From positions 2,666,001 to 2,730,000 of the forward strand of contig NZ_CP131935.1 of the NCBI RefSeq assembly GCF_030704305.1: a stretch of 64,000 nucleotides of DNA, read 5' to 3'. How positions within the stretch are numbered: the stretch's first letter is position 1; the number at the start of each line of letters is the position of its first letter. Positions 1 through 64,000 of the stretch are shown piece after piece. The notes below the pieces were generated by a model that was not told the DNA's origin, searched no databases, and saw only the letters and a list, made by a program, of their open reading frames with translations. The DNA comes from Massilia sp. R2A-15. Lineage in GTDB: Bacteria > Pseudomonadota > Gammaproteobacteria > Burkholderiales > Burkholderiaceae_D. The position numbers and the translations under genes were made by a program.

Positions 1-2
1 TG

Positions 3-329
3 GCCGGGATGGACGGCGAGATCGCGAAAGTGGTCAAGAACGGCGTCGACGACGCCACGCTCAAGCGGGTCAAGACCAAGATGCTGGCCGAGTGGAACGA
101 CAAGCTGGAAATGTTCATGAGCCGCGCCGACACGCTGGCCAAGCTGCAGACGCTGTGGGGCGACGCCAACGTCGTCAACAAGATCCCTGGCTGGATCGAA
201 GGCGTGACCTCGGACGACATCAAGCGCACCGCGGCCACCTACCTCACCGTCGCCAATCGCACGGTCATCGACCGCAAACCTGTCGCCAAGGTCGCGGCAG
301 CAACCCCGCCAGCCGGCGTCACGAAATAA
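3..329 (+). CDS. M16 family metallopeptidase, C-terminal end (5' truncated by window)
   Basis: This is the last 108 codons of an open frame that enters from the left edge, so its start is not visible. The text (KxKMLAEWNDKLEMFMSRADTLAKLQTLWGD ... VTSDDIKRTAATYLTVANRTV, with gaps) fits the C-terminal inactive half of an insulinase/PqqL-type M16 zinc peptidase, where a long helix is followed by a domain ending in 'aaYLtpaNRtv'. It ends 11 bp before a second M16 gene on the same strand. Paired M16 genes of this kind usually encode one catalytic and one non-catalytic subunit of a periplasmic heterodimer. The zinc motif HxxEH would lie upstream, outside the window. Family assignment is good; substrate unknown. 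Confidence 0.75.
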   Translation, partial: AGMDGEIAKVVKNGVDDATLKRVKTKMLAEWNDKLEMFMSRADTLAKLQTLWGDANVVNKIPGWIEGVTSDDIKRTAATYLTVANRTVIDRKPVAKVAAATPPAGVTK

Positions 330-340
330 GGAGCGCATCG

Positions 341-1753
341 ATGAAAAAGCTGATGCTGACACTGACGATTTCCATGCTGTTCGCGCCGCTGGCCTATGCC
401 GCCGAGCCGGTACAGCTTCCCAAAGAAATGCCTGCCTTCGGCAAGGACAAGCCGATCCCGGCGCCGCACATCGCCAAGAAGACGCTGGCGAACGGCATGC
501 AGGTGTGGGTGGTTCCGCGCAGCGGCCTGCCGCGCGTGGACTACGTGCTGGCCGTGCGCGGCGCGGGCTACGCTGCCGACGACGCAGCCCATCCCGGCTT
601 CGCCAACCTGATGGCCGGCCTGCTCAACGAAGGCACCGCGAAGCGCGATTCGCGCGCGATCGCGGAAGCGGCGCAAGGCATGGGCGGCGCGGTCGGCGCC
701 ACGACCGCGCGCGACGGCATGATCGTCTCCGCCAACGCCGTCACGTCGCACGCCGGCGACATGATCGAACTGCTGGCCGAAGTGGCGCGCCATCCTTCGT
801 TCCCGGCCAAGGAAGTGGAGCTGGCCAAGGCCAACGCGCTGCAAACGCTGCGCGTCCAGGAAGCCACGCCGCGCTTCCGCGCCGACCGCGCCATCGGCAA
901 GGCGGTGTATGGCGACCATCCGTACAGCCGGGTCGAGCCGACCGCGGACGCCATCAGCTCCGCCACCGACGAGATGATGCGCGCCGAGCACGCAAAGCGC
1001 TTCCGTCCCGAGAACGCGCTGCTGGTGATCACCGGCCGCATCAAGGAAGCGGACGCGATGAAGCTGGCGCAAAAAGCCTTCGGCGACTGGAAGGCGGCCG
1101 GACCGGCGCTGGCAGCCACGCCGGCGGCGCCGGGCGTTGCCAAGCCGGTGCGCCTGCTGCTCGAACGCGGCGGCAGCGTGCAATCGACCATTCGCCTTGG
1201 CGCTCCGGGCATCCCGACCTCCACCGACGAACTGGTGCCGATGCACCTTGCCAGCACCATCATCGGGGGTGGCTTCAGCAGCCGGGTCAACCTGAACCTG
1301 CGCGAAGAGAAGGGGTACACCTACGGCGCCTCGGCCGGCGCGCGCATTTATCGCAACGGCGGCAGCATCATCGGCGGCGCGGACGTACGCAATGCTGTGT
1401 CGGGCGCCTCGCTGACCGAGTTCTTCAACGAATACCGCAAGCTCGGTTCCGAACTGGTGCCGCCGGCGGAAATGGAGATGAACAAGCGCTACGTGGCCGG
1501 CGGCTATTTGATCAGCAACCAGCTGCAGCGCGCGGTGGCTGCCACGCTCGCGTCGAACTGGCTGATCGGCCTGCCGCCTGAATTCCTGGGCCAGTACGTG
1601 CCGAAGATCCAGAAGGTCACGCCGGAGCAGGTGCGCGAGATCGGCAAGAAGTACTTCGCGCCGGAGAACCAGTCGATCGTGGTGGTCGGCGACAAGGCGC
1701 AGGTGGGCGAGCAGCTCAAGGCGTTCGGCGAGTTCTCGGTCAGCGACAAGTAA
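341..1753 (+). CDS. M16 family peptidase-like protein, probably non-catalytic subunit
   Basis: 470 aa. The start at 341 is chosen because AAGGAG lies 8 bp upstream and the product then opens with a signal peptide (cleavage after about residue 20, AYA/AEP). It has the two-lobed M16 architecture: N-terminal lobe from about residue 45 and C-terminal lobe with the R/Y signature GGFSSRVNLNLREEKGYTYG. At the place where active M16 enzymes carry HxxEH the text is HPGFANLMAGLLNEGT (H84), so the second His and the catalytic Glu are absent. I therefore infer a structural or substrate-binding subunit working with the upstream M16 protein in the periplasm, as in other tandem M16 pairs. Gene spacing of 11 bp implies an operon. 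Confidence 0.8.
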   Translation: MKKLMLTLTISMLFAPLAYAAEPVQLPKEMPAFGKDKPIPAPHIAKKTLANGMQVWVVPRSGLPRVDYVLAVRGAGYAADDAAHPGFANLMAGLLNEGTAKRDSRAIAEAAQGMGGAVGATTARDGMIVSANAVTSHAGDMIELLAEVARHPSFPAKEVELAKANALQTLRVQEATPRFRADRAIGKAVYGDHPYSRVEPTADAISSATDEMMRAEHAKRFRPENALLVITGRIKEADAMKLAQKAFGDWKAAGPALAATPAAPGVAKPVRLLLERGGSVQSTIRLGAPGIPTSTDELVPMHLASTIIGGGFSSRVNLNLREEKGYTYGASAGARIYRNGGSIIGGADVRNAVSGASLTEFFNEYRKLGSELVPPAEMEMNKRYVAGGYLISNQLQRAVAATLASNWLIGLPPEFLGQYVPKIQKVTPEQVREIGKKYFAPENQSIVVVGDKAQVGEQLKAFGEFSVSDK

Positions 1754-1773
1754 TCCCAGCCAACGCTACTAGT

Positions 1774-1800
1774 GGGGCCAGGTCCGATGGATCTGGCCCC
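1774..1800. repeat. Family A 27-bp palindrome, variant, probable terminator
   Basis: GGGGCCAGGTCC-gat-GGATCTGGCCCC forms an almost perfect hairpin and is followed by seven T, so it looks like a rho-independent terminator for the M16 operon. It is a diverged member (GGCC in place of GGTC at the arm) of the palindrome family found at least ten times in this window. Confidence 0.8.
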
Positions 1801-1829
1801 ATTTTTTTATCGGCGCCGCCTGCCTGCCG

Positions 1830-1856
1830 GGGGTCTGGTCCTGCGGACCTGACCCC
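1830..1856. repeat. Family A 27-bp palindrome
   Basis: GGGGTCTGGTCC-tgc-GGACCTGACCCC followed by ATTTTTT. Second copy of the family within 60 bp. The T run follows the plus strand, but the stem is symmetric, so it could stop transcription from the M16 side. Confidence 0.85.
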
Positions 1857-1888
1857 ATTTTTTGGTCCGCAGCTAGTGCGAATAGACG

Positions 1889-2173
1889 CTACCTGACCGA
1901 CGCAAGCGCCGATTCGAATTCTGACATGTCGATGTCAACCATCGCCCCCCCTTCTTCGCCTGAATCAGTAGCGAAATCTTCGGGGTTTGCATGAACAAAG
2001 CTGATCGGCATTCCTTCGCTCACCATCGTGCTCAAATGAGCCTGCACGGCCTCTCGCGTATTTTCAAGCGCGTCGTCCATCGTATCGCCCCACGAAAAGC
2101 AACCTGGCAGCGCAGGAACGGTGACGCCGTGAACGCTTCCCTCATCCTTGTGAATTAACACGGCCAGTTTCAT
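1889..2173 (-). CDS. HicB-family antitoxin-like protein (orphan)
   Basis: 94 aa from the ATG at 2173, chosen because AAGGAG lies 6-7 bp upstream; a longer upstream frame has no such site. The fold signature is that of the HicB partial RNase-H-like domain: MKLAVLIHKDEGSVHGVTVP, then ALPGCFSWGDTMDDALENTR and AVQAHL. HicB proteins normally neutralise the small dsRBD-like mRNA interferase HicA encoded next door. No HicA-like frame is visible on either side: upstream lies 111 bp and then the divergent GMC gene, downstream is a family A repeat. No C-terminal DNA-binding domain is evident; the tail is acidic (MVDIDMSEFESALASVR). It may be a solitary antitoxin or a relic. Confidence 0.75.
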   Translation of the reverse strand: MKLAVLIHKDEGSVHGVTVPALPGCFSWGDTMDDALENTREAVQAHLSTMVSEGMPISFVHANPEDFATDSGEEGGAMVDIDMSEFESALASVR

Positions 2174-2284
2174 ATTCACTCCTTTCGGGTTCGAAATAGC
2201 ATGATACGCCGCGTACGATCCTGGCTTTGACGCAGCTTGCCAAACCGCCGATACTGACAGACATTTAGATTGCACCATCAGCTA

Positions 2285-3574
2285 ATGCCCGAACCACACA
2301 CTCACTCTTACGATGCGATTGTCGTCGGCACTGGCCCCGGCGGCGCGACGGTGGCGCGGCAGCTGACGCGTCGCGGCTGGCGCGTGCTCGTGCTCGAGCA
2401 AGGCAGCGCCGCACCGTTGACCGGCACCGTGGGCCAGATGGCATCCATGGCCGCGGTGCCTGGCAAAGGGATGTTCATCCAGCGCGATGCCTCGTTGCTG
2501 GTGCAAGGCGTAACGGCCGGCGGAAGCTCGGCGATCAATTTCGCCACCGCGGCGGCGCCGCCGGCAGAGCTGTTTGCTGCGTACGGCATCGATCTCGCGC
2601 CGGCGCTGTCCCACCTGCGTGCCGAACTGCCGATCGGCCCCCTCCCCGATTCGCTCATCGGCCCGATGGCCTCGCGCATCATGCAAGGCGCGCGCACGGC
2701 GGGATTCGATTGGCAAAAGCTCGACAAGATGATCCGGCCATCCGTGTGCCGCAGCGGCTGCTGGCGCTGCGCCTATGGCTGCCCGTTCGGCGCCAAGTGG
2801 ACCGCGCGCGACTTTCTCGACGAAGCGATTCGCGGTGGAGCGACAATGCTCGACCAGGCGTGGGTGAAGCGCGCGCTGATCGAAGACGGCCGAGCGGTTG
2901 GCGTGGAGTTCGTGCGAGAAGGCGTCGTCCAGGAAGCGCGGGCGCGCGTTGTCGTGCTGGCGGGCGGAGGCGTGGGCAGCCCGCGCTTGCTGCACAATTC
3001 AGGCCTGGCGCCGCGCACCAGCGGCTTCTTCAGCGACCCGGTCATCGCCGTGATGGGCACGGTCGACGATATCGACGGCGGCGCGGAAGTGCCGATGGCG
3101 GCGGGAGTACGCTTCGATGCGGACGGGATCTCGCTTGCAGACATGACGCTGCCTGCGCCGATGTATCAGGGCTTCACGTTGCAGGCCGGCCGTGTGGACC
3201 GGCTGTTCGCGCATCGGCACACGCTGTCGATCATGGTGAAGGTGCGCGACGAGATCGGCGGCGCGATCGGGCTGAAGTGGGCCAGCAAGCCCCTGCATGC
3301 GAACGACCGGTTGAAGCTCGATCGCGGCGTGGAAATGGCGCGCGAGGTGCTGCGCGGCGCCGGGGCGCCGCACGTTTTTCACAGCCGCCATTTCGCGGCG
3401 CATCCCGGCGGGAGCGTGCGGATCGGGGAAGGCGTCGACAGCGATCTGAAAGCCGGCGCGGCGAATTTGTATGTGTGCGATGCGTCGGTGATTCCGCGGC
3501 CATGGGGGCTGCCGCCGACGCTTACCCTGCTATGCCTTGGCGTGCGTCTCGGCGAGCACCTGGCAGCGCAGTAA
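2285..3574 (+). CDS. GMC-type FAD-dependent oxidoreductase
   Basis: 429 aa using the ATG at 2285; a TTG five codons earlier is possible and neither has a strong ribosome site. The N-terminal Rossmann motif VGTGPGGATVARQL (about G15-G20) binds FAD, LEQG ends the second strand, and the C-terminal part has the GMC signature around HPGGSVRIGEGVDSD and PPTLTLLCLGVRLGEHL. A cysteine cluster CRSGCWRCAYGCPFGAKW near residue 155 is typical of the long-chain alcohol oxidase/cholesterol oxidase-like branch. At 429 aa it is shorter than the usual 500-570. Substrate cannot be read from sequence. It stands alone, divergent from hicB and followed by family A repeats. Confidence 0.8.
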   Translation: MPEPHTHSYDAIVVGTGPGGATVARQLTRRGWRVLVLEQGSAAPLTGTVGQMASMAAVPGKGMFIQRDASLLVQGVTAGGSSAINFATAAAPPAELFAAYGIDLAPALSHLRAELPIGPLPDSLIGPMASRIMQGARTAGFDWQKLDKMIRPSVCRSGCWRCAYGCPFGAKWTARDFLDEAIRGGATMLDQAWVKRALIEDGRAVGVEFVREGVVQEARARVVVLAGGGVGSPRLLHNSGLAPRTSGFFSDPVIAVMGTVDDIDGGAEVPMAAGVRFDADGISLADMTLPAPMYQGFTLQAGRVDRLFAHRHTLSIMVKVRDEIGGAIGLKWASKPLHANDRLKLDRGVEMAREVLRGAGAPHVFHSRHFAAHPGGSVRIGEGVDSDLKAGAANLYVCDASVIPRPWGLPPTLTLLCLGVRLGEHLAAQ

Positions 3575-3578
3575 AAAT

Positions 3579-3648
3579 GGGGTCAGGTCCGCAACAGCAG
3601 ACCCCGTCGGTAAGCAGCATCGGGGTCTGGTCCCGCAGACCTGCCCCC
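3579..3648. repeat. Two degenerate family A palindromes in tandem
   Basis: Copy one (3579-3605) is GGGGTCAGGTCC ... GCAGACCCC with a disrupted right arm. Copy two (3622-3648) is GGGGTCTGGTCC-cgc-AGACCTGCCCCC. They fill the gap between the convergent GMC and YdeI-like genes and probably act as a two-way terminator. Confidence 0.8.
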
Positions 3649-3652
3649 ATCT

Positions 3653-4252
3653 TCAGCACTTCTCGTATTTCCAGTTGCGCCCTTTTCCTTCAGCGATCCA
3701 TTCGAGCGCCTGCGCCATACGACGCTCACGGGTCGCTTCGGTCTTCGCTTCCTCCAGCCAGTCCACATACTCGCGCTTGAAGCTGGTGCTGCCGGCGTTG
3801 AATTTTTCCAGTCCGGCTTCGTTGGCCTCCAACGCAGCTTGAAAATAGGCGGGCACATTCAGCGGTCGCGGCGCAGCAGGCTTGGCGCGCGCGGGCGAAG
3901 CTACGCCCTCCTCGTTCAGCTTCATGGCCTGCTTGATGAAGCCAGCCAGTTCCTTCTTGGACGGCAGGTCCTTCACCGACGTGAGCCGGCCGAAATGGCC
4001 CATCGCCTCGCGCTCTTCCATCCCGGGAAACATCAGCGCGCCTTTCCAGAAGCCGAAACCGCAGTGTGCCTTGAACGCCGACATGCCGCAAAGAAGACCG
4101 TGATATTCGAAATGCGGCCGGCTCCATTTCATCGTCTCATCAACTTCCGGGCACGAGGCGTGGATCGCCTCGCGCAGATGCGTCAGGATGGGCTGGGCGA
4201 ACTCGGGAGATGCGGCGATGTAGGCGTCGATGCGCGGGTCGATGGTTGGCAT
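3653..4252 (-). CDS. YdeI/OmdA-family protein with DUF1801-like N-terminal domain
   Basis: 199 aa. Residues about 15-110 match the DUF1801 fold (HLREAIHASCPEVDETMKWSRPHFEYHGLLCGM and the FWKGALMFPG stretch). The C-terminal third, from about residue 130, matches the bacteriocin-protection YdeI/OmpD-associated domain (LNVPAYFQAALEANEAGLEKF ... YVDWLEEAKTEATRERRMAQALEWIAEGKGRNWKYEKC, with gaps). Members are cytosolic, often linked to stress or peptide-resistance phenotypes, but no biochemical activity is established. The start at 4252 is the first ATG of the domain. It is monocistronic, convergent with the GMC gene. Confidence 0.8.
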   Translation of the reverse strand: MPTIDPRIDAYIAASPEFAQPILTHLREAIHASCPEVDETMKWSRPHFEYHGLLCGMSAFKAHCGFGFWKGALMFPGMEEREAMGHFGRLTSVKDLPSKKELAGFIKQAMKLNEEGVASPARAKPAAPRPLNVPAYFQAALEANEAGLEKFNAGSTSFKREYVDWLEEAKTEATRERRMAQALEWIAEGKGRNWKYEKC

Positions 4253-4352
4253 GGCGGGATCAATGATAAGTGAACAGGCAGTCTATCAATTTCAACAAAC
4301 TTGTCCACCATTGACGCAATGCGGATTCGTCTGCGCGCCAAACGTAGCGACA

Positions 4353-4664
4353 CTAGGAAAGCACCTCCAATCCTTTGGTGTCGACCAGGTTGAGCAGTTT
4401 GAGCGCAGCGCCGCTTGGCTGTTTTTGTCCTTGTTCCCACTTTTGGACGGTAGATGGACTGGTGTTGAGATAGGCCGCAAAGACCGGCTGGCTGGCTTTC
4501 GATCGCAATCGCAAACGCTTTATTTGCTCTGCACTATATTGCTTAAGCGGTGGAAGGCAGAGCGCGTCGAATTCCTTCATCGTGGTCGCGTTCATTACGC
4601 CGGCCGCATTGAAGCCCCGCGCGGTTGCGTGTATCACGTCGAGTAATTTGTCATGTTTCTTCAT
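4353..4664 (-). CDS. XRE/HigA-type antitoxin transcriptional regulator
   Basis: 103 aa from the ATG at 4664. The helix-turn-helix lies at the C-terminal half: RLRSKASQPVFAAYLNTSPS then TVQKWEQGQKQPSGAALKLL. This is the arrangement of HigA/NadS-type antitoxins that pair with RelE-superfamily toxins. The start lies inside the 3' end of the upstream toxin-like frame (14-bp overlap), the normal toxin-first order of this class. A complete antitoxin next to a broken toxin suggests the regulator persists alone. It would bind its own promoter in the family; no operator was identified. Confidence 0.8.
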   Translation of the reverse strand: MKKHDKLLDVIHATARGFNAAGVMNATTMKEFDALCLPPLKQYSAEQIKRLRLRSKASQPVFAAYLNTSPSTVQKWEQGQKQPSGAALKLLNLVDTKGLEVLS

Positions 4665-4917
4665 GATTGATTTCCACCAGTTCTCCGGCATTTAGCGCGA
4701 CGGCCAACGTCTTAGCGTCGTAGTTTAACAACTGACTCGCCAGCGCCTTCAATGCTCGCAATTCCGTTTCGTTGATGTTATCTCGCTGATTTTTCGCGTA
4801 GCCGTAGATGAAGAACGATTTATCCTTAAGTCTGATGGCTAACAGCGTTCGTAGTCCGCCGCGCTTTCCTTCGGCAGCATTCTCATTGAAGGAACTATAG
4901 CACCAGGTGCCATGATT
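4651..4917 (-). pseudogene. RelE/HigB-type toxin remnant, 5' part missing
   Basis: Reading the minus strand gives an open frame of about 88 codons without a start codon. It contains the conserved C-terminal half of RelE-superfamily toxins: AEGKRGGLRTLLAIRLKDKS, FFIYGYAKNQRDNINETEL and RALKALASQLL, ending INHEET-stop 14 bp inside the antitoxin gene. The N-terminal half expected in a 110-120 aa toxin is absent; a TGA at 4918-4920 closes the frame and no toxin-like text continues in the other frames upstream. I read it as an inactivated toxin whose antitoxin (4353-4664) survives. The frame lacks a start codon, so automated callers would miss it. The 150 bp between it and the pnp terminator show nothing recognisable. 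Confidence 0.7.
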
Positions 4918-5066
4918 TCAAAGCACGCTGTACAGGAAGAGAGGCGCGCTATAACCATACTCCAGCTTTCGAAGTGGCGATTGAGGCAGGAAGAACAAGT
5001 CGGCAGGTGTGGGATTAATGGATGGGTAGCTGGGCTCAGGCTCGCAGGACTTCACCTCACCGACGC

Positions 5067-5107
5067 AAAAAAAACCGCCAGGGCTTGCGCGCTGGCGGTT
5101 TTTTTTG
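5067..5107 (-). terminator. Rho-independent terminator of pnp
   Basis: A stem ACCGCCAG / CTGGCGGT around a GC-rich loop is bordered by eight A and eight T, so it works in either direction. It lies 23 bp past the pnp stop. Confidence 0.9.
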
Positions 5108-5129
5108 TCGGCCGAAGCCGGAACGAAGA

Positions 5130-7259
5130 TTACTGCGCTACAGGTGCTGCGGCGCCTTCGGCACCTTCAGCGGCCTTCATCGACAGCTTCAGGCGGCCGC
5201 GGTCGTCGGTCTCGAGGACCTTGACGCGCACTGCCTGGCCTTCTTTCAGGTAGTCGGCAACGGCGTTCACGCGCTCGTTGGCGATCTGCGAGATGTGCAG
5301 CAGGCCATCCTTGCCTGGCATGACCTGGACGATCGCGCCGAAGTCGAGCAGCTTGAGCACGACGCCGTCGTAGGTCTTGCCCACTTCGACCGATGCGGTC
5401 AGCTCTTCGATGCGGCGCTTGGCTTCCTGGCCGGCGGCGGCATCGACCGACGCGATCGTGACCACGCCTTCGTCGCTGATGTCGATCTGGGTGCCCGTCT
5501 CTTCGGTCAGCGCGCGAATGACCGCGCCGCCCTTGCCAATCACGTCGCGGATCTTCTCCGGATTGATCTTGATGGTGATCAGGCGCGGTGCGAAGTCCGA
5601 CAGCTCGGTCTTCACGTGCGGCATGGCCTTCTGCATTTCGCCCAGGATGTGCTGGCGCGCTTCTTTGGCTTGCGCCAGCGCGACCTGCATGATCTCCTTG
5701 GTGATGCCCATGATCTTGATGTCCATCTGCAGCGCAGTGATGCCGTCAGGCGTACCAGCTACCTTGAAGTCCATGTCGCCGAGGTGGTCTTCGTCGCCCA
5801 GGATGTCGGTCAGGACGGCGAACTTGCCGCCTTCCTTGATCAGGCCCATCGCGATGCCGGCGACGTGCGCCTTCATCGGCACGCCAGCGTCCATCAGCGC
5901 CAGGCAGCCGCCGCAGACCGAAGCCATCGACGACGAACCGTTCGATTCGGTGATTTCCGATACCAGGCGCACCGAGTAGCTGAAGTCTTCCGGATCAGGC
6001 AGCGCGGCGATCAGCGCGCGCTTGGCCAGGCGGCCGTGGCCGATTTCGCGGCGCTTCGGCGTGCCGACGCGGCCGGTCTCGCCGGTGGCGAACGGAGGCA
6101 TGTTGTAGTGCATCATGAACGAGTCGGTGTACTCGCCCATCAGCGCGTCGATCTTCTGGCTGTCGCGCGCGGTGCCGAGGGTGGCAACGACCAGCGCCTG
6201 GGTTTCGCCGCGGGTAAACAGCGCCGAGCCGTGGGTGCGCGGCAGGATGCTGGTGCGGATCTCGATTGGACGCACGGTGCGGGTGTCGCGGCCGTCGATG
6301 CGTGGCTCGCCGTTCAGGATCTGCGAACGCACGACCTTCGCTTCGATGTCGAACAGGATGTTGCCGACTTCGGCAGCGTCCACTTCGGCGGCGCCCGAGG
6401 CCATCGACTCGTTGTTCAGGTCTGCGATCACTTCGCTGAAGGCTGCCTTCAGCTTGGCGGTACGCGCCTGCTTGTCCTTGGTCTGGTAAGCGTCGTTGAT
6501 CTTGGCGTCGGCGAAGTGCTTGACGCGCGCGATCAGCGCTTCATTCTTGGCAGGCGGCGCCCACTCGACTTCCGGCTTGCCGCCGTCGCGCACCAGGTCG
6601 TGGATCGCGTCGATCACCGCCTTCATCTGGTCGTGGCCGAAGACCACGGCGCCCAGCATCACTTCTTCGGACAGCTGCTGCGCTTCGGATTCGACCATCA
6701 GCACGGCGGTCTCGGTACCGGCGACGACCAGGTCCATCTGGCTCGTCTTGAGCTGGGTGGTCGTCGGGTTCAGGATGTACTGGCCGTTGGCGTAGCCGAC
6801 GCGCGCGGCGCCGACCGGGCCGTTGAACGGCACGCCCGACACGCACAGGGCGGCCGATGCGCCGATCATGGCGGCGATGTCCGGATCGATTTCAGGGTTC
6901 ACCGACAGCACGTGGATGATGACCTGGACTTCGTTCAGGTAGCCTTCCGGGAACAGCGGGCGGATCGGACGGTCGATCAGGCGCGAGGTCAGGGTTTCTT
7001 TTTCGGATGGACGGCCTTCGCGCTTGAAGAAGCCGCCTGGGATCTTGCCTGCAGCGTACGTTTTCTCGACGTAATCGACGGTCAGCGGGAAGAAGTCCTG
7101 TCCCGGCTTGGCGTCCTTGCGCGCTACCACGGTCGCCAGGACCACGGTGTCTTCGATCGACACCATCACGGCGCCGGATGCTTGACGGGCGATTTCGCCG
7201 GTCTCCAGCGTGACCTGGTGTTGGCCGTACTGGAAGGTTTTCGTAACTTTGTTAAACAT
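5130..7259 (-). CDS. pnp: Polyribonucleotide nucleotidyltransferase (PNPase)
   Basis: 709 aa. Phosphorolytic 3'-5' exoribonuclease of the RNA degradosome, a homotrimer in the cytosol. Order of domains: first RNase PH-like domain ([21 protein letters not shown]), all-alpha linker, second catalytic RNase PH domain ([32 protein letters not shown]), KH domain ([21 protein letters not shown], about 555-610) and S1 domain ([20 protein letters not shown], about 620-690). Length is normal. AAGGGA precedes the ATG. It follows rpsO on the same strand with an intervening terminator, the arrangement common across proteobacteria. Confidence 0.98.
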
Positions 7260-7369
7260 GGGTAATCCCTTTCTATTTGCCGACAGATTTTCAGGGGCTG
7301 TCGTTCACCTCACCGCAGGTAGCCTCACGGCCACCTTTACTACTTTGCTGCAATGATTCGGGCGCTCAA

Positions 7370-7409
7370 AAATGCAAAATGCCCGCGACAGTCAGACTGG
7401 CGCAGGCAT
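7370..7409 (-). terminator. Terminator/attenuator between rpsO and pnp
   Basis: On the minus strand ATGCCTGCG (7409-7401) pairs with CGCGGGCAT (7387-7379) over nine positions including one G-U pair, followed by TTTTGCATTTTT. This is a hairpin-plus-U-run terminator about 27 bp past the rpsO stop. In other bacteria a leaky terminator at this position lets part of the rpsO transcripts read into pnp. Confidence 0.85.
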
Positions 7410-7435
7410 TGTCGCTAAAATCGCGGTGGCAAGAA

Positions 7436-7705
7436 TTACTTGCGCAGGCCGAGTTTGGCGATCAGGTCGCGGTAACGGGTCGCGTCCTTCGATTTCAGGT
7501 AGGACAGCAGGCTCTTACGACGGTTGACCATCATGATCAGGCCGCGGCGCGAGTGGTGATCTTTCGCGTGGGCTTTGAAGTGGCCGTTCAGTTCGTTGAT
7601 GCGTGCGGTCAGCAGTGCAACCTGGACTTCCGGGGAGCCGGTGTCGTTCTGGGCACGGGCGTTGTCCGCGATGATCGCGGCTTTGTTGATGTTTTCTACG
7701 GTCAT
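7436..7705 (-). CDS. rpsO: 30S ribosomal protein S15
   Basis: 89 aa from the ATG at 7705 (AAAGG 6 bp upstream); the longer frame to 7750 is unnecessary. The text [40 protein letters not shown] and [15 protein letters not shown] is the canonical S15 sequence, a primary binder of the 16S rRNA central domain. Length equals the family norm of 88-89. It is transcribed ahead of pnp. Confidence 0.98.
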
Positions 7706-7882
7706 GATATTACCTTTCACATGCGGTGCAAGAGTCGCAACCCAGCGCACCGTGAACTTCGTTAAATGAACCAGCCAAAATCGGCCAGACCCGCAAGTAT
7801 ATGCGAAAACGCATGGTGCGGCCAGTGCTGATTACGCCGGACTCGGGCATCATGATGTTTTTTGCACCATTCGGGGGCAGTC

Positions 7883-8380
7883 ATGCGCAAAATAACAACA
7901 GCGATATTGTTGACTAGTCAAGTATTTCTGGCTGGCTGCGCCAGCATGATGGGGCCGCCCCTGCTGCCGGGCGACTCGATCGACACGGTCAAGCTCAAGC
8001 TGGGCGAGCCGACGGCGACCTATTCGGCGGGGCCGGAGCAGCTGCTCGAATACGCGACCGGGCCGATGGGCCAGAGCACGTGGATGGCGCACATCGGCGC
8101 CGACGGGCGGCTGGTGCTGCTCGAGCAGGTGCTGACCGGGGAAAAGTTCGCTACCATCCAGGTGGGGACGGCGACGCACGAGGACGTGCTGCGCACGATC
8201 GGCAGGCCGGCCGAGAAGTCCTACCTGCCGCTGCGCGATTTCGAGGTGTGGTCGTACCGCTACAAGGAAGCGGGCGTGTGGAACTCGATGATGCACGTGC
8301 ACTTCGACCGCGCCGGCGTGGTGCGCATGATGCAGAACGGGCCCGATCCGATGTACGAGGAGCGGCGCTTCTTCCGCTAG
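7883..8380 (+). CDS. Lipoprotein with SmpA/BamE-like fold
   Basis: 165 aa from the ATG at 7883. The N-terminus MRKITTAILLTSQVFLAGCA has a clear lipobox (FLAGC), giving a mature lipoprotein starting at C18. The rest repeats a two-unit pattern, PGDSIDTVKLKLGEPTATY ... and GTATHEDVLRTIGRPAEKSY ... EVWSYRYKEAGVW, which is the 'small-protein-A' (SmpA/OmlA) style domain of BamE. It is not BamE itself judging by the duplicated motif. Probably outer-membrane anchored in the periplasm; role unknown. Transcribed alone and closed by family A palindromes. Confidence 0.7.
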   Translation: MRKITTAILLTSQVFLAGCASMMGPPLLPGDSIDTVKLKLGEPTATYSAGPEQLLEYATGPMGQSTWMAHIGADGRLVLLEQVLTGEKFATIQVGTATHEDVLRTIGRPAEKSYLPLRDFEVWSYRYKEAGVWNSMMHVHFDRAGVVRMMQNGPDPMYEERRFFR

Positions 8381-8385
8381 TCCGA

Positions 8386-8497
8386 GGGGTCTGGTCCTGC
8401 GGACCTGACCCCGGTTTTGACGCCGGCGTCCGAACTGGCGATCCGTCGATTCACGCCGCAGCGACAAGGTCGGGTCAGGTCCGGCGGACCTGACCCC
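8386..8497. repeat. Two family A palindromes between convergent genes
   Basis: 8386-8412 is GGGGTCTGGTCC-tgc-GGACCTGACCCC followed by GGTTTT. 8471-8497 is CGGGTCAGGTCC-ggc-GGACCTGACCCC followed by ATTTT. They occupy most of the gap between the lipoprotein gene and leuA and likely terminate both. Confidence 0.85.
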
Positions 8498-8505
8498 ATT
8501 TTCTT

Positions 8506-10050
8506 CTACTGCTGCGGATTGACCCGTTCGGTCTTGGAATGCAGCTTGTTCAAGCCGGCGATGTAGGCCTTCGCTGAAGCCACGATAATGTCCGGATCGG
8601 CGCCGACGCCATTCACGATGCGCCCCGCATGCGACAGCCGCATCGTCACCTCGCCCTGCGACTGCGTGCCGTTGCTGATCGCGTTGATCGAGAACAGCAC
8701 CAGCTCCGCTCCGCTGGCCGCTTCCTTTTCGATGGCGTTGACCATCGCATCGACCGGCCCGTCGCCCTCGCCTTCGCACCTGAACTCCTTGCCGTCGATC
8801 GCGAACACCACGTTCGCATGCGGCATTTCGCCCGTCTCCGAGCGCTGCGCCAGCGAGACGAAACGGTAATACTCGCCCTCGTGCGCATGCTCCTCGTCCG
8901 ACACCAGCGCCATGATGTCCTCGTCGAAGATCTCGGACTTGCGGTCGGCCAGCTCCTTGAAGCGCGCGAACGCAGCATTCACCTCGGCCTCGGATTCGAG
9001 CTCGATGCCCAGCTCCTGCAAGCGCTGCTTGAAGGCGTTGCGCCCCGATAGCTTGCCCAGCACGATCTTGGTCGCGGCCCAGCCCACGTCCTCAGCGCGC
9101 ATGATCTCGTAAGTCTCTCGCGCCTTGAGCATGCCGTCCTGGTGGATGCCCGACGCATGCGCGAACGCGTTGGCGCCCACCACCGCCTTGTTCGGCTGCA
9201 CCGCAAAACCGGTGATCTGCGACACCATCTTGGATGCGGCGACGATCTGCGTGGTGTCAATCCCCAGCTGCAGCTTGTAGTAGTCCGACCGCGTGCGCAC
9301 CGCCATCACCACTTCTTCCAGCGCGGTGTTCCCTGCCCGCTCGCCCAGACCGTTGACGGTGCATTCGATCTGGCGCGCGCCGCCGATCATCACGCCGGCC
9401 AGCGAGTTGGCCACCGCCAGCCCGAGGTCGTTGTGACAGTGGACCGACCACACGGCCTTGTCGGAATTGGGAATGCGCTCGCGCAGCCGCTTGATGGTGG
9501 CGCCGAACACTTCCGGCACCGCGTAGCCGACCGTATCGGGGAAGTTGATGGTGGTGGCGCCCTCGGCGATCACGGCTTCGAGCACGCGGCACAGGAAGTC
9601 CTCTTCCGAGCGGCTGCCGTCTTCCGGACTGAACTCGATGTCGTCGGTGTGATTGCGGGCGAAGCGGATCGCCTGGATCGCCTGCTCGAGCACCTGGTCG
9701 GGCTCCATGCGCAGCTTCATTTTCATGTGCAGCGGCGAGGTGGCGATGAAGGTGTGGATGCGCTTCCTCGGCGCCGGCAGCAGCGCCTCGGCGGCGCGCG
9801 CGATGTCGCGGTCGTTCGCGCGCGACAGCGAGCAGACGGTGGAGTCCTTGATGACGGAGGCGATCGCGCGGATCGCTTCGAAATCGCCCGGCGAGGCGGC
9901 GGCGAAGCCGGCTTCGATGACGTCCACGCGCATGCGCTCGAGCTGGCGCGCGATGCGGAGCTTTTCGTCCCTGGTCATCGAGGCGCCGGGCGACTGCTCG
10001 CCGTCGCGCAGCGTGGTGTCGAATATGATGAGGCGGTTCGGGTCAGGCAT
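8506..10050 (-). CDS. leuA: 2-isopropylmalate synthase
   Basis: 514 aa from the ATG at 10050, chosen for TGGAG six bases upstream; an ATG nine codons earlier lacks a ribosome site. It catalyses the first step of leucine synthesis: acetyl-CoA plus 2-ketoisovalerate to 2-isopropylmalate. The TIM barrel carries [13 protein letters not shown] (residues 11-23), the metal-binding HCHND (204-208) and [17 protein letters not shown]. The C-terminal third is the LeuA regulatory dimer domain that binds leucine. It is the last gene of the minus-strand amino-acid block, 63 bp after pssA. Confidence 0.97.
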
Positions 10051-10113
10051 GGCGGCTCCATTCAGCGTAATTGACATTACGCGAACGCAGCCGCCATCAA
10101 CCGGAGTGGAGGG

Positions 10114-10974
10114 TCAGCTGCGCTCGCTGTGATCGAGCGGTTCCTCGTCGGTCTGGATGATGCTCACCGGCTTGCCCTTTGCCAGGCGCCAGAGATACAC
10201 CGCATAACCGGATAAACCGTATAAAACAAAAATTGGCCACAGCACCTTCGGCGGGTCGATCGACACCAGCGCGAAGATCAGCGCGATCAGGAATACCGCG
10301 ATGAACGGCACCGACTTGCGGAAGTTCACGTCCTTGAAGCTGTAGAACGGCACGTTGGTCACCATGGTCAGGCCGGCGAACAGCGTGACGACGAACGACA
10401 CCCACGAGATGCGCGTGCCGATGAATTCGAGGTCGCTCATCATCATGATGTAGCCGGCCACCAGCGCCGCGGCGGCCGGGCTGGGCAAGCCCTGGAAGTA
10501 GCGCTTGTCGACCACTTCGATGTTGGTGTTGAAGCGCGCCAGGCGGCAGGCCGCGCCGGCGCAGTAGACGAAGGCGGCGATCCAGCCAAGCTTGCCCAGG
10601 CCATTCAGCGACCATTCGTACATCACCAGCGCCGGGGCCGCGCCGAACGACACCATGTCAGACAGGCTGTCGTACTGGGCGCCGAATTCGGACTGAGTGT
10701 TGGTCAGGCGCGCCACGCGCCCGTCGAGCGCGTCGAGGACCATGGCGACGAAGATCGCCCATACCGCGTGTTCGAAGCGCTGGTTCATCGCCATGACGAT
10801 CGCGTAGAAGCCGCAGAACAGTGCCGCGGTCGTGAACGCATTCGGCAGCAGGTAGATGCCGCGGCTGCGCATCGGATTGCCGGCCGCGTCGAGGCGGCGG
10901 CGTCCGAAGCGCGCCAGTTTTTTGGCGCCAGGCTTTTTGCGGCGGGTGAATGGGGTCATAGGGGTCCGTTTCAA
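10114..10974 (-). CDS. pssA: CDP-diacylglycerol--serine O-phosphatidyltransferase
   Basis: 286 aa integral membrane enzyme making phosphatidylserine from CDP-diacylglycerol and serine. The CDP-alcohol phosphatidyltransferase signature D-G-x2-A-R-x8-G-x3-D-x3-D is complete, starting at LDALDGRVAR near residue 82. About eight hydrophobic segments follow (for example WIAAFVYCAGAACRLARF). A basic N-terminus precedes the first segment. It lies upstream of leuA, as in Burkholderiales, but the phosphatidylserine decarboxylase gene often found next to it is not in this stretch. Confidence 0.95.
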   Translation of the reverse strand: MKRTPMTPFTRRKKPGAKKLARFGRRRLDAAGNPMRSRGIYLLPNAFTTAALFCGFYAIVMAMNQRFEHAVWAIFVAMVLDALDGRVARLTNTQSEFGAQYDSLSDMVSFGAAPALVMYEWSLNGLGKLGWIAAFVYCAGAACRLARFNTNIEVVDKRYFQGLPSPAAAALVAGYIMMMSDLEFIGTRISWVSFVVTLFAGLTMVTNVPFYSFKDVNFRKSVPFIAVFLIALIFALVSIDPPKVLWPIFVLYGLSGYAVYLWRLAKGKPVSIIQTDEEPLDHSERS

Positions 10975-11044
10975 GTAGGTCTCGCTGCTCGTGTTTACCC
11001 GCTTATTATAGTGGGCAAAGGATTAACATAGCGAACGCACAGTC

Positions 11045-11785
11045 TTACTTGAATTTCACCTTTCCCACGAGGCGCATCTGCAAGGTGGTTTCGCCCGGCT
11101 CGAAGGATGGCTCGGCGACGTCTTCCGCCATTTTGGCGCGCGCCATCATCTGCGGAGCCGAACCCGCCACTTCCACCCGATTAACGTAATTGCCCGACCC
11201 TTCGAAGTCGACGGTGTCGAGCACCGCGTCGCCCGGCTTGCGGCCCATCGCCGCGGCTATCGAAGCGATCCGTTCGTTCAGATTCTGGTAGGTGGCTGCG
11301 ATGCGCTGGTCGTCGAGCTTTTTCGTGGTGGCCGGCGACAGGCCAAACTGCAGGTTGTTCAGTGCGAGGACCTTCTGACCGGCGGCCACGGTCTTCGGCA
11401 AGCCGCCCAGGTTGGTCGTTTTCATTTCGACGTAATTGCCGACCCGCCAGCCAGTCGGCAGCAGCTTCGGCATCGTGCCGTCGGCCAGCGGCCGGCGCTC
11501 GGGATAAACGGGGTAAGTGTAGTAGCCCTGGGTCTTGATGGTGGCCTGCGGGTCTTCGCGGCGCAGGATCTCGAGGCCCTGCTTGATTTTCTGGTTGACG
11601 CGGGAGGCGGCCGCCGCCTTGTCCTTGTCCTGCTCCTCCACGCCGAAGGTCATGGTGGCCTGGTCGTTGGCGTGCTTGACCTCGCCGAACGCCGGCACCA
11701 CGACCAGGGTGCCGCTGGTCGATTGGGCGTAGGCCTGGGATGCCAGGACGAAGGTGGCGGCGATGATCAGTTTTGGTAGCGACAT
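11045..11785 (-). CDS. SIMPL-domain (DUF541) periplasmic protein
   Basis: 246 aa from the ATG at 11785, with GGGAGAA upstream and a signal peptide MSLPKLIIAATFVLASQAYA immediately after. The body has the SIMPL pattern: VVVPAFGEVKHANDQATMTF near the start, a central YTYPVYPER segment and GNYVEMKTTNL, then the C-terminal two-strand element. Family members are periplasmic or exported, and some are tied to oxidative stress resistance; the activity is unknown. It lies between ilvC (after a REP pair) and pssA, where related genomes may carry psd. Confidence 0.8.
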   Translation of the reverse strand: MSLPKLIIAATFVLASQAYAQSTSGTLVVVPAFGEVKHANDQATMTFGVEEQDKDKAAAASRVNQKIKQGLEILRREDPQATIKTQGYYTYPVYPERRPLADGTMPKLLPTGWRVGNYVEMKTTNLGGLPKTVAAGQKVLALNNLQFGLSPATTKKLDDQRIAATYQNLNERIASIAAAMGRKPGDAVLDTVDFEGSGNYVNRVEVAGSAPQMMARAKMAEDVAEPSFEPGETTLQMRLVGKVKFK

Positions 11786-11883
11786 AGTTGGTTCTCCCTG
11801 GGTTGGCAAATCAATATCAGGGAAGATAACCGGAAAACGCGGCCGGGCGCGCGGTTGTCATGAAAAGTTGCAAATTTTTATCG

Positions 11884-11974
11884 CCGTCGCCCCTGCGAAG
11901 GCAGGGGCTCATGCTGAGCGGGCGATCCGGCGAAGCATCTTCAGCATGGGTCCCTGCCTTCGCAGGGACGACAA
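11884..11974. repeat. Family B REP pair (head-to-head)
   Basis: Unit one (from 11885) reads GTCGCCCCTGCGAAGGCAGG then GGCTCATGCTGAGCG. Unit two is the reverse complement form, TTCAGCATGGGTCCCTGCC then TTCGCAGGGACGAC. Each unit folds into a hairpin. The pair separates ilvC from the SIMPL gene and may stabilise or terminate the ilv mRNA. Confidence 0.85.
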
Positions 11975-11983
11975 CCTTTAATG

Positions 11984-13527
<1,544 letters not shown>

Positions 13528-13528
13528 G

Positions 13529-15256
13529 TTAGAGGTCCTCCGATCCGAGCAGCATTTCGGACAGGCCCTTGCCCGCCTTGACCATCGGCCAGACGTTTTC
13601 GGCCTGGTCGGTGATGAAGTTCATGAATACCAGCCGGTCCTTCATCGCGAACGCCTCCTTCAAGGCGCCTTCGACGTCGCCCGGCTTTTCGATCTTCATG
13701 CCGACGTGGCCGAACGATTCGGCCAGCATCGAGAAGTCCGGCAGCGAGTCCATGTACGACTCCGAATAGCGGCCGCCGTAGTCGATCTGCTGCCATTGGC
13801 GCACCATGCCGAGCGAGCGGTTATTGAGCAGGATGATCTTCGGCGTCAGGTTGTACTGCTTGCAGGTCGCGAGCTCCTGGATGTTCATCTGGATCGAGCC
13901 TTCGCCGGTGATGCAGGCGACGGTGGCGCCGGGATTGGCCATCTGCACGCCCATCGCGTACGGCAGGCCGACGCCCATCGTGCCCAGGCCGCCGGAATTG
14001 AGCCAGCGGCGCGGCTTGTCGAACGGGTAGTACTGCGCAGCCCACATCTGGTGCTGGCCGACGTCGGACGTGATGAAGGCGTCGCCCTTGGTGACTTCCC
14101 ACAGCTTCTGCACCACCGACTGCGGCTTGATGACCAGGTCGGAGTCCTGGAATTTCAGGCAGTCGCGCGCGCGCCATTCGCCGATCTGCTTCCACCAGTC
14201 CATCAGCGGCGCCGCATTCGGCTTCGCTTCGGCGGCGTCGAGCTGCGCGAGGAATTCGATCAGCACGTCCTTGACGTTGCCCACGATCGGAATGTCGACC
14301 TTGACGCGCTTGGAAATCGACGACGGGTCGATGTCGACGTGGATGATCTTGCGCGGGTGCGAGGCGAAGTGCTTGGGGTTGCCGATCACGCGGTCGTCGA
14401 AGCGAGCGCCGATCGCGATCAATACGTCGCAGTGCTGCATCGCCATGTTCGCTTCGTAGGTGCCGTGCATGCCGGGCATGCCGACCCACTTGTCGGACGA
14501 GGAGCGGTAGCCGCCCAGTCCCATCAGCGTATTGGTGACCGGGAAGCCCAGCTTGTCGACCAGCTTGTTCAGTTCGGGCGCCGCGTTGGCCAGAATGACG
14601 CCGCCGCCGGCGTAGATCATCGGCCGCTCGGCCTGCAGCAGCAGCTGGACCGCCTTGCGGATCTGGCCCGAGTGGCCCTTGTCGACCGGCTTGTACGAGC
14701 GCATCTCGATATCCTTCGGATAGTCGTAGGCGCACTTGTGCATGCTGATGTCCTTCGGGATATCGACCAGCACGGGGCCGGGCCGGCCGGTGCGGGCGAT
14801 GAAGAAGGCCTTCTTGATCGTCGCGGCCAGGTCCTTGACGTCCTTGACCAGGAAGTTGTGCTTGACCACCGGGCGGGTGATGCCGACCGTGTCGCACTCC
14901 TGGAACGCGTCCTGGCCGATCGCGTGGCTCGGCACCTGGCCCGAGATGACGACCATCGGGATCGAGTCCATGTAGGCGGTCGACAGGCCGGTGACGGCAT
15001 TGGTGACGCCCGGGCCGGACGTGACGAGGGCGACGCCGACCGTGTTGGAGCTGCGTGAATACGCGTCGGCGGCATGGATAGCGGCCTGTTCGTGGCGGAC
15101 CAGGATGTGCTGGAATTTGTCCTGCTTGAAGATGGCGTCGTAGATGTACAGCACTGCGCCACCGGGGTAGCCGAAGACGTGCTTGACGCCTTCTTCCGCC
15201 AGGCAGCGGACGACTATCTCAGCGCCCGTGATGGGAGCTGCTGCTTCGTTGTTCAT
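13529..15256 (-). CDS. ilvI: Acetolactate synthase large (catalytic) subunit
   Basis: 575 aa ThDP/FAD enzyme condensing pyruvate with pyruvate or 2-ketobutyrate. The catalytic glutamate is in LVRHEQAAIHAADAYSR (about residue 55). The ThDP-binding segment is GEGSIQMNIQELATCKQYNL, where GEGS replaces the textbook GDGS, as is usual in Burkholderiales. It also has the SGPGVTNAVTGLSTAYMDS stretch. GAAAGGA precedes the ATG. First gene of the operon, behind a 477-bp leader shared with a divergent sigma factor gene. Could equally be named ilvB. Confidence 0.97.
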   Translation of the reverse strand: MNNEAAAPITGAEIVVRCLAEEGVKHVFGYPGGAVLYIYDAIFKQDKFQHILVRHEQAAIHAADAYSRSSNTVGVALVTSGPGVTNAVTGLSTAYMDSIPMVVISGQVPSHAIGQDAFQECDTVGITRPVVKHNFLVKDVKDLAATIKKAFFIARTGRPGPVLVDIPKDISMHKCAYDYPKDIEMRSYKPVDKGHSGQIRKAVQLLLQAERPMIYAGGGVILANAAPELNKLVDKLGFPVTNTLMGLGGYRSSSDKWVGMPGMHGTYEANMAMQHCDVLIAIGARFDDRVIGNPKHFASHPRKIIHVDIDPSSISKRVKVDIPIVGNVKDVLIEFLAQLDAAEAKPNAAPLMDWWKQIGEWRARDCLKFQDSDLVIKPQSVVQKLWEVTKGDAFITSDVGQHQMWAAQYYPFDKPRRWLNSGGLGTMGVGLPYAMGVQMANPGATVACITGEGSIQMNIQELATCKQYNLTPKIILLNNRSLGMVRQWQQIDYGGRYSESYMDSLPDFSMLAESFGHVGMKIEKPGDVEGALKEAFAMKDRLVFMNFITDQAENVWPMVKAGKGLSEMLLGSEDL

Positions 15257-15733
15257 GATACATTCCTTTCAAGACCCATTGGGAGGTGATCGGATGCTCT
15301 TTCCTAACGAAATTCGCGTTGCGCGACAGTGCTCAGGCTTCCCTTCTCTCTGCGGTCACGGCGATCTTTCACGACACCGTAGGGTCGTTACAAACCGGCG
15401 CTGGGCGCAACTCGTTTGGCGTGAGTTTCTGTAGCGATTGAGCGAACCTCTCGTGCTTGTGGCACGGGTCAGAGCAAACTGCCTACATATGAAAGCGCGT
15501 CATGTCGATGTTGGCCTTGTGTGCCGGTCACGACCTGACCATAGAGCTTCGGGATGTCAAAGCGTTCCTCACCTTACTGCGTTGCACCATTTTGGTCAAG
15601 GACCAAATTAGCGAAAATGCCACCCGGGCGCCGGAATGGCGCGAAAAGCAAGCAAAACGGCCCGTTATTTGCTAGGATGCCTCAGTTTTTCACTGAAGCA
15701 TTATTGGCGTAAAGACGCCCTTCCCCGTCCAGC
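15257..15733. promoter_or_regulatory. Divergent control region, ilvI / sigma factor
   Basis: 477 bp without a gene. At 15591-15607 lies a clean dyad TTTGGTC-aag-GACCAAA. Overlapping it at 15583-15598 is TGCACCATTTTGGTCA, which matches the left half and spacing of the NtrC enhancer-type site (TGCACCA-N-TGGTGCA) but not its right end. No leucine/isoleucine/valine-rich leader peptide can be read on the ilv strand, so attenuation by ribosome stalling is not supported. The promoter itself was not resolved. Which regulator uses the dyad is unknown. Confidence 0.5.
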
Positions 15734-16303
15734 ATGGCCACAGACAAAGAATTATCCGACTTCCTCGAACATGTCGAGCGGCGTGCTTTCAAGCAGGCCG
15801 TGTACGCCGTGCGCAAGGACGAGGCCGCTCTCGACATCGTGCAGGACGCGATGATCAAGCTTGCCGAAAAATATGGCGACAAGCCGGCGGCCGAATTGCC
15901 GATGCTGTTCCAGCGGATTTTGCAGAACACCATCCTCGATTTCTTCCGGCGCGAGAAGGTGCGCAACACCTGGGTCAGCCTGTTCTCGGGCATGGGCCGG
16001 CGCGATAACGACGATGACGACTTTGATATACTCGAATCGCATGAAGCGGAGGAAGGATCGGCCGCCGCGGAGTCGAGCGCGGACCAGGTCGAGCGCCAGC
16101 AGACCCTGGCCCTGATCGAGGCGGAGGTACAAAAACTGCCCGCGCGTCAACGGGAAGCGTTCCTTATGCGTTATTGGCAGGACATGGACGTGGCTGAAAC
16201 GGCCGAAGCGATGGGGTGTTCAGAAGGCAGCGTCAAGACACACTGTTCGCGGGCGACCCATACCCTCGCCGAATCGCTGAAAGCCAAGGGATTAAAATTA
16301 TGA
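15734..16303 (+). CDS. RNA polymerase sigma-70 family factor, ECF-like
   Basis: 189 aa. Region 2 lies at about 20-75 (AYAVRKDEAALDIVQDAMIK through ILDFFRREKVRN). An acidic linker follows (RRDNDDDDFDILESHEAEEG). Region 4 lies at about 125-185 (ALIEAEVQKLPARQREAFLM, then WQDMDVAETAEAMGCSEGSV). This is the layout of extracytoplasmic-function factors, and its C-terminus overlaps by ATGA the next gene, a one-span membrane protein that could act as an anti-sigma factor. Target promoters unknown. Conserved in Oxalobacteraceae/Burkholderiales in this neighbourhood, as far as I recall. Confidence 0.88.
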   Translation: MATDKELSDFLEHVERRAFKQAVYAVRKDEAALDIVQDAMIKLAEKYGDKPAAELPMLFQRILQNTILDFFRREKVRNTWVSLFSGMGRRDNDDDDFDILESHEAEEGSAAAESSADQVERQQTLALIEAEVQKLPARQREAFLMRYWQDMDVAETAEAMGCSEGSVKTHCSRATHTLAESLKAKGLKL

Positions 16304-16692
16304 ATACCGACGACATCAATTTCGCGTACAAAGTACGCCATGCGCTCAACGACAACCTGGACAATCTGCCGGCATCGACGGCCGATCGCCTCGCTTCGGC
16401 CCGCAAGCTGGCCGTTTCCCGCAAAAAGGCGCACGCGCCCGTCAAGGTATCCCAGCGCGTCCTGGCCGGCAATATCGGTTCGTTCTTCTCGTTTTCCTCG
16501 CTCGGCCGCGCCGGCGTGGTGATCCCGCTGCTGGCCCTGGTGGCCGGCCTGGCGGGCGTGTACCAATACGAAGAAGAGAAGCATATCGCCGAAATCGCCG
16601 AACTCGATGCCGCCGTGCTGTCCGACGAACTGCCCCTGACCGCCTACCTGGATCACGGTTTCAACGCCTACCTGGCGCAGCGCGGTCAATAA
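16300..16692 (+). CDS. DUF3619 single-span membrane protein, candidate sigma-factor partner
   Basis: 130 aa. The ATG at 16300 overlaps the sigma factor stop (ATGA), so the two are translationally coupled. The N-terminal cytosolic part (NFAYKVRHALNDNLDNLPAS ... RLASARKLAVSRKKA) is followed by one transmembrane segment, VVIPLLALVAGLAGVYQYEE (about 70-88), and an acidic tail (IAEIAELDAAVLSDELPLTA) predicted outside the cytosol. This topology and the coupling fit a regulator of the sigma factor. No zinc-binding anti-sigma motif (HxxxCxxC) is present, so the role is inference. Confidence 0.7.
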   Translation: MNTDDINFAYKVRHALNDNLDNLPASTADRLASARKLAVSRKKAHAPVKVSQRVLAGNIGSFFSFSSLGRAGVVIPLLALVAGLAGVYQYEEEKHIAEIAELDAAVLSDELPLTAYLDHGFNAYLAQRGQ

Positions 16693-16693
16693 G

Positions 16694-17383
16694 GTGGCGC
16701 GCGATTTGTTGATGTCCTCTTTGAAATCGGCGGCCGTGTTCGCGCTGGCCGCCACCGTCGCCTCGTTCGCCGGCGCCCAGGCGCCAGTCGCCGCCCCGTC
16801 CCCCGCCCCTGCTGCCGCCGTCAAGACGGCTCCAGCGAAAGCGCTCGACAAGCCGCTGTGGGCGAGCCTGTCGCCCGCGCAGAAAGTCGCGCTCGAGCCG
16901 CTGGCCGTTGAATGGGACAAGATGGAAGGCGTGCGCAAGCACAAGTGGCTGGAAATCGCCAACCGCTTTTCCTCGATGAAGCCGGATGAGCAGGCCCGCA
17001 TGCACGAAAAAATGCGCGAGTGGGTCCAGATGACTCCCGAGCAGCGCCGCCTGGTGCGCGAGAACTACACGCGCGCCAAGCGGATCGATGCAACGCAGAA
17101 GTCCGAGCAGTGGGAAAAATATCAGCAGCTGCCGGAAGAACAGAAGCAAAAGCTCGCCGCCGAAGCGGCCGCCGCGCGCACCAAGAAGCAGCTGACCAAC
17201 CTGCCGCCGCCGGCGCAGGCGGGCGCAAAGACGGTCGCGCCGATCAAGCGTTCGGTGCCGCCGGCAGCTGCCTGCCCGGCCGGCACCATGATCAATACTG
17301 CCGCCTCGACGCCGCCGTGCGTCGCCGCGCCGGCCACTCCACCGCCGGGTTCGCCGGCCGCACCAGCGCCAAATGTCAAATAG
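16694..17383 (+). CDS. DUF3106 exported protein
   Basis: 229 aa with a GTG start at 16694, one base after the previous stop; an ATG at 16712 would also leave the signal peptide intact (SLKSAAVFALAATVASFAGA). The core repeats the DUF3106 motif: LWASLSPAQKVALEPLAVEW, KHKWLEIANRF, WVQMTPEQRRLVRENY and WEKYQQLPEEQKQKLA. The last third is Pro/Ala-rich with two Cys (ACPAG, PPCVA). It is probably periplasmic; function unknown. Same transcription unit as the sigma factor. Confidence 0.75.
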   Translation: MARDLLMSSLKSAAVFALAATVASFAGAQAPVAAPSPAPAAAVKTAPAKALDKPLWASLSPAQKVALEPLAVEWDKMEGVRKHKWLEIANRFSSMKPDEQARMHEKMREWVQMTPEQRRLVRENYTRAKRIDATQKSEQWEKYQQLPEEQKQKLAAEAAAARTKKQLTNLPPPAQAGAKTVAPIKRSVPPAAACPAGTMINTAASTPPCVAAPATPPPGSPAAPAPNVK

Positions 17384-17891
17384 CAAGCCGCCGATCGCCA
17401 CGCCCACCGTCAAACGCCGTCTGATCTCCATGGTATATGAAGCCTTCCTGCTGACCGCAGTGGAGGCCTTGGCAATCTTCATTTATCTCGTCGCGACGCG
17501 CCTGCAGCACACGCCGGCGATCGACCACGGCCGCAACGCCGTGTTCTTCCTGGTGGCCGCGGCGTACTTCATCCACGCGTGGTCGGGCAGCGGGCATACG
17601 CTGGCCATGAAGACCTGGCGCATCAAGGTGGTCAAGCTGGGATACGCGAAGGTGCCACTGCGCGCGGCGGCGATCCGCTACCTGATGGCGTGGGGATGGT
17701 TCCTGCCGGCGCTGGTGGTGTGCTACGTGTTCGGGCTGAAGACCACCGGACAGGTGGGGAGCGCGATTGCCATCGGCGCCGTGGCGTGGGGACTGACGGC
17801 GTTCCTCGACAAGGACCGGCAGTTCTTGCACGATAAGGTTGCGGGGACGCGGCTGATTCAGCTGCCGAAGGCTAACGCTAATTCAGTATAG
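17373..17891 (+). CDS. RDD family membrane protein
   Basis: 172 aa, overlapping the DUF3106 gene by 11 bp. Four hydrophobic segments are visible: FLLTAVEALAIFIYLVA, AVFFLVAAAYFIHAW, WFLPALVVCYVFGL and AIAIGAVAWGLTAFL. RDD marks occur at KRRLISMVYEAFLL (the first Asp replaced by Glu) and DKDRQFLHDKVAGTRLI. Function of the family is mostly unknown, with some members linked to ion exchange. The last codons and the TAG stop lie in a family B REP, so the C-terminus ANANSV may be partly repeat-derived. Confidence 0.8.
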   Translation: MSNSKPPIATPTVKRRLISMVYEAFLLTAVEALAIFIYLVATRLQHTPAIDHGRNAVFFLVAAAYFIHAWSGSGHTLAMKTWRIKVVKLGYAKVPLRAAAIRYLMAWGWFLPALVVCYVFGLKTTGQVGSAIAIGAVAWGLTAFLDKDRQFLHDKVAGTRLIQLPKANANSV

Positions 17892-17964
17892 GCTCCTGCC
17901 TTCGCAGGAGCGACGGTTTCAAGGTTGTCGTTCCTGCGAAGGCAGGAACCCATACCGAGCGTGC
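17881..17964. repeat. Family B REP pair
   Basis: Inverted unit TTCAGTATAGGCTCCTGCC with TTCGCAGGAGCGACGG (17882-17916) and direct unit GTCGTTCCTGCGAAGGCAGG with AACCCATACCGAGCGTGC (17927-17964). It lies between the convergent RDD and pseudouridine synthase genes. It supplies the stop codon of the first and abuts the stop of the second. Confidence 0.85.
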
Positions 17965-18681
17965 TTAGAAGCGCTCGTACTCGTGCAGATAGCGCCACTG
18001 CCCCACCGGCAGGCTGGCCATCGAAATCCGGCCCACGCGAATCCGCCGCGTCGACACAATATTCAGTCCCACCATCCGGCACATGTGCAGCAGCTGCCCC
18101 GGCTTGATGCCCTTGCCCGCAAACCGCAGGCGCGTCTCGTTCTGCCAGCTGGCCTTCATCGGCGGGATCTCCTTGCCGTTGAACGAGAGCCCATGATTGA
18201 GCAGCGCCAGCCCGCCTTCGCGGATATCGCCCGCCACTTCGACGATGAACTCCTGCTCGACGCGAACGCCCTCGGTGACCAGCTTGCGCGCCACGCGGAA
18301 GTCCTGCGTGTACACCACCAGTCCGCTGGCCTTGGCGTCGAGCGGCGTCGCCAGGGTCAGGTGGGCCAGGTGACGCTTGAGGAAGCGCTGGTTGCCGTGA
18401 TCGGCCGGCAGCAAGGTCTCGGCCGACAGCAGCTTCACCGCCTCTTCCGCATCCACGCCCGCCGGCTTGTTCAGCAGGATCGTCACTGGCGCCAGATCGA
18501 GCAGCGTGGCGTCCGGATGCAGCACCACTTCCTGCTCGTCCGCCACGCGGGCGCCCGCCTCCTCGACCACCGCGCCATCGACGATGACCCAGCCTCCGGC
18601 GATGTATTTGTCCGCTTCGGCGCGCGAGCACGGCACCATTTCGGCGACGCGCTTGGCGAGGCGGATTGTGTTATCGGTCAT
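17965..18681 (-). CDS. RNA pseudouridine synthase, RsuA/RluF family
   Basis: 238 aa from the ATG at 18681, which overlaps the ltaE stop (ATGA). An N-terminal S4 RNA-binding domain (RLAKRVAEMVPCSRAEADKY then IAGGWVIVDG, about 7-60) precedes the synthase domain. The catalytic Asp sits in ATPLDAKASGLVVYTQD (about 130). A basic loop KPGQLLHMCRMVGLNIV completes the family pattern. It would isomerise a specific uridine in rRNA or tRNA. The ASG context rather than RLDxxTSGLL points toward the RluF-like branch; the target base is not assignable. Confidence 0.85.
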   Translation of the reverse strand: MTDNTIRLAKRVAEMVPCSRAEADKYIAGGWVIVDGAVVEEAGARVADEQEVVLHPDATLLDLAPVTILLNKPAGVDAEEAVKLLSAETLLPADHGNQRFLKRHLAHLTLATPLDAKASGLVVYTQDFRVARKLVTEGVRVEQEFIVEVAGDIREGGLALLNHGLSFNGKEIPPMKASWQNETRLRFAGKGIKPGQLLHMCRMVGLNIVSTRRIRVGRISMASLPVGQWRYLHEYERF

Positions 18682-19715
18682 TGCTTGGAGCGCCAGTCTT
18701 TGAAAAATGCGGTGAATACGGCGATCACTTTTTCGACATCGGCGGCGCTGATGTTGATGTGGGTGACCAGGCGCGTGTGCTGGCCGACGGTGGCGCGGAT
18801 GCGCTCGCGCGTGAGCGTCTCGCGCAACTCGTCCACCGCCGCCGGTGGCACTTCGACGTAGAAGATGTTGGTTTGCGGCGTGGCGACCTTCAGGCCTTCG
18901 ATCTCTTTCAGGCCGGCGGACAGCCGCGCCGAATTGGCGTGGTCGTCGGCCAGGCGCTCGACGTTGTGCTCGAGCGCGTACAGGCCGGCCGCGGCGAGGA
19001 TGCCGGCCTGGCGCATGCCGCCGCCCAGCATCTTGCGCCAGCGCTTGCCCTGCTCGATGAAGGCCTTCGGCCCGAGCAGCACGGAGCCGACCGGCGCGCC
19101 GAGGCCCTTGGACAGGCACACCGACACGGTATCGAATCCCTTGACCGCGTCGCGCAGGCTGATGCCCTGCTTGACGGCCGCATTGCAGATGCGCGCGCCG
19201 TCGAGGTGCGTGGCCAGGCCGCGCTCGTGCGCAAACGACGTCGCCTGCGCCATGTACTCCTGGCCGAGCACACGGCCGCCGATGGTGTTCTCCAGCGCCA
19301 GCAGGCGGGTGCGCGCGAAGTGCATGTCGTCCGGCTTGATGTAGGCGGCGATGTCGACCAGCGCGATCGAGCCGTCTGGCTGGTTGGCGATCGGCTGCGG
19401 CTGGATGCTGCCCAGAACCGCGGCGCCGCCGCCTTCGTACTTGTAAGTGTGCGCTTCCTGGCCGACCAGGTACTCGTCGCCGCGCGCGCAGTGCACCAGC
19501 AGCGCGATCAGGTTGCTCTGCGTGCCGGACGGCGCGAACAGGCCGGCTTCGTAGCCGAACATCTGCGCCGCGGTGTCCTGCAGGCGGTTGACGGTCGGGT
19601 CGTCGCCGTAGACGTCGTCGCCGACGGGCGCCGCTTCCATCGCGGCGCGCATTGCGTCCGACGGTTGGGTGACGGTGTCGCTGCGCAGGTCGATCCAGTG
19701 TTCGCTCATGGTCAT
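18678..19715 (-). CDS. ltaE: Low-specificity L-threonine aldolase
   Basis: 345 aa PLP enzyme cleaving L-threonine or allo-threonine to glycine and acetaldehyde. Typical opening WIDLRSDTVTQPSDAMRAAM, the GDDVYGDDPTVNRLQ stretch, GTQSNLIALLVHC, and the PLP lysine in DTVSVCLSKGLGAPVGSVLL (about K200). The start at 19715 overlaps the upstream methyltransferase stop by ATGA, and its own stop overlaps the next start. Its place behind the isc genes suggests co-transcription rather than a shared pathway. Confidence 0.93.
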   Translation of the reverse strand: MTMSEHWIDLRSDTVTQPSDAMRAAMEAAPVGDDVYGDDPTVNRLQDTAAQMFGYEAGLFAPSGTQSNLIALLVHCARGDEYLVGQEAHTYKYEGGGAAVLGSIQPQPIANQPDGSIALVDIAAYIKPDDMHFARTRLLALENTIGGRVLGQEYMAQATSFAHERGLATHLDGARICNAAVKQGISLRDAVKGFDTVSVCLSKGLGAPVGSVLLGPKAFIEQGKRWRKMLGGGMRQAGILAAAGLYALEHNVERLADDHANSARLSAGLKEIEGLKVATPQTNIFYVEVPPAAVDELRETLTRERIRATVGQHTRLVTHINISAADVEKVIAVFTAFFKDWRSKQ

Positions 19716-20581
19716 TGTGCCGTGGTCAGTTGTTCGGTATAGAAACGCTGGCCCATTTCTTCGAGGCCCAGCGTGGACAGGACTTCCTGCAGGCGCTCGC
19801 TCGGGCGCTTGCGCGGCAGGTTTTTGTAGCTGGCGATGATCAGCTCATTTTTCATCGAGTGCTCCCAGCCCACCAGTTCGGTCACGTTGACCTGGTAGCC
19901 GTGCGCTTCGAGCTGCAGGCAGCGCAGTACGTTGGTCACCTGGCTGCCGAATTCGCGCGTGTGCAGCGGGTGGCGCCAGATTTCGGTGAGCGCGCTGCGG
20001 CCCAGGTCCTTGCCCTTGTTCTTTTTCAGGACGGTCGCGACTTCGGCCTGGCAGCACGGCACCAGCACCATGAACTTCGCCTTCTTCTTCAGCGCGAAGT
20101 CGATGGCGTCGTCGGTCGCCGTGTTGCAGGCGTGGAGCGCCGTGACGATGTCGATGCGGTCCGGCAGCTGGCTCGACGTGGTGGACTCGGCCACCGACAG
20201 CGGCAGGAAGGACATGCCGGGAAAGTCGAGTCGCTTGGCCAGCTCTTCCGACTTGGCGACCAGTTCCTCGCGCGTTTCGATGCCGTAGATGTGCGAGCCG
20301 CCCGGCAGGTTCTTGAAGAACAGGTCGTACAGGATGAAGCCCAGGTAGGACTTGCCGGCGCCGTGGTCGACCAGCGACACGTCCGGATGGTCCTGCTGGA
20401 TCTCGCGGATCAGGGGCTCGATGAACTGCACCAGGTGATAGACCTGCTTGAGCTTGCGGCGGCTGTCCTGATTGAGCTTGCCGTCGCGCGTGAGGATGTG
20501 CAGTTCATGCAGCAGCGCGACCGACTGGCCGGGACGCACTTCCGGCGGCAGCTCGATCGCTTTCGGGTCAGCGCGCTTCAT
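19712..20581 (-). CDS. Class I SAM-dependent methyltransferase (Methyltransf_32-like)
   Basis: 289 aa from the ATG at 20581. Motif I appears as SLVDHGAGKSYLGFILYDLF, motif II as IYGIETREELVAKSEELAKR, and a substrate-pocket stretch as IDIVTALHACNTATDDAIDF with FMVLVPCCQAEVA. The HACN/PCC pattern is shared with a family of putative RNA methyltransferases related to eukaryotic GSTCD and METTL25. Target unknown. The N-terminus overlaps the 3' end of iscX by 14 bp, placing it in the isc transcript. Confidence 0.8.
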   Translation of the reverse strand: MKRADPKAIELPPEVRPGQSVALLHELHILTRDGKLNQDSRRKLKQVYHLVQFIEPLIREIQQDHPDVSLVDHGAGKSYLGFILYDLFFKNLPGGSHIYGIETREELVAKSEELAKRLDFPGMSFLPLSVAESTTSSQLPDRIDIVTALHACNTATDDAIDFALKKKAKFMVLVPCCQAEVATVLKKNKGKDLGRSALTEIWRHPLHTREFGSQVTNVLRCLQLEAHGYQVNVTELVGWEHSMKNELIIASYKNLPRKRPSERLQEVLSTLGLEEMGQRFYTEQLTTAQ

Positions 20582-20762
20582 CGATCCACGCCGCCTGGAT
20601 TGCTTCCAACACCTTCTCGCCGCCACGGGTGTGGTCGTCGTCGAAGCCGTCCAGATCGACGACCTTGTTGTGCAGGTCGACGAAACGGATCTGCGCCGGA
20701 TCGGTATCCGGATATTTGTCGTACAGCGCTTCGGCGATCGCCGAGATGTCACTCCATTTCAT
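20568..20762 (-). CDS. iscX: Fe-S assembly protein IscX
   Basis: 64 aa acidic protein, MKWSDISAIAEALYDKYPDT ... RFVDLHNKVVDLDGFDD, matching IscX/YfhJ, including the DP-x-x-I-RF-V-DLH core. In other bacteria it binds IscS and tunes cluster assembly as a small iron-binding adaptor. It starts 1 bp past the fdx stop. Length is normal (about 65). Confidence 0.95.
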   Translation of the reverse strand: MKWSDISAIAEALYDKYPDTDPAQIRFVDLHNKVVDLDGFDDDHTRGGEKVLEAIQAAWIDEAR

Positions 20763-20763
20763 G

Positions 20764-21105
20764 TCAATGGTTCTTTTCGGCGGCGTGGTTGATCGTGTAT
20801 TTCGGGATCTCGACGACCAAGTCTTCGGAGTCGACGATTGCCTGGCACGACAGGCGCGACACGGCTTCGAGGCCCCAGGCCTTGTCGAGCATGTCTTCTT
20901 CTTTTTCTTCCGGCTCGTTGAGCGAGTCGTAGCCCTCGCGCACCAGCACGTGGCAGGTGGTGCAGGCGCAGACGCGGTCGCAGGCGTGTTCGATGTCGAT
21001 GTCGTTCTCGAGCAGGACGTCGCAGACCGATTTGCCTTTCGGCGCCTCGAGGACGGCGCCATCAGGGCAGAAAACAGGATGGGGAAGAATGACGATTTGC
21101 GGCAC
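20764..21105 (-). CDS. fdx: ISC-type [2Fe-2S] ferredoxin
   Basis: 113 aa. Electron donor in iron-sulfur cluster assembly. Cluster ligands: C-x5-C-x2-C in HACDRVCACTTCHV (about 42-51) and a fourth Cys in RLSCQAI (about 87). It contains the adrenodoxin-type acidic patch EPEEKEEDMLD used for partner docking. Sits between hscA and iscX as in E. coli. Confidence 0.96.
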   Translation of the reverse strand: MPQIVILPHPVFCPDGAVLEAPKGKSVCDVLLENDIDIEHACDRVCACTTCHVLVREGYDSLNEPEEKEEDMLDKAWGLEAVSRLSCQAIVDSEDLVVEIPKYTINHAAEKNH

Positions 21106-21132
21106 GGGATTTACCTTTTAAATATTCGGGAT

Positions 21133-23022
<1,890 letters not shown>

Positions 23023-23084
23023 AGGTTTTGATCTGTCTTTATTATTTTTCGGGGCGACGGCAAATAGTCTGTTGCGGCTTTGGA

Positions 23085-23185
23085 TGCTCAGTATGGGTTC
23101 CTGCCTGCGCAGGAACGACGGTTTTTCAGCCGGCGGCCGTTAGACCGTCGCTCCTGCGCAGGCAAGAGCCCATGCTGAATGTGCG
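23085..23185. repeat. Family B REP pair inside the isc operon
   Basis: Inverted unit TGCTCAGTATGGGTTCCTGCC with GCGCAGGAACGACGG, then direct unit CGTCGCTCCTGCGCAGGCAAG with AGCCCATGCTGAATGTGCG. It lies between hscB and hscA, two genes normally contiguous. It could act as an RNA stabiliser or a weak internal terminator setting the HscB:HscA ratio (inference). Confidence 0.85.
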
Positions 23186-23190
23186 TTCAC

Positions 23191-23706
23191 TTAGGCGTCA
23201 ATCGCCTCGAAGGCGTAGTGGACTTCTTCGCCGAATTTGTCGAGGAACATGAGCGCTCGCACCGTTTGCGCGGCCGGCTCGAAATTGCCCGCGTCGAGTT
23301 CATGGCCCACCTGCGCCAGCCGCGACTTGCGCTCCTGCTTGACCTGCTCATCGAGCGCATCGAGTGCTTCGACGTTCTTCTCCGCCCTCGCCTCGCCCAG
23401 CGCTTCGCGCCATTCCATCTGCTGCATCAGGAAGTCCATCGGCATCGCCGTGTTCGATTCCGTCTGCAAATCGACGCCGTTGATCTCGCACAGATAGCGC
23501 GCGCGCTTTTGCGGGTTCTTCAGCGTCTGGTAGGCCTCATTGGCGCGCGTGGCCCACTGCATCGCGACACGCTTTTCGGCGTCGGTCGCGTTGATGAAGC
23601 GGTCCGGGTGCACCTGCCCCTGCACGTCGCGATAGGCCGCGTCGAGCGCGCCCATGTCGATCGAAAAGCGCGCCGGCAGGTGGAACAGGTCGAAGTGGTT
23701 CTGCAT
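23191..23706 (-). CDS. hscB: Fe-S assembly co-chaperone HscB (J protein)
   Basis: 171 aa from the ATG at 23706. The N-terminal J domain starts MQNHFDLFHLPARFSIDMGA and carries the HPD signature in GQVHPDRFINATDAEKRVAM (about 41-43). The C-terminal three-helix domain (MDFLMQQMEWREALGEARAE onward) binds IscU. It stimulates HscA ATPase. Normal length. Confidence 0.96.
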   Translation of the reverse strand: MQNHFDLFHLPARFSIDMGALDAAYRDVQGQVHPDRFINATDAEKRVAMQWATRANEAYQTLKNPQKRARYLCEINGVDLQTESNTAMPMDFLMQQMEWREALGEARAEKNVEALDALDEQVKQERKSRLAQVGHELDAGNFEPAAQTVRALMFLDKFGEEVHYAFEAIDA

Positions 23707-23711
23707 TGCGG

Positions 23712-24035
23712 TCAGATACGGAAGCTTTCGCCGCAGCCGCATTCGTCCTTGACCTGCGGATTGTTGAAGCGGAAGCCTTCGTTCAGCCCTTCGCGGGTGA
23801 AATCGAGCTCGGTGCCGTCGATGTACGGCAGGCTTTTCGGGTCGACGAAGACCTTCACGCCATGCGACTCGAAGACCTGGTCTTCGGCGGCCGATTCATC
23901 GACGTACTCAAGCTTGTACGCGAGACCGGAGCAGCCGGTCGTGCGCACGCCGAAGCGCAGGCCGATGCCCTTGCCGCGGCGCTCGATGTAGCGGTTGATG
24001 TGCTTCGCCGCTTTTTCGGTCAGTGTGATTGCCAT
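23712..24035 (-). CDS. iscA: Iron-sulfur carrier IscA
   Basis: 107 aa from the ATG at 24035, with GGAGG about 8 bp upstream. A-type carrier: [20 protein letters not shown], the first Cys in [14 protein letters not shown] (C35) and the paired Cys in DECGCGESF (99, 101). Six bp separate its stop from the hscB start. Confidence 0.96.
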
Positions 24036-24052
24036 GTATTCCTCCAGCCCTC

Positions 24053-24442
24053 TCAGGCGGCGGTCGGGTGCTTGGTCTTGTAGTCCAGCACGGCAGCCTT
24101 GATCGCGTCTTCGGCGAGGATCGAGCAGTGGATCTTCACCGGCGGCAGCGCCAGTTCTTCGGCGATTTCGGTGTTCTTGATCGACAGCGCCTGGTCCAGC
24201 GTCTTGCCCTTGACCCATTCGGTCACCAGCGAGCTCGATGCGATGGCCGAACCGCAGCCGTAGGTCTTGAACTTCGCGTCTTCGATCAGGCCATCGGCGC
24301 CGACCTTGATCTGCAGTTTCATGACGTCGCCGCAGGCCGGCGCGCCGACCATGCCGGTGCCGATGGTTTCGTCGCCCTTGTCGAAGGCGCCGACGTTACG
24401 TGGATTTTCGTAGTGGTCCAACACTTTGTCCGAATATGCCAT
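24053..24442 (-). CDS. iscU: Fe-S cluster assembly scaffold IscU
   Basis: 129 aa. Three conserved Cys ([29 protein letters not shown]) hold the nascent cluster, and LPPVKIHCS is the HscA recognition motif. [20 protein letters not shown] is the standard start. Second structural gene of the operon. Confidence 0.98.
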
Positions 24443-24469
24443 GGTGATGCTCCTAATTTGAATACGGTG

Positions 24470-25723
24470 TTAGTGGGCTGCCCATTGGATCGACGCGATG
24501 TCGATGCCTTCTTTGAACATATCCCACAGGGGCGACAGTTCGCGCAGTTTGTGGACCTTCGACTTGAGCAGGTCCACCGCGAAATCGATGTCGGCTTCGG
24601 TCGTGAAACGGCCGATGGTAAAGCGGATCGAGCTGTGCGCCAGTTCGTCGCTGCGGCCCAGGGCGCGCAGCACGTACGATGGTTCCAGGCTGGCCGAGGT
24701 GCAGGCCGAACCGGACGACACGGCCAGGCCCTTGATCGCCATGATCAGGGACTCGCCTTCGACGTAGTTGAAGCTCACGTTCAGGTTGTGCGGCACGCGG
24801 TGTTCCATGTCGCCGTTGATGTAGACCTCTTCGATTTCCTGCAGGCCCTTGGCCAGGCGGTCGCGCAGCGCCTTGATGCGGACGATTTCGGTGTCCATCT
24901 CTTCGCGTGCGATGCGGAAGGCTTCGCCCATGCCGACGATCTGGTGGGTCGGCAGCGTGCCCGAGCGCAGGCCGCGCTCATGGCCGCCGCCGTGCATCTG
25001 CGCTTCCAGGCGCACGCGCGGCTTGCGGCGCACGTACAGGGCGCCCACGCCTTTCGGGCCGTAGGTCTTGTGCGCGGTGAAGGTCATCAGGTCGACCTTG
25101 CTGTTGGCCAGGTCGATCTTGACCTTGCCGGTCGCCTGCGCGGCGTCGCAATGGAAGATGATGCCCTTCGAGCGGCACAGCGCGCCGATTTCGTCGATCG
25201 GCTGGATCACGCCGATCTCGTTATTGACCAGCATGACCGACACGAGGATGGTATCCGGGCGGATTGCCGCTTCGAGCTGGGCGATGGTGATCAGGCCGTT
25301 GTCCTGCGGTTCGAGGTAGGTCGCTTCGAAGCCGACGCGCTCGAGTTCGCGCACGGTGTCGAGCACCGACTTGTGCTCGGTCTTGACCGTGATGATGTGC
25401 TTGCCTTTAGTCTTGTAGAACTGCGCGGCGCCCTTGAGCGCGAGGTTGTTGCTTTCGGTCGCGCCCGAGGTCCAGATGATTTCGCGCGGGTCGGCGCCGA
25501 CCAGTTTCGCCACTTCGGCGCGCGCTTCCTCGACGGCCGCTTCCGCGGTCCAGCCGTACATGTGACTGCGCGAGGCCGGATTGCCGAACTGCTCGCGCAG
25601 GTAGGGAATCATCTTGTCGGCCACGCGCGGATCGATCGGCGTGGTGGCCGAATAATCCATGTAGATCGGGAAATGCGGAGCGGTCACGAAAGTGTGCTCG
25701 AGGTTTTTGTCCAAAGGCGCGTT
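24470..25723 (-). CDS. iscS: Cysteine desulfurase IscS
   Basis: 417 aa from the ATG at 25723 (TTGGAG 8 bp upstream); the frame continues to 25759 but without a ribosome site. PLP enzyme that moves sulfur from cysteine to IscU. PLP lysine in [17 protein letters not shown], and the persulfide Cys in the mobile loop [17 protein letters not shown]. Compared with E. coli IscS (404 aa) there is an N-terminal extension [20 protein letters not shown] before [10 protein letters not shown]. Confidence 0.97.
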
Positions 25724-25745
25724 CATCAAATCACTCCAATATGCT

Positions 25746-26225
25746 TCAATCTTGTCCAACGGCGGCGGCGTTGCGGTGCAGCACCACGACTTGTTCCGAA
25801 TTCTTGTGCTTCTGCTGGTCGACCAGGTCTTGCAGGGAGACCGAGTCGAGGTAATCGACCATCTTTTCGTTGAGCGTGGCCCACAGATCGTGGGTCATGC
25901 AGCGCGTTCCGGTGGCGGCGTCGGCGCCGTGGCAGGTTTCCTTGCCGCCGCACTGGGTCGCGTCGAGCGGCTCGTCGACAGCGATGATGATGTCGGCCAC
26001 CGTCACCTTGTCGGCCTTGCGCGCCAGACTGTAGCCGCCGCCCGGGCCGCGGATCGATTCGACGATCTCGTGGCGGCGCAGCTTGCCGAACAGCTGTTCG
26101 AGGTAGGACAGCGAGATCGCCTGGCGCTGGCTGATGCCCGACAGCGTGACGGGGCCCTTGCCCGAACGCAGGGCAAGATCGATCATCGCGGTAACTGCAA
26201 AACGGCCTTTAGTGGTCAGACGCAT
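25746..26225 (-). CDS. iscR: Iron-sulfur cluster regulator IscR
   Basis: 159 aa Rrf2-family repressor from the ATG at 26225. Winged helix in [20 protein letters not shown] ... [20 protein letters not shown]. The cluster ligands are C92, C98, C109 and H112 ([21 protein letters not shown]); the spacing between the second and third Cys is ten residues against five in E. coli. First gene of the operon, with a matching operator 75-100 bp upstream. Confidence 0.96.
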
Positions 26226-26299
26226 CTCAACCCCGGGGTCAACAAATGGTAAAATATTGCCTTCGTTCAATCAGCCTTTGCTGCACTGCATATGGCCTG

Positions 26300-26325
26300 A
26301 TTAGTTGAACGATTTAGTCAAGTAT
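26300..26325 (-). promoter_or_regulatory. Probable type 1 IscR binding site
   Basis: On the minus strand the 26 bp begin ATACTTGACTAAATCG and end TTCAACTAAT. This follows the type 1 pattern of [4Fe-4S/2Fe-2S]-IscR sites (ATA-x-YYGACT-AT-rich-YAGTC-x-x-TAT), with the left half near perfect and the right half weaker. The TTGACT could double as a -35 element. Autoregulation of isc by IscR is established in E. coli; here it is inferred. Confidence 0.65.
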
Positions 26326-26366
26326 ACCAAAATCGACAGGTCTTGTCTTGGAGACCCCGGTTTCCG

Positions 26367-27167
26367 CTAGCGGGCGCGCAGCAGGCGCATCGGGCCGAAC
26401 AGGCCCTGCATTCCTTCATGCGTAATGAATGACAAGTTGTACGGATGCTCGGAGCACAGTTGCTCGAGGTTCGCGCATTCCGGCAGCTTTTTCAGCTGTT
26501 CGGCGATTTTCCCCCATAACACCAGCTTGGCGCCGGTGCCTTCCAGAGCGGCCAGGACCGTCTGCAGGAAGGGCAGCCAGGCGCGCGCCTCGACCGGGGG
26601 CGGCACGTGCTTGCGGAACACCAGGGCCGCGTTGAGCAGGAGGAAGCCGTGGCGGGTCATGTTGTCCTGCAGCTGTGCCAAGGTCTGGATCGAGCCGTTT
26701 TCCTTCGCGCTCGCGGCGACCGGGGCCATCGCAGCGCCGCTGGTCTGGTCGGCCTGTAATTGGCCGTCGGCCACGAGCAGCATCTTCATGAAGTTGCGCA
26801 GCGAGGTGGCGCGGTTGACCGGCTTGGACAGGCCGTTGTCGCACCACAGCTCGCCCACCGCGCCGTCCATGAAGCACACGCCGGTGGCGCTTTCGGCGCG
26901 CGGATACGGGCCCTCGCCCACCAGCACGAAGCGTACGTCGCCCAGCGGCAGCGCGAAGGCGGCGAACAGGCGGTTTTCGGTGGGAAGGTAGTGGTCGGCG
27001 GCTAGCGCGGGAAGGTAGTCCGGGTTGGCCTTCGCGACGGCGTCGAGGCCCTTCAGCAGGATTGGGCGCCAGCTGGGATGGGCAAGCGTCAGCGCGTCCA
27101 GGATCTGCGGCGGAATGGAATTGGCGGGCATGGCGGGTGTTGCTGGGGAAAGCCCGGATTTTACCAT
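26367..27167 (-). CDS. Uracil-DNA glycosylase family 1-like protein with altered active site
   Basis: About 266 aa taking the ATG at 27167; starts at 27209 or 27131 are also possible and none has a strong ribosome site. UNG-like landmarks: FVLVGEGPYPRAESATGVCF where UNG has GQDPYH, ATSLRNFMKMLL, FLLLNAALVFR (UNG LLLNxxLTV), AKLVLWGKIAEQL (UNG WG) and SEHPYNLSF (UNG HPSPLS). The catalytic Asp of GQDPYH is Gly here and the Pro-Ser of the last motif is changed. The protein may be a DNA-binding relative without glycosylase activity, or may use another residue. Confidence 0.75.
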   Translation of the reverse strand: MVKSGLSPATPAMPANSIPPQILDALTLAHPSWRPILLKGLDAVAKANPDYLPALAADHYLPTENRLFAAFALPLGDVRFVLVGEGPYPRAESATGVCFMDGAVGELWCDNGLSKPVNRATSLRNFMKMLLVADGQLQADQTSGAAMAPVAASAKENGSIQTLAQLQDNMTRHGFLLLNAALVFRKHVPPPVEARAWLPFLQTVLAALEGTGAKLVLWGKIAEQLKKLPECANLEQLCSEHPYNLSFITHEGMQGLFGPMRLLRAR

Positions 27168-27233
27168 TTCAATCATGCGTCGAATTTCTTGAAAAAAAGG
27201 CATCATCTCGCTTCCCACAGTATGGAGGTTGAG

Positions 27234-27662
27234 ATGCAAACTATTCAAGACGTAATGACCAAGAATGTAAAAAGTGTTTCGCCTGACGAAACTGTGCGTC
27301 ACGCTGCGGAATTGATGAAGCAGCACGACGTGGGCGCCATTCCCGTCTGCGACGGCAGCAAGCTGGTCGGCATGATCACGGACCGCGACATCACCATCCG
27401 CGCCACGGCGGCCGGGCTCGCGCCGAGCACGCGCATCGGCGACGTGATGAGCACGGATGTGCGCACTTGCAAAGCCAACCAGACCGTCGAAGAGGTGCTG
27501 GCCGAGATGGGCGACGTGCAGATTCGACGCGTGCCGGTGATCGACCAGGCGTCGCACCAGATGGTTGGCATTGTGTCGCTGGGCGACATGGCGGTGAAGG
27601 CGAAGACCCAGACCGACAAGGCGCTGGGCGAGATTTCGGCGCCGGGCGGACAGCAGCAATAA
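27234..27662 (+). CDS. CBS-domain pair protein
   Basis: 142 aa from the ATG at 27234, with GGAGG six bases upstream. Two CBS motifs form a Bateman module: QDVMTKNVKSVSPDETVRHA ... VGMITDRDITIRA (about 5-62) and IGDVMSTDVRTCKANQTVEE ... VGIVSLGDMA (about 70-125). Such stand-alone modules bind adenine nucleotides and regulate partners; none is apparent nearby. Divergent from the UNG-like gene; followed by family A repeats. Confidence 0.9.
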   Translation: MQTIQDVMTKNVKSVSPDETVRHAAELMKQHDVGAIPVCDGSKLVGMITDRDITIRATAAGLAPSTRIGDVMSTDVRTCKANQTVEEVLAEMGDVQIRRVPVIDQASHQMVGIVSLGDMAVKAKTQTDKALGEISAPGGQQQ

Positions 27663-27670
27663 GACAGGAT

Positions 27671-27779
27671 AGGGTCAGGTCCGCGGAACCAGGCGACGGA
27701 CCTTTGGTGCCGGCAGTAGACTTCGGACTTCGCAAGCGCCGGCGACAAGGGCGGGGTCAGGTCCGCGGGACCTGACCCC
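27671..27779. repeat. Family A palindromes, one degenerate and one perfect
   Basis: 27671-27697 starts AGGGTCAGGTCCGCGGAACC and is degenerate. 27753-27779 is GGGGTCAGGTCC-gcg-GGACCTGACCCC, a perfect copy. Between the convergent CBS and maiA genes. Confidence 0.85.
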
Positions 27780-27805
27780 ATGTTTGTCGCCGCCGCGTGA
27801 GTTTT

Positions 27806-28438
27806 CTATTCAGCGTCCGGTTGCTGCGCCGGATGCGCGGCGACGAAGGCCGGCAGCATCGAACACGTGTCGTTGATGCGTACGATGGTCGGATACGGCG
27901 CCAGGTCGATGTCGAAGCGCTGCGCGTTGTACACCTGCGGCGCCAGGAAGCAGTCTGCGATCGTCGGCGTGTCGCCAACGCAGAAGCGCCCCGCCCCGCG
28001 CGCCAGCTGCGCCTCCAGGGCGCCGAACCCTTCCTCAATCCAGTGCCGGTACCACGCGTTCTTCGCGTCGTCGTCGATGCCAAGCGTGCGCACCAGGTAG
28101 CGCAGCACGCGCAGGTTGTTGACCGGATGGATGTCGCACCCGATCATCATCGCCAGCTCGCGCACCCGCGCACGCCCCAGCGCATCGCGCGGCAACAGCG
28201 GCACTTGCGGATGCGTCTCTTCCAGGTACTCGATGATCGCCATCGACTGCGTGATCGTCGCGCCCTCGTCTTCGAAGGTCGGCACCAGTGCGCTTGGATT
28301 CATCGCGCGGTACCCGGGCGACTGGTGCTCGCTTTTCACCAGGTGGACGGGTACGGCGTCGTACGGCAGCCCTTTGAGGTTCAGCGCAATGCGCACCCGG
28401 TACGCAGCCGAACTGCGGAAGTAGGTGTGCAGCTTCAT
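27806..28438 (-). CDS. maiA: Maleylacetoacetate isomerase (zeta-class GST)
   Basis: 210 aa. Zeta GST signature SSAAYRVRIALNLKG (about 9-23) with the catalytic SSxxxR, then NPSALVPTFEDEGATITQSM and the C-terminal helical domain. It isomerises maleylacetoacetate to fumarylacetoacetate with glutathione in tyrosine/homogentisate breakdown (maleylpyruvate is an alternative substrate). Overlaps the fah stop by ATGA, so it is the third gene of a VOC-fah-maiA operon. Confidence 0.9.
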   Translation of the reverse strand: MKLHTYFRSSAAYRVRIALNLKGLPYDAVPVHLVKSEHQSPGYRAMNPSALVPTFEDEGATITQSMAIIEYLEETHPQVPLLPRDALGRARVRELAMMIGCDIHPVNNLRVLRYLVRTLGIDDDAKNAWYRHWIEEGFGALEAQLARGAGRFCVGDTPTIADCFLAPQVYNAQRFDIDLAPYPTIVRINDTCSMLPAFVAAHPAQQPDAE

Positions 28439-29460
28439 TTCGTGCGACCGTGGTAGTGGGCCACTTCCTGGTCGATGGCGCCGAAGATGCTGGCGCCGTC
28501 CTTGTCCATCATTTCGATGCGCACGTTGTCGCCGAACTTGAGGAACGGCGTGGTCGGCGCGCCCTTCTCGATCGTCTCGTACATGCGCACTTCAGCCAGG
28601 CAGCAGTAGCCCACGCCGCCATGCTCGATACTCGATCCGTACAGGCCGCCCTGCTTGTTCGACACGGTGCCCGAGCCGATGATGGTGCCGGCCGCGAGTT
28701 CGCGCGTCTTCGCGGCGTGCGCTACCAGCTGGGCGAAGTTGAAGGTCATGTCCTCGCCCGCATTCGGCTTGCCGAACGGGAGTTCGTTCAGCGTCACCAC
28801 CAGCGGCAGCGACAGTTTGCTGTCCTTCCACGCGTCGCCCAGTTCATCAGGCGTGACCGCCACCGGCGAAAACGCGCTGGCCGCCTTCGACTGGTAGAAG
28901 CCGAAGCCTTTGGCCAGTTCGCCGGGGATCAGGTTGCGCAGCGAGACGTCGTTGACCAGCATGACGAGCTTGATCGCGTCGGCGCACTGCTCCACGGTCG
29001 CGCCCATCTCGACGTCGCCGGTGATGACCGCCACTTCGGCTTCGAGGTCGATGCCCCACGCTTCATCGAGCGCGTAGATCGGGTCCCATGGGCCGATGAA
29101 GGAGTCGGAGCCGCCCTGGTACATCAGCGGATCGGTATAGAACGAGGCCGGCACGTCGGCGTTGCGCGCCTTGCGCACCAGTTCGACGTGGTTGATGTAG
29201 GCCGAGCCGTCGGCCCACTGGTAGGCGCGCGGCAGCGGCGAGTGGCACATCGATTCGACGAAGGGTTCCGCAGCCAGCGCGGTGCCGTCGTTCAGATCGT
29301 TGTAGATGTTGCGCAGGCGCGGCGAGACCGCGTCCCAGTTATCGAGCGCGAACTGCATGGTGTAGGCGATCTTGGGCACGCGCTGGCAGGTGACCAGGTC
29401 GCGGCTGACGACGACCAGCACGCCGTCACGGGTATTGTTTTTCAAGGTTGCGAGCTTCAT
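28435..29460 (-). CDS. Fumarylacetoacetate hydrolase family protein
   Basis: 341 aa from the ATG at 29460, overlapping the VOC gene stop. FAH fold: GIDLEAEVAVITGDVEMGAT supplies metal-binding Glu residues, followed by VMLVNDVSLRNLIPGEL, QSKAASAFSPVAVTPDEL and TIIGSGTVSN. Hydrolyses fumarylacetoacetate to fumarate and acetoacetate, consistent with maiA next to it. Homogentisate dioxygenase and HPPD are not in the window. Fumarylpyruvate hydrolase is the main alternative. Confidence 0.88.
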   Translation of the reverse strand: MKLATLKNNTRDGVLVVVSRDLVTCQRVPKIAYTMQFALDNWDAVSPRLRNIYNDLNDGTALAAEPFVESMCHSPLPRAYQWADGSAYINHVELVRKARNADVPASFYTDPLMYQGGSDSFIGPWDPIYALDEAWGIDLEAEVAVITGDVEMGATVEQCADAIKLVMLVNDVSLRNLIPGELAKGFGFYQSKAASAFSPVAVTPDELGDAWKDSKLSLPLVVTLNELPFGKPNAGEDMTFNFAQLVAHAAKTRELAAGTIIGSGTVSNKQGGLYGSSIEHGGVGYCCLAEVRMYETIEKGAPTTPFLKFGDNVRIEMMDKDGASIFGAIDQEVAHYHGRTK

Positions 29461-29999
29461 GCCTGCACCTCCGGCTGGGGGGCGTGCATCCATGCGGCGT
29501 GCTTCGGCGCCTTGCGGGTCTGGGCCCACTCGTTGAGCATGTCCCACTTCACGGCGTCGAGCTTTTGCATCATGTCGGGCGTGCCTGTGTTGACAGCCAG
29601 TTCGAGGCGGTGGCCGTTCGGGTCGAAGAAGTAGATCGACTTGAAGATGGTGTGGTTGGTCGGACCGATGACTTCAATGCCGTCTGCTTGCAGGCGCTCC
29701 TTGGCGGCCAGCAGTTCGTCCATCGAGCCCACTTCCATCGCCAGGTGCTGGACCCAGGCCGGGGTGTTTTCGTCGCGGCCCATCGCGCTCTGGTTGGGCA
29801 GTTCGAAGAAGGCCAGCACGTTGCCGGCGCCGGCGTCCAGGAAGACGTGCATGTAGGGGTCGGGCGCGCCGGTGGACGGCACCTGATCCTCGGCGATGGC
29901 CAGGATGAAGCCCATGTTCAGATATTTTCCGTACCATTCGACGGTCTGCTTGGCATCGATGCACCGGTAGGCGACGTGATGTATTTTCTGGATGTGCAT
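29457..29999 (-). CDS. VOC (glyoxalase/dioxygenase-like) family protein
   Basis: 180 aa from the ATG at 29999, with GAGGAG about 8 bp upstream. One pair of beta-alpha-beta-beta-beta modules: HIQKIHHVAYRCIDAKQTVE, then VQHLAMEVGSMDELLAAKER and IYFFDPNGHRLELAVNTG. Candidate metal ligands are an early His, HLAME and the terminal Glu in HRLELA. It is translationally coupled to the FAH gene, so a role in the same aromatic catabolic route is likely, but the exact reaction is not known. Confidence 0.8.
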   Translation of the reverse strand: MHIQKIHHVAYRCIDAKQTVEWYGKYLNMGFILAIAEDQVPSTGAPDPYMHVFLDAGAGNVLAFFELPNQSAMGRDENTPAWVQHLAMEVGSMDELLAAKERLQADGIEVIGPTNHTIFKSIYFFDPNGHRLELAVNTGTPDMMQKLDAVKWDMLNEWAQTRKAPKHAAWMHAPQPEVQA

Positions 30000-30070
30000 T
30001 GTGTGCTCCTCTGTATATACCGACATTAGAGTGCAAAACTGGCAATCGTACAAGCCGTCACACGCCAGTC

Positions 30071-30097
30071 GGGGTCTGGTCCTGCGGACCTGACCCC
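30071..30097. repeat. Family A 27-bp palindrome
   Basis: GGGGTCTGGTCC-tgc-GGACCTGACCCC followed by ATTTT, in the divergent gap between the VOC operon and chaC. Its position upstream of both genes shows that not all copies are terminators. Confidence 0.85.
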
Positions 30098-30141
30098 ATT
30101 TTGAAAGCTATAATCGGGGCTCGATTTCGCGGATTCCTCCC

Positions 30142-30705
30142 ATGTCACACAACACCATCGCGATCAACCAGCAGATGGACAAATTCGACGGCCACCACCA
30201 GGTCTGGCTGTTCGGCTACGGCTCGCTGATCTTCAAGGCCGACTTCCCTTTCATCGAGCGGCGGCCGGCCAGTATCTCCGGCTGGACGCGGCGCTTCTGG
30301 CAAGGCTCGCACGATCATCGCGGCACAGCGGAGGCGCCGGGGCGCGTGGTCACACTGGCGCCGGAACCGGGCGCGGTGTGCGCGGGGATGGCGTACCTGG
30401 TCACGCCGGAGGAATTCGCCCATCTGGACCATCGCGAAAAAAACGGCTACCTGCGGCTGGCGATCGAGATATCGTTCGACGAGGGCGGCAGCGAGGAAGG
30501 ACTGGTCTATATCGCCACCGAAGACAACGCGGCGTTCCTGGGCGAAGCGCCGGAGCGCGACATCGCGCGCCAGATCGCCACCTCGGCGGGACCGAGCGGG
30601 CGCAATCGCGATTACCTGGTCGGGCTGGCGGAAGCACTGCGCGCGCTCGGCAAGGACGACGAACACGTGTTCGCCATTGAGCGCCATCTTGCCGATTTCG
30701 AGTGA
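30142..30705 (+). CDS. chaC: Glutathione-specific gamma-glutamylcyclotransferase
   Basis: 187 aa ChaC-type enzyme degrading glutathione to 5-oxoproline and Cys-Gly. The substrate loop VWLFGYGSLIFKADFPFIER (YGSL) is at about 22-40; the catalytic Glu is expected in HLDHREKNGYLR (about 98). The C-terminal GPSGRNRDYLVGLAEALRAL is typical. Stand-alone gene with no strong ribosome site. Confidence 0.88.
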   Translation: MSHNTIAINQQMDKFDGHHQVWLFGYGSLIFKADFPFIERRPASISGWTRRFWQGSHDHRGTAEAPGRVVTLAPEPGAVCAGMAYLVTPEEFAHLDHREKNGYLRLAIEISFDEGGSEEGLVYIATEDNAAFLGEAPERDIARQIATSAGPSGRNRDYLVGLAEALRALGKDDEHVFAIERHLADFE

Positions 30706-30715
30706 ATGGATCGGC

Positions 30716-31234
30716 TCAGTTGCACTCCTCGATGTAGCCTACCGATTTCGCATCACCGCCGACGGCGCCGGCAATGTGGTGGGCGGCAGTGGTGATTCGA
30801 ATTGCCATCCGTCCGTCGGGTGAAGGCAAGGTCCACTCGGTTTCCGATGCGTCATAGGCGCCCGGGGCTTTCGTGGCGGAGGAATACGCCGGCAGCAGCG
30901 AACTTTCGTCGCCACCGATTACTACTCCGCCCCTAATGCGGGCGCCGGTGCGCGACACATCGACGCGCGCCAGTTTGTCGTTGACGAACATCAGGTTGAT
31001 CCCCGGATGTCCCGGCGTCTCCAGATAGTCGCAGAATTCGCTGGCCCGCAGGTCATCGGGTGTGCGCCTCAAGCGCCTCTGCAATTGCGCGTTGGCCTGG
31101 ACGAACGTCATGCCGATTTTCAGCGGGCCCACGCCATCGAAGCGCAAGGTCCAGTCCGCGGCGCTGGCGGGCGGCGTGACGCCGGCCAATGCGCTTGACG
31201 TGGCGAGTGCGATCGCCAGATTCCTGAAGGTCAT
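30716..31234 (-). CDS. Exported protein of unknown function
   Basis: 172 aa from the ATG at 31234; a TTG four codons earlier extends the frame. Signal peptide MTFRNLAIALATSSALAGVT with cleavage near SAA. The mature part has the recurrent pattern DGVGPLKIGMTFVQANAQLQ, a Cys pair (SEFCDYLE and the terminal ECN), then VNDKLARVDVSRTGARIRGG. I have seen this 'GPlkiGMT...A' type in small secreted proteins without assigned function. Monocistronic, convergent with chaC. Confidence 0.6.
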   Translation of the reverse strand: MTFRNLAIALATSSALAGVTPPASAADWTLRFDGVGPLKIGMTFVQANAQLQRRLRRTPDDLRASEFCDYLETPGHPGINLMFVNDKLARVDVSRTGARIRGGVVIGGDESSLLPAYSSATKAPGAYDASETEWTLPSPDGRMAIRITTAAHHIAGAVGGDAKSVGYIEECN

Positions 31235-31308
31235 TCGTTCGCTCAATTCGTTAAGAACATTGCCAGATTAGCACAACGGACTCGGGGGGCACAGGACCAG
31301 CCCCTTCC

Positions 31309-32481
31309 TTAGAACAGGTCGAGCTGGCCGGTGGCGTTGCCGGTTTGCTTGCCGGCCGCCGGCGGCACCACCTGCGGGCGCTTGAATCGGGAAAAATCGA
31401 GCTTTTCGAAGCGCTGTTGGTTGACACCGGCGATGCCTAGCTTCTTCACGGTCTTGGTGAAACGCTGGCGGATCAGGTCGGCCCAGACGCCCTCCCCGTG
31501 CATGCGCTTGGAGAAGTCGCTGTCGTACTCTTTGCCGCCGCGCATTTCGCGCACGCGGTTCATCACGCGCTGGGCGCGGTCCGGGAAATGCGCCTGCAGC
31601 CATTCCTGAAACAGCGGATTGACCTCCCACGGCAGCCGCAGCACCACGTAGTGCGCGCCGATCGCGCCGGCGTCGCGCGCCGCTTCCAGCACTTTTTCCA
31701 GTTCCGGCTCGGTGACGAAGGGGATGATCGGCGCCACGCTGACGCAGACAGGGATGCCCGCTTCGGTCAGCGTGCGGATGGTGCGCAGCCTGCGCGCGGG
31801 GGCCGCCGCGCGCGGCTCGAGCGTGCGCGAAATTTCGGGGTCGAGCGTGGTAATGGTGATCGACGCGATCGCCTGGCGTTTGGCAGCCATCGGCGCGAGA
31901 ATGTCGATGTCGCGCTCGATCAGCGAGGACTTGGTGATCAGCCCGACCGGGTGTTCGCATTCCTGCAGCACTTCGAGCACGCGGCGCGTGAGCCCCAGCT
32001 GGCGTTCGCATGGCTGGTAGGCGTCGGTGTTGACGCCGAGGGCGATCGATTCGGGCACGTACGACGGTCGCGCGAGTTCGCGCCGAAGCAGTTCGGGCGC
32101 GTTGACCTTGGCGAACAGGCGGGTTTCGAAGTCGAGGCCGGGCGACAAGCCGAGGTAGCTGTGCGTCGGGCGGGCGAAGCAGTAGATGCAGCCATGCTCG
32201 CAGCCGCGGTACGGATTGAGCGAGACGTTGAAGGGAATGTCGGGCGAGGCGTTGCGGCTGAGGATGGTCTTGGCGTATTCGTCGGTAACCTGGGTTTTGA
32301 AGGGTTTTCCTTCGCCGTCTTCTTCGTCATGGACCCAGCCGTCGTCGAAATCTTCGCGGGCGTTGACTTCATAGCGGCCCTGCACGTTCGAGACGGCGCC
32401 TCGCCCTTTTCGCGGCGCGAGCGGCTTCGGCGGCAGCATCACCTGCCCTTCGAAATCCTTATCGCTGTCCCTGTCGGCCAT
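31309..32481 (-). CDS. PA0069-family radical SAM protein
   Basis: 390 aa from the ATG at 32481 (AAGGTG upstream). An ATG at 32505 extends the frame but lies inside the LexA box, so it is unlikely. The SAM cluster motif is RGCEHGCIYCFARPTHSY (CxxxCxxC, about 95-102). The layout FNVSLNPYRGCEHGCIYC ... GVNTDAYQPCER ... GLITKSSLIERDIDIL matches the SplB-related Rv2578c/PA0069 group. A LexA box lies immediately upstream, suggesting an SOS-induced, possibly DNA-repair function. Confidence 0.88.
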   Translation of the reverse strand: MADRDSDKDFEGQVMLPPKPLAPRKGRGAVSNVQGRYEVNAREDFDDGWVHDEEDGEGKPFKTQVTDEYAKTILSRNASPDIPFNVSLNPYRGCEHGCIYCFARPTHSYLGLSPGLDFETRLFAKVNAPELLRRELARPSYVPESIALGVNTDAYQPCERQLGLTRRVLEVLQECEHPVGLITKSSLIERDIDILAPMAAKRQAIASITITTLDPEISRTLEPRAAAPARRLRTIRTLTEAGIPVCVSVAPIIPFVTEPELEKVLEAARDAGAIGAHYVVLRLPWEVNPLFQEWLQAHFPDRAQRVMNRVREMRGGKEYDSDFSKRMHGEGVWADLIRQRFTKTVKKLGIAGVNQQRFEKLDFSRFKRPQVVPPAAGKQTGNATGQLDLF

Positions 32482-32495
32482 CGCGGCACCTTGAA

Positions 32496-32515
32496 TACTG
32501 TACAAACATACAGTA
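32496..32515. promoter_or_regulatory. LexA (SOS) box
   Basis: TACTGTACAAACATACAGTA is an almost perfect 20-bp LexA operator (CTGT-N8-ACAG with symmetric TA flanks). It sits 15 bp upstream of the radical SAM start and downstream of the DTW gene stop, so it belongs to the radical SAM gene. Confidence 0.85.
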
Positions 32516-32560
32516 TGTTACGCCGGGTGAAGCGACAATTCAAGCGGCGCACGCGAAAAT

Positions 32561-32587
32561 GGGGTCAGGTCCGCGGGACCAGACCCC
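32561..32587. repeat. Family A palindrome overlapping the DTW gene 3' end
   Basis: GGGGTCAGGTCC-gcg-GGACCAGACCCC. The DTW reading frame runs into it and stops at 32565-32567, so the last residues RGLVPRT are encoded by the repeat. Confidence 0.85.
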
Positions 32588-33149
32588 GGCTGGCATACGA
32601 CGCCTGCTGGTCAACGAAGCCGTCGAATGCCGCCAGCAAAGGGGCCAACGGCGCTTCGCTGCCTTCGAGGCGCATCAGCGCATACACCGTCGCTTCCATG
32701 CTGGAGAGCTGGTTCGGCGCGTGCGCCTTGCGGATGCGGTAGTGGGACTCGGGCATGCCTTCCAGCGCGAGCCGCGGCAAGGTTTGCAGCAGCGGGTTCA
32801 GGTGCAGCATCTTGCGGCTCTTGCGCCAAGTGCCATCGAGCACGACCAGGCGCAAATTCGACGGCGCGCAGACTTCCGCGGGGTGATCGGCGCCGGGATA
32901 CAACAAGACCGGACTGCGGCCGCCCGCGTACAGCAGTGCGGCCAGTTCATCGGGGTCGAAGGCTTCGCCGGTGACCATCACGCTGCCGGGAAGGCTCAGG
33001 TGCAGCAGGCGCGCGCTGCCTTTTGCGTTGTGGACTTCGAGGGGATGCTGCAGGATCAGGACTTCAACCTGCGCGGCGGTCGGGGCGATCCAGCGGCAGA
33101 TGCAGGTGGCTTGGGGACGCAGGCAGGTCGAACAGGTGGGACGGGTCAT
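32565..33149 (-). CDS. DTW-domain tRNA-uridine aminocarboxypropyltransferase
   Basis: 194 aa. Zinc-type Cys cluster at the N-terminus (CSTCLRPQATCICRW), then VEVLILQHPLEVHNAKGSAR and the DTW signature LVVLDGTWRKSRKMLHLNP (D-G-T-W). C-terminal YRIRKAHAPNQLSSMEATVY follows the TapT/TuaA pattern. It transfers the aminocarboxypropyl group of SAM to a tRNA uridine (acp3U). The C-terminal seven residues derive from a family A repeat, which also provides the stop. Confidence 0.88.
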   Translation of the reverse strand: MTRPTCSTCLRPQATCICRWIAPTAAQVEVLILQHPLEVHNAKGSARLLHLSLPGSVMVTGEAFDPDELAALLYAGGRSPVLLYPGADHPAEVCAPSNLRLVVLDGTWRKSRKMLHLNPLLQTLPRLALEGMPESHYRIRKAHAPNQLSSMEATVYALMRLEGSEAPLAPLLAAFDGFVDQQASYASRGLVPRT

Positions 33150-33168
33150 CGACGCAGCATAACAAAAT

Positions 33169-33195
33169 GGGGGCAGGCCCGCAGAACCGCCCCCC
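33169..33195. repeat. Family A palindrome, degenerate
   Basis: GGGGGCAGGCCC-gca-GAACCGCCCCC between the DTW gene and the chemoreceptor gene. GGTC/GACC arms are altered to GGCC-like forms. Confidence 0.7.
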
Positions 33196-33203
33196 TGAAG
33201 CGC

Positions 33204-34892
33204 TTAGAACTCCTCCCAGGCTTCGTCGGCCACGGCCATCGCGGGAGCCGGTTTGCGTGCCACTGGCTGGACCACTGCGGGGCGGGCAACGTGGCGCAGC
33301 GCCGGCCTAGCCGTGCTGGCGATGCGCGCTTCGATGCGGGACGCGGCCGCCGGCTGGCTCAGCTTGAACACGCCGACCACTTCCGACAGGCGCGCGGACT
33401 GCTCCTGCATCGACGCTGCGGCAGCAGCGGCCTCCTCTACCAGCGCGGCGTTCTGCTGGGTGACCGCGTCCATCTGGGTGATGGCCTGGTTGACCTGCTC
33501 GATGCCGTCGCGCTGCTCGTCGCTGGCGGTGGTGATTTCGTTCATGATGCTGGTCACGCGGCCGATGCTGGCGACCACCTCGGCCATCGTCTTGCCGGCC
33601 TGGTCGACCAGGCGCGAACCGTTGTCGACCTTTTCGACCGAATCGCCGATCAGGGTCTTGATCTCCTTGGCCGCCGCCGCGCTGCGCTGGGCCAGGTTGC
33701 GCACTTCCGATGCGACGACCGCGAAGCCGCGGCCCTGCTCGCCGGCGCGCGCCGCTTCCACCGCGGCGTTCAGTGCGAGGATATTGGTCTGGAAGGCGAT
33801 GCCGTCGATGACGCTGATGATGTCGACGATCTTGCGCGACGACTCGTTGATGGAGCCCATCGTCGCCACCACTTCCGAGACAACCGTGCCGCCCTTGGTG
33901 GCCACCGTCGATGCAGCAATCGCCAGCTGGTTGGCCTGGCGCGCATTGTCGGCGTTGAACTTGACGGTCGAAGTCAGCTCTTCCATCGACGAGGCGGTTT
34001 CCTCCAGCGAGCTGGCCTGTTCTTCGGTGCGCGAGGACAGGTCCATGTTGCCGCTGGCGATTTCGCTCGACGCCATGCTGATGGTCTCGGTGCCGCTGCG
34101 GACCTGGCCGACGATGCCGACCAGGCTGTCGTTCATGGCTTTGAGAGCGGCCATCAGCTTGCCGGTTTCGTCGGTGCTGGTGACTTCGATCTCGCTGGTC
34201 AGGTCGCCCGCCGACACGGTTTGCGCGACGCGCACCGCTTCATAAATCGGCCCGGTGATCGAACGGCTGATCAGCCAGGCGCAGGCCGCGCCGATCAGGA
34301 TGCCCAGCGCGCCCAGCGCCAGGACCAGCCGGCGTCCGCTCTGGTATTGCGCCGACACCAGCGCGGCGGTGTCGTCGAGCAGCTTGCGCTGCGCCACCGA
34401 CAATTTGGCCAGCGCATCGAGATAGGCCTCGCGCTTGCCGACCATTTCCTTGCTGTAGATATCCCTGGCGGCGTCGATCTCGCCGGCCGCCTTGTGCTTG
34501 AACACCTGTGCGCGCGCCGCGGTGTAGGCGCTGCGGGTCGACAGCACATCGGCCACCAGCGCCTTGCCGACCGGATCCTCCACCTCCTTGACCAGGAAGT
34601 TCTGCACTTCGGTGGCGCGCGCGGACGACTTTTTCATCTGGTCTTCGACCGCCTTCTGCTCGCCGGCGTCGGCGGCAAGCCAGGCTGCGGTGGTGCGCGC
34701 AGCATTGACTTCGACAACTTGCTGCCATTCGTCGATCAGGCGTTCGTTGCGCACTTTTTCGGCGATCAGGTCGTCGGTCATCGCGCTCGCCGTCTGCATG
34801 CGCCAGACCGCGATCATGCTCAGCGCCACGAGCAAGGAAAGCACGATGGCAAAGCCCAGCGCCAGGCGGGTACCGATATTCATGTTTTTCAT
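33204..34892 (-). CDS. Methyl-accepting chemotaxis protein
   Basis: 562 aa from the ATG at 34892 (others at 34883 and a TTG at 34904). First TM at about 8-30 ([20 protein letters not shown]), a four-helix-bundle-type periplasmic domain rich in Ala/Lys to about 185, second [22 protein letters not shown], then HAMP and signalling domain with the hairpin tip [20 protein letters not shown] and [20 protein letters not shown]. The C-terminus [10 protein letters not shown] ends in a W-x-x-F pentapeptide like the NWETF docking site for CheR/CheB. Ligand unknown. No che genes nearby. Confidence 0.93.
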
Positions 34893-35021
34893 AGCGGATA
34901 TCAAAATGCTGAATGGAAATTCTATCCTAGCAGCAATCTTTGATTCCCGTCAGCAATTTTCCATAGCCTTGGGTTATTGCGCAACAACCGTATCAGTTGT
35001 TGCATAGAGACAAAAATGATG

Positions 35022-36389
35022 CTAAGGCAATGTTGTCATCCATGCCCCGCCAAGCGCGCGGTAGAGGTCCACATGCGCGGCGAGCAGGCTGGCGCGCAAC
35101 TGCAGCACCGCCACGTCAGCGCTGAAGGAGCTGCGCTGGGCGTCGAGTTCTTCCAGGTAGGAGGCGTAGCCGTTGGCGTAGCGGTTGTGCGCGACCCGCA
35201 GCACTTCGGCCGACGCCTGGCGGCGCTGGACGGCCTGCGCCAGCTGCTCGTCCAGGCGCTGCAACGCCGTCAGCGCGTTGTCCGTGTCGGCGAAGGCGTT
35301 GCGCACCACGGTTTCGTAAGCGATCACGGCGCGGTCGCGCTGGGACGCCGCGATGCCGGCCTGGGCGCGCAGCCGACCGCCGTCGAACAGGGGCGCCAGC
35401 ACGCTGCCGCCGATGCTCCACAACAGGTAGGGGGAACGCAGCAGCTGGCTGATGCTGGAGGCCTGCAGGCCGCTCGATGCGGTCAGCCGGATCGACGGCA
35501 GCAACTGGGCGCGCGCCGCGGCCAGGCTGGCGTCGGCCGCGGCGACGGCGCGCTCGGCCTGGGCAATGTCGGGCCGCCGGCGCAGCAGTTCGGACGGCAG
35601 GCCGGGTGCGATGGCCGGCGCGGCCAGGGCATCGAGCGCAGCGCCCCGCGAAATGGCGCCGGGGCTCGCGCCGACAAGCACGGACAGCGCGTTCTCCTGC
35701 TGCGCGATCGCGCGTTCGAGCTGGGGCACGACGGCAGCGGTGACGTGGTACTCGGCCTGCGCCTGCGCCCAATCCAGGCGCGAGCTGTAGCCCACGTCGA
35801 ACTGGCGCTTTGCCAGCGCGAGCGAACGCTCGCGCGACGCCAGTGTCGCTTGCGCCAGCGCCAGCTGGGCGTCCAGGCCGCGCAGGTTCAGGTAGCCCGA
35901 TGCGGTGCTGGCGGCGACCGATAATGCAGTGGCGCCGGCCAGCGCCTGCTGCGACTGCAGGTCGGCGCGCGCCGCCGCAGTGGTGCTGGCCAGCTTGCCG
36001 AAGAGGTCAAGTTCATAGCTGGCCTGCAAGCTGCCGTTCAGCGAAGTTCCCTCGACCGGCGTGCCGAAGGGACCGATCACGCGCGCCCGCGCGGGCGTGA
36101 CGGCGGCGTTCAGCGCAGGCCCTTGCGCGCCCGCGGCGATGGTCACCCTGTCCCGATATTCCTGCAGCCGCGCGGCGGCGATGCGCACGTCGCCGTTATG
36201 CGCCAGCGCGCGCTGCACGAGCTGATTGAGCACCGGGTCGCCGAAAGCGCCCCACCACAGCGCCTCGGGCTGCGCGCCGGGCCCGACCTGGCTGCGCCAC
36301 GCGGCCGGCACTTCCAGCGTGGAGGCCGGCGGCGGAGCGGTCGTCGCGGCGCAGCCGGCCAGCGCCAGCAGGCACACCAGCGCCTTCAT
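35022..36389 (-). CDS. NodT/OprM-family outer membrane efflux lipoprotein
   Basis: 455 aa. MKALVCLLALAGCAAT gives a lipobox LAGC (Cys13). TolC-like duplicated structure: VLNQLVQRALAHNGDVRIAA ... ARLQEYRDRV and PSELLRRRPDIAQAERAVAA (the NodT hallmark LLxRRPDI). GGSVLAPLFDGGRLRAQA is the second-half landmark. Outer-membrane channel for the EmrA/EmrB-like pump encoded upstream; start overlaps that gene's stop by ATGA. Confidence 0.93.
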   Translation of the reverse strand: MKALVCLLALAGCAATTAPPPASTLEVPAAWRSQVGPGAQPEALWWGAFGDPVLNQLVQRALAHNGDVRIAAARLQEYRDRVTIAAGAQGPALNAAVTPARARVIGPFGTPVEGTSLNGSLQASYELDLFGKLASTTAAARADLQSQQALAGATALSVAASTASGYLNLRGLDAQLALAQATLASRERSLALAKRQFDVGYSSRLDWAQAQAEYHVTAAVVPQLERAIAQQENALSVLVGASPGAISRGAALDALAAPAIAPGLPSELLRRRPDIAQAERAVAAADASLAAARAQLLPSIRLTASSGLQASSISQLLRSPYLLWSIGGSVLAPLFDGGRLRAQAGIAASQRDRAVIAYETVVRNAFADTDNALTALQRLDEQLAQAVQRRQASAEVLRVAHNRYANGYASYLEELDAQRSSFSADVAVLQLRASLLAAHVDLYRALGGAWMTTLP

Positions 36390-37462
36390 GGCTGCCTGCC
36401 GCGCGCGGCCGTGTCGATGCTGGCAACGACCGACATGCCGGGCCGCAGGCGCGCAGCCAGCGGCTGGTTCGGGTCGAGGCTGATGCGCACCGGGATGCGC
36501 TGGGCGATCTTGACGTAGTTGCCGGTCGCGTTGTCGGGCGTGAGCACGGAAAATTCCGAACCGGTGGCCGGCGAGATGCGCTCGACGTGGCCGCGCAGCT
36601 TCGCGTTGTTCAATGCGTCCACCGTCATCGTGGCCGGCTGGCCGACGGCGACTCCGGCCATCTGGGTTTCCTTCAGGTTGGCGATCACCCACAGCTGATC
36701 CGGGACTATCGCGGTGACCTGCGCGCCAGCGTTGACGTAGGCGCCCTGCCGCACGCCGACCTGGCCAAGCTGGCCGTCGCGCGGCGCCGTCACGCGGGTG
36801 TTGGACAGGTCGATCTCGGCCAGCTGCAGCGCCGCCTCGGCGCCGGCCACCGCCGCTTCGAGCGAGCCGCGGCCGACCGCCACGGCCTGCAGGTTGGCGC
36901 GCGCGATGTCCAGCGCCGCCTGGGCCTGCGCGCCGCCGGCCACGCTTTGCGCGCGGGCGGCGCGGGTCTGGTCGCGTTCGCGCGCCGACAGCGAGCCGTC
37001 GGCCGCCAGCTCCTCGACGCGGCGCGAATCGGCGGCGGCGCGCAGCGCCTGGGCGTTGGCGTTGGCCAGCGCCGCCTGGTTCTGGCGGATGGTCGCTTCG
37101 GCGGTGCTGCGCTGCTGCCGTGAGTTGGCCAGCGCCGCCTTGGCCGCGGCCAGCTGCGCCCTGGCCTGGTCCACTTTCTGGCGGTAGATGCGGTCGTCGA
37201 TGCGCATCAGCAGATCGCCCTTGCGCACCTGCTGGAAGTCCTGCACCGGCACCTCGACGACGTAGCCGGACAGCTGCGGGCTGATGATTGTCACCTGGCC
37301 GCGCACCAGCGCGTTTTCGGTGCTCTGGATGGTGCTGTGGAACGGCGGAAGGTTCCAGGCGTACAGCACGACCAGTACGCCGGCCAGCGCGATGGCGATG
37401 AAGATCATCGCGCTGAACCAGATCTTGCTGCGCGATTTTTCGGGAGGAATCGGGGCTTTCAT
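36386..37462 (-). CDS. EmrA-type membrane fusion protein (HlyD family)
   Basis: 358 aa. One N-terminal TM (IWFSAMIFIAIALAGVLVVLYAW), lipoyl half-motifs STENALVRGQVTIISPQLSG and LSNTRVTAPRDGQLGQVGVR, separated by an Ala/Gln-rich coiled-coil hairpin (about 80-200). Bridges the inner-membrane MFS pump and the outer-membrane channel. One bp after the MFS gene, ATGA overlap with the channel gene. Confidence 0.94.
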   Translation of the reverse strand: MKAPIPPEKSRSKIWFSAMIFIAIALAGVLVVLYAWNLPPFHSTIQSTENALVRGQVTIISPQLSGYVVEVPVQDFQQVRKGDLLMRIDDRIYRQKVDQARAQLAAAKAALANSRQQRSTAEATIRQNQAALANANAQALRAAADSRRVEELAADGSLSARERDQTRAARAQSVAGGAQAQAALDIARANLQAVAVGRGSLEAAVAGAEAALQLAEIDLSNTRVTAPRDGQLGQVGVRQGAYVNAGAQVTAIVPDQLWVIANLKETQMAGVAVGQPATMTVDALNNAKLRGHVERISPATGSEFSVLTPDNATGNYVKIAQRIPVRISLDPNQPLAARLRPGMSVVASIDTAARGRQP

Positions 37463-37463
37463 G

Positions 37464-39116
37464 TCAGTCCGTTACAGGGTCAGGGGTTGGGCCAGGCACG
37501 GGCGCCGGCGGTGGAGGATTCAGGTGCAGCCAGAGCGCGTGCAGGAAGATCCACGCGGCGGTGAACAAGGCGATCGCGCAGATCAGCAGGAACACGTCGT
37601 TGTAGGCCAGGACGTTGGCTTCGCGAGTGGCGGTGGCCGAGAGCGTGGCCAGTCCGCGCGCCGAACGCGCGGCGGGGTCGGGGATCAGGCGTCCGAACGC
37701 GGCGCCGCTGGCCTGCACGCGGCTGGCGACCATCGGGTCGAGCTGGCTCAGGTGCTCGGCCAGCTGGCTCGAATGGAATTTCTCGCGCACGACCTGGAAG
37801 GTGCCGAGCGCCGCCGAGCCAAGCAGGCCGCCCAGGTTCTGGCTCAGGCCGAACATCACCGAAAAGCTGATCAGGTTTCCGGGGTTGGCGATCACGCCGC
37901 CGATCAGCGCTATCAGCGAGGGGCCGATGAACAGCGCCCCGCCGAACGCCAGCAGGAACTGGCTGGCGTACATCTGCTCGGGGCGGGTCAGGCTGGTGGC
38001 ATGGGCGTCGAAATACGCGCCGGCCGCCATTAGCAGCAGCGCGATGACGACCGGCGCGGTCAGGTGGTTCACCGACAGCGTCAGCGCGCTGACCGCGATG
38101 CCGGCGATGGTCGCGGCCAGCACGATGACGAACAGGGTCTGCATCTGGTCGTTGTTCAGGCCCACCGCGCGCAGGAAGCCGACCGCGCCCGTGCCCTGCT
38201 CCGACAGCACCACGCGGATCAGGATCATCGACAGGCCCAGGCGCACGATATCGGCGCTGGCCAGCCAGCGCGTGTTGAGCAGCGGGCGCGCGCGGTGATG
38301 CTCGACGAAGATGGCGCCGGCGATCAGCACGATGGACGCGGCCAGCGCCCAGCCGATCCACGGCGTCTCAAACCACCACAGCAGGCGGCCGAAGGTGAGC
38401 GCGGCGCACAGCAGCGCCACGCCGGGCGCGAACAGGCCGAAGGTGACGAAGTCGAGCTTCTCGAAGGTCTTGATGCGGTCGCCCGGCGGCAGCTTGAGCA
38501 TCAGCACGCAGCCGAGCGAGAACAGGGTCAGCCCCAGTTCGAACAGGTACAGGCCGCGCCACTCGGCGAACTGCAGCAGGTCGCTCGAGAAGATGTAGGC
38601 GATCGGCAGCGCCAGCTGCGACACGCCGATGGCGATCACCAGGCCGCGCAGCCGCTGCGGCTTCTTGAAGGCCTGCAGCATGTAGTACAGGCCGAGGGTC
38701 GACAGCGCCGCGCCGACCATGCCGTGGGCCGCGCGCACCGCGATGGCGGACACCAGGTCGTGGACGAACAGGTGGGCGAAAGTGACCAGCGCGTACAGCA
38801 CCAGGAAGAATTCGGTGAACAGGCGCAGGCCGAACTGCTGGCGAAATTTCACCAGCAGCAGGTTGATCGAGACGTTGGTCATCACGTAGGCGGCCGGCAG
38901 CCAGGCCGTCTCGGTGGCGTAGGCGCCGAGCGCGCCCTGCAGCGACACCAGGTTGACCGACACCAGCGCGTTGCCCAGGCCGCCGGTCAGGCTGACCACG
39001 ATGCCCACGATCAGGTAGGCGTAGCGCAGCCAGGTCGGATGGGCCGGCGACGACGGCGAGCCGGGCAGCATCGGCTTTTCATCTGGGTGCCAGTCGCGCG
39101 GTGCGTATGTGCTCAT
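37464..39116 (-). CDS. DHA2-type MFS drug transporter (EmrB-like)
   Basis: 550 aa with about 14 predicted membrane segments (first LRYAYLIVGIVVSLTGGLGN; last LLICAIALFTAAWIFLHALW). An amphipathic Pro-rich C-terminal tail follows. Motif C-like GLSQNLGGLLGSAALG and the periplasmic loop between TM 13 and 14 are as in EmrB. First gene of a three-gene export operon with the fusion protein and channel; substrates probably hydrophobic toxins. No local regulator; the 175 bp upstream hold nothing I could name. Confidence 0.92.
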   Translation of the reverse strand: MSTYAPRDWHPDEKPMLPGSPSSPAHPTWLRYAYLIVGIVVSLTGGLGNALVSVNLVSLQGALGAYATETAWLPAAYVMTNVSINLLLVKFRQQFGLRLFTEFFLVLYALVTFAHLFVHDLVSAIAVRAAHGMVGAALSTLGLYYMLQAFKKPQRLRGLVIAIGVSQLALPIAYIFSSDLLQFAEWRGLYLFELGLTLFSLGCVLMLKLPPGDRIKTFEKLDFVTFGLFAPGVALLCAALTFGRLLWWFETPWIGWALAASIVLIAGAIFVEHHRARPLLNTRWLASADIVRLGLSMILIRVVLSEQGTGAVGFLRAVGLNNDQMQTLFVIVLAATIAGIAVSALTLSVNHLTAPVVIALLLMAAGAYFDAHATSLTRPEQMYASQFLLAFGGALFIGPSLIALIGGVIANPGNLISFSVMFGLSQNLGGLLGSAALGTFQVVREKFHSSQLAEHLSQLDPMVASRVQASGAAFGRLIPDPAARSARGLATLSATATREANVLAYNDVFLLICAIALFTAAWIFLHALWLHLNPPPPAPVPGPTPDPVTD

Positions 39117-39291
39117 GGGGCGGGCGGCGGCATCGAAGTTTGATCTGGATTGACGTTATGGCTATCAGGCAAAAATTAACCGCCTGAATTAGCACTTGGG
39201 TATTGCTCTGAAATTTCTCGGTGCTTAGAATCAAGTCATTCCATCCGGAAATTTGTTCAGGCTCAGTATCTATATTGCTATGGTTCGCGTC

Positions 39292-40515
39292 ATGTCATCT
39301 GTTCGCAACAGCACATTAGGACTCATTGGCTGCCTCGCGATGCTACCGTCGTTAGCATACGAACAAGAGCTCCCCCTCGATTACCGCCTGAACGAGCAGA
39401 TCATCCAGGTTCCTGCCGGAAAACAACGGCACGCCATGCTGGAAACCACGATTTTCCGCCCGAACGGCGCCGGCCCATTTCCGCTCCTGATCATCAATCA
39501 CGGCAAAGACGCCGGCGCACCCGGCGACCAGGCGCGCGACCGCTTCATCTTCATGGCCACCGCCTTCGTCAAGCGCGGCTACGCGGTGATGGTGCCGATG
39601 CGTCAAGGCTTCGCCAGCTCCACCGGCCGCTACAAGGAATTCGGCTGCAACATGACGGCGAACGGCTTCGCCCAGGCCAGCGACGTGCGCGACGCGGTCG
39701 ACTACGCGCGCCAGCAAAGCTGGGTCGACGCCGACCGCATCGTCATCGCCGGCCAGTCGTACGGCGGGCTGGCGACGATGGCGCTGGGCACCCAGCAACT
39801 GCCGGGCGTGCGCGGCCTGATCAACTTTGCCGGCGGCCTGCGCGACGACGCCGAGCGCTGCGACTGGCGCTCGGAACTAGTGCGCGCGTTCGCCAACTAC
39901 GGCGCGGCCAACAAGATCCCCAGCCTGTGGATGTACGGCGCCAACGACTCGCTGTTCGGCCCCGAGCTGGTGACCCACATGCACGACGCCTTCGTCAAGG
40001 CGGGCGGCAAGGCGCGGCTGGTCGAATTCGGCGCCTTCAAGCGCGACGCGCACGGCATGATCGGCAGCCGCGACGGAGAAAAGGTGTGGTGGGGCGACAC
40101 CGAGGCATTCCTCAAAAAGATTGGCATGCCGACCGCCGAACGCTATACCGTCACGGCGCAGCCGGCGCTGCCGAAGACCGACTATGCGCCGCTCGAAGAC
40201 GTCGACGCGGTGCCGTTCCTGAAAGAGAATGGCCGCCGCGCCTATCGCGAATACCTGGAAAAGCTGACGCCGCGCGCGTTCGCGGTGGCGCCGAACGGCG
40301 GCTGGTGCTGGGCCGAGGAAGGCGAAGACCCGGACCGGCGCGCGCTCGCCACCTGCGAGAAGAAGTCCGGCCAGCCGTGCAGGCTGTATTCGGTCGACGA
40401 CAACGTGGTGTGGCGCGACGATCCGGCGCCGGGCCAGGTCGGCACGATGATCGCCAGCCGCAGCTTGTCGCGGGCCGCCGGCACGGTGGGCGGCAGCGCT
40501 TCGACCACGAAGTAA
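39292..40515 (+). CDS. Exported alpha/beta hydrolase (dienelactone hydrolase-like)
   Basis: 407 aa using the ATG at 39292; ATG 39280 or TTG 39253 are alternatives, none with a clear ribosome site. Signal peptide SSVRNSTLGLIGCLAMLPSL. The triad can be read: Ser in VIAGQSYGGLATM, Asp in MYGANDSLFGPEL, His in KRDAHGMIG. An oxyanion segment LLIINHGKDAGAP precedes. The C-terminal 120 residues after the hydrolase fold carry four Cys (GGWCWAEE, ATCEKK, QPCRLY) and look like a separate disulfide-rich unit. Substrate unknown. Confidence 0.8.
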   Translation: MSSVRNSTLGLIGCLAMLPSLAYEQELPLDYRLNEQIIQVPAGKQRHAMLETTIFRPNGAGPFPLLIINHGKDAGAPGDQARDRFIFMATAFVKRGYAVMVPMRQGFASSTGRYKEFGCNMTANGFAQASDVRDAVDYARQQSWVDADRIVIAGQSYGGLATMALGTQQLPGVRGLINFAGGLRDDAERCDWRSELVRAFANYGAANKIPSLWMYGANDSLFGPELVTHMHDAFVKAGGKARLVEFGAFKRDAHGMIGSRDGEKVWWGDTEAFLKKIGMPTAERYTVTAQPALPKTDYAPLEDVDAVPFLKENGRRAYREYLEKLTPRAFAVAPNGGWCWAEEGEDPDRRALATCEKKSGQPCRLYSVDDNVVWRDDPAPGQVGTMIASRSLSRAAGTVGGSASTTK

Positions 40516-40523
40516 CCCGGACT

Positions 40524-40599
40524 GTCGTTCCTGCGCAGGCAGGAACCCATGCTGAATCTGTTCACACTCAGTATAGGTTCCTGCCTGCGCAGGAACGAC
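40524..40599. repeat. Family B REP pair
   Basis: GTCGTTCCTGCGCAGGCAGG with AACCCATGCTGAATCTG, then the inverted unit ACTCAGTATAGGTTCCTGCC with TGCGCAGGAACGAC. Between convergent genes for the hydrolase and the PLP dehydratase. Confidence 0.85.
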
Positions 40600-40606
40600 A
40601 AGCGGG

Positions 40607-41527
40607 CTATCGGTACTCGGCCGCCCAGGTCTGCAACTGCGCGACGGTGGCGGTCACTCCACCACAGACCACCACCAGCACGTTGCGGAAATCGCGCAGC
40701 TGGCTGGCCGCGTCGTAAGCCACGGCCAGCGAGGCGCCGCAGGCCGGCTCCACCACCACACGATGATCGTCCATGAAGCGGATGCAGGCGTCCACCGCGG
40801 CCGCGTCGGACACCACCCTGCTCCGCACCGGATGGCTGCGAGTGAGCGCAAAGGCTTGTTCGGCCACCTTGCGCGCGCCCAGCGAGGTGGCGATGCTGGA
40901 AATGCGCGGCAGCTCGACGCGCGCGCCGGCCCGCATCGACTGCGCCAGCGAATCGGCGCCTTCCGTTTCGACGGCGATGACGGGCACGCCGTCCCAGCCG
41001 TTGCGCCGCAGGCCCTGCACAACGCCGCACAGCAGCCCTCCTCCGCCGACCGACAGCACCACCGCATCGGGCGCGACGCCAGCCTGCGCGACCTCGTCGA
41101 TCATGGTGGCGTGGCCGTCCCACAGCAGCGGGTCGTCGAACGGATGAATGAAGGCGTCGGAATCGGTCAGCATCGCCTGGGCGCGCTCGTTCGCTTCCTG
41201 AAACGAGGCGCCGTGCACGATCACCTCGGCCCGCTCGCGGCGAATCAGTTCGATGGCGCGCGCGGACGCGGTTTCCGGCACCACCACCGTGACCGGGATG
41301 CCCAGGCGGCGGCCGGCGTAGGCGGCGGCGATGCCGGCGTTGCCGCCCGACGAGGAGACGAAGCGGCGGGCGCCGCGGCGCGCGTATTCCTCGCAGGCGT
41401 GGCCGATGCCGCGGTTCTTGAAGGAGCCGGTCGGCTGCAGGGCGTCCATCTTGAGCCAGACCGACTGGCCCGGCACGGCGGAGAAAGCGGTCGATGCGAG
41501 CAGCGGTGTCTGGATGTGCAGGGTCAT
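40607..41527 (-). CDS. PLP-dependent serine/threonine dehydratase-like protein
   Basis: 306 aa from the ATG at 41527, overlapping the upstream gene's stop. Fold-type II PLP enzyme: lysine in ALQPTGSFKNRGIGHACEE, phosphate-gripping SSSGGNAGIAAAYAGRRL, and glycine loop VVLSVGGGGLLCGVV. Short N-terminus (MTLHIQTPLL) and a Cys in EPACGASLAVAY resemble the L-serine dehydratase SDH-like branch. It would deaminate serine or threonine to the 2-oxo acid. Single-domain, without the allosteric ACT domain of IlvA. Confidence 0.88.
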   Translation of the reverse strand: MTLHIQTPLLASTAFSAVPGQSVWLKMDALQPTGSFKNRGIGHACEEYARRGARRFVSSSGGNAGIAAAYAGRRLGIPVTVVVPETASARAIELIRRERAEVIVHGASFQEANERAQAMLTDSDAFIHPFDDPLLWDGHATMIDEVAQAGVAPDAVVLSVGGGGLLCGVVQGLRRNGWDGVPVIAVETEGADSLAQSMRAGARVELPRISSIATSLGARKVAEQAFALTRSHPVRSRVVSDAAAVDACIRFMDDHRVVVEPACGASLAVAYDAASQLRDFRNVLVVVCGGVTATVAQLQTWAAEYR

Positions 41528-41946
41528 GGGATGTCGTTCGATGGTGGCGCGAACAGGCTTTCGGCATCGAGGATGGCGTAGGCGATTTCGGGGTGCTGGT
41601 CGAGGCAGCGCCGCACCGCGGCCGGAATCGACTGGCGCGTCTTGCGGCACAAGCCTGGCAGCTCGGCCAGTTCGATGCGGAAGCCGCGCACCGTGCGCAC
41701 CTCGTTGGCGCCTGGCGTGATCGACAAGCGGATACCGAGCAGCTGGACCATGCGCTGTTCGAGCTTGCGCAGGTCCTCGTAGGTCGATACCGACTCGATC
41801 CGGTCCAGCAGACGCTTTTCTTCCTCGCGCGTGAGCCGCAGCACCCGCTTGTCCGAATCGGGGTCGGCCAGCAGGCGCTCGCGATCGCACACGCACAGCC
41901 CGGGCGGGCATTCGGTGCGAATCGTGAAGTCGACTGTCTGCTGCAT
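41524..41946 (-). CDS. Conserved hypothetical protein with N-terminal Cys motif
   Basis: 140 aa, 4-bp overlap with the dehydratase gene. The N-terminus TIRTECPPGLCVCDRERLLA holds three closely spaced Cys (C-x4-C-x-C), followed by a charged helical segment (LRLTREEEKRLLDRIESVST) and a domain containing PGLCRKTRQSIPAAVRRCLD. No family recognised. The Cys pattern could bind a metal. Coupling suggests it is expressed with the dehydratase, not that it shares its pathway. Confidence 0.65.
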   Translation of the reverse strand: MQQTVDFTIRTECPPGLCVCDRERLLADPDSDKRVLRLTREEEKRLLDRIESVSTYEDLRKLEQRMVQLLGIRLSITPGANEVRTVRGFRIELAELPGLCRKTRQSIPAAVRRCLDQHPEIAYAILDAESLFAPPSNDIP

Positions 41947-42123
41947 CGTTGGCGAACCTGTCGTGGGCGAGAAGAAAAAATTCTACCACCGATGCGCCAA
42001 CAGCCGGCGCGACCGGGAACATCGGGTTGACAATATTTACCGCCTGGCCGATCCTCACGTGTCGCTCCCGGCAAATTCCGGTGGGCCGTCAACGAATACC
42101 ATCACTCCGAAGGACCTTCCAGC

Positions 42124-43644
42124 ATGAACCTGACCCTCGCCCGCGCCGCCGCCCTGCTCCTGATCGCCTGCAGCGCCGCGCCGGCGCTGGCGGAAGCGGT
42201 CCGCGCCGAACGGGTGGCGGCACTGATGCCCGAAATCGACAAGCTGTACGCCGACCTGGCCAGCGCCGAGCACCTGCCCGGACTGACGATCGGCGTGGTC
42301 CTCGACGGGAAGCTGGTGCACGCGCGCAGCTTCGGTCTGTCGAACGTCGAGCGCAAGACGCCGGTCGCGGCCGACACCGAATTTCGCATCGCTTCGATGA
42401 CCAAGAGCTTCGTCGCGATGGCGGTGATGAAACTGCGCGACGAAGGCAGGCTGGGACTGGACGACCCGGTCGTGAAGTATCTGCCGGAGCTGCGCGGCGT
42501 GGCCCTGCCGACCGCCGATTCGCCGGCGCTGACGATCCGCCAGCTGATAACGATGACGACCGGCCTGCCCGAAGACAATCCGTGGGGCGACCGCCAGATG
42601 CAGATCGATAACGCCGAACTGGCGCGCTTCGTCGGCGCCGGGCTGTCGTTCTCGAACGCGCCGGGCGAGGCCTTCGAATACAGCAACCTCGGTTACGTCA
42701 TGCTGGGCAAGGTCGTGTCGAAAGTGGCGGGGATGCGCTTCCAGGACTTCGTCACGCGCGAGATCCTGCTGCCGCTGGGGATGCGCCACACGCGCTGGGA
42801 ATACACGCAGGCGGCGCCGGGCAAGCTGGCCCTCGGCTACCGCTGGGAGCATGGCGCGTGGAAGCCTGAACCGATCCTGCACGACGGCGACGGCGCCGCG
42901 ATGGGCGGCCTGATCACGACGATGGACGATTTCGCGCGCTACGTGGCCTTCCACCTGGACGCCTCGCCCGCGCGCGACGGACCAGACACCGGCCCGGTGC
43001 GGCGCGCCTCGGTGCGCGAGATGCAGCAGCCGCGCGTGTTCACCGGCATGGCGCCGAAGGCGACGCTGGCCGACGACAAGACGCCGAATCCGAAGGTCAC
43101 GTTTTACGGCTACGGCCTGTCGTGGACGCGCGACAGCCGCGACGTCGTCATCGTCGGGCATTCGGGCGGGCTGCCCGGCTACGGCAGCCAGTACCGCTTC
43201 GCGCCGCAGCACGGCATCGGGGTGATCGCGTTCAGCAATCTGCGCTACGCGCCGGTGTATGGGCCCACCACCAAAGTGCTGGAGCGCCTGATCGAGCGCG
43301 CGCAGCTGGATCGGCGCCCGGTGGCGGTGTCGGCGATCCTGGCGACGCGCCAGCGCCAGGTGGCCGAGCTGGTGCAGTCGTGGGACCCGGCGCTGGGCGC
43401 GGCGATCGCGGCGGAGAATTTTTTCCTCGACCGCTCGCGCGAGGATTGGGTGGCCGCCAGCCGGACGCAACTGGACAGGATCGGCAAGGTGATCGCGGTG
43501 GGACCAATCAAGGCGGAGAACCAGCTGCGCGGGACATTCCCGCTGGTGGGCGAGACGGGGACGGTCGATGTGTCGTTCACGCTGACGCCGGAGCGCGAGC
43601 CGAAGGTGCAGTTCATCGAACTGAAGGCGCGCGCGGCGCCGTGA
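42124..43644 (+). CDS. Serine hydrolase, class C beta-lactamase/PBP family
   Basis: 506 aa, secreted (signal MNLTLARAAALLLIACSAAP ... ALA). Active-site motifs in order: SMTK (in FRIASMTKSFVAMAV, about 90), YSN (in FEYSNLGYVMLGK) and HSG (in VIVGHSGGLPGYG). A C-terminal lipocalin-like extension of about 130 residues follows the hydrolase domain. May be an esterase, D-amino peptidase or carboxypeptidase; beta-lactam resistance is not implied. Monocistronic, closed by a family A palindrome. Confidence 0.88.
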   Translation: MNLTLARAAALLLIACSAAPALAEAVRAERVAALMPEIDKLYADLASAEHLPGLTIGVVLDGKLVHARSFGLSNVERKTPVAADTEFRIASMTKSFVAMAVMKLRDEGRLGLDDPVVKYLPELRGVALPTADSPALTIRQLITMTTGLPEDNPWGDRQMQIDNAELARFVGAGLSFSNAPGEAFEYSNLGYVMLGKVVSKVAGMRFQDFVTREILLPLGMRHTRWEYTQAAPGKLALGYRWEHGAWKPEPILHDGDGAAMGGLITTMDDFARYVAFHLDASPARDGPDTGPVRRASVREMQQPRVFTGMAPKATLADDKTPNPKVTFYGYGLSWTRDSRDVVIVGHSGGLPGYGSQYRFAPQHGIGVIAFSNLRYAPVYGPTTKVLERLIERAQLDRRPVAVSAILATRQRQVAELVQSWDPALGAAIAAENFFLDRSREDWVAASRTQLDRIGKVIAVGPIKAENQLRGTFPLVGETGTVDVSFTLTPEREPKVQFIELKARAAP

Positions 43645-43668
43645 CGTCGAGCGGCGGTGTGCCAAACC

Positions 43669-43695
43669 GGGGTCAGGTCCGGCGGACCTGACCCC
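43669..43695. repeat. Family A 27-bp palindrome
   Basis: GGGGTCAGGTCC-ggc-GGACCTGACCCC between the convergent serine hydrolase and CHRD genes. No T run on either side here. Confidence 0.85.
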
Positions 43696-43705
43696 AAGGG
43701 CTAAC

Positions 43706-44248
43706 TTATTTCGCGGGCCACAGCTGCATGCGCACTTCGCCGCCCGGATAGGTGGCGCTGTGCACGTTGATGTACAGGTTGCCGGCCATGTAGCTGGCGT
43801 ACTGCGCGTCGGTCAGCTTGGCGCCCGGCGCCGGCGCGAAGGTGTTGGCGCCGGTCTTGGTGAACGGGACGATCACCGGGCCGTTCTGGCCCTTCGCCGC
43901 TTCGTGGATGTGCGCCATCGTCGGCGTCATGCCCATCACTTCGACCGAGCCGGTCACCGACTTGTCGGCGCCGATCATGATCATGCTCTTGCCGCTGGCG
44001 GTCGACGGGTTGGGCGGCACTTCCTGCGCGCCCGACAGCATCATCGGCGCGGCGGCCGGCATCGCTGCCGGCATCGGCGCCGGCGTGGCATTGGGCATCG
44101 GGGTCGGATTGATCGCGGTGGCGGTCTTCTCAACGGCCATCGGCGGGCTGGCGTCCTTTGCCTTCATCGAGTCGCAGCCGGCCAGCGCCAGCATTGCGGC
44201 AACGGCGGCAATTCCTGCCACCCGGACGTCTTTTTTTACGGTCTTCAT
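43706..44248 (-). CDS. CHRD-domain lipoprotein
   Basis: 180 aa. AGGAG nine bases before the ATG. Lipobox in AVAAMLALAGCDSMKA (Cys25). A Pro/Met/Ala-rich linker (PTPMPNATPAPMPAAMPAAA) leads to a CHRD domain: LSGAQEVPPNPSTASGKSMI, then MAHIHEAAKGQNGPVIVPF and NLYINVHSATYPGGEVRMQL. CHRD domains are beta-sandwiches of unknown role in many secreted bacterial proteins. Probably outer-membrane anchored. Confidence 0.88.
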   Translation of the reverse strand: MKTVKKDVRVAGIAAVAAMLALAGCDSMKAKDASPPMAVEKTATAINPTPMPNATPAPMPAAMPAAAPMMLSGAQEVPPNPSTASGKSMIMIGADKSVTGSVEVMGMTPTMAHIHEAAKGQNGPVIVPFTKTGANTFAPAPGAKLTDAQYASYMAGNLYINVHSATYPGGEVRMQLWPAK

Positions 44249-44363
44249 TCGTCGTTCTCCTGGTTGACTGCGTGAAATTTACCTGTAGGCGCGGGACGTA
44301 CCAGTCCGATGTTCATATTACATCACTGCTGAGCTAACAAGCGCACAACTGATGAAAGTTTTG

Positions 44364-46628
44364 CTACGCCGCGTACTCGAGCTGGCCGACCGGATGGTAC
44401 GCATATTTGTAGCCGTAGCCGGACAGGCGCGGCTTGACGTCGTTGAACACGATGCCCAGCGGCGAAACGCCGGCCTGGTTCAGGCGCTTGATCGACTCGG
44501 TGATCTCGCGCTCGGTGCTGACCCCGGCGCGCACCACCAGGAACACCGCGCCGGCGTGGCTGCCGATCACCAGCGAATCGGCCAGCGCCAGGATGGGCGG
44601 CGAATCGACCAGCACCAGGTCGTAATGCGATCGCACCGACGCGAGCAAGGCGCCAATATCGAGCGGCATGAAGAAATCGGGGCGCGCCTGCGACAGCACG
44701 CCGGTGGTGACCAGGTCGAGCTTGTCGAGCACGCCGCGCCGGATCGCCTGGCCGAGCGTGATGGCGCCGCTGGCCGCTTCGCACAGCCCGCCTTCGCGCG
44801 GCACGCCGAAATACTGGTGCAGGCTGCCGTTGCGCACGTCGCCGTCCACCAGCAGCACGCGCTTGCCGGAGGCGGCCATCACGGCGGCGAAATTGGCCGA
44901 GACGAAGGACTTGCCGAGACTGCTGGTGGGGCCGGCGAACATGATCACGTTGTTGTGCAGCCGCGGCATCGAAAACTGCAGCGACACGCGGAAGCTGCGC
45001 AGCGCTTCGATGGCGCCGTCGATCGGCCACTCGCGCGCCAGCAGCGGGCTGGGGCCGCCGCGCCGGGCCATCCTGGCCTGGGCGTCGCTGTGCGGGATGC
45101 TGGCGACGACCACGCGCGCGCCGAGCAGCTTTTCGATCGCCAGCGGATCGTCCACCGCGCCGCCCAGGTTCTTGCGCAGCACCGCGCCGAGCACGCCCAG
45201 CAGCAGCCCGCAGACCAGGCCGACGACGACGATCAGGCCCCGGTGCGGGCGCACCGGGTCGTCGCTGACCATGGGCGGATCGACCAGGCGCACGTTGCTG
45301 ACCTTGCCCACCGAGACGATCCGCAGTTGCTGCGCGGTGTTCGCCAGCGCCGTGTACAGGTCCGTGTTGAGCTTGATGTCGCGCGCCATGCGCACCGAAT
45401 CCTGCTCAAGCAGCGGCAGCGTCTTGATGTGGGCGGCGATCTCGGCCAGTTCGCGGTCGACCTGGCGTAGCTGGCCGGTGACGGCGGCCACGACCGGGTG
45501 GCGCATGGTGAAGCGGGTCAGCAGTTCGGTGCGCTTCTGGAGCAGCTCGGTGCGCCGCAGCCGGGCCGCGGCCGCCTGCTGCAGGCTCAGCTTCGCTTCC
45601 TCGGCGAAGTCGATGGTGCCGTGGGCGTTGCGAAAGGCGTTGTACTCGCTCTCGGCGCGCTCGAGCTTGGCCTTGAGCTTGGGCAGCTGCTGGTCAAGGA
45701 AGGCAAGCGACTTTTCCGCCTCCTCGCTCTTGCGCCCCAGGTTCTGCGACATGTATTGCTGGCCGATGTCGCGCAGCATGGCGTTGACCAGCTCGGGGCT
45801 GCCGCCTTCGAGCCGCACTTCGATCACGCCGGACTGCTTGCCCCGTTCGGCGACGATCAGCTCGTCCTGCAGTTTGCGGATGGCCGTGCTGGCCGAGCTG
45901 CGCCGCACCAGGAAGCGCGCTCCCGGCAAGCCGTCGAGCCGCGCCACCTGCAGTTCCACCGCGCCGGCCGGCGTGTGCACCTGCAGCAGCGGCCCCACCT
46001 GGCCGTAGAACATCACCTTCCCGTCCGGGTCGAGCACGGAATAGCGGCCGCCGCCCAGGCTGGTGACGGCCAGCGCGCGGCCGTACATCGAAGGCGGCAC
46101 GTTGAGCACGGGCACCTCGATCTGCTCGGCGCCCCATACCTTGCCGCCCCAGCCGAACAGGCCCGGCTGCGACAACTGGCCGGGGCGGGCGTCGCGCACC
46201 AGCTTGCCGAGCAGGGGGAAGTAATCGGGACGCGCGTCGATGGTCAGGTTCAGGCGCGCCACCGCCGGCGCGACGACGGTGCGCGAGCGCAGCAATTCCA
46301 TCTCCGCCGTCACCGCCTTCTTGGTGTCGAACATCGAGGCGACGTCGTTGAGCGCGTTCTTCGAGGTGGACGGGGTGGCTTCCTCGACGTGGATCAGCAT
46401 GCTCGCTTCGTACACCGGGCGCGCCAGCACCGCGTAGGCCAGCGCCAGCAAGGTGACGAAGCCGGCGATCGCGGCGAGCACGCGCCACTGATCGCGCAGC
46501 AGGTTGAGCCAGACGCGCGCCGGCGGATCGTCCTGCTCGCGCGCGGGCGCCGGCGCCGCGATGCCGCGGCGGCTGAGCGCGCGGCGGCGCAAGGAGCGCG
46601 CATGACCGAGATTGGCGGTGGTGGACAT
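44364..46628 (-). CDS. Wzc-type polysaccharide biosynthesis tyrosine autokinase
   Basis: 754 aa. Chain-length domain: TM1 WRVLAAIAGFVTLLALAYAV (about 48), Wzz-like region with coiled coil (about 290-400), TM2 GLIVVVGLVCGLLLGVLGAV (about 460). BY-kinase domain: Walker A AGPTSSLGKS (about 565-574), Walker A' VLLVDGDVR (about 592-600), Walker B DLVLVDSPP. A Tyr cluster GYGYKYAY near the end is the autophosphorylation site. Normally partners Wza and EPS glycosyltransferases, none of which are here, so it is solitary. 285 bp without a gene separate it from the divergent phytochrome gene. Confidence 0.9.
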   Translation of the reverse strand: MSTTANLGHARSLRRRALSRRGIAAPAPAREQDDPPARVWLNLLRDQWRVLAAIAGFVTLLALAYAVLARPVYEASMLIHVEEATPSTSKNALNDVASMFDTKKAVTAEMELLRSRTVVAPAVARLNLTIDARPDYFPLLGKLVRDARPGQLSQPGLFGWGGKVWGAEQIEVPVLNVPPSMYGRALAVTSLGGGRYSVLDPDGKVMFYGQVGPLLQVHTPAGAVELQVARLDGLPGARFLVRRSSASTAIRKLQDELIVAERGKQSGVIEVRLEGGSPELVNAMLRDIGQQYMSQNLGRKSEEAEKSLAFLDQQLPKLKAKLERAESEYNAFRNAHGTIDFAEEAKLSLQQAAAARLRRTELLQKRTELLTRFTMRHPVVAAVTGQLRQVDRELAEIAAHIKTLPLLEQDSVRMARDIKLNTDLYTALANTAQQLRIVSVGKVSNVRLVDPPMVSDDPVRPHRGLIVVVGLVCGLLLGVLGAVLRKNLGGAVDDPLAIEKLLGARVVVASIPHSDAQARMARRGGPSPLLAREWPIDGAIEALRSFRVSLQFSMPRLHNNVIMFAGPTSSLGKSFVSANFAAVMAASGKRVLLVDGDVRNGSLHQYFGVPREGGLCEAASGAITLGQAIRRGVLDKLDLVTTGVLSQARPDFFMPLDIGALLASVRSHYDLVLVDSPPILALADSLVIGSHAGAVFLVVRAGVSTEREITESIKRLNQAGVSPLGIVFNDVKPRLSGYGYKYAYHPVGQLEYAA

Positions 46629-46913
46629 GGTGGGAGATCGCTTGAATTCGGTAGCTCAACGCTACGGCAGCGCGCCCTGCCCCGTTTGCGTTGAATCAAT
46701 CGGGCGCATACGGCTCAGCTTATGGACGAGGTTGCGGGAAATTCGCAGAAGATGAGCTCGCTTCGGATTCGCAATTATGCAAGATTTCGCATAATTTGCG
46801 TTGCCGTTAAAATATTGCAACACTCCCAACCGTGCGTGCGTCGCGACGGAAATTTTCTGGCTACAATGCGGTTTCCCGAAAATGTCGGTGTTTGCCAAGC
46901 TGACCCGTTCCCC

Positions 46914-49154
46914 ATGATCCAGGCCCCTCCCGCGCCCTCCCCGTTCGACCTGTCGAGTTGCGACAAGGAACCGATCCGCTTTCCCGGCAGCATCCAGCCG
47001 CACGGTTTCCTGTTGTGCCTGTCGCCCGCCCGGCGCATCGTCCAGGCCAGCGACAACCTGGCCGCGCACGCCGGCGTGGCGGCGACCGCCGCGATCGGCG
47101 GCACGCTCGAGGCGGTAATCGGGGCCGCCGCCGCCGAAATGCTGCTGGCCGAACTGGACCAGGACAGGCTGGGCGAGCGGCCCGCCTACCTGGCCACGGT
47201 CCAGCTGCCCAACGACAGCTGGTTCGACGTGCTCGGCCACGCCTTCGACGGCCTGGTGCTGCTCGAATTCGAAACCATCGCGCGCACCGCCGCGGCCACC
47301 TTCCGCGACCTGTTTCCGCTGGTCGGCGAATTCATGCAGCAGCTGCCGGCGGCGCCGTCGGTCGAGGCGATGAGCCAGACCGCCGCCAGGCAGATCCGCA
47401 AGCTGACCGGCTTCGGCCGAGTGATGGTGTACCAGTTCGACCGCGACGGCCACGGCCACGTGATCGCCGAATCGCGCGACGCCGACCACCCGTCCTACCT
47501 GGGCCAGCGCTTCCCCGGCACCGACATCCCGCGCCAGGCGCGCGAGCTGTACACCATCAACCGCATCCGCCTGATCCAGGACGCCAACTACACGCCGTCG
47601 CGGCTGGTGCCGGAAACGAATCCTTTGACCGGCAAGCCCAACGACCTGTCGTTCGCGGCCCTGCGCAGCGTGTCGCCGATCCACCTGCAATACATGCGCA
47701 ACATGGACACGCTGGCGTCGATGTCGGTGTCGATCATCGTCAAGGGCCAGTTGTGGGGGCTGATCTCGTGTCACCACGCGGCGCCGCGCCCGCTCGAATT
47801 CGACAAGCGCAGCGCCTGCGAGCAGCTGGGCCAGGTGCTGTCGCTATGCATCGAGTCGCGCGAGGACGCCGACGACCTGCAGTTCCGCCTCGACCTGCGC
47901 CGCATCATGGTGTCGATGCTGGCCGGCCTGACCCACGGCGCCGACTTCATCGACAACATGAGCCAGGTGTTCCCCGAACTGCTGCGCTTCGCGCGCGCGG
48001 GCGGGGCGGCGATCGTCGTCGATGACCGGCTGATCCGCTTCGGCAACGCGCCCGACGAGGCGCAGATCCGCGCCCTGGTCGACTGGCTCGGCGTCAACAG
48101 CCACGACGACCTGTTCCACACCGACCATCTGTCGGCGGCGTATCCGCCGGCGGCCGAGTATGTGAGCAACGCCAGCGGCCTGCTGGCGATGCCGATCTCG
48201 CGCATCCACAAGCACTACCTGCTGTGGTTCCGTCCCGAAGTGGTGCACACCATCGACTGGGCCGGCAATCCGCACGAGAAGGACGGCGCGCAGAACTTGC
48301 GCGCGCAGCTGACCCCGCGCACCAGTTTTGCGAGCTGGCGCGAGACCATTCACGGCACCAGCGTGCCGTGGCGCAGCGGCGAGCTGGAGCTGGCGATCGA
48401 GTTCCGCTCGGCGCTGCTGGGCATCGCGCTGGAACGGGCCGAGCAGATGGCCGAGCTGGCCGACGAGCTGGGCCGCGCCAACAAGGAACTCGAGGCGTTT
48501 TCGTATTCGGTGTCGCACGACCTGCGCGCGCCGCTGCGCCACATCGTCGGCTTTTCCAACCTCTTGATGGAATCCGACAGCGACCCGCAGACGCGCCAGC
48601 GCTTTCTGGCCAACATCAAGGACTCCGCGCGGCTGGCCGGCAAGCTGGTCGACGACCTGCTGAGCTTTTCGCAGATGGGGCGCGCCGCCCTGCGCCCGGT
48701 CGCCGTCGACATGGCCGACCTGGTGCAAGGCTGCATCGACAAGCTGGCCGGCGAGGTGGGCGAGCGCAAGGTGGAGTGGCGCATCGGCGAGTTGCCGGTG
48801 ATCCAGGCCGATCCGACCTTCCTCCAGCTGGCGGTCTACAACCTGCTGGCGAACGCGGTAAAGTTTACGGGACAGCAGGAGTTGGCTATCATCTCGGTTG
48901 ACGCGTCTGTCATGGACACGCAGACCGTGTTCCGCGTCGCCGACAACGGCGCCGGCTTCAACATGGACTACGTGCACAAGCTGTTCGGGGTATTTCAGCG
49001 CCTGCACCGGATGGAAGATTTTCAGGGCACCGGCATCGGCCTGGCGAATGTGCGCCGGATAGTCGAGCGCCACGGCGGGCGGGTGTGGGCCGAATCGGCG
49101 CCCGGCGAAGGCGCGACCTTTTATTTCAGCATCCCCAACGAACTCGATAGTTAA
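46914..49154 (+). CDS. Bacteriophytochrome sensor histidine kinase
   Basis: 746 aa from the ATG at 46914 (46866 possible). PAS: FDLSSCDKEPIRFPGSIQPH with the biliverdin-attaching Cys16. GAF: FPGTDIPRQARELYTINRIR with Asp204 of the DIP motif, and SPIHLQYMRNM with His257. PHY domain to about 510 with tongue residues PRTSFASW and VPWRSGEL. HisKA phospho-His535 in YSVSHDLRAPLRHIVGF; HATPase with NLLANAVKF and DNGAGF ... GTGIGLANV. Senses red/far-red light through biliverdin and signals to the response regulator 8 bp downstream. No haem oxygenase (bphO) gene is in the window. Confidence 0.95.
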   Translation: MIQAPPAPSPFDLSSCDKEPIRFPGSIQPHGFLLCLSPARRIVQASDNLAAHAGVAATAAIGGTLEAVIGAAAAEMLLAELDQDRLGERPAYLATVQLPNDSWFDVLGHAFDGLVLLEFETIARTAAATFRDLFPLVGEFMQQLPAAPSVEAMSQTAARQIRKLTGFGRVMVYQFDRDGHGHVIAESRDADHPSYLGQRFPGTDIPRQARELYTINRIRLIQDANYTPSRLVPETNPLTGKPNDLSFAALRSVSPIHLQYMRNMDTLASMSVSIIVKGQLWGLISCHHAAPRPLEFDKRSACEQLGQVLSLCIESREDADDLQFRLDLRRIMVSMLAGLTHGADFIDNMSQVFPELLRFARAGGAAIVVDDRLIRFGNAPDEAQIRALVDWLGVNSHDDLFHTDHLSAAYPPAAEYVSNASGLLAMPISRIHKHYLLWFRPEVVHTIDWAGNPHEKDGAQNLRAQLTPRTSFASWRETIHGTSVPWRSGELELAIEFRSALLGIALERAEQMAELADELGRANKELEAFSYSVSHDLRAPLRHIVGFSNLLMESDSDPQTRQRFLANIKDSARLAGKLVDDLLSFSQMGRAALRPVAVDMADLVQGCIDKLAGEVGERKVEWRIGELPVIQADPTFLQLAVYNLLANAVKFTGQQELAIISVDASVMDTQTVFRVADNGAGFNMDYVHKLFGVFQRLHRMEDFQGTGIGLANVRRIVERHGGRVWAESAPGEGATFYFSIPNELDS

Positions 49155-49162
49155 GAATTGCC

Positions 49163-49621
49163 ATGTTAAAACCCATCCTGCTGGTCGAAGACAATCCCCA
49201 CGACCTCGAACTGACCCTGATCGCGCTCTCCCGCAGTCAGCTTGCGAACGAGGTGATCATCGCGCGCGACGGCGCCGAGGCGCTCGACTACCTGACCTGC
49301 CGCGGCCCGTACGCCAAGCGCCAGGCCGGCAATCCGGCCGTCGTGCTGCTCGACCTGAAACTGCCGAAAGTGGACGGCCTCGAGGTGCTGAAATCGATCC
49401 GCAGCACCGATGGCCTCAAGAGCACGCCGGTGGTGATGCTCACCTCGTCGAAGGAAGAGCAGGACCTGCTGCGCAGCTACGAGCTGGGCGTGAACGCCTA
49501 CGTCGTCAAGCCGGTGGACTTCACCGAATTCGTGCGCGCGATTGCCGACCTGGGCATTTTCTGGGCCGTGCTGAACGAACCGCCGCCAGGCTCGGCGCGC
49601 TACGTGCGCCCGCCCAAGTAA
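49163..49621 (+). CDS. Single-domain response regulator (phytochrome partner)
   Basis: 152 aa REC-only protein, Rcp1-like. ILLVEDNPHDLELTLIALSR (acidic pocket), phosphoacceptor Asp in VVLLDLKLPKVDGLEVL, Thr in VVMLTSSKEEQD and Lys in YVVKPVDFTEF. No output domain. Eight bp after the phytochrome kinase gene, so it is its cognate partner. Downstream effects are unknown. Confidence 0.93.
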   Translation: MLKPILLVEDNPHDLELTLIALSRSQLANEVIIARDGAEALDYLTCRGPYAKRQAGNPAVVLLDLKLPKVDGLEVLKSIRSTDGLKSTPVVMLTSSKEEQDLLRSYELGVNAYVVKPVDFTEFVRAIADLGIFWAVLNEPPPGSARYVRPPK

Positions 49622-49624
49622 GCC

Positions 49625-51238
49625 TCACGCCGCAGCGCGCTGCGTACGGCGCCGCAGCATGTGACGGATGCGCGCGCTGAGCACGTCGGCGGTGTAGGGC
49701 TTCTGCAGCAGGCTCACGGACGCATCGACCTTGCCCTCATGCGTCAGCACTCCTTCCGCATACCCTGATGTAAACAAGACCTGCGCGTCGGGCAGCCTGT
49801 CGCGCACGCGGTCGCGCAGCGCCAGGCTGCTGACCGGGCCCGGCATGATCACGTCGGTAAACACCAGGTCGATGTGCACGCCCGAATCGACCAGCGCCAC
49901 CGCGGCGGCGGCGTCCGGCGCCTCCAGCACCTGGTAGCCCAGGCCCGACAGCAGTTCGACGGTGGAGTCGCGCACATCCTGCTCGTCCTCGACGACCAGG
50001 ATGGTTTCCAGGCCGCCGACCAGCTGGCCCGCCGCCGGCTCATCCGGCGCGGCCGCTTCGCCGTGGCTGCGCCGCAGGTAGATCTTGACGCTGGTGCCGC
50101 AGCCCGGCGCGCTCCGCAGCACGATCTCGCCGCCCGACTGCTTGACGAAGCCGTAGGCCATCGACAGGCCCAGGCCGGTACCCTGCCCGGTCGCCTTGGT
50201 GGTGAAAAACGGTTCGAAGGCGCGCCCGAGCACTTCCGCGCTCATGCCCGCGCCGGTGTCGGCCACTTCGATCATGACGTGGGGTTCGCTGGCGATCTCC
50301 GCCACCGCGCCGTCGGCGTTGGGCACGTTGCGGGCGCGGATGGTCAGCGTGCCGGCGCCGGCCATCGCATCGCGCGCGTTGATGACCAGGTTCAGCAACA
50401 CGTTGTTGAGCTGGCTCGGATCGACGGTGACGGTCCACAGGTCGGGCGCGATGTCGCTGACCACGGCGGCGCGCGGTCCCAGCACGCGCACCATCATCTC
50501 TTCCATGTTGCGCAGCAGGCCAGCCGGATCGGTGACGACGGCCTGCAGCGGCTGGCGCCGCGCGAATGCCAGCAGGTGCGACGACAGCTTGGCGCCGCGT
50601 TCGACGCCGGACAGCGCGATATCGATGCGGGCCGCGACCTTGTCGCTGAGGCCGCCGATCAGCTTGATCAGTTGCAGGTTGCCGCCGATGATCTGCAGCA
50701 CATTGTTGAAATCGTGGGCGACGCCGCCGGTGAGCTGGCCGATCGCCTCCATCTTCTGCGCCTGGTGCAGGGCCAGCTGGCTGGCGGCCAGTTCTTCCTG
50801 GCTGCGGCGCAGCGAGACGAAGGCTTCGTCGCGTTCCTTGCGCGCAATGAAGGCGCCGTGGTGGTGTCGCACCCGGGCCACCAGCTCGCGCGGATCGGGC
50901 CACTTGACCAGGTAGTCGCTGGCGCCGGCCGCGAAGGCCCTGGCCTTGATTTCCGGATCGTCCTCGGACGACAGCAGGATCACCGGAATGCGCTCGGTCG
51001 CGGGATTGGCGCGCAGGCGGCGGATGACTTCGAAGCCGTCCACCTCGGGCATGCGCAAGTCCACCAGCACCACGCTGGGCTGGAACTCGACGGCCAGTTC
51101 GACCGCGCGCGGCGATCGCGCATCGTAGCGCAGCCGCAGCTGGGCGCATTCCTTGAGGCTGTGGGAAATAAGGTCCTGGGCGAACGGCTCGTCGTCGATC
51201 AGCAGCACCGAGCAGGGAGGAGAAGCGTCGTCAATCAT
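49625..51238 (-). CDS. Hybrid histidine kinase, REC-HisKA-HATPase-REC
   Basis: 537 aa, soluble. N-terminal REC (LLIDDEPFAQDL; Asp in VVLVDLRMPEVDGFEVI), coiled coil, HisKA with GGVAHDFNNVLQIIGGNLQL, HATPase with NLVINARDAM, ADTGAGM and GTGLGLSMAYGFVKQSGG, and a C-terminal REC (ILVVEDEQDVRDS; Asp in LVFTDVIMPG). The HDFNN box is that of the HisKA_2-like hybrid group. Its stop is 3 bp from the response regulator stop on the other strand, so the genes are convergent. Partner unknown; cross-talk with the phytochrome is only possible. Confidence 0.93.
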   Translation of the reverse strand: MIDDASPPCSVLLIDDEPFAQDLISHSLKECAQLRLRYDARSPRAVELAVEFQPSVVLVDLRMPEVDGFEVIRRLRANPATERIPVILLSSEDDPEIKARAFAAGASDYLVKWPDPRELVARVRHHHGAFIARKERDEAFVSLRRSQEELAASQLALHQAQKMEAIGQLTGGVAHDFNNVLQIIGGNLQLIKLIGGLSDKVAARIDIALSGVERGAKLSSHLLAFARRQPLQAVVTDPAGLLRNMEEMMVRVLGPRAAVVSDIAPDLWTVTVDPSQLNNVLLNLVINARDAMAGAGTLTIRARNVPNADGAVAEIASEPHVMIEVADTGAGMSAEVLGRAFEPFFTTKATGQGTGLGLSMAYGFVKQSGGEIVLRSAPGCGTSVKIYLRRSHGEAAAPDEPAAGQLVGGLETILVVEDEQDVRDSTVELLSGLGYQVLEAPDAAAAVALVDSGVHIDLVFTDVIMPGPVSSLALRDRVRDRLPDAQVLFTSGYAEGVLTHEGKVDASVSLLQKPYTADVLSARIRHMLRRRTQRAAA

Positions 51239-51346
51239 CGAAGCGAGTTGCTCGGCGTTAACGCAGCCGATCGTATTGTGGTCAGGTTCGCGAATTTTAC
51301 ATGAACGCCGGAAATATCACGCGCACAAATGGGCACCGCGCGCTGC

Positions 51347-52072
51347 TCAGACGCCTGGCGGCGCGACGCTGCGCAGGTCGGCCACCGGCTCGCTGCCGAA
51401 TCCCTCGCCCAGCAGGTAGCCAACCAGGCGGGCGGCGCAGTCGGCCGGATCGGTCAGCTCCCCTTCCCGCTTGAGCGCGTCGAAGCGCTCGCGCAGCGGA
51501 AACTGCGCGAGCGACGCGGCGCGGATCTCGGCTTGCATGGCGGTGTCGATGACGCCCGGCGCGAGGCTGCAGATGCGCAGGCCGGCGATGGCGTCGAGCG
51601 CGGCGGCGCGGGCGTGCTGGTCGAGCGCGGCCTTGGTGGCGCAGTACACGCTCCAGCCTGGATAGGCGCCGCGCCCGGCGCCGCTCGACACGTGCAGGAT
51701 GCGGCATGCGGCCGATGGCGGGCGGGCCGCCGCGACGGCGCCGGCCAGCATCAGCGGCGCGGCGATGTTCAGCGCCACCGCGCGCGCGACGGCGGCCGGG
51801 TCCTGCATCGCCAGCGGGCCGACCGGCTGCACCGTGCCGGCATTGTTGATCAGCAGGACAGAATCGGCATCGGCCAGCCAGGCGGCGAGGTCGGGGCCGG
51901 CGAGCCAGGCGGCCAGCGCGGCGCTGTCGGAGAGGTCGAGTGCAACTTGGGAACCGATACCGGCAGCCGCGCTGCGCGCAATTCCAAGCACGGCGATGCC
52001 GCGGCCCAGAAGCTCAGCCGCAATGGCGGCGCCGAGGCCGTGCGTGTGTCCGGTGACGATGGCTTTGATCAT
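51347..52072 (-). CDS. Short-chain dehydrogenase/reductase
   Basis: 241 aa. Cofactor motif AIVTGHTHGLGAAIAAELLG (TGxxxGLG), INNAGTVQPVGPL, catalytic Ser in HVSSGAGRG and YxxxK in WSVYCATKAALDQHA. Classical SDR of the sepiapterin-reductase-like type. Substrate unknown. Followed upstream by a REP pair carrying IS110 copy 1. Confidence 0.88.
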   Translation of the reverse strand: MIKAIVTGHTHGLGAAIAAELLGRGIAVLGIARSAAAGIGSQVALDLSDSAALAAWLAGPDLAAWLADADSVLLINNAGTVQPVGPLAMQDPAAVARAVALNIAAPLMLAGAVAAARPPSAACRILHVSSGAGRGAYPGWSVYCATKAALDQHARAAALDAIAGLRICSLAPGVIDTAMQAEIRAASLAQFPLRERFDALKREGELTDPADCAARLVGYLLGEGFGSEPVADLRSVAPPGV

Positions 52073-52103
52073 GAGGAATCCGGAATTCGTCGTTAGCTAA
52101 ACG

Positions 52104-52186
52104 CTGTCGCACCTGCGCAGGCAGGTGCCTATATTGAGCGTACGAGCACTCTTAGTCTAGCTCAGTATGGGCACCTGCCTGCGCAG
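52104..52186. repeat. Family B REP pair interrupted by IS110 copy 1
   Basis: Direct unit TGTCGCACCTGCGCAGGCAGG with TGCCTATATTGAGCG, and the inverted unit GCTCAGTATGGGCACCTGCC with TGCGCAG, cut by the insertion sequence. The missing end of the second unit, GTACGAC, is found on the far side at 53396-53402. Confidence 0.85.
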
Positions 52187-52198
52187 ATACTGTGGTCC

Positions 52199-53173
52199 CT
52201 AATTTTTTGCAAGCGCCATTTTTGGATCGAAGCGTGCGTCGCTCTTCAGTACCGCCATCATCCAATGGATCAGCTTGCGCATGACTGCGACCAACGCGAC
52301 TTTACCCCCTTTGCCAGCAGCTCGAAGTCGCGCGTAGAGCGCTTGGGCAGCTGGATTGAACCGAATCGCCGTCATCGCCGGGCAGTACAATATTTTGCGT
52401 AGTCGTCCATGTCCTAGCTTGCACAAGTGTGATTTGCCGTGCACCGAATCGCCGGACTGATTATGTTCCGGTGATAGTCCTACGAACGCCACCATCTGGC
52501 GGATATTATCAAAGCGGTCTACAGGAAGCCACGCAAGAAAATAACTGCTAACCCGTTCCCCCACCCCGGGAATACTGCGTAGGAGTTCCTGTTGATTCCG
52601 CAGTCCGGGGTGGCGGTCGATATGATCGCGGATTTTTTGCGTCAATAATGCTTCCTCTTCCTTCAAAGTCAGCAATATGCGATCGACCGATTCCAACGCT
52701 TGGCCCGCCGCTTCGTGACGCCGATTCTGCTCCTGCACATGCATGCCTTGAACCGCTTCCAGGCGCGCGATGAGGCGCTGCAACTCCCGCACTTCCGTCG
52801 CGGGAGGCTCCCAGAGGACCAACTTCTTGGATTGCTCGCCAAATCGGGCGATCAACTCGGCATCAGCTCGGTCAGTCTTTTGTCTGCGCATCTCAGATTG
52901 GCCAAAAGCTTTAATTTGCAAAGGATTGACGACGCTGACCAAATATCCAGCGTCAAACATGGCATGCGCCAGAGCTTCGTAATACTGGCTGGTCGCTTCC
53001 ATCACCACGCGACACTCATTCGCCGAAATACCCTGCTCGACGAGCCAATCGCAAAGCGCCTGAAAGCCAACGGGCGAATTTTCAAATGCCTTGTTACGAA
53101 TCTTGCCCGTTTTTCCCGACAGCCAAGCCAAGTCAAATTTACGCTTTGCGATATCGATTCCGACTACTTCCAT
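52199..53173 (-). CDS. IS110-family transposase (copy 1)
   Basis: 324 aa from the ATG at 53173, preceded by GGGGGAGG; a start five codons earlier would put the ribosome site inside the gene. N-terminal RuvC-like DEDD domain: VVGIDIAKRKFDLAW (first Asp), RVVMEATSQYYEALAHAM (Glu) and KTDRADAELIARF (Asp pair). C-terminal Tnp_2 domain with LLRSIPGVGERVSSYFLAWL, MVAFVGLSPEHNQSG and the Ser of DSVHGKSHLCKLGHGRL. It is the bridge-RNA-guided recombinase of this class. 26 codons around LQKIRDH form a coiled coil between domains. Confidence 0.95.
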   Translation of the reverse strand: MEVVGIDIAKRKFDLAWLSGKTGKIRNKAFENSPVGFQALCDWLVEQGISANECRVVMEATSQYYEALAHAMFDAGYLVSVVNPLQIKAFGQSEMRRQKTDRADAELIARFGEQSKKLVLWEPPATEVRELQRLIARLEAVQGMHVQEQNRRHEAAGQALESVDRILLTLKEEEALLTQKIRDHIDRHPGLRNQQELLRSIPGVGERVSSYFLAWLPVDRFDNIRQMVAFVGLSPEHNQSGDSVHGKSHLCKLGHGRLRKILYCPAMTAIRFNPAAQALYARLRAAGKGGKVALVAVMRKLIHWMMAVLKSDARFDPKMALAKN

Positions 53174-53202
53174 GGCAGCCTCCCCCATCCGCTGGTGATT
53201 TC

Positions 53203-53387
53203 GCTAGGACTTTATCTCGTGCATCCTTAAGAACACAGGCTCGCAGCCTCAGATACTGTTCGCACTCTGCGATAAAGGGAAGGACATGCGGCTTATCTGC
53301 GTCAACAGGCTCGAAGCCTCGGGTACGACTCAGCCTACATGCCCTTCGTTTTCCAAGCGTCCTCAGAAATCATAACGTGTTCCACAG
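53203..53387 (-). ncRNA. Predicted bridge RNA of IS110 copy 1
   Basis: Non-coding left end of the element, same sequence as described for copy 2. GTCGTACCC (target guide, 53329-53321), GACGCAG (53303-53297) and ACAGTATCT (donor guide, 53259-53251) are on the minus strand. Ends are approximate. Confidence 0.65.
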
Positions 53388-53410
53388 CGTATAAGGTACG
53401 ACATTTCTGC

Positions 53411-53806
53411 TTATTGCCCCGTGACGGGCTTGCTGCGGTTGAACATATCGCGATGAATGCGCCAGGCGCCGTCGACCTTGCGCCATGCGACGAAGTAGCG
53501 GCCGTCGTCGACGCACGCGCGCTCGCCGTCCGGCAAGGCGGCGAACAGTTCGTAGCGGCCGATTTCGAGCGCCTGTTCATCGTCGCCTTCGACATCCTGG
53601 GTGGTGAAGCGGGCGGCGACCACGCCCTGCGCGATCGCGCCGCCGAAAAAGCCGGAGATCGCCTCGCGGCCGTGGAAAGTCGGCATGCCATCGGGCATCA
53701 GGCTGGCGTCTTCGGTGTACAGCGCGGCGGCGCGGCTGGCGTCGCGCGCGCCGAATGCTTGTGCCAGCAGGTGCTGCGCGCCCTGGATTTGCTCTTTCAG
53801 GTTCAT
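53411..53806 (-). CDS. NTF2-like (SnoaL/DUF4440) protein
   Basis: 131 aa from the ATG at 53806 with GGGGAAG upstream. Cystatin-like fold: LAQAFGARDASRAAALYTED, ASLMPDGMPTFHGREAISGF, then YFVAWRKVDGAWRIHRDMFN. Such proteins act as small isomerases, or in stress responses; no function can be assigned. The gene ends 9 bp from the REP relic bordering IS110 copy 1. Confidence 0.8.
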   Translation of the reverse strand: MNLKEQIQGAQHLLAQAFGARDASRAAALYTEDASLMPDGMPTFHGREAISGFFGGAIAQGVVAARFTTQDVEGDDEQALEIGRYELFAALPDGERACVDDGRYFVAWRKVDGAWRIHRDMFNRSKPVTGQ

Positions 53807-53936
53807 CGACTTCCCCTTGTGGTGGTGGTGAGCTAACGTTGCCAATGCTACACGAATTTAATTGAGGAAAACACAATTTCGTATGACAGGTAGCGTATGC
53901 TGTGAAGCGGTCCCTTTTCCCGCGCCGGAGCCCGCC

Positions 53937-54620
53937 ATGTCGCTGCAGCTTTTCTATCATCCGCTCTCCTCGTTCTGCCACAAGGTGCTGATCGCGCTGT
54001 ACGAGAACGCGACGCCGTTCGAGGGCCGCTTGCTGCAGCAAACCGACCCGGCCACTCTGGAAGAATTCGCGAGGCTCTGGCCGACCTCGAAGATGCCGCT
54101 GCTGCGCGACCTGGCGAACGACCGGGTGGTGCCGGAGACGTCGATCATCATCGAGTACCTGCAGGCGGTTCATCCGGGGCAGGTCAGGCTCATTCCCGCC
54201 GATGCGCGGCTGGCGTCCGACGTCAGGCTGTGGGACCGCCTGTTCGACCTGTACGTGCACCTGCCGATGCAGAAGATCGTCGGCGATTCGTTCCGCGCTG
54301 GGGATGCGCACGATGCGGCTGGCGTCGCCGAGGCGCGCGCGCTGATCCGGCGTTCGTATGCGATGGTGGAACAGGCGCTGGGCGGGCGCGAATGGATCGC
54401 CGGCGGCGCGTTCAGCATGGCCGATTGCGCCGCGGCGCCGGCGCTGTTCTACGCCGACACGGTCGAACCGGTCGGCGCCGGGCTGCCGGCATTGACGGCC
54501 TACCTGAACCGGCTGATGGCGCGGCCGTCGTATGCGCGCGTTCTGGAGGAAGCGGAGCCGAGCTTCGGCATGTTTCCGCTCGATCCCAAGCCGAGCCGGG
54601 CTCCGCGCCGAGCTGGCTAA
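53937..54620 (+). CDS. Glutathione S-transferase family protein
   Basis: 227 aa from the ATG at 53937, GGAG seven bases upstream. Thioredoxin-like domain with LFYHPLSSFCHKVLIALYEN (Ser/Cys active-site region), SKMPLLRDL (cis-Pro) and VPETSIIIEYLQ (ES/TS glutathione site). C-terminal helical domain with the N-capping stretch FSMADCAAAPALFYAD. Substrate unknown. Its stop overlaps the stop of the convergent dihaem cytochrome gene by 4 bp. Confidence 0.9.
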   Translation: MSLQLFYHPLSSFCHKVLIALYENATPFEGRLLQQTDPATLEEFARLWPTSKMPLLRDLANDRVVPETSIIIEYLQAVHPGQVRLIPADARLASDVRLWDRLFDLYVHLPMQKIVGDSFRAGDAHDAAGVAEARALIRRSYAMVEQALGGREWIAGGAFSMADCAAAPALFYADTVEPVGAGLPALTAYLNRLMARPSYARVLEEAEPSFGMFPLDPKPSRAPRRAG

Positions 54621-56515
54621 GGCACAACGCGGTCGCCAACGCGAGTTCCCCCGACCGCCTTCATGTACTCCACCAGGGCCCACCTTTCCTCATCGGTCAA
54701 CCGGGCGTTGCCGTAGTCGTGTCCGAGGTTGGAATTGCCCGCAATGAGCGAACCGGCCGCGTCGCGCGTCCGGAACACGAACGTATTCTCGGGTGTGCTG
54801 CCGGTCACGAGTCCTACCTTCAGCGGGTCGAACTCGCGGGTGCCCATCAGGAACGTCGCCGGGCGCTGGCTTGCCGGCAGCAGGAGATCGTACAGCGTGG
54901 GCACCGAGCCATTGTGCAAATACGGCGGCGTCGCCCAGATTCCCCCCAGCGGACGTCCCTTGTAGGCGAGCACCTGGCTGGTTTCGTTCATGCAGCGGCG
55001 CAGCCGCTCGTCCTTGCTGAGCGCCTGCGCAAGGCTGGCCGGGAACTGCCCCGCGCGGATGTTCGAATCGGGGATCGACAGCGCGACGCGGCGCCCGTAC
55101 AGATCCGTCGAGGTCAGCCAGCCGCGAAGGTCATCGGCCACGCCGTCGCCCAGTTCCTTGCGCTTGAAGTAAATCGAGCCGATGACCGTGGCGCCGAGCA
55201 AGTCGGATAAGGGTTCCGTCTCGCCGAACACTCCGAAACCGGGGATTGGAAAGAATTTCTTGGGTGTACGCCGCAACAGTCCGGTGTTCGCCTGATAGGT
55301 GTAGGCATTGCACGCCATCCAGGGATCGGTGCCGATCGGTTTCGCACCGGACAGCGGCGCCATGCTGGCGACGACGGGCGTCGTCAGATCATCGCGCTTG
55401 AGCACCGCATGGCACTGCGAGCAGGCAGGCGTGCCGTTCGCGGCGCGGTCGAACAGGCGCTGGCCCGCCTCCCACTTGTCGGCATTGATCGGACCGAAGG
55501 CATCCGGCCAGGCGGGAGGCTTGAGCATGGCGATCTGCTGCTCGAGCGTGAGCAGATGGTCGAGGCGGGCGCTGGTGCGGTAGCCTCCGATGGCTGGGCC
55601 GGGCTTCAGCAAGGTCAGGTCGGCAAACACGCCGGTCACCTCGCCCACGTTTCTGCCCAATGCGCCAATATCGAGAATGTTCCCGATCGGACGATTGGCG
55701 ACCATGCCGTTCCATTGGACCCGGTCGTGCTGGTGGATATTCCACAGGAAGGGATAGCTGACCGGCGCGTCCGATGGATTGCGCGGCTGGTCGCTGCCTT
55801 CGGTGCGCAGCAAGACCTTGTTGAAGATGTGGCCGAACGCATCGAGGCGCCCGAAACCGTATTCGAGGTCGGTGGCGTTGGCCTGTTCGACCTGCGATTG
55901 CCACGTCACCAGCGTGGCCAGAGCACTATCGAGCAATCGGCGGTTGGCGGGAGTGTCCGCTCCCAGCAATACTTTGCCCGCAAAGCGATCCATTTTTGAG
56001 GCGTCGCTGCGGGTGGCCACCAGCGCCGCGTTCAGCGACCTCAGATAGCCCTGAAAATCCGCCAGCGCCGGCGCGCCTTCGATGCGCAGGCGTTTGCCCT
56101 GGAAGGTCAGCTCATTGGTGTGACAGGCCGCGCAATTCATACCAACCCACGGCTCCTGGTCGGACTGCCCTTTTTTCCAGCGCAGTTTCGTCACCGAGAA
56201 TTTGTGGTCGGGCTGGGTGTCGATCGCAAACCCCACCGGCAGCGGCGCCGGATCCGCCGAAGCGTCGGCCAGGTAGCGGAACCGTTCGGTATGGCTGCGA
56301 TCCAGCAGCGGCAACCGGGAATCGGATTGCTCAAGCGCGTTGAGCCACGCCAGCGGTATTAATCGCGATCCTTGCGACAGCGTGTACCACTGCTGCTTTT
56401 GTACGGGAGTCCATCCCTGGTCGGCGTCCAGAGGCGCGTCTTCCGCCGTGTATGCAAAAACGGAAACTGCCATCATCAGCAGCACGCCGGCTTTCAGTGT
56501 TCTGGTTGTCGACAT
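54617..56515 (-). CDS. Dihaem c-type cytochrome, RoxA/MauG-like (cytochrome c peroxidase superfamily)
   Basis: 632 aa, exported (signal TRTLKAGVLLMMAVSVFAYT). Two haem c sites: CAACH in WVGMNCAACHTNELTF (about 130) and CSQCH in GTPACSQCHAVLKRD (about 370). The start WYTLSQGSRLIPLAWLNALE and the C-terminal block KGRPLGGIWATPPYLHNGSV, PTLYDLL and REFDPLKVG match the group that includes rubber oxygenases RoxA/RoxB rather than short (about 330 aa) CcpA enzymes. Could be a peroxidase or an oxygenase acting on polyisoprene or another hydrophobic substrate. Periplasmic or secreted. Confidence 0.8.
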   Translation of the reverse strand: MSTTRTLKAGVLLMMAVSVFAYTAEDAPLDADQGWTPVQKQQWYTLSQGSRLIPLAWLNALEQSDSRLPLLDRSHTERFRYLADASADPAPLPVGFAIDTQPDHKFSVTKLRWKKGQSDQEPWVGMNCAACHTNELTFQGKRLRIEGAPALADFQGYLRSLNAALVATRSDASKMDRFAGKVLLGADTPANRRLLDSALATLVTWQSQVEQANATDLEYGFGRLDAFGHIFNKVLLRTEGSDQPRNPSDAPVSYPFLWNIHQHDRVQWNGMVANRPIGNILDIGALGRNVGEVTGVFADLTLLKPGPAIGGYRTSARLDHLLTLEQQIAMLKPPAWPDAFGPINADKWEAGQRLFDRAANGTPACSQCHAVLKRDDLTTPVVASMAPLSGAKPIGTDPWMACNAYTYQANTGLLRRTPKKFFPIPGFGVFGETEPLSDLLGATVIGSIYFKRKELGDGVADDLRGWLTSTDLYGRRVALSIPDSNIRAGQFPASLAQALSKDERLRRCMNETSQVLAYKGRPLGGIWATPPYLHNGSVPTLYDLLLPASQRPATFLMGTREFDPLKVGLVTGSTPENTFVFRTRDAAGSLIAGNSNLGHDYGNARLTDEERWALVEYMKAVGGTRVGDRVVP

Positions 56516-56676
56516 ATCGCCCCCCCCTGATTGGCACGCACTACGCTTCCCGTCGTTAATATCCGCTGTTTTTGCTTAACTCCATTGCGCTATTGCAAAT
56601 GCACAAGTTAAACAAGAAAGGGAAGCAGAGAGCCGCTGATGACCGGCTGGTCGAGAAGATCGGGGCCGCGAAAACG

Positions 56677-56706
56677 AAAAAGGCCACGTGGTTCACACGT
56701 GGCCTT
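56677..56706 (-). terminator. Terminator downstream of first tRNA-Asn
   Basis: On the minus strand AAGGCCACGTG-tgaac-CACGTGGCC followed by TTTTTCG: an 11-bp stem plus U run, 8 bp past the tRNA 3' end. Confidence 0.88.
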
Positions 56707-56714
56707 CTGAATTC

Positions 56715-56790
56715 TGGCTCCCCGACCTGGACTCGAACCAGGGACCTGCGGATTAACAGTCCGTCGCTCTACCGACTGAGCTATCAGGGA
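56715..56790 (-). tRNA. tRNA-Asn (GTT)
   Basis: 76 nt with encoded CCA. Acceptor stem TCCCTGA pairs with TCGGGGA, D-arm AGCTCAGTCGGTAGAGC, anticodon loop CTGTTAA with GTT, T-arm CTGGTTCGAGTCCAG. Same sequence as the second copy at 57336-57411. Confidence 0.97.
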
Positions 56791-56841
56791 AAAGAGCGCG
56801 CATTATAGCTGGCCGTTTCGCAATTGACTACCCCTGCCGCG

Positions 56842-57189
56842 CTATTCTTTCGGGAAGTCGGAGGGCGACTGGTTGGCGCCGGTTTCGCGCGCGCCCAGCC
56901 CCGTGCCGCTCGAGCCAGCCTGGCTGGAATGGGTGTCCTGCGGTCCCCGCGTCGAGGCGGTCGCCGCCGCGCCGGCGCCTTCCGGTTCCGGCAGCTTGTT
57001 GTTCATCCCAGCGTCCACCGGCATCATCGGCTCCGCGCTACCCGTGTCTTCCAGGTTGCGGGTCAACTGCTCGCCGCCGCTGCCGCCGGTTTCCTTCTGC
57101 GATCCGTCCTCGCCGGGCAATCCGCCGCGCCGTTCCTCGCCCGGCCCCGGCCCCACCGACTGGGTGCCGCCTGCATTTCCTGTGCCCAT
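56842..57189 (-). CDS. Gly/Glu-rich hydrophilic protein of unknown function
   Basis: 115 aa. GAAGGAG six bases before the ATG argues for real translation. Low-complexity, no hydrophobic core: MGTGNAGGTQSVGPGPGEER ... EDTGSAEPMMPVDAGMNNKL ... ending PSDFPKE. It is likely intrinsically disordered, cytosolic and similar in style to small stress-linked hydrophilins, but no family is recognised. Lies between two tRNA-Asn genes on the same strand. Confidence 0.6.
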   Translation of the reverse strand: MGTGNAGGTQSVGPGPGEERRGGLPGEDGSQKETGGSGGEQLTRNLEDTGSAEPMMPVDAGMNNKLPEPEGAGAAATASTRGPQDTHSSQAGSSGTGLGARETGANQSPSDFPKE

Positions 57190-57298
57190 GACAACTCCTT
57201 CGCAAGATTCGATATGGTTCGATCATGCGCCGCAGGAGGGTTGGACAGTATCGGCACGCGGAGCGCCGCGTTGTAGGAAGAACGCTAACGCACGGACG

Positions 57299-57327
57299 AA
57301 AAAAACCACGATTGCTCGTGGTTTTTT
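57299..57327 (-). terminator. Terminator downstream of second tRNA-Asn
   Basis: AAAAAACCACGA-gcaa-TCGTGGTTTTTTT on the minus strand, 9 bp after the tRNA 3' end: perfect stem with U run. Confidence 0.9.
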
Positions 57328-57335
57328 CTGTATTC

Positions 57336-57411
57336 TGGCTCCCCGACCTGGACTCGAACCAGGGACCTGCGGATTAACAGTCCGTCGCTCTACCGACTGA
57401 GCTATCAGGGA
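57336..57411 (-). tRNA. tRNA-Asn (GTT), second copy
   Basis: 76 nt, the same sequence as 56715-56790, with CCA encoded and anticodon GTT. The two copies have unlike terminators, so they are separate transcription units or a pair with internal termination. Confidence 0.97.
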
Positions 57412-57533
57412 AAAGAGGCAACATTATATATTCCTGAAACCGCCCTGTCAAACTACCGACATTGTTGCGACTGCTGCAATATGGTTCTGCTGCCTTTCGA
57501 ACCAGCTATTCGCCGATCCGAAGAAGCAAGATC

Positions 57534-58748
57534 TTAAAGGACTTTCGCAATCGCGTCAATGACGACATCGATATTTTTGGAGTTCAGCGCGGCCACGCAA
57601 ATGCGGCCGGTGTCCACCGCGTAGATCGACTGCTCGCGCAGCTGGTCCACCTGCGGCTTGGTCAGGCCCGAATACGAGAACATGCCGACCTGCTGGCGCA
57701 CGAATTCGAAGTCGCGGCCCGGCGCCTTTTCCTTCAGCTTTCGCACGAACTCGTCGCGCATCTGCTTGATCCGCACGCGCATCGCGGCCAGCTCCTCTTC
57801 CCACAGCTGGCGCAACTCCGGCGTGGCGAGCACAGTGGCCACCACCTTGCCGCCGTGCAGAGGCGGATTGGAGTAGTTGGTGCGCACCACGCGCTTCAGT
57901 TGCGACAGCACGCGCGCCGCTTCGTCCGCGCTCGCCGCGACCACGCTCAGGGCCCCCACGCGCTCGCCGTACAGCGAGAACGACTTGGAGAACGAGTTCG
58001 ACACCAGCAGCGCGCCGCCCGCCGCGGCGAAGCGGCGCACCACGGCGCCGTCTTCCTCGATGCCCGCGCCGAAGCCCTGGTAGGCCATGTCGAGGAAGGG
58101 AATCAGGCCGCCGGCGGTGACCGCCTCGATCACCTCATCCCACTGCGCGGACGTCAGGTCGGCGCCGGTCGGGTTGTGGCAGCAGGCGTGCAGCACCACG
58201 ATCGAGCCGCGCGGCATCGCCTTGAGCGAGGCCAGCATGCCGGCGAAATTGACGCCGTGCGTCGCTTCGTCGTAGTAGGCGTAATTGTTGACCACGAAGC
58301 CGGCGCTTTCGAACAGCGCGCGGTGGTTCTCCCAGCTCGGATCGCTGATGTACACCTGCGCGCCTGCCGGGGCGAAGCGCTGCAGGAAGTCGGCGCCGAT
58401 CTTCAGGGCGCCGGTGCCGCCGACCGCCTGCACGGTGACCGCGCGCTTGCCTTGAATAATCGGGCTGCCGGCCCCAAATACCAGTTCCTGCACCGCCTTG
58501 TCGTAGGCCGCCAGGCCGTCGATCGGCAGGTAGGTGCGCGGCGCCTGCTGCTCGATCATCAGCGCTTCGGCCTTGCGCACGCAGTTAAGCAGCGGCACCT
58601 TGCCATTGTCGTCATAATAGACCCCTACGCCAAGATTGATCTTCGCCGGATTCGGATCGGCATTGAACGCTTCCGTAATGCCCAGGATCGGGTCGCGGGG
58701 AGCCATGGCGATGGCGCTGAAGATACTGGCGGAAGCTGTAGAGGTCAT
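57534..58748 (-). CDS. tyrB: Aromatic/aspartate aminotransferase (class I)
   Basis: 404 aa from the ATG at 58748. PLP lysine in LLVSNSFSKSFSLYGERVGA (about 247). Also INLGVGVYYDDNGKVPLLNC, HACCHNPTGADLTSAQWDEV and the C-terminal Arg in DTGRICVAALNSKNID. Subgroup I-alpha with length matching AspC/TyrB. Transfers amino groups among aspartate, tyrosine, phenylalanine and 2-oxoglutarate. The AspC/TyrB choice is not firm. Divergent from uvrB, the usual beta-proteobacterial neighbourhood. Confidence 0.9.
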   Translation of the reverse strand: MTSTASASIFSAIAMAPRDPILGITEAFNADPNPAKINLGVGVYYDDNGKVPLLNCVRKAEALMIEQQAPRTYLPIDGLAAYDKAVQELVFGAGSPIIQGKRAVTVQAVGGTGALKIGADFLQRFAPAGAQVYISDPSWENHRALFESAGFVVNNYAYYDEATHGVNFAGMLASLKAMPRGSIVVLHACCHNPTGADLTSAQWDEVIEAVTAGGLIPFLDMAYQGFGAGIEEDGAVVRRFAAAGGALLVSNSFSKSFSLYGERVGALSVVAASADEAARVLSQLKRVVRTNYSNPPLHGGKVVATVLATPELRQLWEEELAAMRVRIKQMRDEFVRKLKEKAPGRDFEFVRQQVGMFSYSGLTKPQVDQLREQSIYAVDTGRICVAALNSKNIDVVIDAIAKVL

Positions 58749-58858
58749 CGTAGTCTTAAACTTGATTATCGGCTGGTTCGCACCAGGGTTGTATAGACAG
58801 CGCCCCATATCCGGCAAGGGTCGCGAGCGAGCTACCATTCTAACAAAGGTCTGAAAGT

Positions 58859-60946
<2,088 letters not shown>

Positions 60947-60953
60947 CGTCGCC

Positions 60954-60965
60954 GGGGTCTGGTCC
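60954..60965. repeat. Family A palindrome, left part, split by MITE-like element
   Basis: GGGGTCTGGTCC just after uvrB is the left arm of a family A copy. GGGTCTGGTCC (60955-60965) is repeated directly at 62355-62365 as an 11-bp target duplication, followed there by the rest of the copy. Confidence 0.8.
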
Positions 60966-61040
60966 TAATGCCGTTAAGTTAAGGATTTAATCGGAACTGC
61001 AAGGAGGCGCGTCAGCCTAAAGACCGTCGTACCCTATACG

Positions 61041-61225
61041 CTGTGGAACACGTTATGATTTCTGAGGACGCTTGGAAAACGAAGGGCATGTAGGCTGAGT
61101 CGTACCCGAGGCTTCGAGCCTGTTGACGCAGATAAGCCGCATGTCCTTCCCTTTATCGCAGAGTGCGAACAGTATCTGAGGCTGCGAGCCTGTGTTCTTA
61201 AGGATGCACGAGATAAAGTCCTAGC
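61041..61225 (+). ncRNA. Predicted bridge RNA of IS110 copy 2
   Basis: Two loops share one design. Loop 1: GTCGTACCC (61099-61107), hairpin GAGGCTTCGAGCCTGT, then GACGCAG (61125-61131). Loop 2: ACAGTATCT (61169-61177), hairpin GAGGCTGCGAGCCTGT, then GTTCTTAAGG. Loop 1 matches the genomic target on the left (GTCGTAC, plus core) and its GCAG can pair with core CT + GC on the right. Loop 2 equals the element's right end plus core (ACAGTAT-CT), and its TAAG (61199-61202) can pair with CT + TA of the left end. This is the target-loop/donor-loop layout of IS110 (IS621) bridge RNAs. Limits are approximate. Confidence 0.72.
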
Positions 61226-61254
61226 GAAATCACCAGCGGATGGGGGAGGCTGCC

Positions 61255-62229
61255 ATGGAAGTAGTCGGAATCGATATCGCAAAGCGTAAATTTGACTTGG
61301 CTTGGCTGTCGGGAAAAACGGGCAAGATTCGTAACAAGGCATTTGAAAATTCGCCCGTTGGCTTTCAGGCGCTTTGCGATTGGCTCGTCGAGCAGGGTAT
61401 TTCGGCGAATGAGTGTCGCGTGGTGATGGAAGCGACCAGCCAGTATTACGAAGCTCTGGCGCATGCCATGTTTGACGCTGGATATTTGGTCAGCGTCGTC
61501 AATCCTTTGCAAATTAAAGCTTTTGGCCAATCTGAGATGCGCAGACAAAAGACTGACCGAGCTGATGCCGAGTTGATCGCCCGATTTGGCGAGCAATCCA
61601 AGAAGTTGGTCCTCTGGGAGCCTCCCGCGACGGAAGTGCGGGAGTTGCAGCGCCTCATCGCGCGCCTGGAAGCGGTTCAAGGCATGCATGTGCAGGAGCA
61701 GAATCGGCGTCACGAAGCGGCGGGCCAAGCGTTGGAATCGGTCGATCGCATATTGCTGACTTTGAAGGAAGAGGAAGCATTATTGACGCAAAAAATCCGC
61801 GATCATATCGACCGCCACCCCGGACTGCGGAATCAACAGGAACTCCTACGCAGTATTCCCGGGGTGGGGGAACGGGTTAGCAGTTATTTTCTTGCGTGGC
61901 TTCCTGTAGACCGCTTTGATAATATCCGCCAGATGGTGGCGTTCGTAGGACTATCACCGGAACATAATCAGTCCGGCGATTCGGTGCACGGCAAATCACA
62001 CTTGTGCAAGCTAGGACATGGACGACTACGCAAAATATTGTACTGCCCGGCGATGACGGCGATTCGGTTCAATCCAGCTGCCCAAGCGCTCTACGCGCGA
62101 CTTCGAGCTGCTGGCAAAGGGGGTAAAGTCGCGTTGGTCGCAGTCATGCGCAAGCTGATCCATTGGATGATGGCGGTACTGAAGAGCGACGCACGCTTCG
62201 ATCCAAAAATGGCGCTTGCAAAAAATTAG
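61255..62229 (+). CDS. IS110-family transposase (copy 2)
   Basis: 324 aa, the same protein as copy 1, from the ATG at 61255 preceded by GGGGGAGG. Complete DEDD and Tnp_2 domains with intact acidic and Ser residues, so it should be active. The long antisense frame over the non-coding end (102 aa, 61034-61342) occurs in both copies but overlies the bridge RNA and is not considered a gene. Confidence 0.95.
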   Translation: MEVVGIDIAKRKFDLAWLSGKTGKIRNKAFENSPVGFQALCDWLVEQGISANECRVVMEATSQYYEALAHAMFDAGYLVSVVNPLQIKAFGQSEMRRQKTDRADAELIARFGEQSKKLVLWEPPATEVRELQRLIARLEAVQGMHVQEQNRRHEAAGQALESVDRILLTLKEEEALLTQKIRDHIDRHPGLRNQQELLRSIPGVGERVSSYFLAWLPVDRFDNIRQMVAFVGLSPEHNQSGDSVHGKSHLCKLGHGRLRKILYCPAMTAIRFNPAAQALYARLRAAGKGGKVALVAVMRKLIHWMMAVLKSDARFDPKMALAKN

Positions 62230-62241
62230 GGACCACAGTAT

Positions 62242-62338
62242 CTGCGCAGGGGAAACGCATGTGTTTCCCCCATGCTGAGCATGCCGATGAGGTAAAGCAC
62301 GCTCAGTATGGGTACCTGCCTGCGCAGGTACGACGGCT
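62242..62338. repeat. Family B REP pair, right part of split copy
   Basis: CTGCGCAGG continues the REP cut by IS110. A variant arm GGGAAACGCATGTGTTTCCC follows, then CATGCTGAGCATG. The inverted unit GCACGCTCAGTATGGGTACC with CCTGCGCAGGTACGAC (62319-62334) is intact. That last unit carries an unoccupied copy of the IS110 target. Confidence 0.85.
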
Positions 62339-62354
62339 TAACCTAACGGCATTA

Positions 62355-62398
62355 GGGTCTGGTCCTGCGGAGCGACGGGGACACCGAGTCCCCATTTT
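62355..62398. repeat. Family A repeat, right part and extended form
   Basis: GGGTCTGGTCCTGCGG (second copy of the 11-bp duplication plus continuation) followed by AGCGACGGGGACACCGAGTCCCC and ATTTTT. The GGGGAC ... GTCCCC arms make another short hairpin with a T run. The next 190 bp to 62588 show no gene. Confidence 0.65.
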
Positions 62399-62588
62399 TC
62401 AAGCGGCGCGCTTTCACCCGCACCGCAGCTCCGCACTCAGAGGCAGCAGTTTCCGATAGAAATATTGCATCGCCACGACGATTCATGCGGCGATAACAGT
62501 ATTACAATGATGGTATATATGCAGCGCCGTTCGCGCGCTGCCTCGGGCTGTTCAATAATTCGGCTGGCGTTATTCGAAAGGATAACCA

Positions 62589-62675
62589 ATGGAAACAACG
62601 GAACAATACTGGTTGGCCGCGAGACCACATGGCGCCGGCTGCGGTCGCGGCGCGCCGCTCAGCCCGGAAGGATAG
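62589..62675 (+). CDS. Possible 28-aa small protein
   Basis: ATG with AAAGGATAACC upstream (good ribosome site). It begins METTEQYWLAARPHG and ends PLSPEG. The stop TAG lies in the ribosome site GGAAGGATAG of the next small gene, which suggests translational coupling. No family recognised; only the initiation signals support it. It could simply be a leader peptide. Confidence 0.35.
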   Translation: METTEQYWLAARPHGAGCGRGAPLSPEG

Positions 62676-62681
62676 ATCGCC

Positions 62682-62906
62682 ATGGCGGTGTTCCTTGTGC
62701 TTGCGCTCGCCGGTGTGGCGCTGTTGCCCAATCACCCCCTGCTCTTCGTGGGCTACATCGTCATCCTGTTCCTTGCATTCCTCGTGCTTGCCGCCTGCGT
62801 GGAAAAACCGGAGCGGCGCAGGTTCCAGCGCCGGCGCCGCCGGCCCGAAGGCATCGTCGTCAACGATCGCCGGGCGTCCATGGAAGCGGACTCTGCGCGA
62901 AAATGA
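62682..62906 (+). CDS. Small two-span membrane protein
   Basis: 74 aa with GGAAGGAT about 9 bp before the ATG. Two closely spaced hydrophobic segments, MAVFLVLALAGVALLP and HPLLFVGYIVILFLAFLVLA, then a very basic tail PERRRFQRRRRRPEGIV. Tail presumably cytosolic. No family recognised. Upstream of an S9 peptidase gene, 109 bp away. Confidence 0.6.
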   Translation: MAVFLVLALAGVALLPNHPLLFVGYIVILFLAFLVLAACVEKPERRRFQRRRRRPEGIVVNDRRASMEADSARK

Positions 62907-63015
62907 CCTGCCCGTGACGGTTCGTCAATCATCCTGTCCAAGCCGCAACAAACCTTGGTATCATGCCCGGCGGCCGGCGCCACGCCGGCATTTTTCACAT
63001 ATCGCCGGAGACAAG

Positions 63016-64000
63016 ATGAAATTACGACTGTTGGTATTGGGAGCCGCGCTGGCGGCAGGCGGCGCATTCGCCGCGCCGCGCGGGTTGACCGTGGAAGACC
63101 TGGCGACCATGGAGCGCGTGGGCAGCCCGGTGCTGTCGCCCGACGCGACCCGCGTGCTCTACACCGTGCGCACCACCGACATGGGCAAGAACCGCGGCCA
63201 TACCGACCTGTGGATGCTCGACCTGCGCACGCCGAACGCCGCGCCGAAGCGCCTGACCAGCGCCGACGCCAGCAGCAGCGATCCCGAATGGTCTCCTGCC
63301 GGCGACGCCATCTACTTCATGTCGCAGTCGCAGGTGTGGCGCATGCCGGCCGCCGGCGGCGCCGCGGCCAAGGTCACCGACCTGCCTGTCGATGTCGACA
63401 ACTTCCGCCTGTCGCCGCAGGGCGACCGCATCGCGCTCAGCCTGGCCGTGTTCCGCGACTGCGCCGACCTCGCCTGCACCGCCAAGCGCCTCGACGACAA
63501 GTCCAAGGTCAAGGCCAGCGGCCGCGTCTACGACCGCCTGTTCGTGCGCCACTGGGACACCTGGTCGGACCTGCGCAACAACGTGCTGTACTCGGCGCCG
63601 ATCGACGCCAGCGGCAAGGTCAGCGCCGCGCCGATCAGCCTGTCGGGCACCCTGGATGGCGACGTGCCGTCCAAGCCGTTCGGCGATCACGACGAATACC
63701 ACTTCAGCCCCGACGGCAAGACCATCGTGTTCGCCGCGCGCATCGCCGGCAAGACCGAATCGTGGTCGACCAACTTCGACCTGTATTCGGTGCCGGCCGC
63801 TGGCGGCACGCCGCAGAACTTGTCGGCCGAAAACAAGGCCTGGGATTCGAAGCCGATTTATTCGCCGGACGGCCGTACGATCGCCTACATCGCGATGGAC
63901 CGCCCCGGCTTCGAAGCGGACCGCTTCCACTTCATGCTGATCGATGTCGCCACCGGCAAGAAGCGCAAGCTGGCCGACAACTGGGACCGCTCGGTCGCCG
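63016..64000 (+). CDS. S9 family peptidase (DPP/acylaminoacyl peptidase type), 3' truncated by window
   Basis: 328 codons visible from the ATG at 63016 (GGAG eight bases upstream); the catalytic C-terminal half is past the window edge. Signal peptide MKLRLLVLGAALAAGGAFAA. Seven-bladed propeller begins LTVEDLATMERVGSPVLSPD with WD40-like/PD40 blades (DPEWSPAGDAIYFMSQSQVW, YHFSPDGKTIVFAARI, KPIYSPDGRTIAYIAMDRPG). Typical exported dipeptidyl-peptidase-like enzyme cleaving oligopeptides in the periplasm. Serine nucleophile not in view. Confidence 0.88.
   Translation, partial: MKLRLLVLGAALAAGGAFAAPRGLTVEDLATMERVGSPVLSPDATRVLYTVRTTDMGKNRGHTDLWMLDLRTPNAAPKRLTSADASSSDPEWSPAGDAIYFMSQSQVWRMPAAGGAAAKVTDLPVDVDNFRLSPQGDRIALSLAVFRDCADLACTAKRLDDKSKVKASGRVYDRLFVRHWDTWSDLRNNVLYSAPIDASGKVSAAPISLSGTLDGDVPSKPFGDHDEYHFSPDGKTIVFAARIAGKTESWSTNFDLYSVPAAGGTPQNLSAENKAWDSKPIYSPDGRTIAYIAMDRPGFEADRFHFMLIDVATGKKRKLADNWDRSVA

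Follow-up and report, generated by a model that had tools for sequence, protein, structure and literature searches.

An IS110-group element in a REP-like repeat family

The window (the whole stretch of DNA analysed, 64,000 nucleotides, forward-strand positions 2,666,001 to 2,730,000 of contig NZ_CP131935.1) comes from the single-contig, 5.03-Mb genome of Massilia sp. R2A-15, which carries the IS110-group element studied here. The copy at the centre of the analysis, copy A, is intact and lies between a uvrB-like gene (58859-60946) and a peptidase-like gene starting at about 63016, both named by eye. Two tRNA genes of equal score, 621 bases apart, lie elsewhere in the window on the minus strand (56718-56790 and 57339-57411). 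A genome search identified five copies of the element; the features of copy A, together with its counterpart copy B, are as follows.

61035-62241, plus strand: copy A of the IS110-group element, between its two cores, with borders common to the five genomic copies
52183-53393, minus strand: copy B, with left core CT, identical to copy A over the 1211 bases compared (61035-62245)
61026-61034, plus strand: left target GTCGTAC and left core CC (GTCGTAC in all five copies, followed by CC only in copy A and by CT in the rest)
61255-62229, plus strand: recombinase gene, 324 amino acids plus stop (61255-62226 coding), with Pfam domains DEDD_Tnp_IS110 and Transposase_20
61438-61440, plus strand: codon of Ser62, aligned to Gly63 of IS621
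62230-62243, plus strand: right end plus core CT, the left donor ACAGTAT lying at 62235-62241
62242-62250, plus strand: right core CT (62242-62243) and right target GCGCAGG

The long RNA-encoding left end (220 nt) and short right end (12 nt) of copy A correspond to the layout of the IS110 group, and the 12-nt right end is not that of the IS1111 group, where the RNA lies in the right end. The five copies fall into two near-identical sequence groups, the three copies other than A and B having four differences from these in common, all outside the guide region, and the recombinase frame is open in every one. The right junction reads ACAGTAT-CT throughout, followed by GCGCAGG in four copies and GCGGAGG in one. 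The first-pass annotation had tied its reading of the element to flanks of GTCGTAC and GCGCAGG at the other copies, an expectation that held on the left in all five and on the right in all but this one.

All five copies sit in one family of REP-like repeats, their flanks being one arm of a hairpin repeat. The repeat, GTCGTACCNGCG, occurs at 84 + 82 = 166 places in the genome, compared to 7 + 19 for a reversed control pattern, and is the defined target site suggested earlier. By our count over the 100 places listed, T occupies its N position in 68, with A in 19, C in 11 and G in 2. A second REP unit, inverted or neighbouring, was found beside each of copies A and B (62323-62334 on the minus strand and 52106-52117 on the plus strand respectively).

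The recombinase has the DEDD RuvC-like domain and the C-terminal Tnp domain with catalytic serine that define the IS110 family, and also matches NCBIfam NF033542 ('IS110 family RNA-guided transposase'). Among solved relatives compared by sequence, IS621 (8wt6) was the best match (E 1.8e-66), followed by ISCro4, or 'IS622' (9t56; PMC13264000, PMC13199778; E 2.7e-63), an IS110 recombinase compared here at the protein level. The positions equivalent to IS621 D11, E60, D102, D105 and S241 (numbering from PMC11208158) are conserved in all 55 aligned proteins. The closest relative found, L036 of genome G456, has a 63% identical protein, and in the tree the two form one long branch with full support (100/100), apart from IS621. 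Over residues 145-241 the protein scores 28.4 bits with the TIGR-Tas endonuclease model NF052498, a weak similarity below the cut-off of 100.

The left-end RNA and its guides

The left end of copy A encodes a predicted RNA with a 5′ stem-loop, a target-binding loop and a donor-binding loop, in which the following parts could be delimited.

61059-61078, plus strand: 5′ stem-loop with a GACG loop, an 8-bp hairpin (9 bp with the same loop in L036)
61082-61148, plus strand: target-binding stem-loop, with an outer helix of 12 pairs across 17 left ends, 10 of them changed on both sides, and a stem of its own
61099-61107, plus strand: left target guide GTCGTACCC, the same letters as in the copy A left flank, and matching the other four copies at 8 of 9 positions
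61127-61131, plus strand: right target guide CGCAG, pairing 5/5 with CTGCG and 4/5 with CCGCG
61132-61133, plus strand: handshake guide AT of the target loop, pairing with donor positions 6-7
61151-61218, plus strand: donor-binding stem-loop, with a 4-pair inner helix in 17 left ends (3 pairs changed on both sides)
61169-61177, plus strand: left donor guide ACAGTATCT, identical to the right end plus core at 9/9 positions
61194-61202, plus strand: right donor guide GT-(TC)-TTAAG, with 6/7 pairs to CTTATAC and a two-base skip

In an alignment of 17 left ends with hand-picked rows (copy A, L036 and 15 others; L046, L047 and L007 were left out), 94.8% of the cells of the two stem-loops were paired and 16 of the 23 pairs had changed on both sides. 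None of 500 shuffles reached any of the five measures used, and sliding the partners by 1-3 columns left only 27-45% paired. The two-loop fold proposed in the first-pass annotation is therefore backed by helices that covary. The L036 left end aligns throughout with that of copy A; the outer helix of the donor loop, CTTTATC/GATAAAG, was read by eye. Folding of single sequences was mildly unusual (z −2.51, with 4 of 200 shuffles as stable, and z −1.86), and Rfam yielded no match in the region, either at the gathering score or at E up to 1.

The order in loop 1 is GTCGTACCC, the frame GAGGCTTCGAGCCTGT and CGCAG, and that in loop 2 is ACAGTATCT, GAGGCTGCGAGCCTGT and TAAG (61199-61202). Target and donor had been read directly from these loops at the outset, and each of the matches then reported was recovered: the start of loop 1 is identical to 61026-61034, its end GCAG is complementary to core CT plus GC, within a CGCAG that pairs with CTGCG, the start of loop 2 is identical to 62235-62243, and TAAG is complementary to core CT and the TA with which the left end begins. 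In all five copies the left flank agrees with the left target guide at every one of the seven non-core positions; in four, the guide C at core position 2 mismatches a CT core. The IS621 donor begins with the same letters as the donor guide of copy A. The right end of copy A recurs, the same or nearly so, in 51 of the 54 listed relatives, with core CT in those 51.

Not every guide letter finds a partner: one of the seven letters of the right donor guide is mismatched and only one of the two handshake letters of the donor loop pairs. Moreover, a scan for a sigma-70 promoter across the joined element ends gave at best an unconvincing 8/12 matches. Both would suit a relic in which RNA or enzyme is dead, but we regard this as improbable in view of five copies in two near-identical groups, A and B being identical, with open frames and catalytic residues kept. 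As judged from the intact frames and identical copies, the element is probably functional.

We then compared guides with flanks across relatives. In 27 elements, the left target guide agreed with the element's own flank at a mean of 6.44/7 non-core letters (17 perfectly, 23 at six or more positions), compared to a mean of 3.93 and a maximum of 4.89 in 10,000 shuffled guide-flank pairings, none of which reached the mean for own flanks; the registers were partly found via the match itself, which favours high scores. A left-end motif survey of 54 elements places the flank core without using the guide match. The 27 elements were taken from 48, leaving out six near-copies (L014, L025, L068, L070, L071, L073), L048, which gave no register, and 14 with other left-end types (L012, L016, L018, L019, L020, L037-L042, L052, L057, L079). 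Among those left out, L019 matches at 9/9 and L038 and L052 at 8/9 positions. L082 and L110, examined afterwards by eye, match at 9/9. The guides of copy A and L036 (GTCGTAC versus GTCATCC) differ at positions 4 and 6, where their repeats differ too.

Two further patterns emerged among the relatives. The same mismatch, guide ATCCGCC versus flank ATCCGAC, occurs in L011, L067, L068, L070, L071 and L073, from at least five genomes of one genus group, and their preferred target may differ from the guide at position 6. In genome G1049, four copies of one element (L061-L064) have the left flank CGCTTTTCCGCC in common but four different right flanks, and a fifth copy, L058, has another left flank.

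An RNA region upstream of the transposase gene could also act as a regulator of that gene without any guiding, as proposed for the small RNAs of ISPpu9 (PMC11208160). Regulation creates no need for loop letters that track the flanks and right end of each individual element, and we consider this very improbable. The IS110 recombinase with its catalytic residues, the covarying two-loop RNA and the guide matches in five copies instead uphold the bridge-RNA reading of the first-pass annotation. On this sequence evidence, we conclude with high confidence that this is an IS110-group insertion sequence, most likely moved by bridge-RNA-guided recombination.

Such a system is of a known kind, since bridge RNAs have been predicted in 85.7% of IS110s (PMC11208160) and are already reported for most elements of the group. 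We assign it to IS621-type bridge recombination, with the unequal core described below as its new feature. In the published descriptions of IS621 (PMC11208160, PMC11208158), the recombinase domains and catalytic residues, a left-end RNA with 5′ stem-loop, target loop, donor loop and two-sided guides, a two-base skip where the donor guide pairs, REP targets and donor core CT all have their counterparts here. Copy A differs from IS621 in its tree branch, in its target guide (GTCGTACCC), in having Cys at the M265 position and in lacking a clear promoter at the joined ends, besides the core and Gly63 differences considered below. ISEc21, from the description of seekRNAs (PMC11187229), is similar in being an IS110 element whose target is chosen by a non-coding RNA lying upstream, but its target is linear and inside IS3-family elements, whereas that of copy A is REP-like. 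Targeting of REP repeats by IS elements has long been known (PMC1525189, PMC11208160), and ISPpu9, ISPpu10 and ISPa11 are likewise described as inserting into them (PMC1525189).

Unequal target and donor cores

The CC at the left flank of copy A had already been noticed in the first-pass annotation and is confirmed, with CT in the other four copies; what had escaped it is that target and donor cores are unequal. Joined with left core CC, the flanks of copy A match five intact genomic repeats at 41-43 of 44 positions. In a search that left the two core positions open and tolerated one mismatch, intact repeats with the right arm of copy A carry CC in 7/7 cases, three having one mismatch elsewhere. 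The joined flanks and these intact repeats show that copy A combined a CC target with a CT donor into a product with CC on the left and CT on the right. A core register shifted to GTCGTACC-CT-ATACG was considered and rejected, since a base-for-base alignment of copy A with the four CT copies puts their C or T in one and the same column. Neither is CC in copy A an artefact of fetching CC repeats, given that the core-free pattern still returned CC in 7/7.

L036 has the same arrangement, its junctions reading GTCATCC-CC on the left and ACGGTAT-CT on the right, and in both it and copy A target letters persist at the left junction and donor letters at the right one through core position 9. Among 28 intact repeats of the L036 type in G456, core position 2 is C in 27, A in one and T in none; as these repeats offer no T there, CC is the normal target of L036. 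The left CC of copy A might have arisen only after insertion, by mutation or by gene conversion from other repeats, for which there are plenty, and it is the single CC copy in its own genome. The CC in all seven intact repeats with its right arm and the left CC/right CT of L036 in another genome nevertheless render this quite unlikely.

IS621 and its relatives are described as having CT cores at both ends, with an almost invariant T because the main chain of G63 reads it (PMC11208158). This rule of CT in target and donor, with T at position 9, does not hold in copy A and L036, both in CC-core targets. In the left-core survey of 54 elements, left core CT was seen in 46/46 of the remaining elements, near-copies counted, whose left end could be placed (L056 was counted via another hit, L017, L039, L048, L079 and L110 had no usable motif and the L041 hit was spurious); the other four copies of our element have CT at both ends. 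C at target position 9 is what sets the lineage of copy A and L036 apart. At the position of IS621 Gly63, 52 of the 55 aligned proteins have Gly, one (L059) has Ala and two, those of copy A and L036, have Ser. The sole Ala, in the motif EPTASY of L059, goes with CT flank and donor cores. Since the Ser proteins form one tree branch, the link between Ser and the CC core counts as a single event.

The guides of both lineage members are likewise split, the left target guide spelling CC and the right target guide AG, which pairs with CT, so that one target core cannot suit the two of them. Disagreement between the core letters of guide and flank is seen in other groups too, with TT versus CT in L038 and L052. 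These data can be read in two ways. In one, copy A is an ordinary CT-core element in which the left target guide leaves its second core letter unpaired and CC targets are tolerated at a low rate. CT at four of the five copies fits this, and the left donor guide of IS621 has its ninth letter unpaired with the core (PMC11208158), so that a guide core letter can be silent. Moreover, IS621 off-target sites had a CT core in 102 of 117 cases and lacked it in 15 (PMC11208160), and other target cores therefore do occur at a low rate. Nonetheless, the left target guide reads CC in both lineage members, the 28 repeats of the L036 type have no T at core position 2, and the protein has Ser at the residue that reads the core T. 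We thus see the ordinary-element explanation as a realistic possibility, though a somewhat doubtful one.

Alternatively, equal cores may no longer be required in the Ser-marked lineage: the left target guide would read the target core and the right target guide the incoming donor core, so that targets with C at position 9 would be natural substrates. We tentatively prefer this second explanation, to which we assign a likelihood approaching, but not quite reaching, an even chance.

Searches for more members of the Ser/CC lineage, in overlapping samples of 245, 399, 369, 249, 392, 60 and 279 genomes, returned only our own genome and G456 among the matches examined. Scans of a genome-contig collection gave no relatives, viral contigs gave one weak 33% match (unused) and none to a DNA pattern, and plasmid and phage records gave only relatives of ~42-43% identity at the thresholds used, with none from a distant DNA search of plasmids. 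Nor did we recognize any description of such a lineage among the titles and abstracts listed from the open literature on IS110 cores, bridge RNA, seekRNA and bridge recombinases. In the PMC11208160 survey, cores were found as sequences repeated near the element end and the target-motif analysis kept CT-core guides, criteria by which unequal-core elements could be missed or misread. The tests described there either held the CT core constant or changed it jointly in target, donor and guides, always with T second.

A proposed mechanism and its implications

By analogy with IS621, the element would leave as a circle, and its left end would be transcribed into a two-loop RNA to which the recombinase binds. 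The first loop would base-pair to the host repeat GTCGTAC-CY-GCG and the second to the joined ends of the element, ACAGTAT-CT-TATAC. Strands would be exchanged by the enzyme beside the two-letter core. In copy A and L036, the left target guide may read the target's own core, and the right target guide may be matched to the donor core brought in by strand exchange. With the guide split in this manner, the left part for the target core and the right part for the incoming donor core, the two cores would not need to match in this lineage. In the published IS621 mechanism (PMC11208158), cleavage of the top strands falls 3′ of position 9, after which the right target guide base-pairs to the donor core that comes in. 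The split guide letters of copy A and L036 appear to agree with this order of events.

The element and its relative provide a natural test of the bridge-RNA model, in that two genomes whose REP families differ both allow guides, repeats and junctions to be read directly, and the junctions record which side inherits target and which donor letters. A natural enzyme that joins targets with CC to donors with CT would relax the CT-core limit of the published tests. If true, the unequal-core lineage would widen the range of sites reachable by bridge recombinases and reveal which guide letters serve which step.
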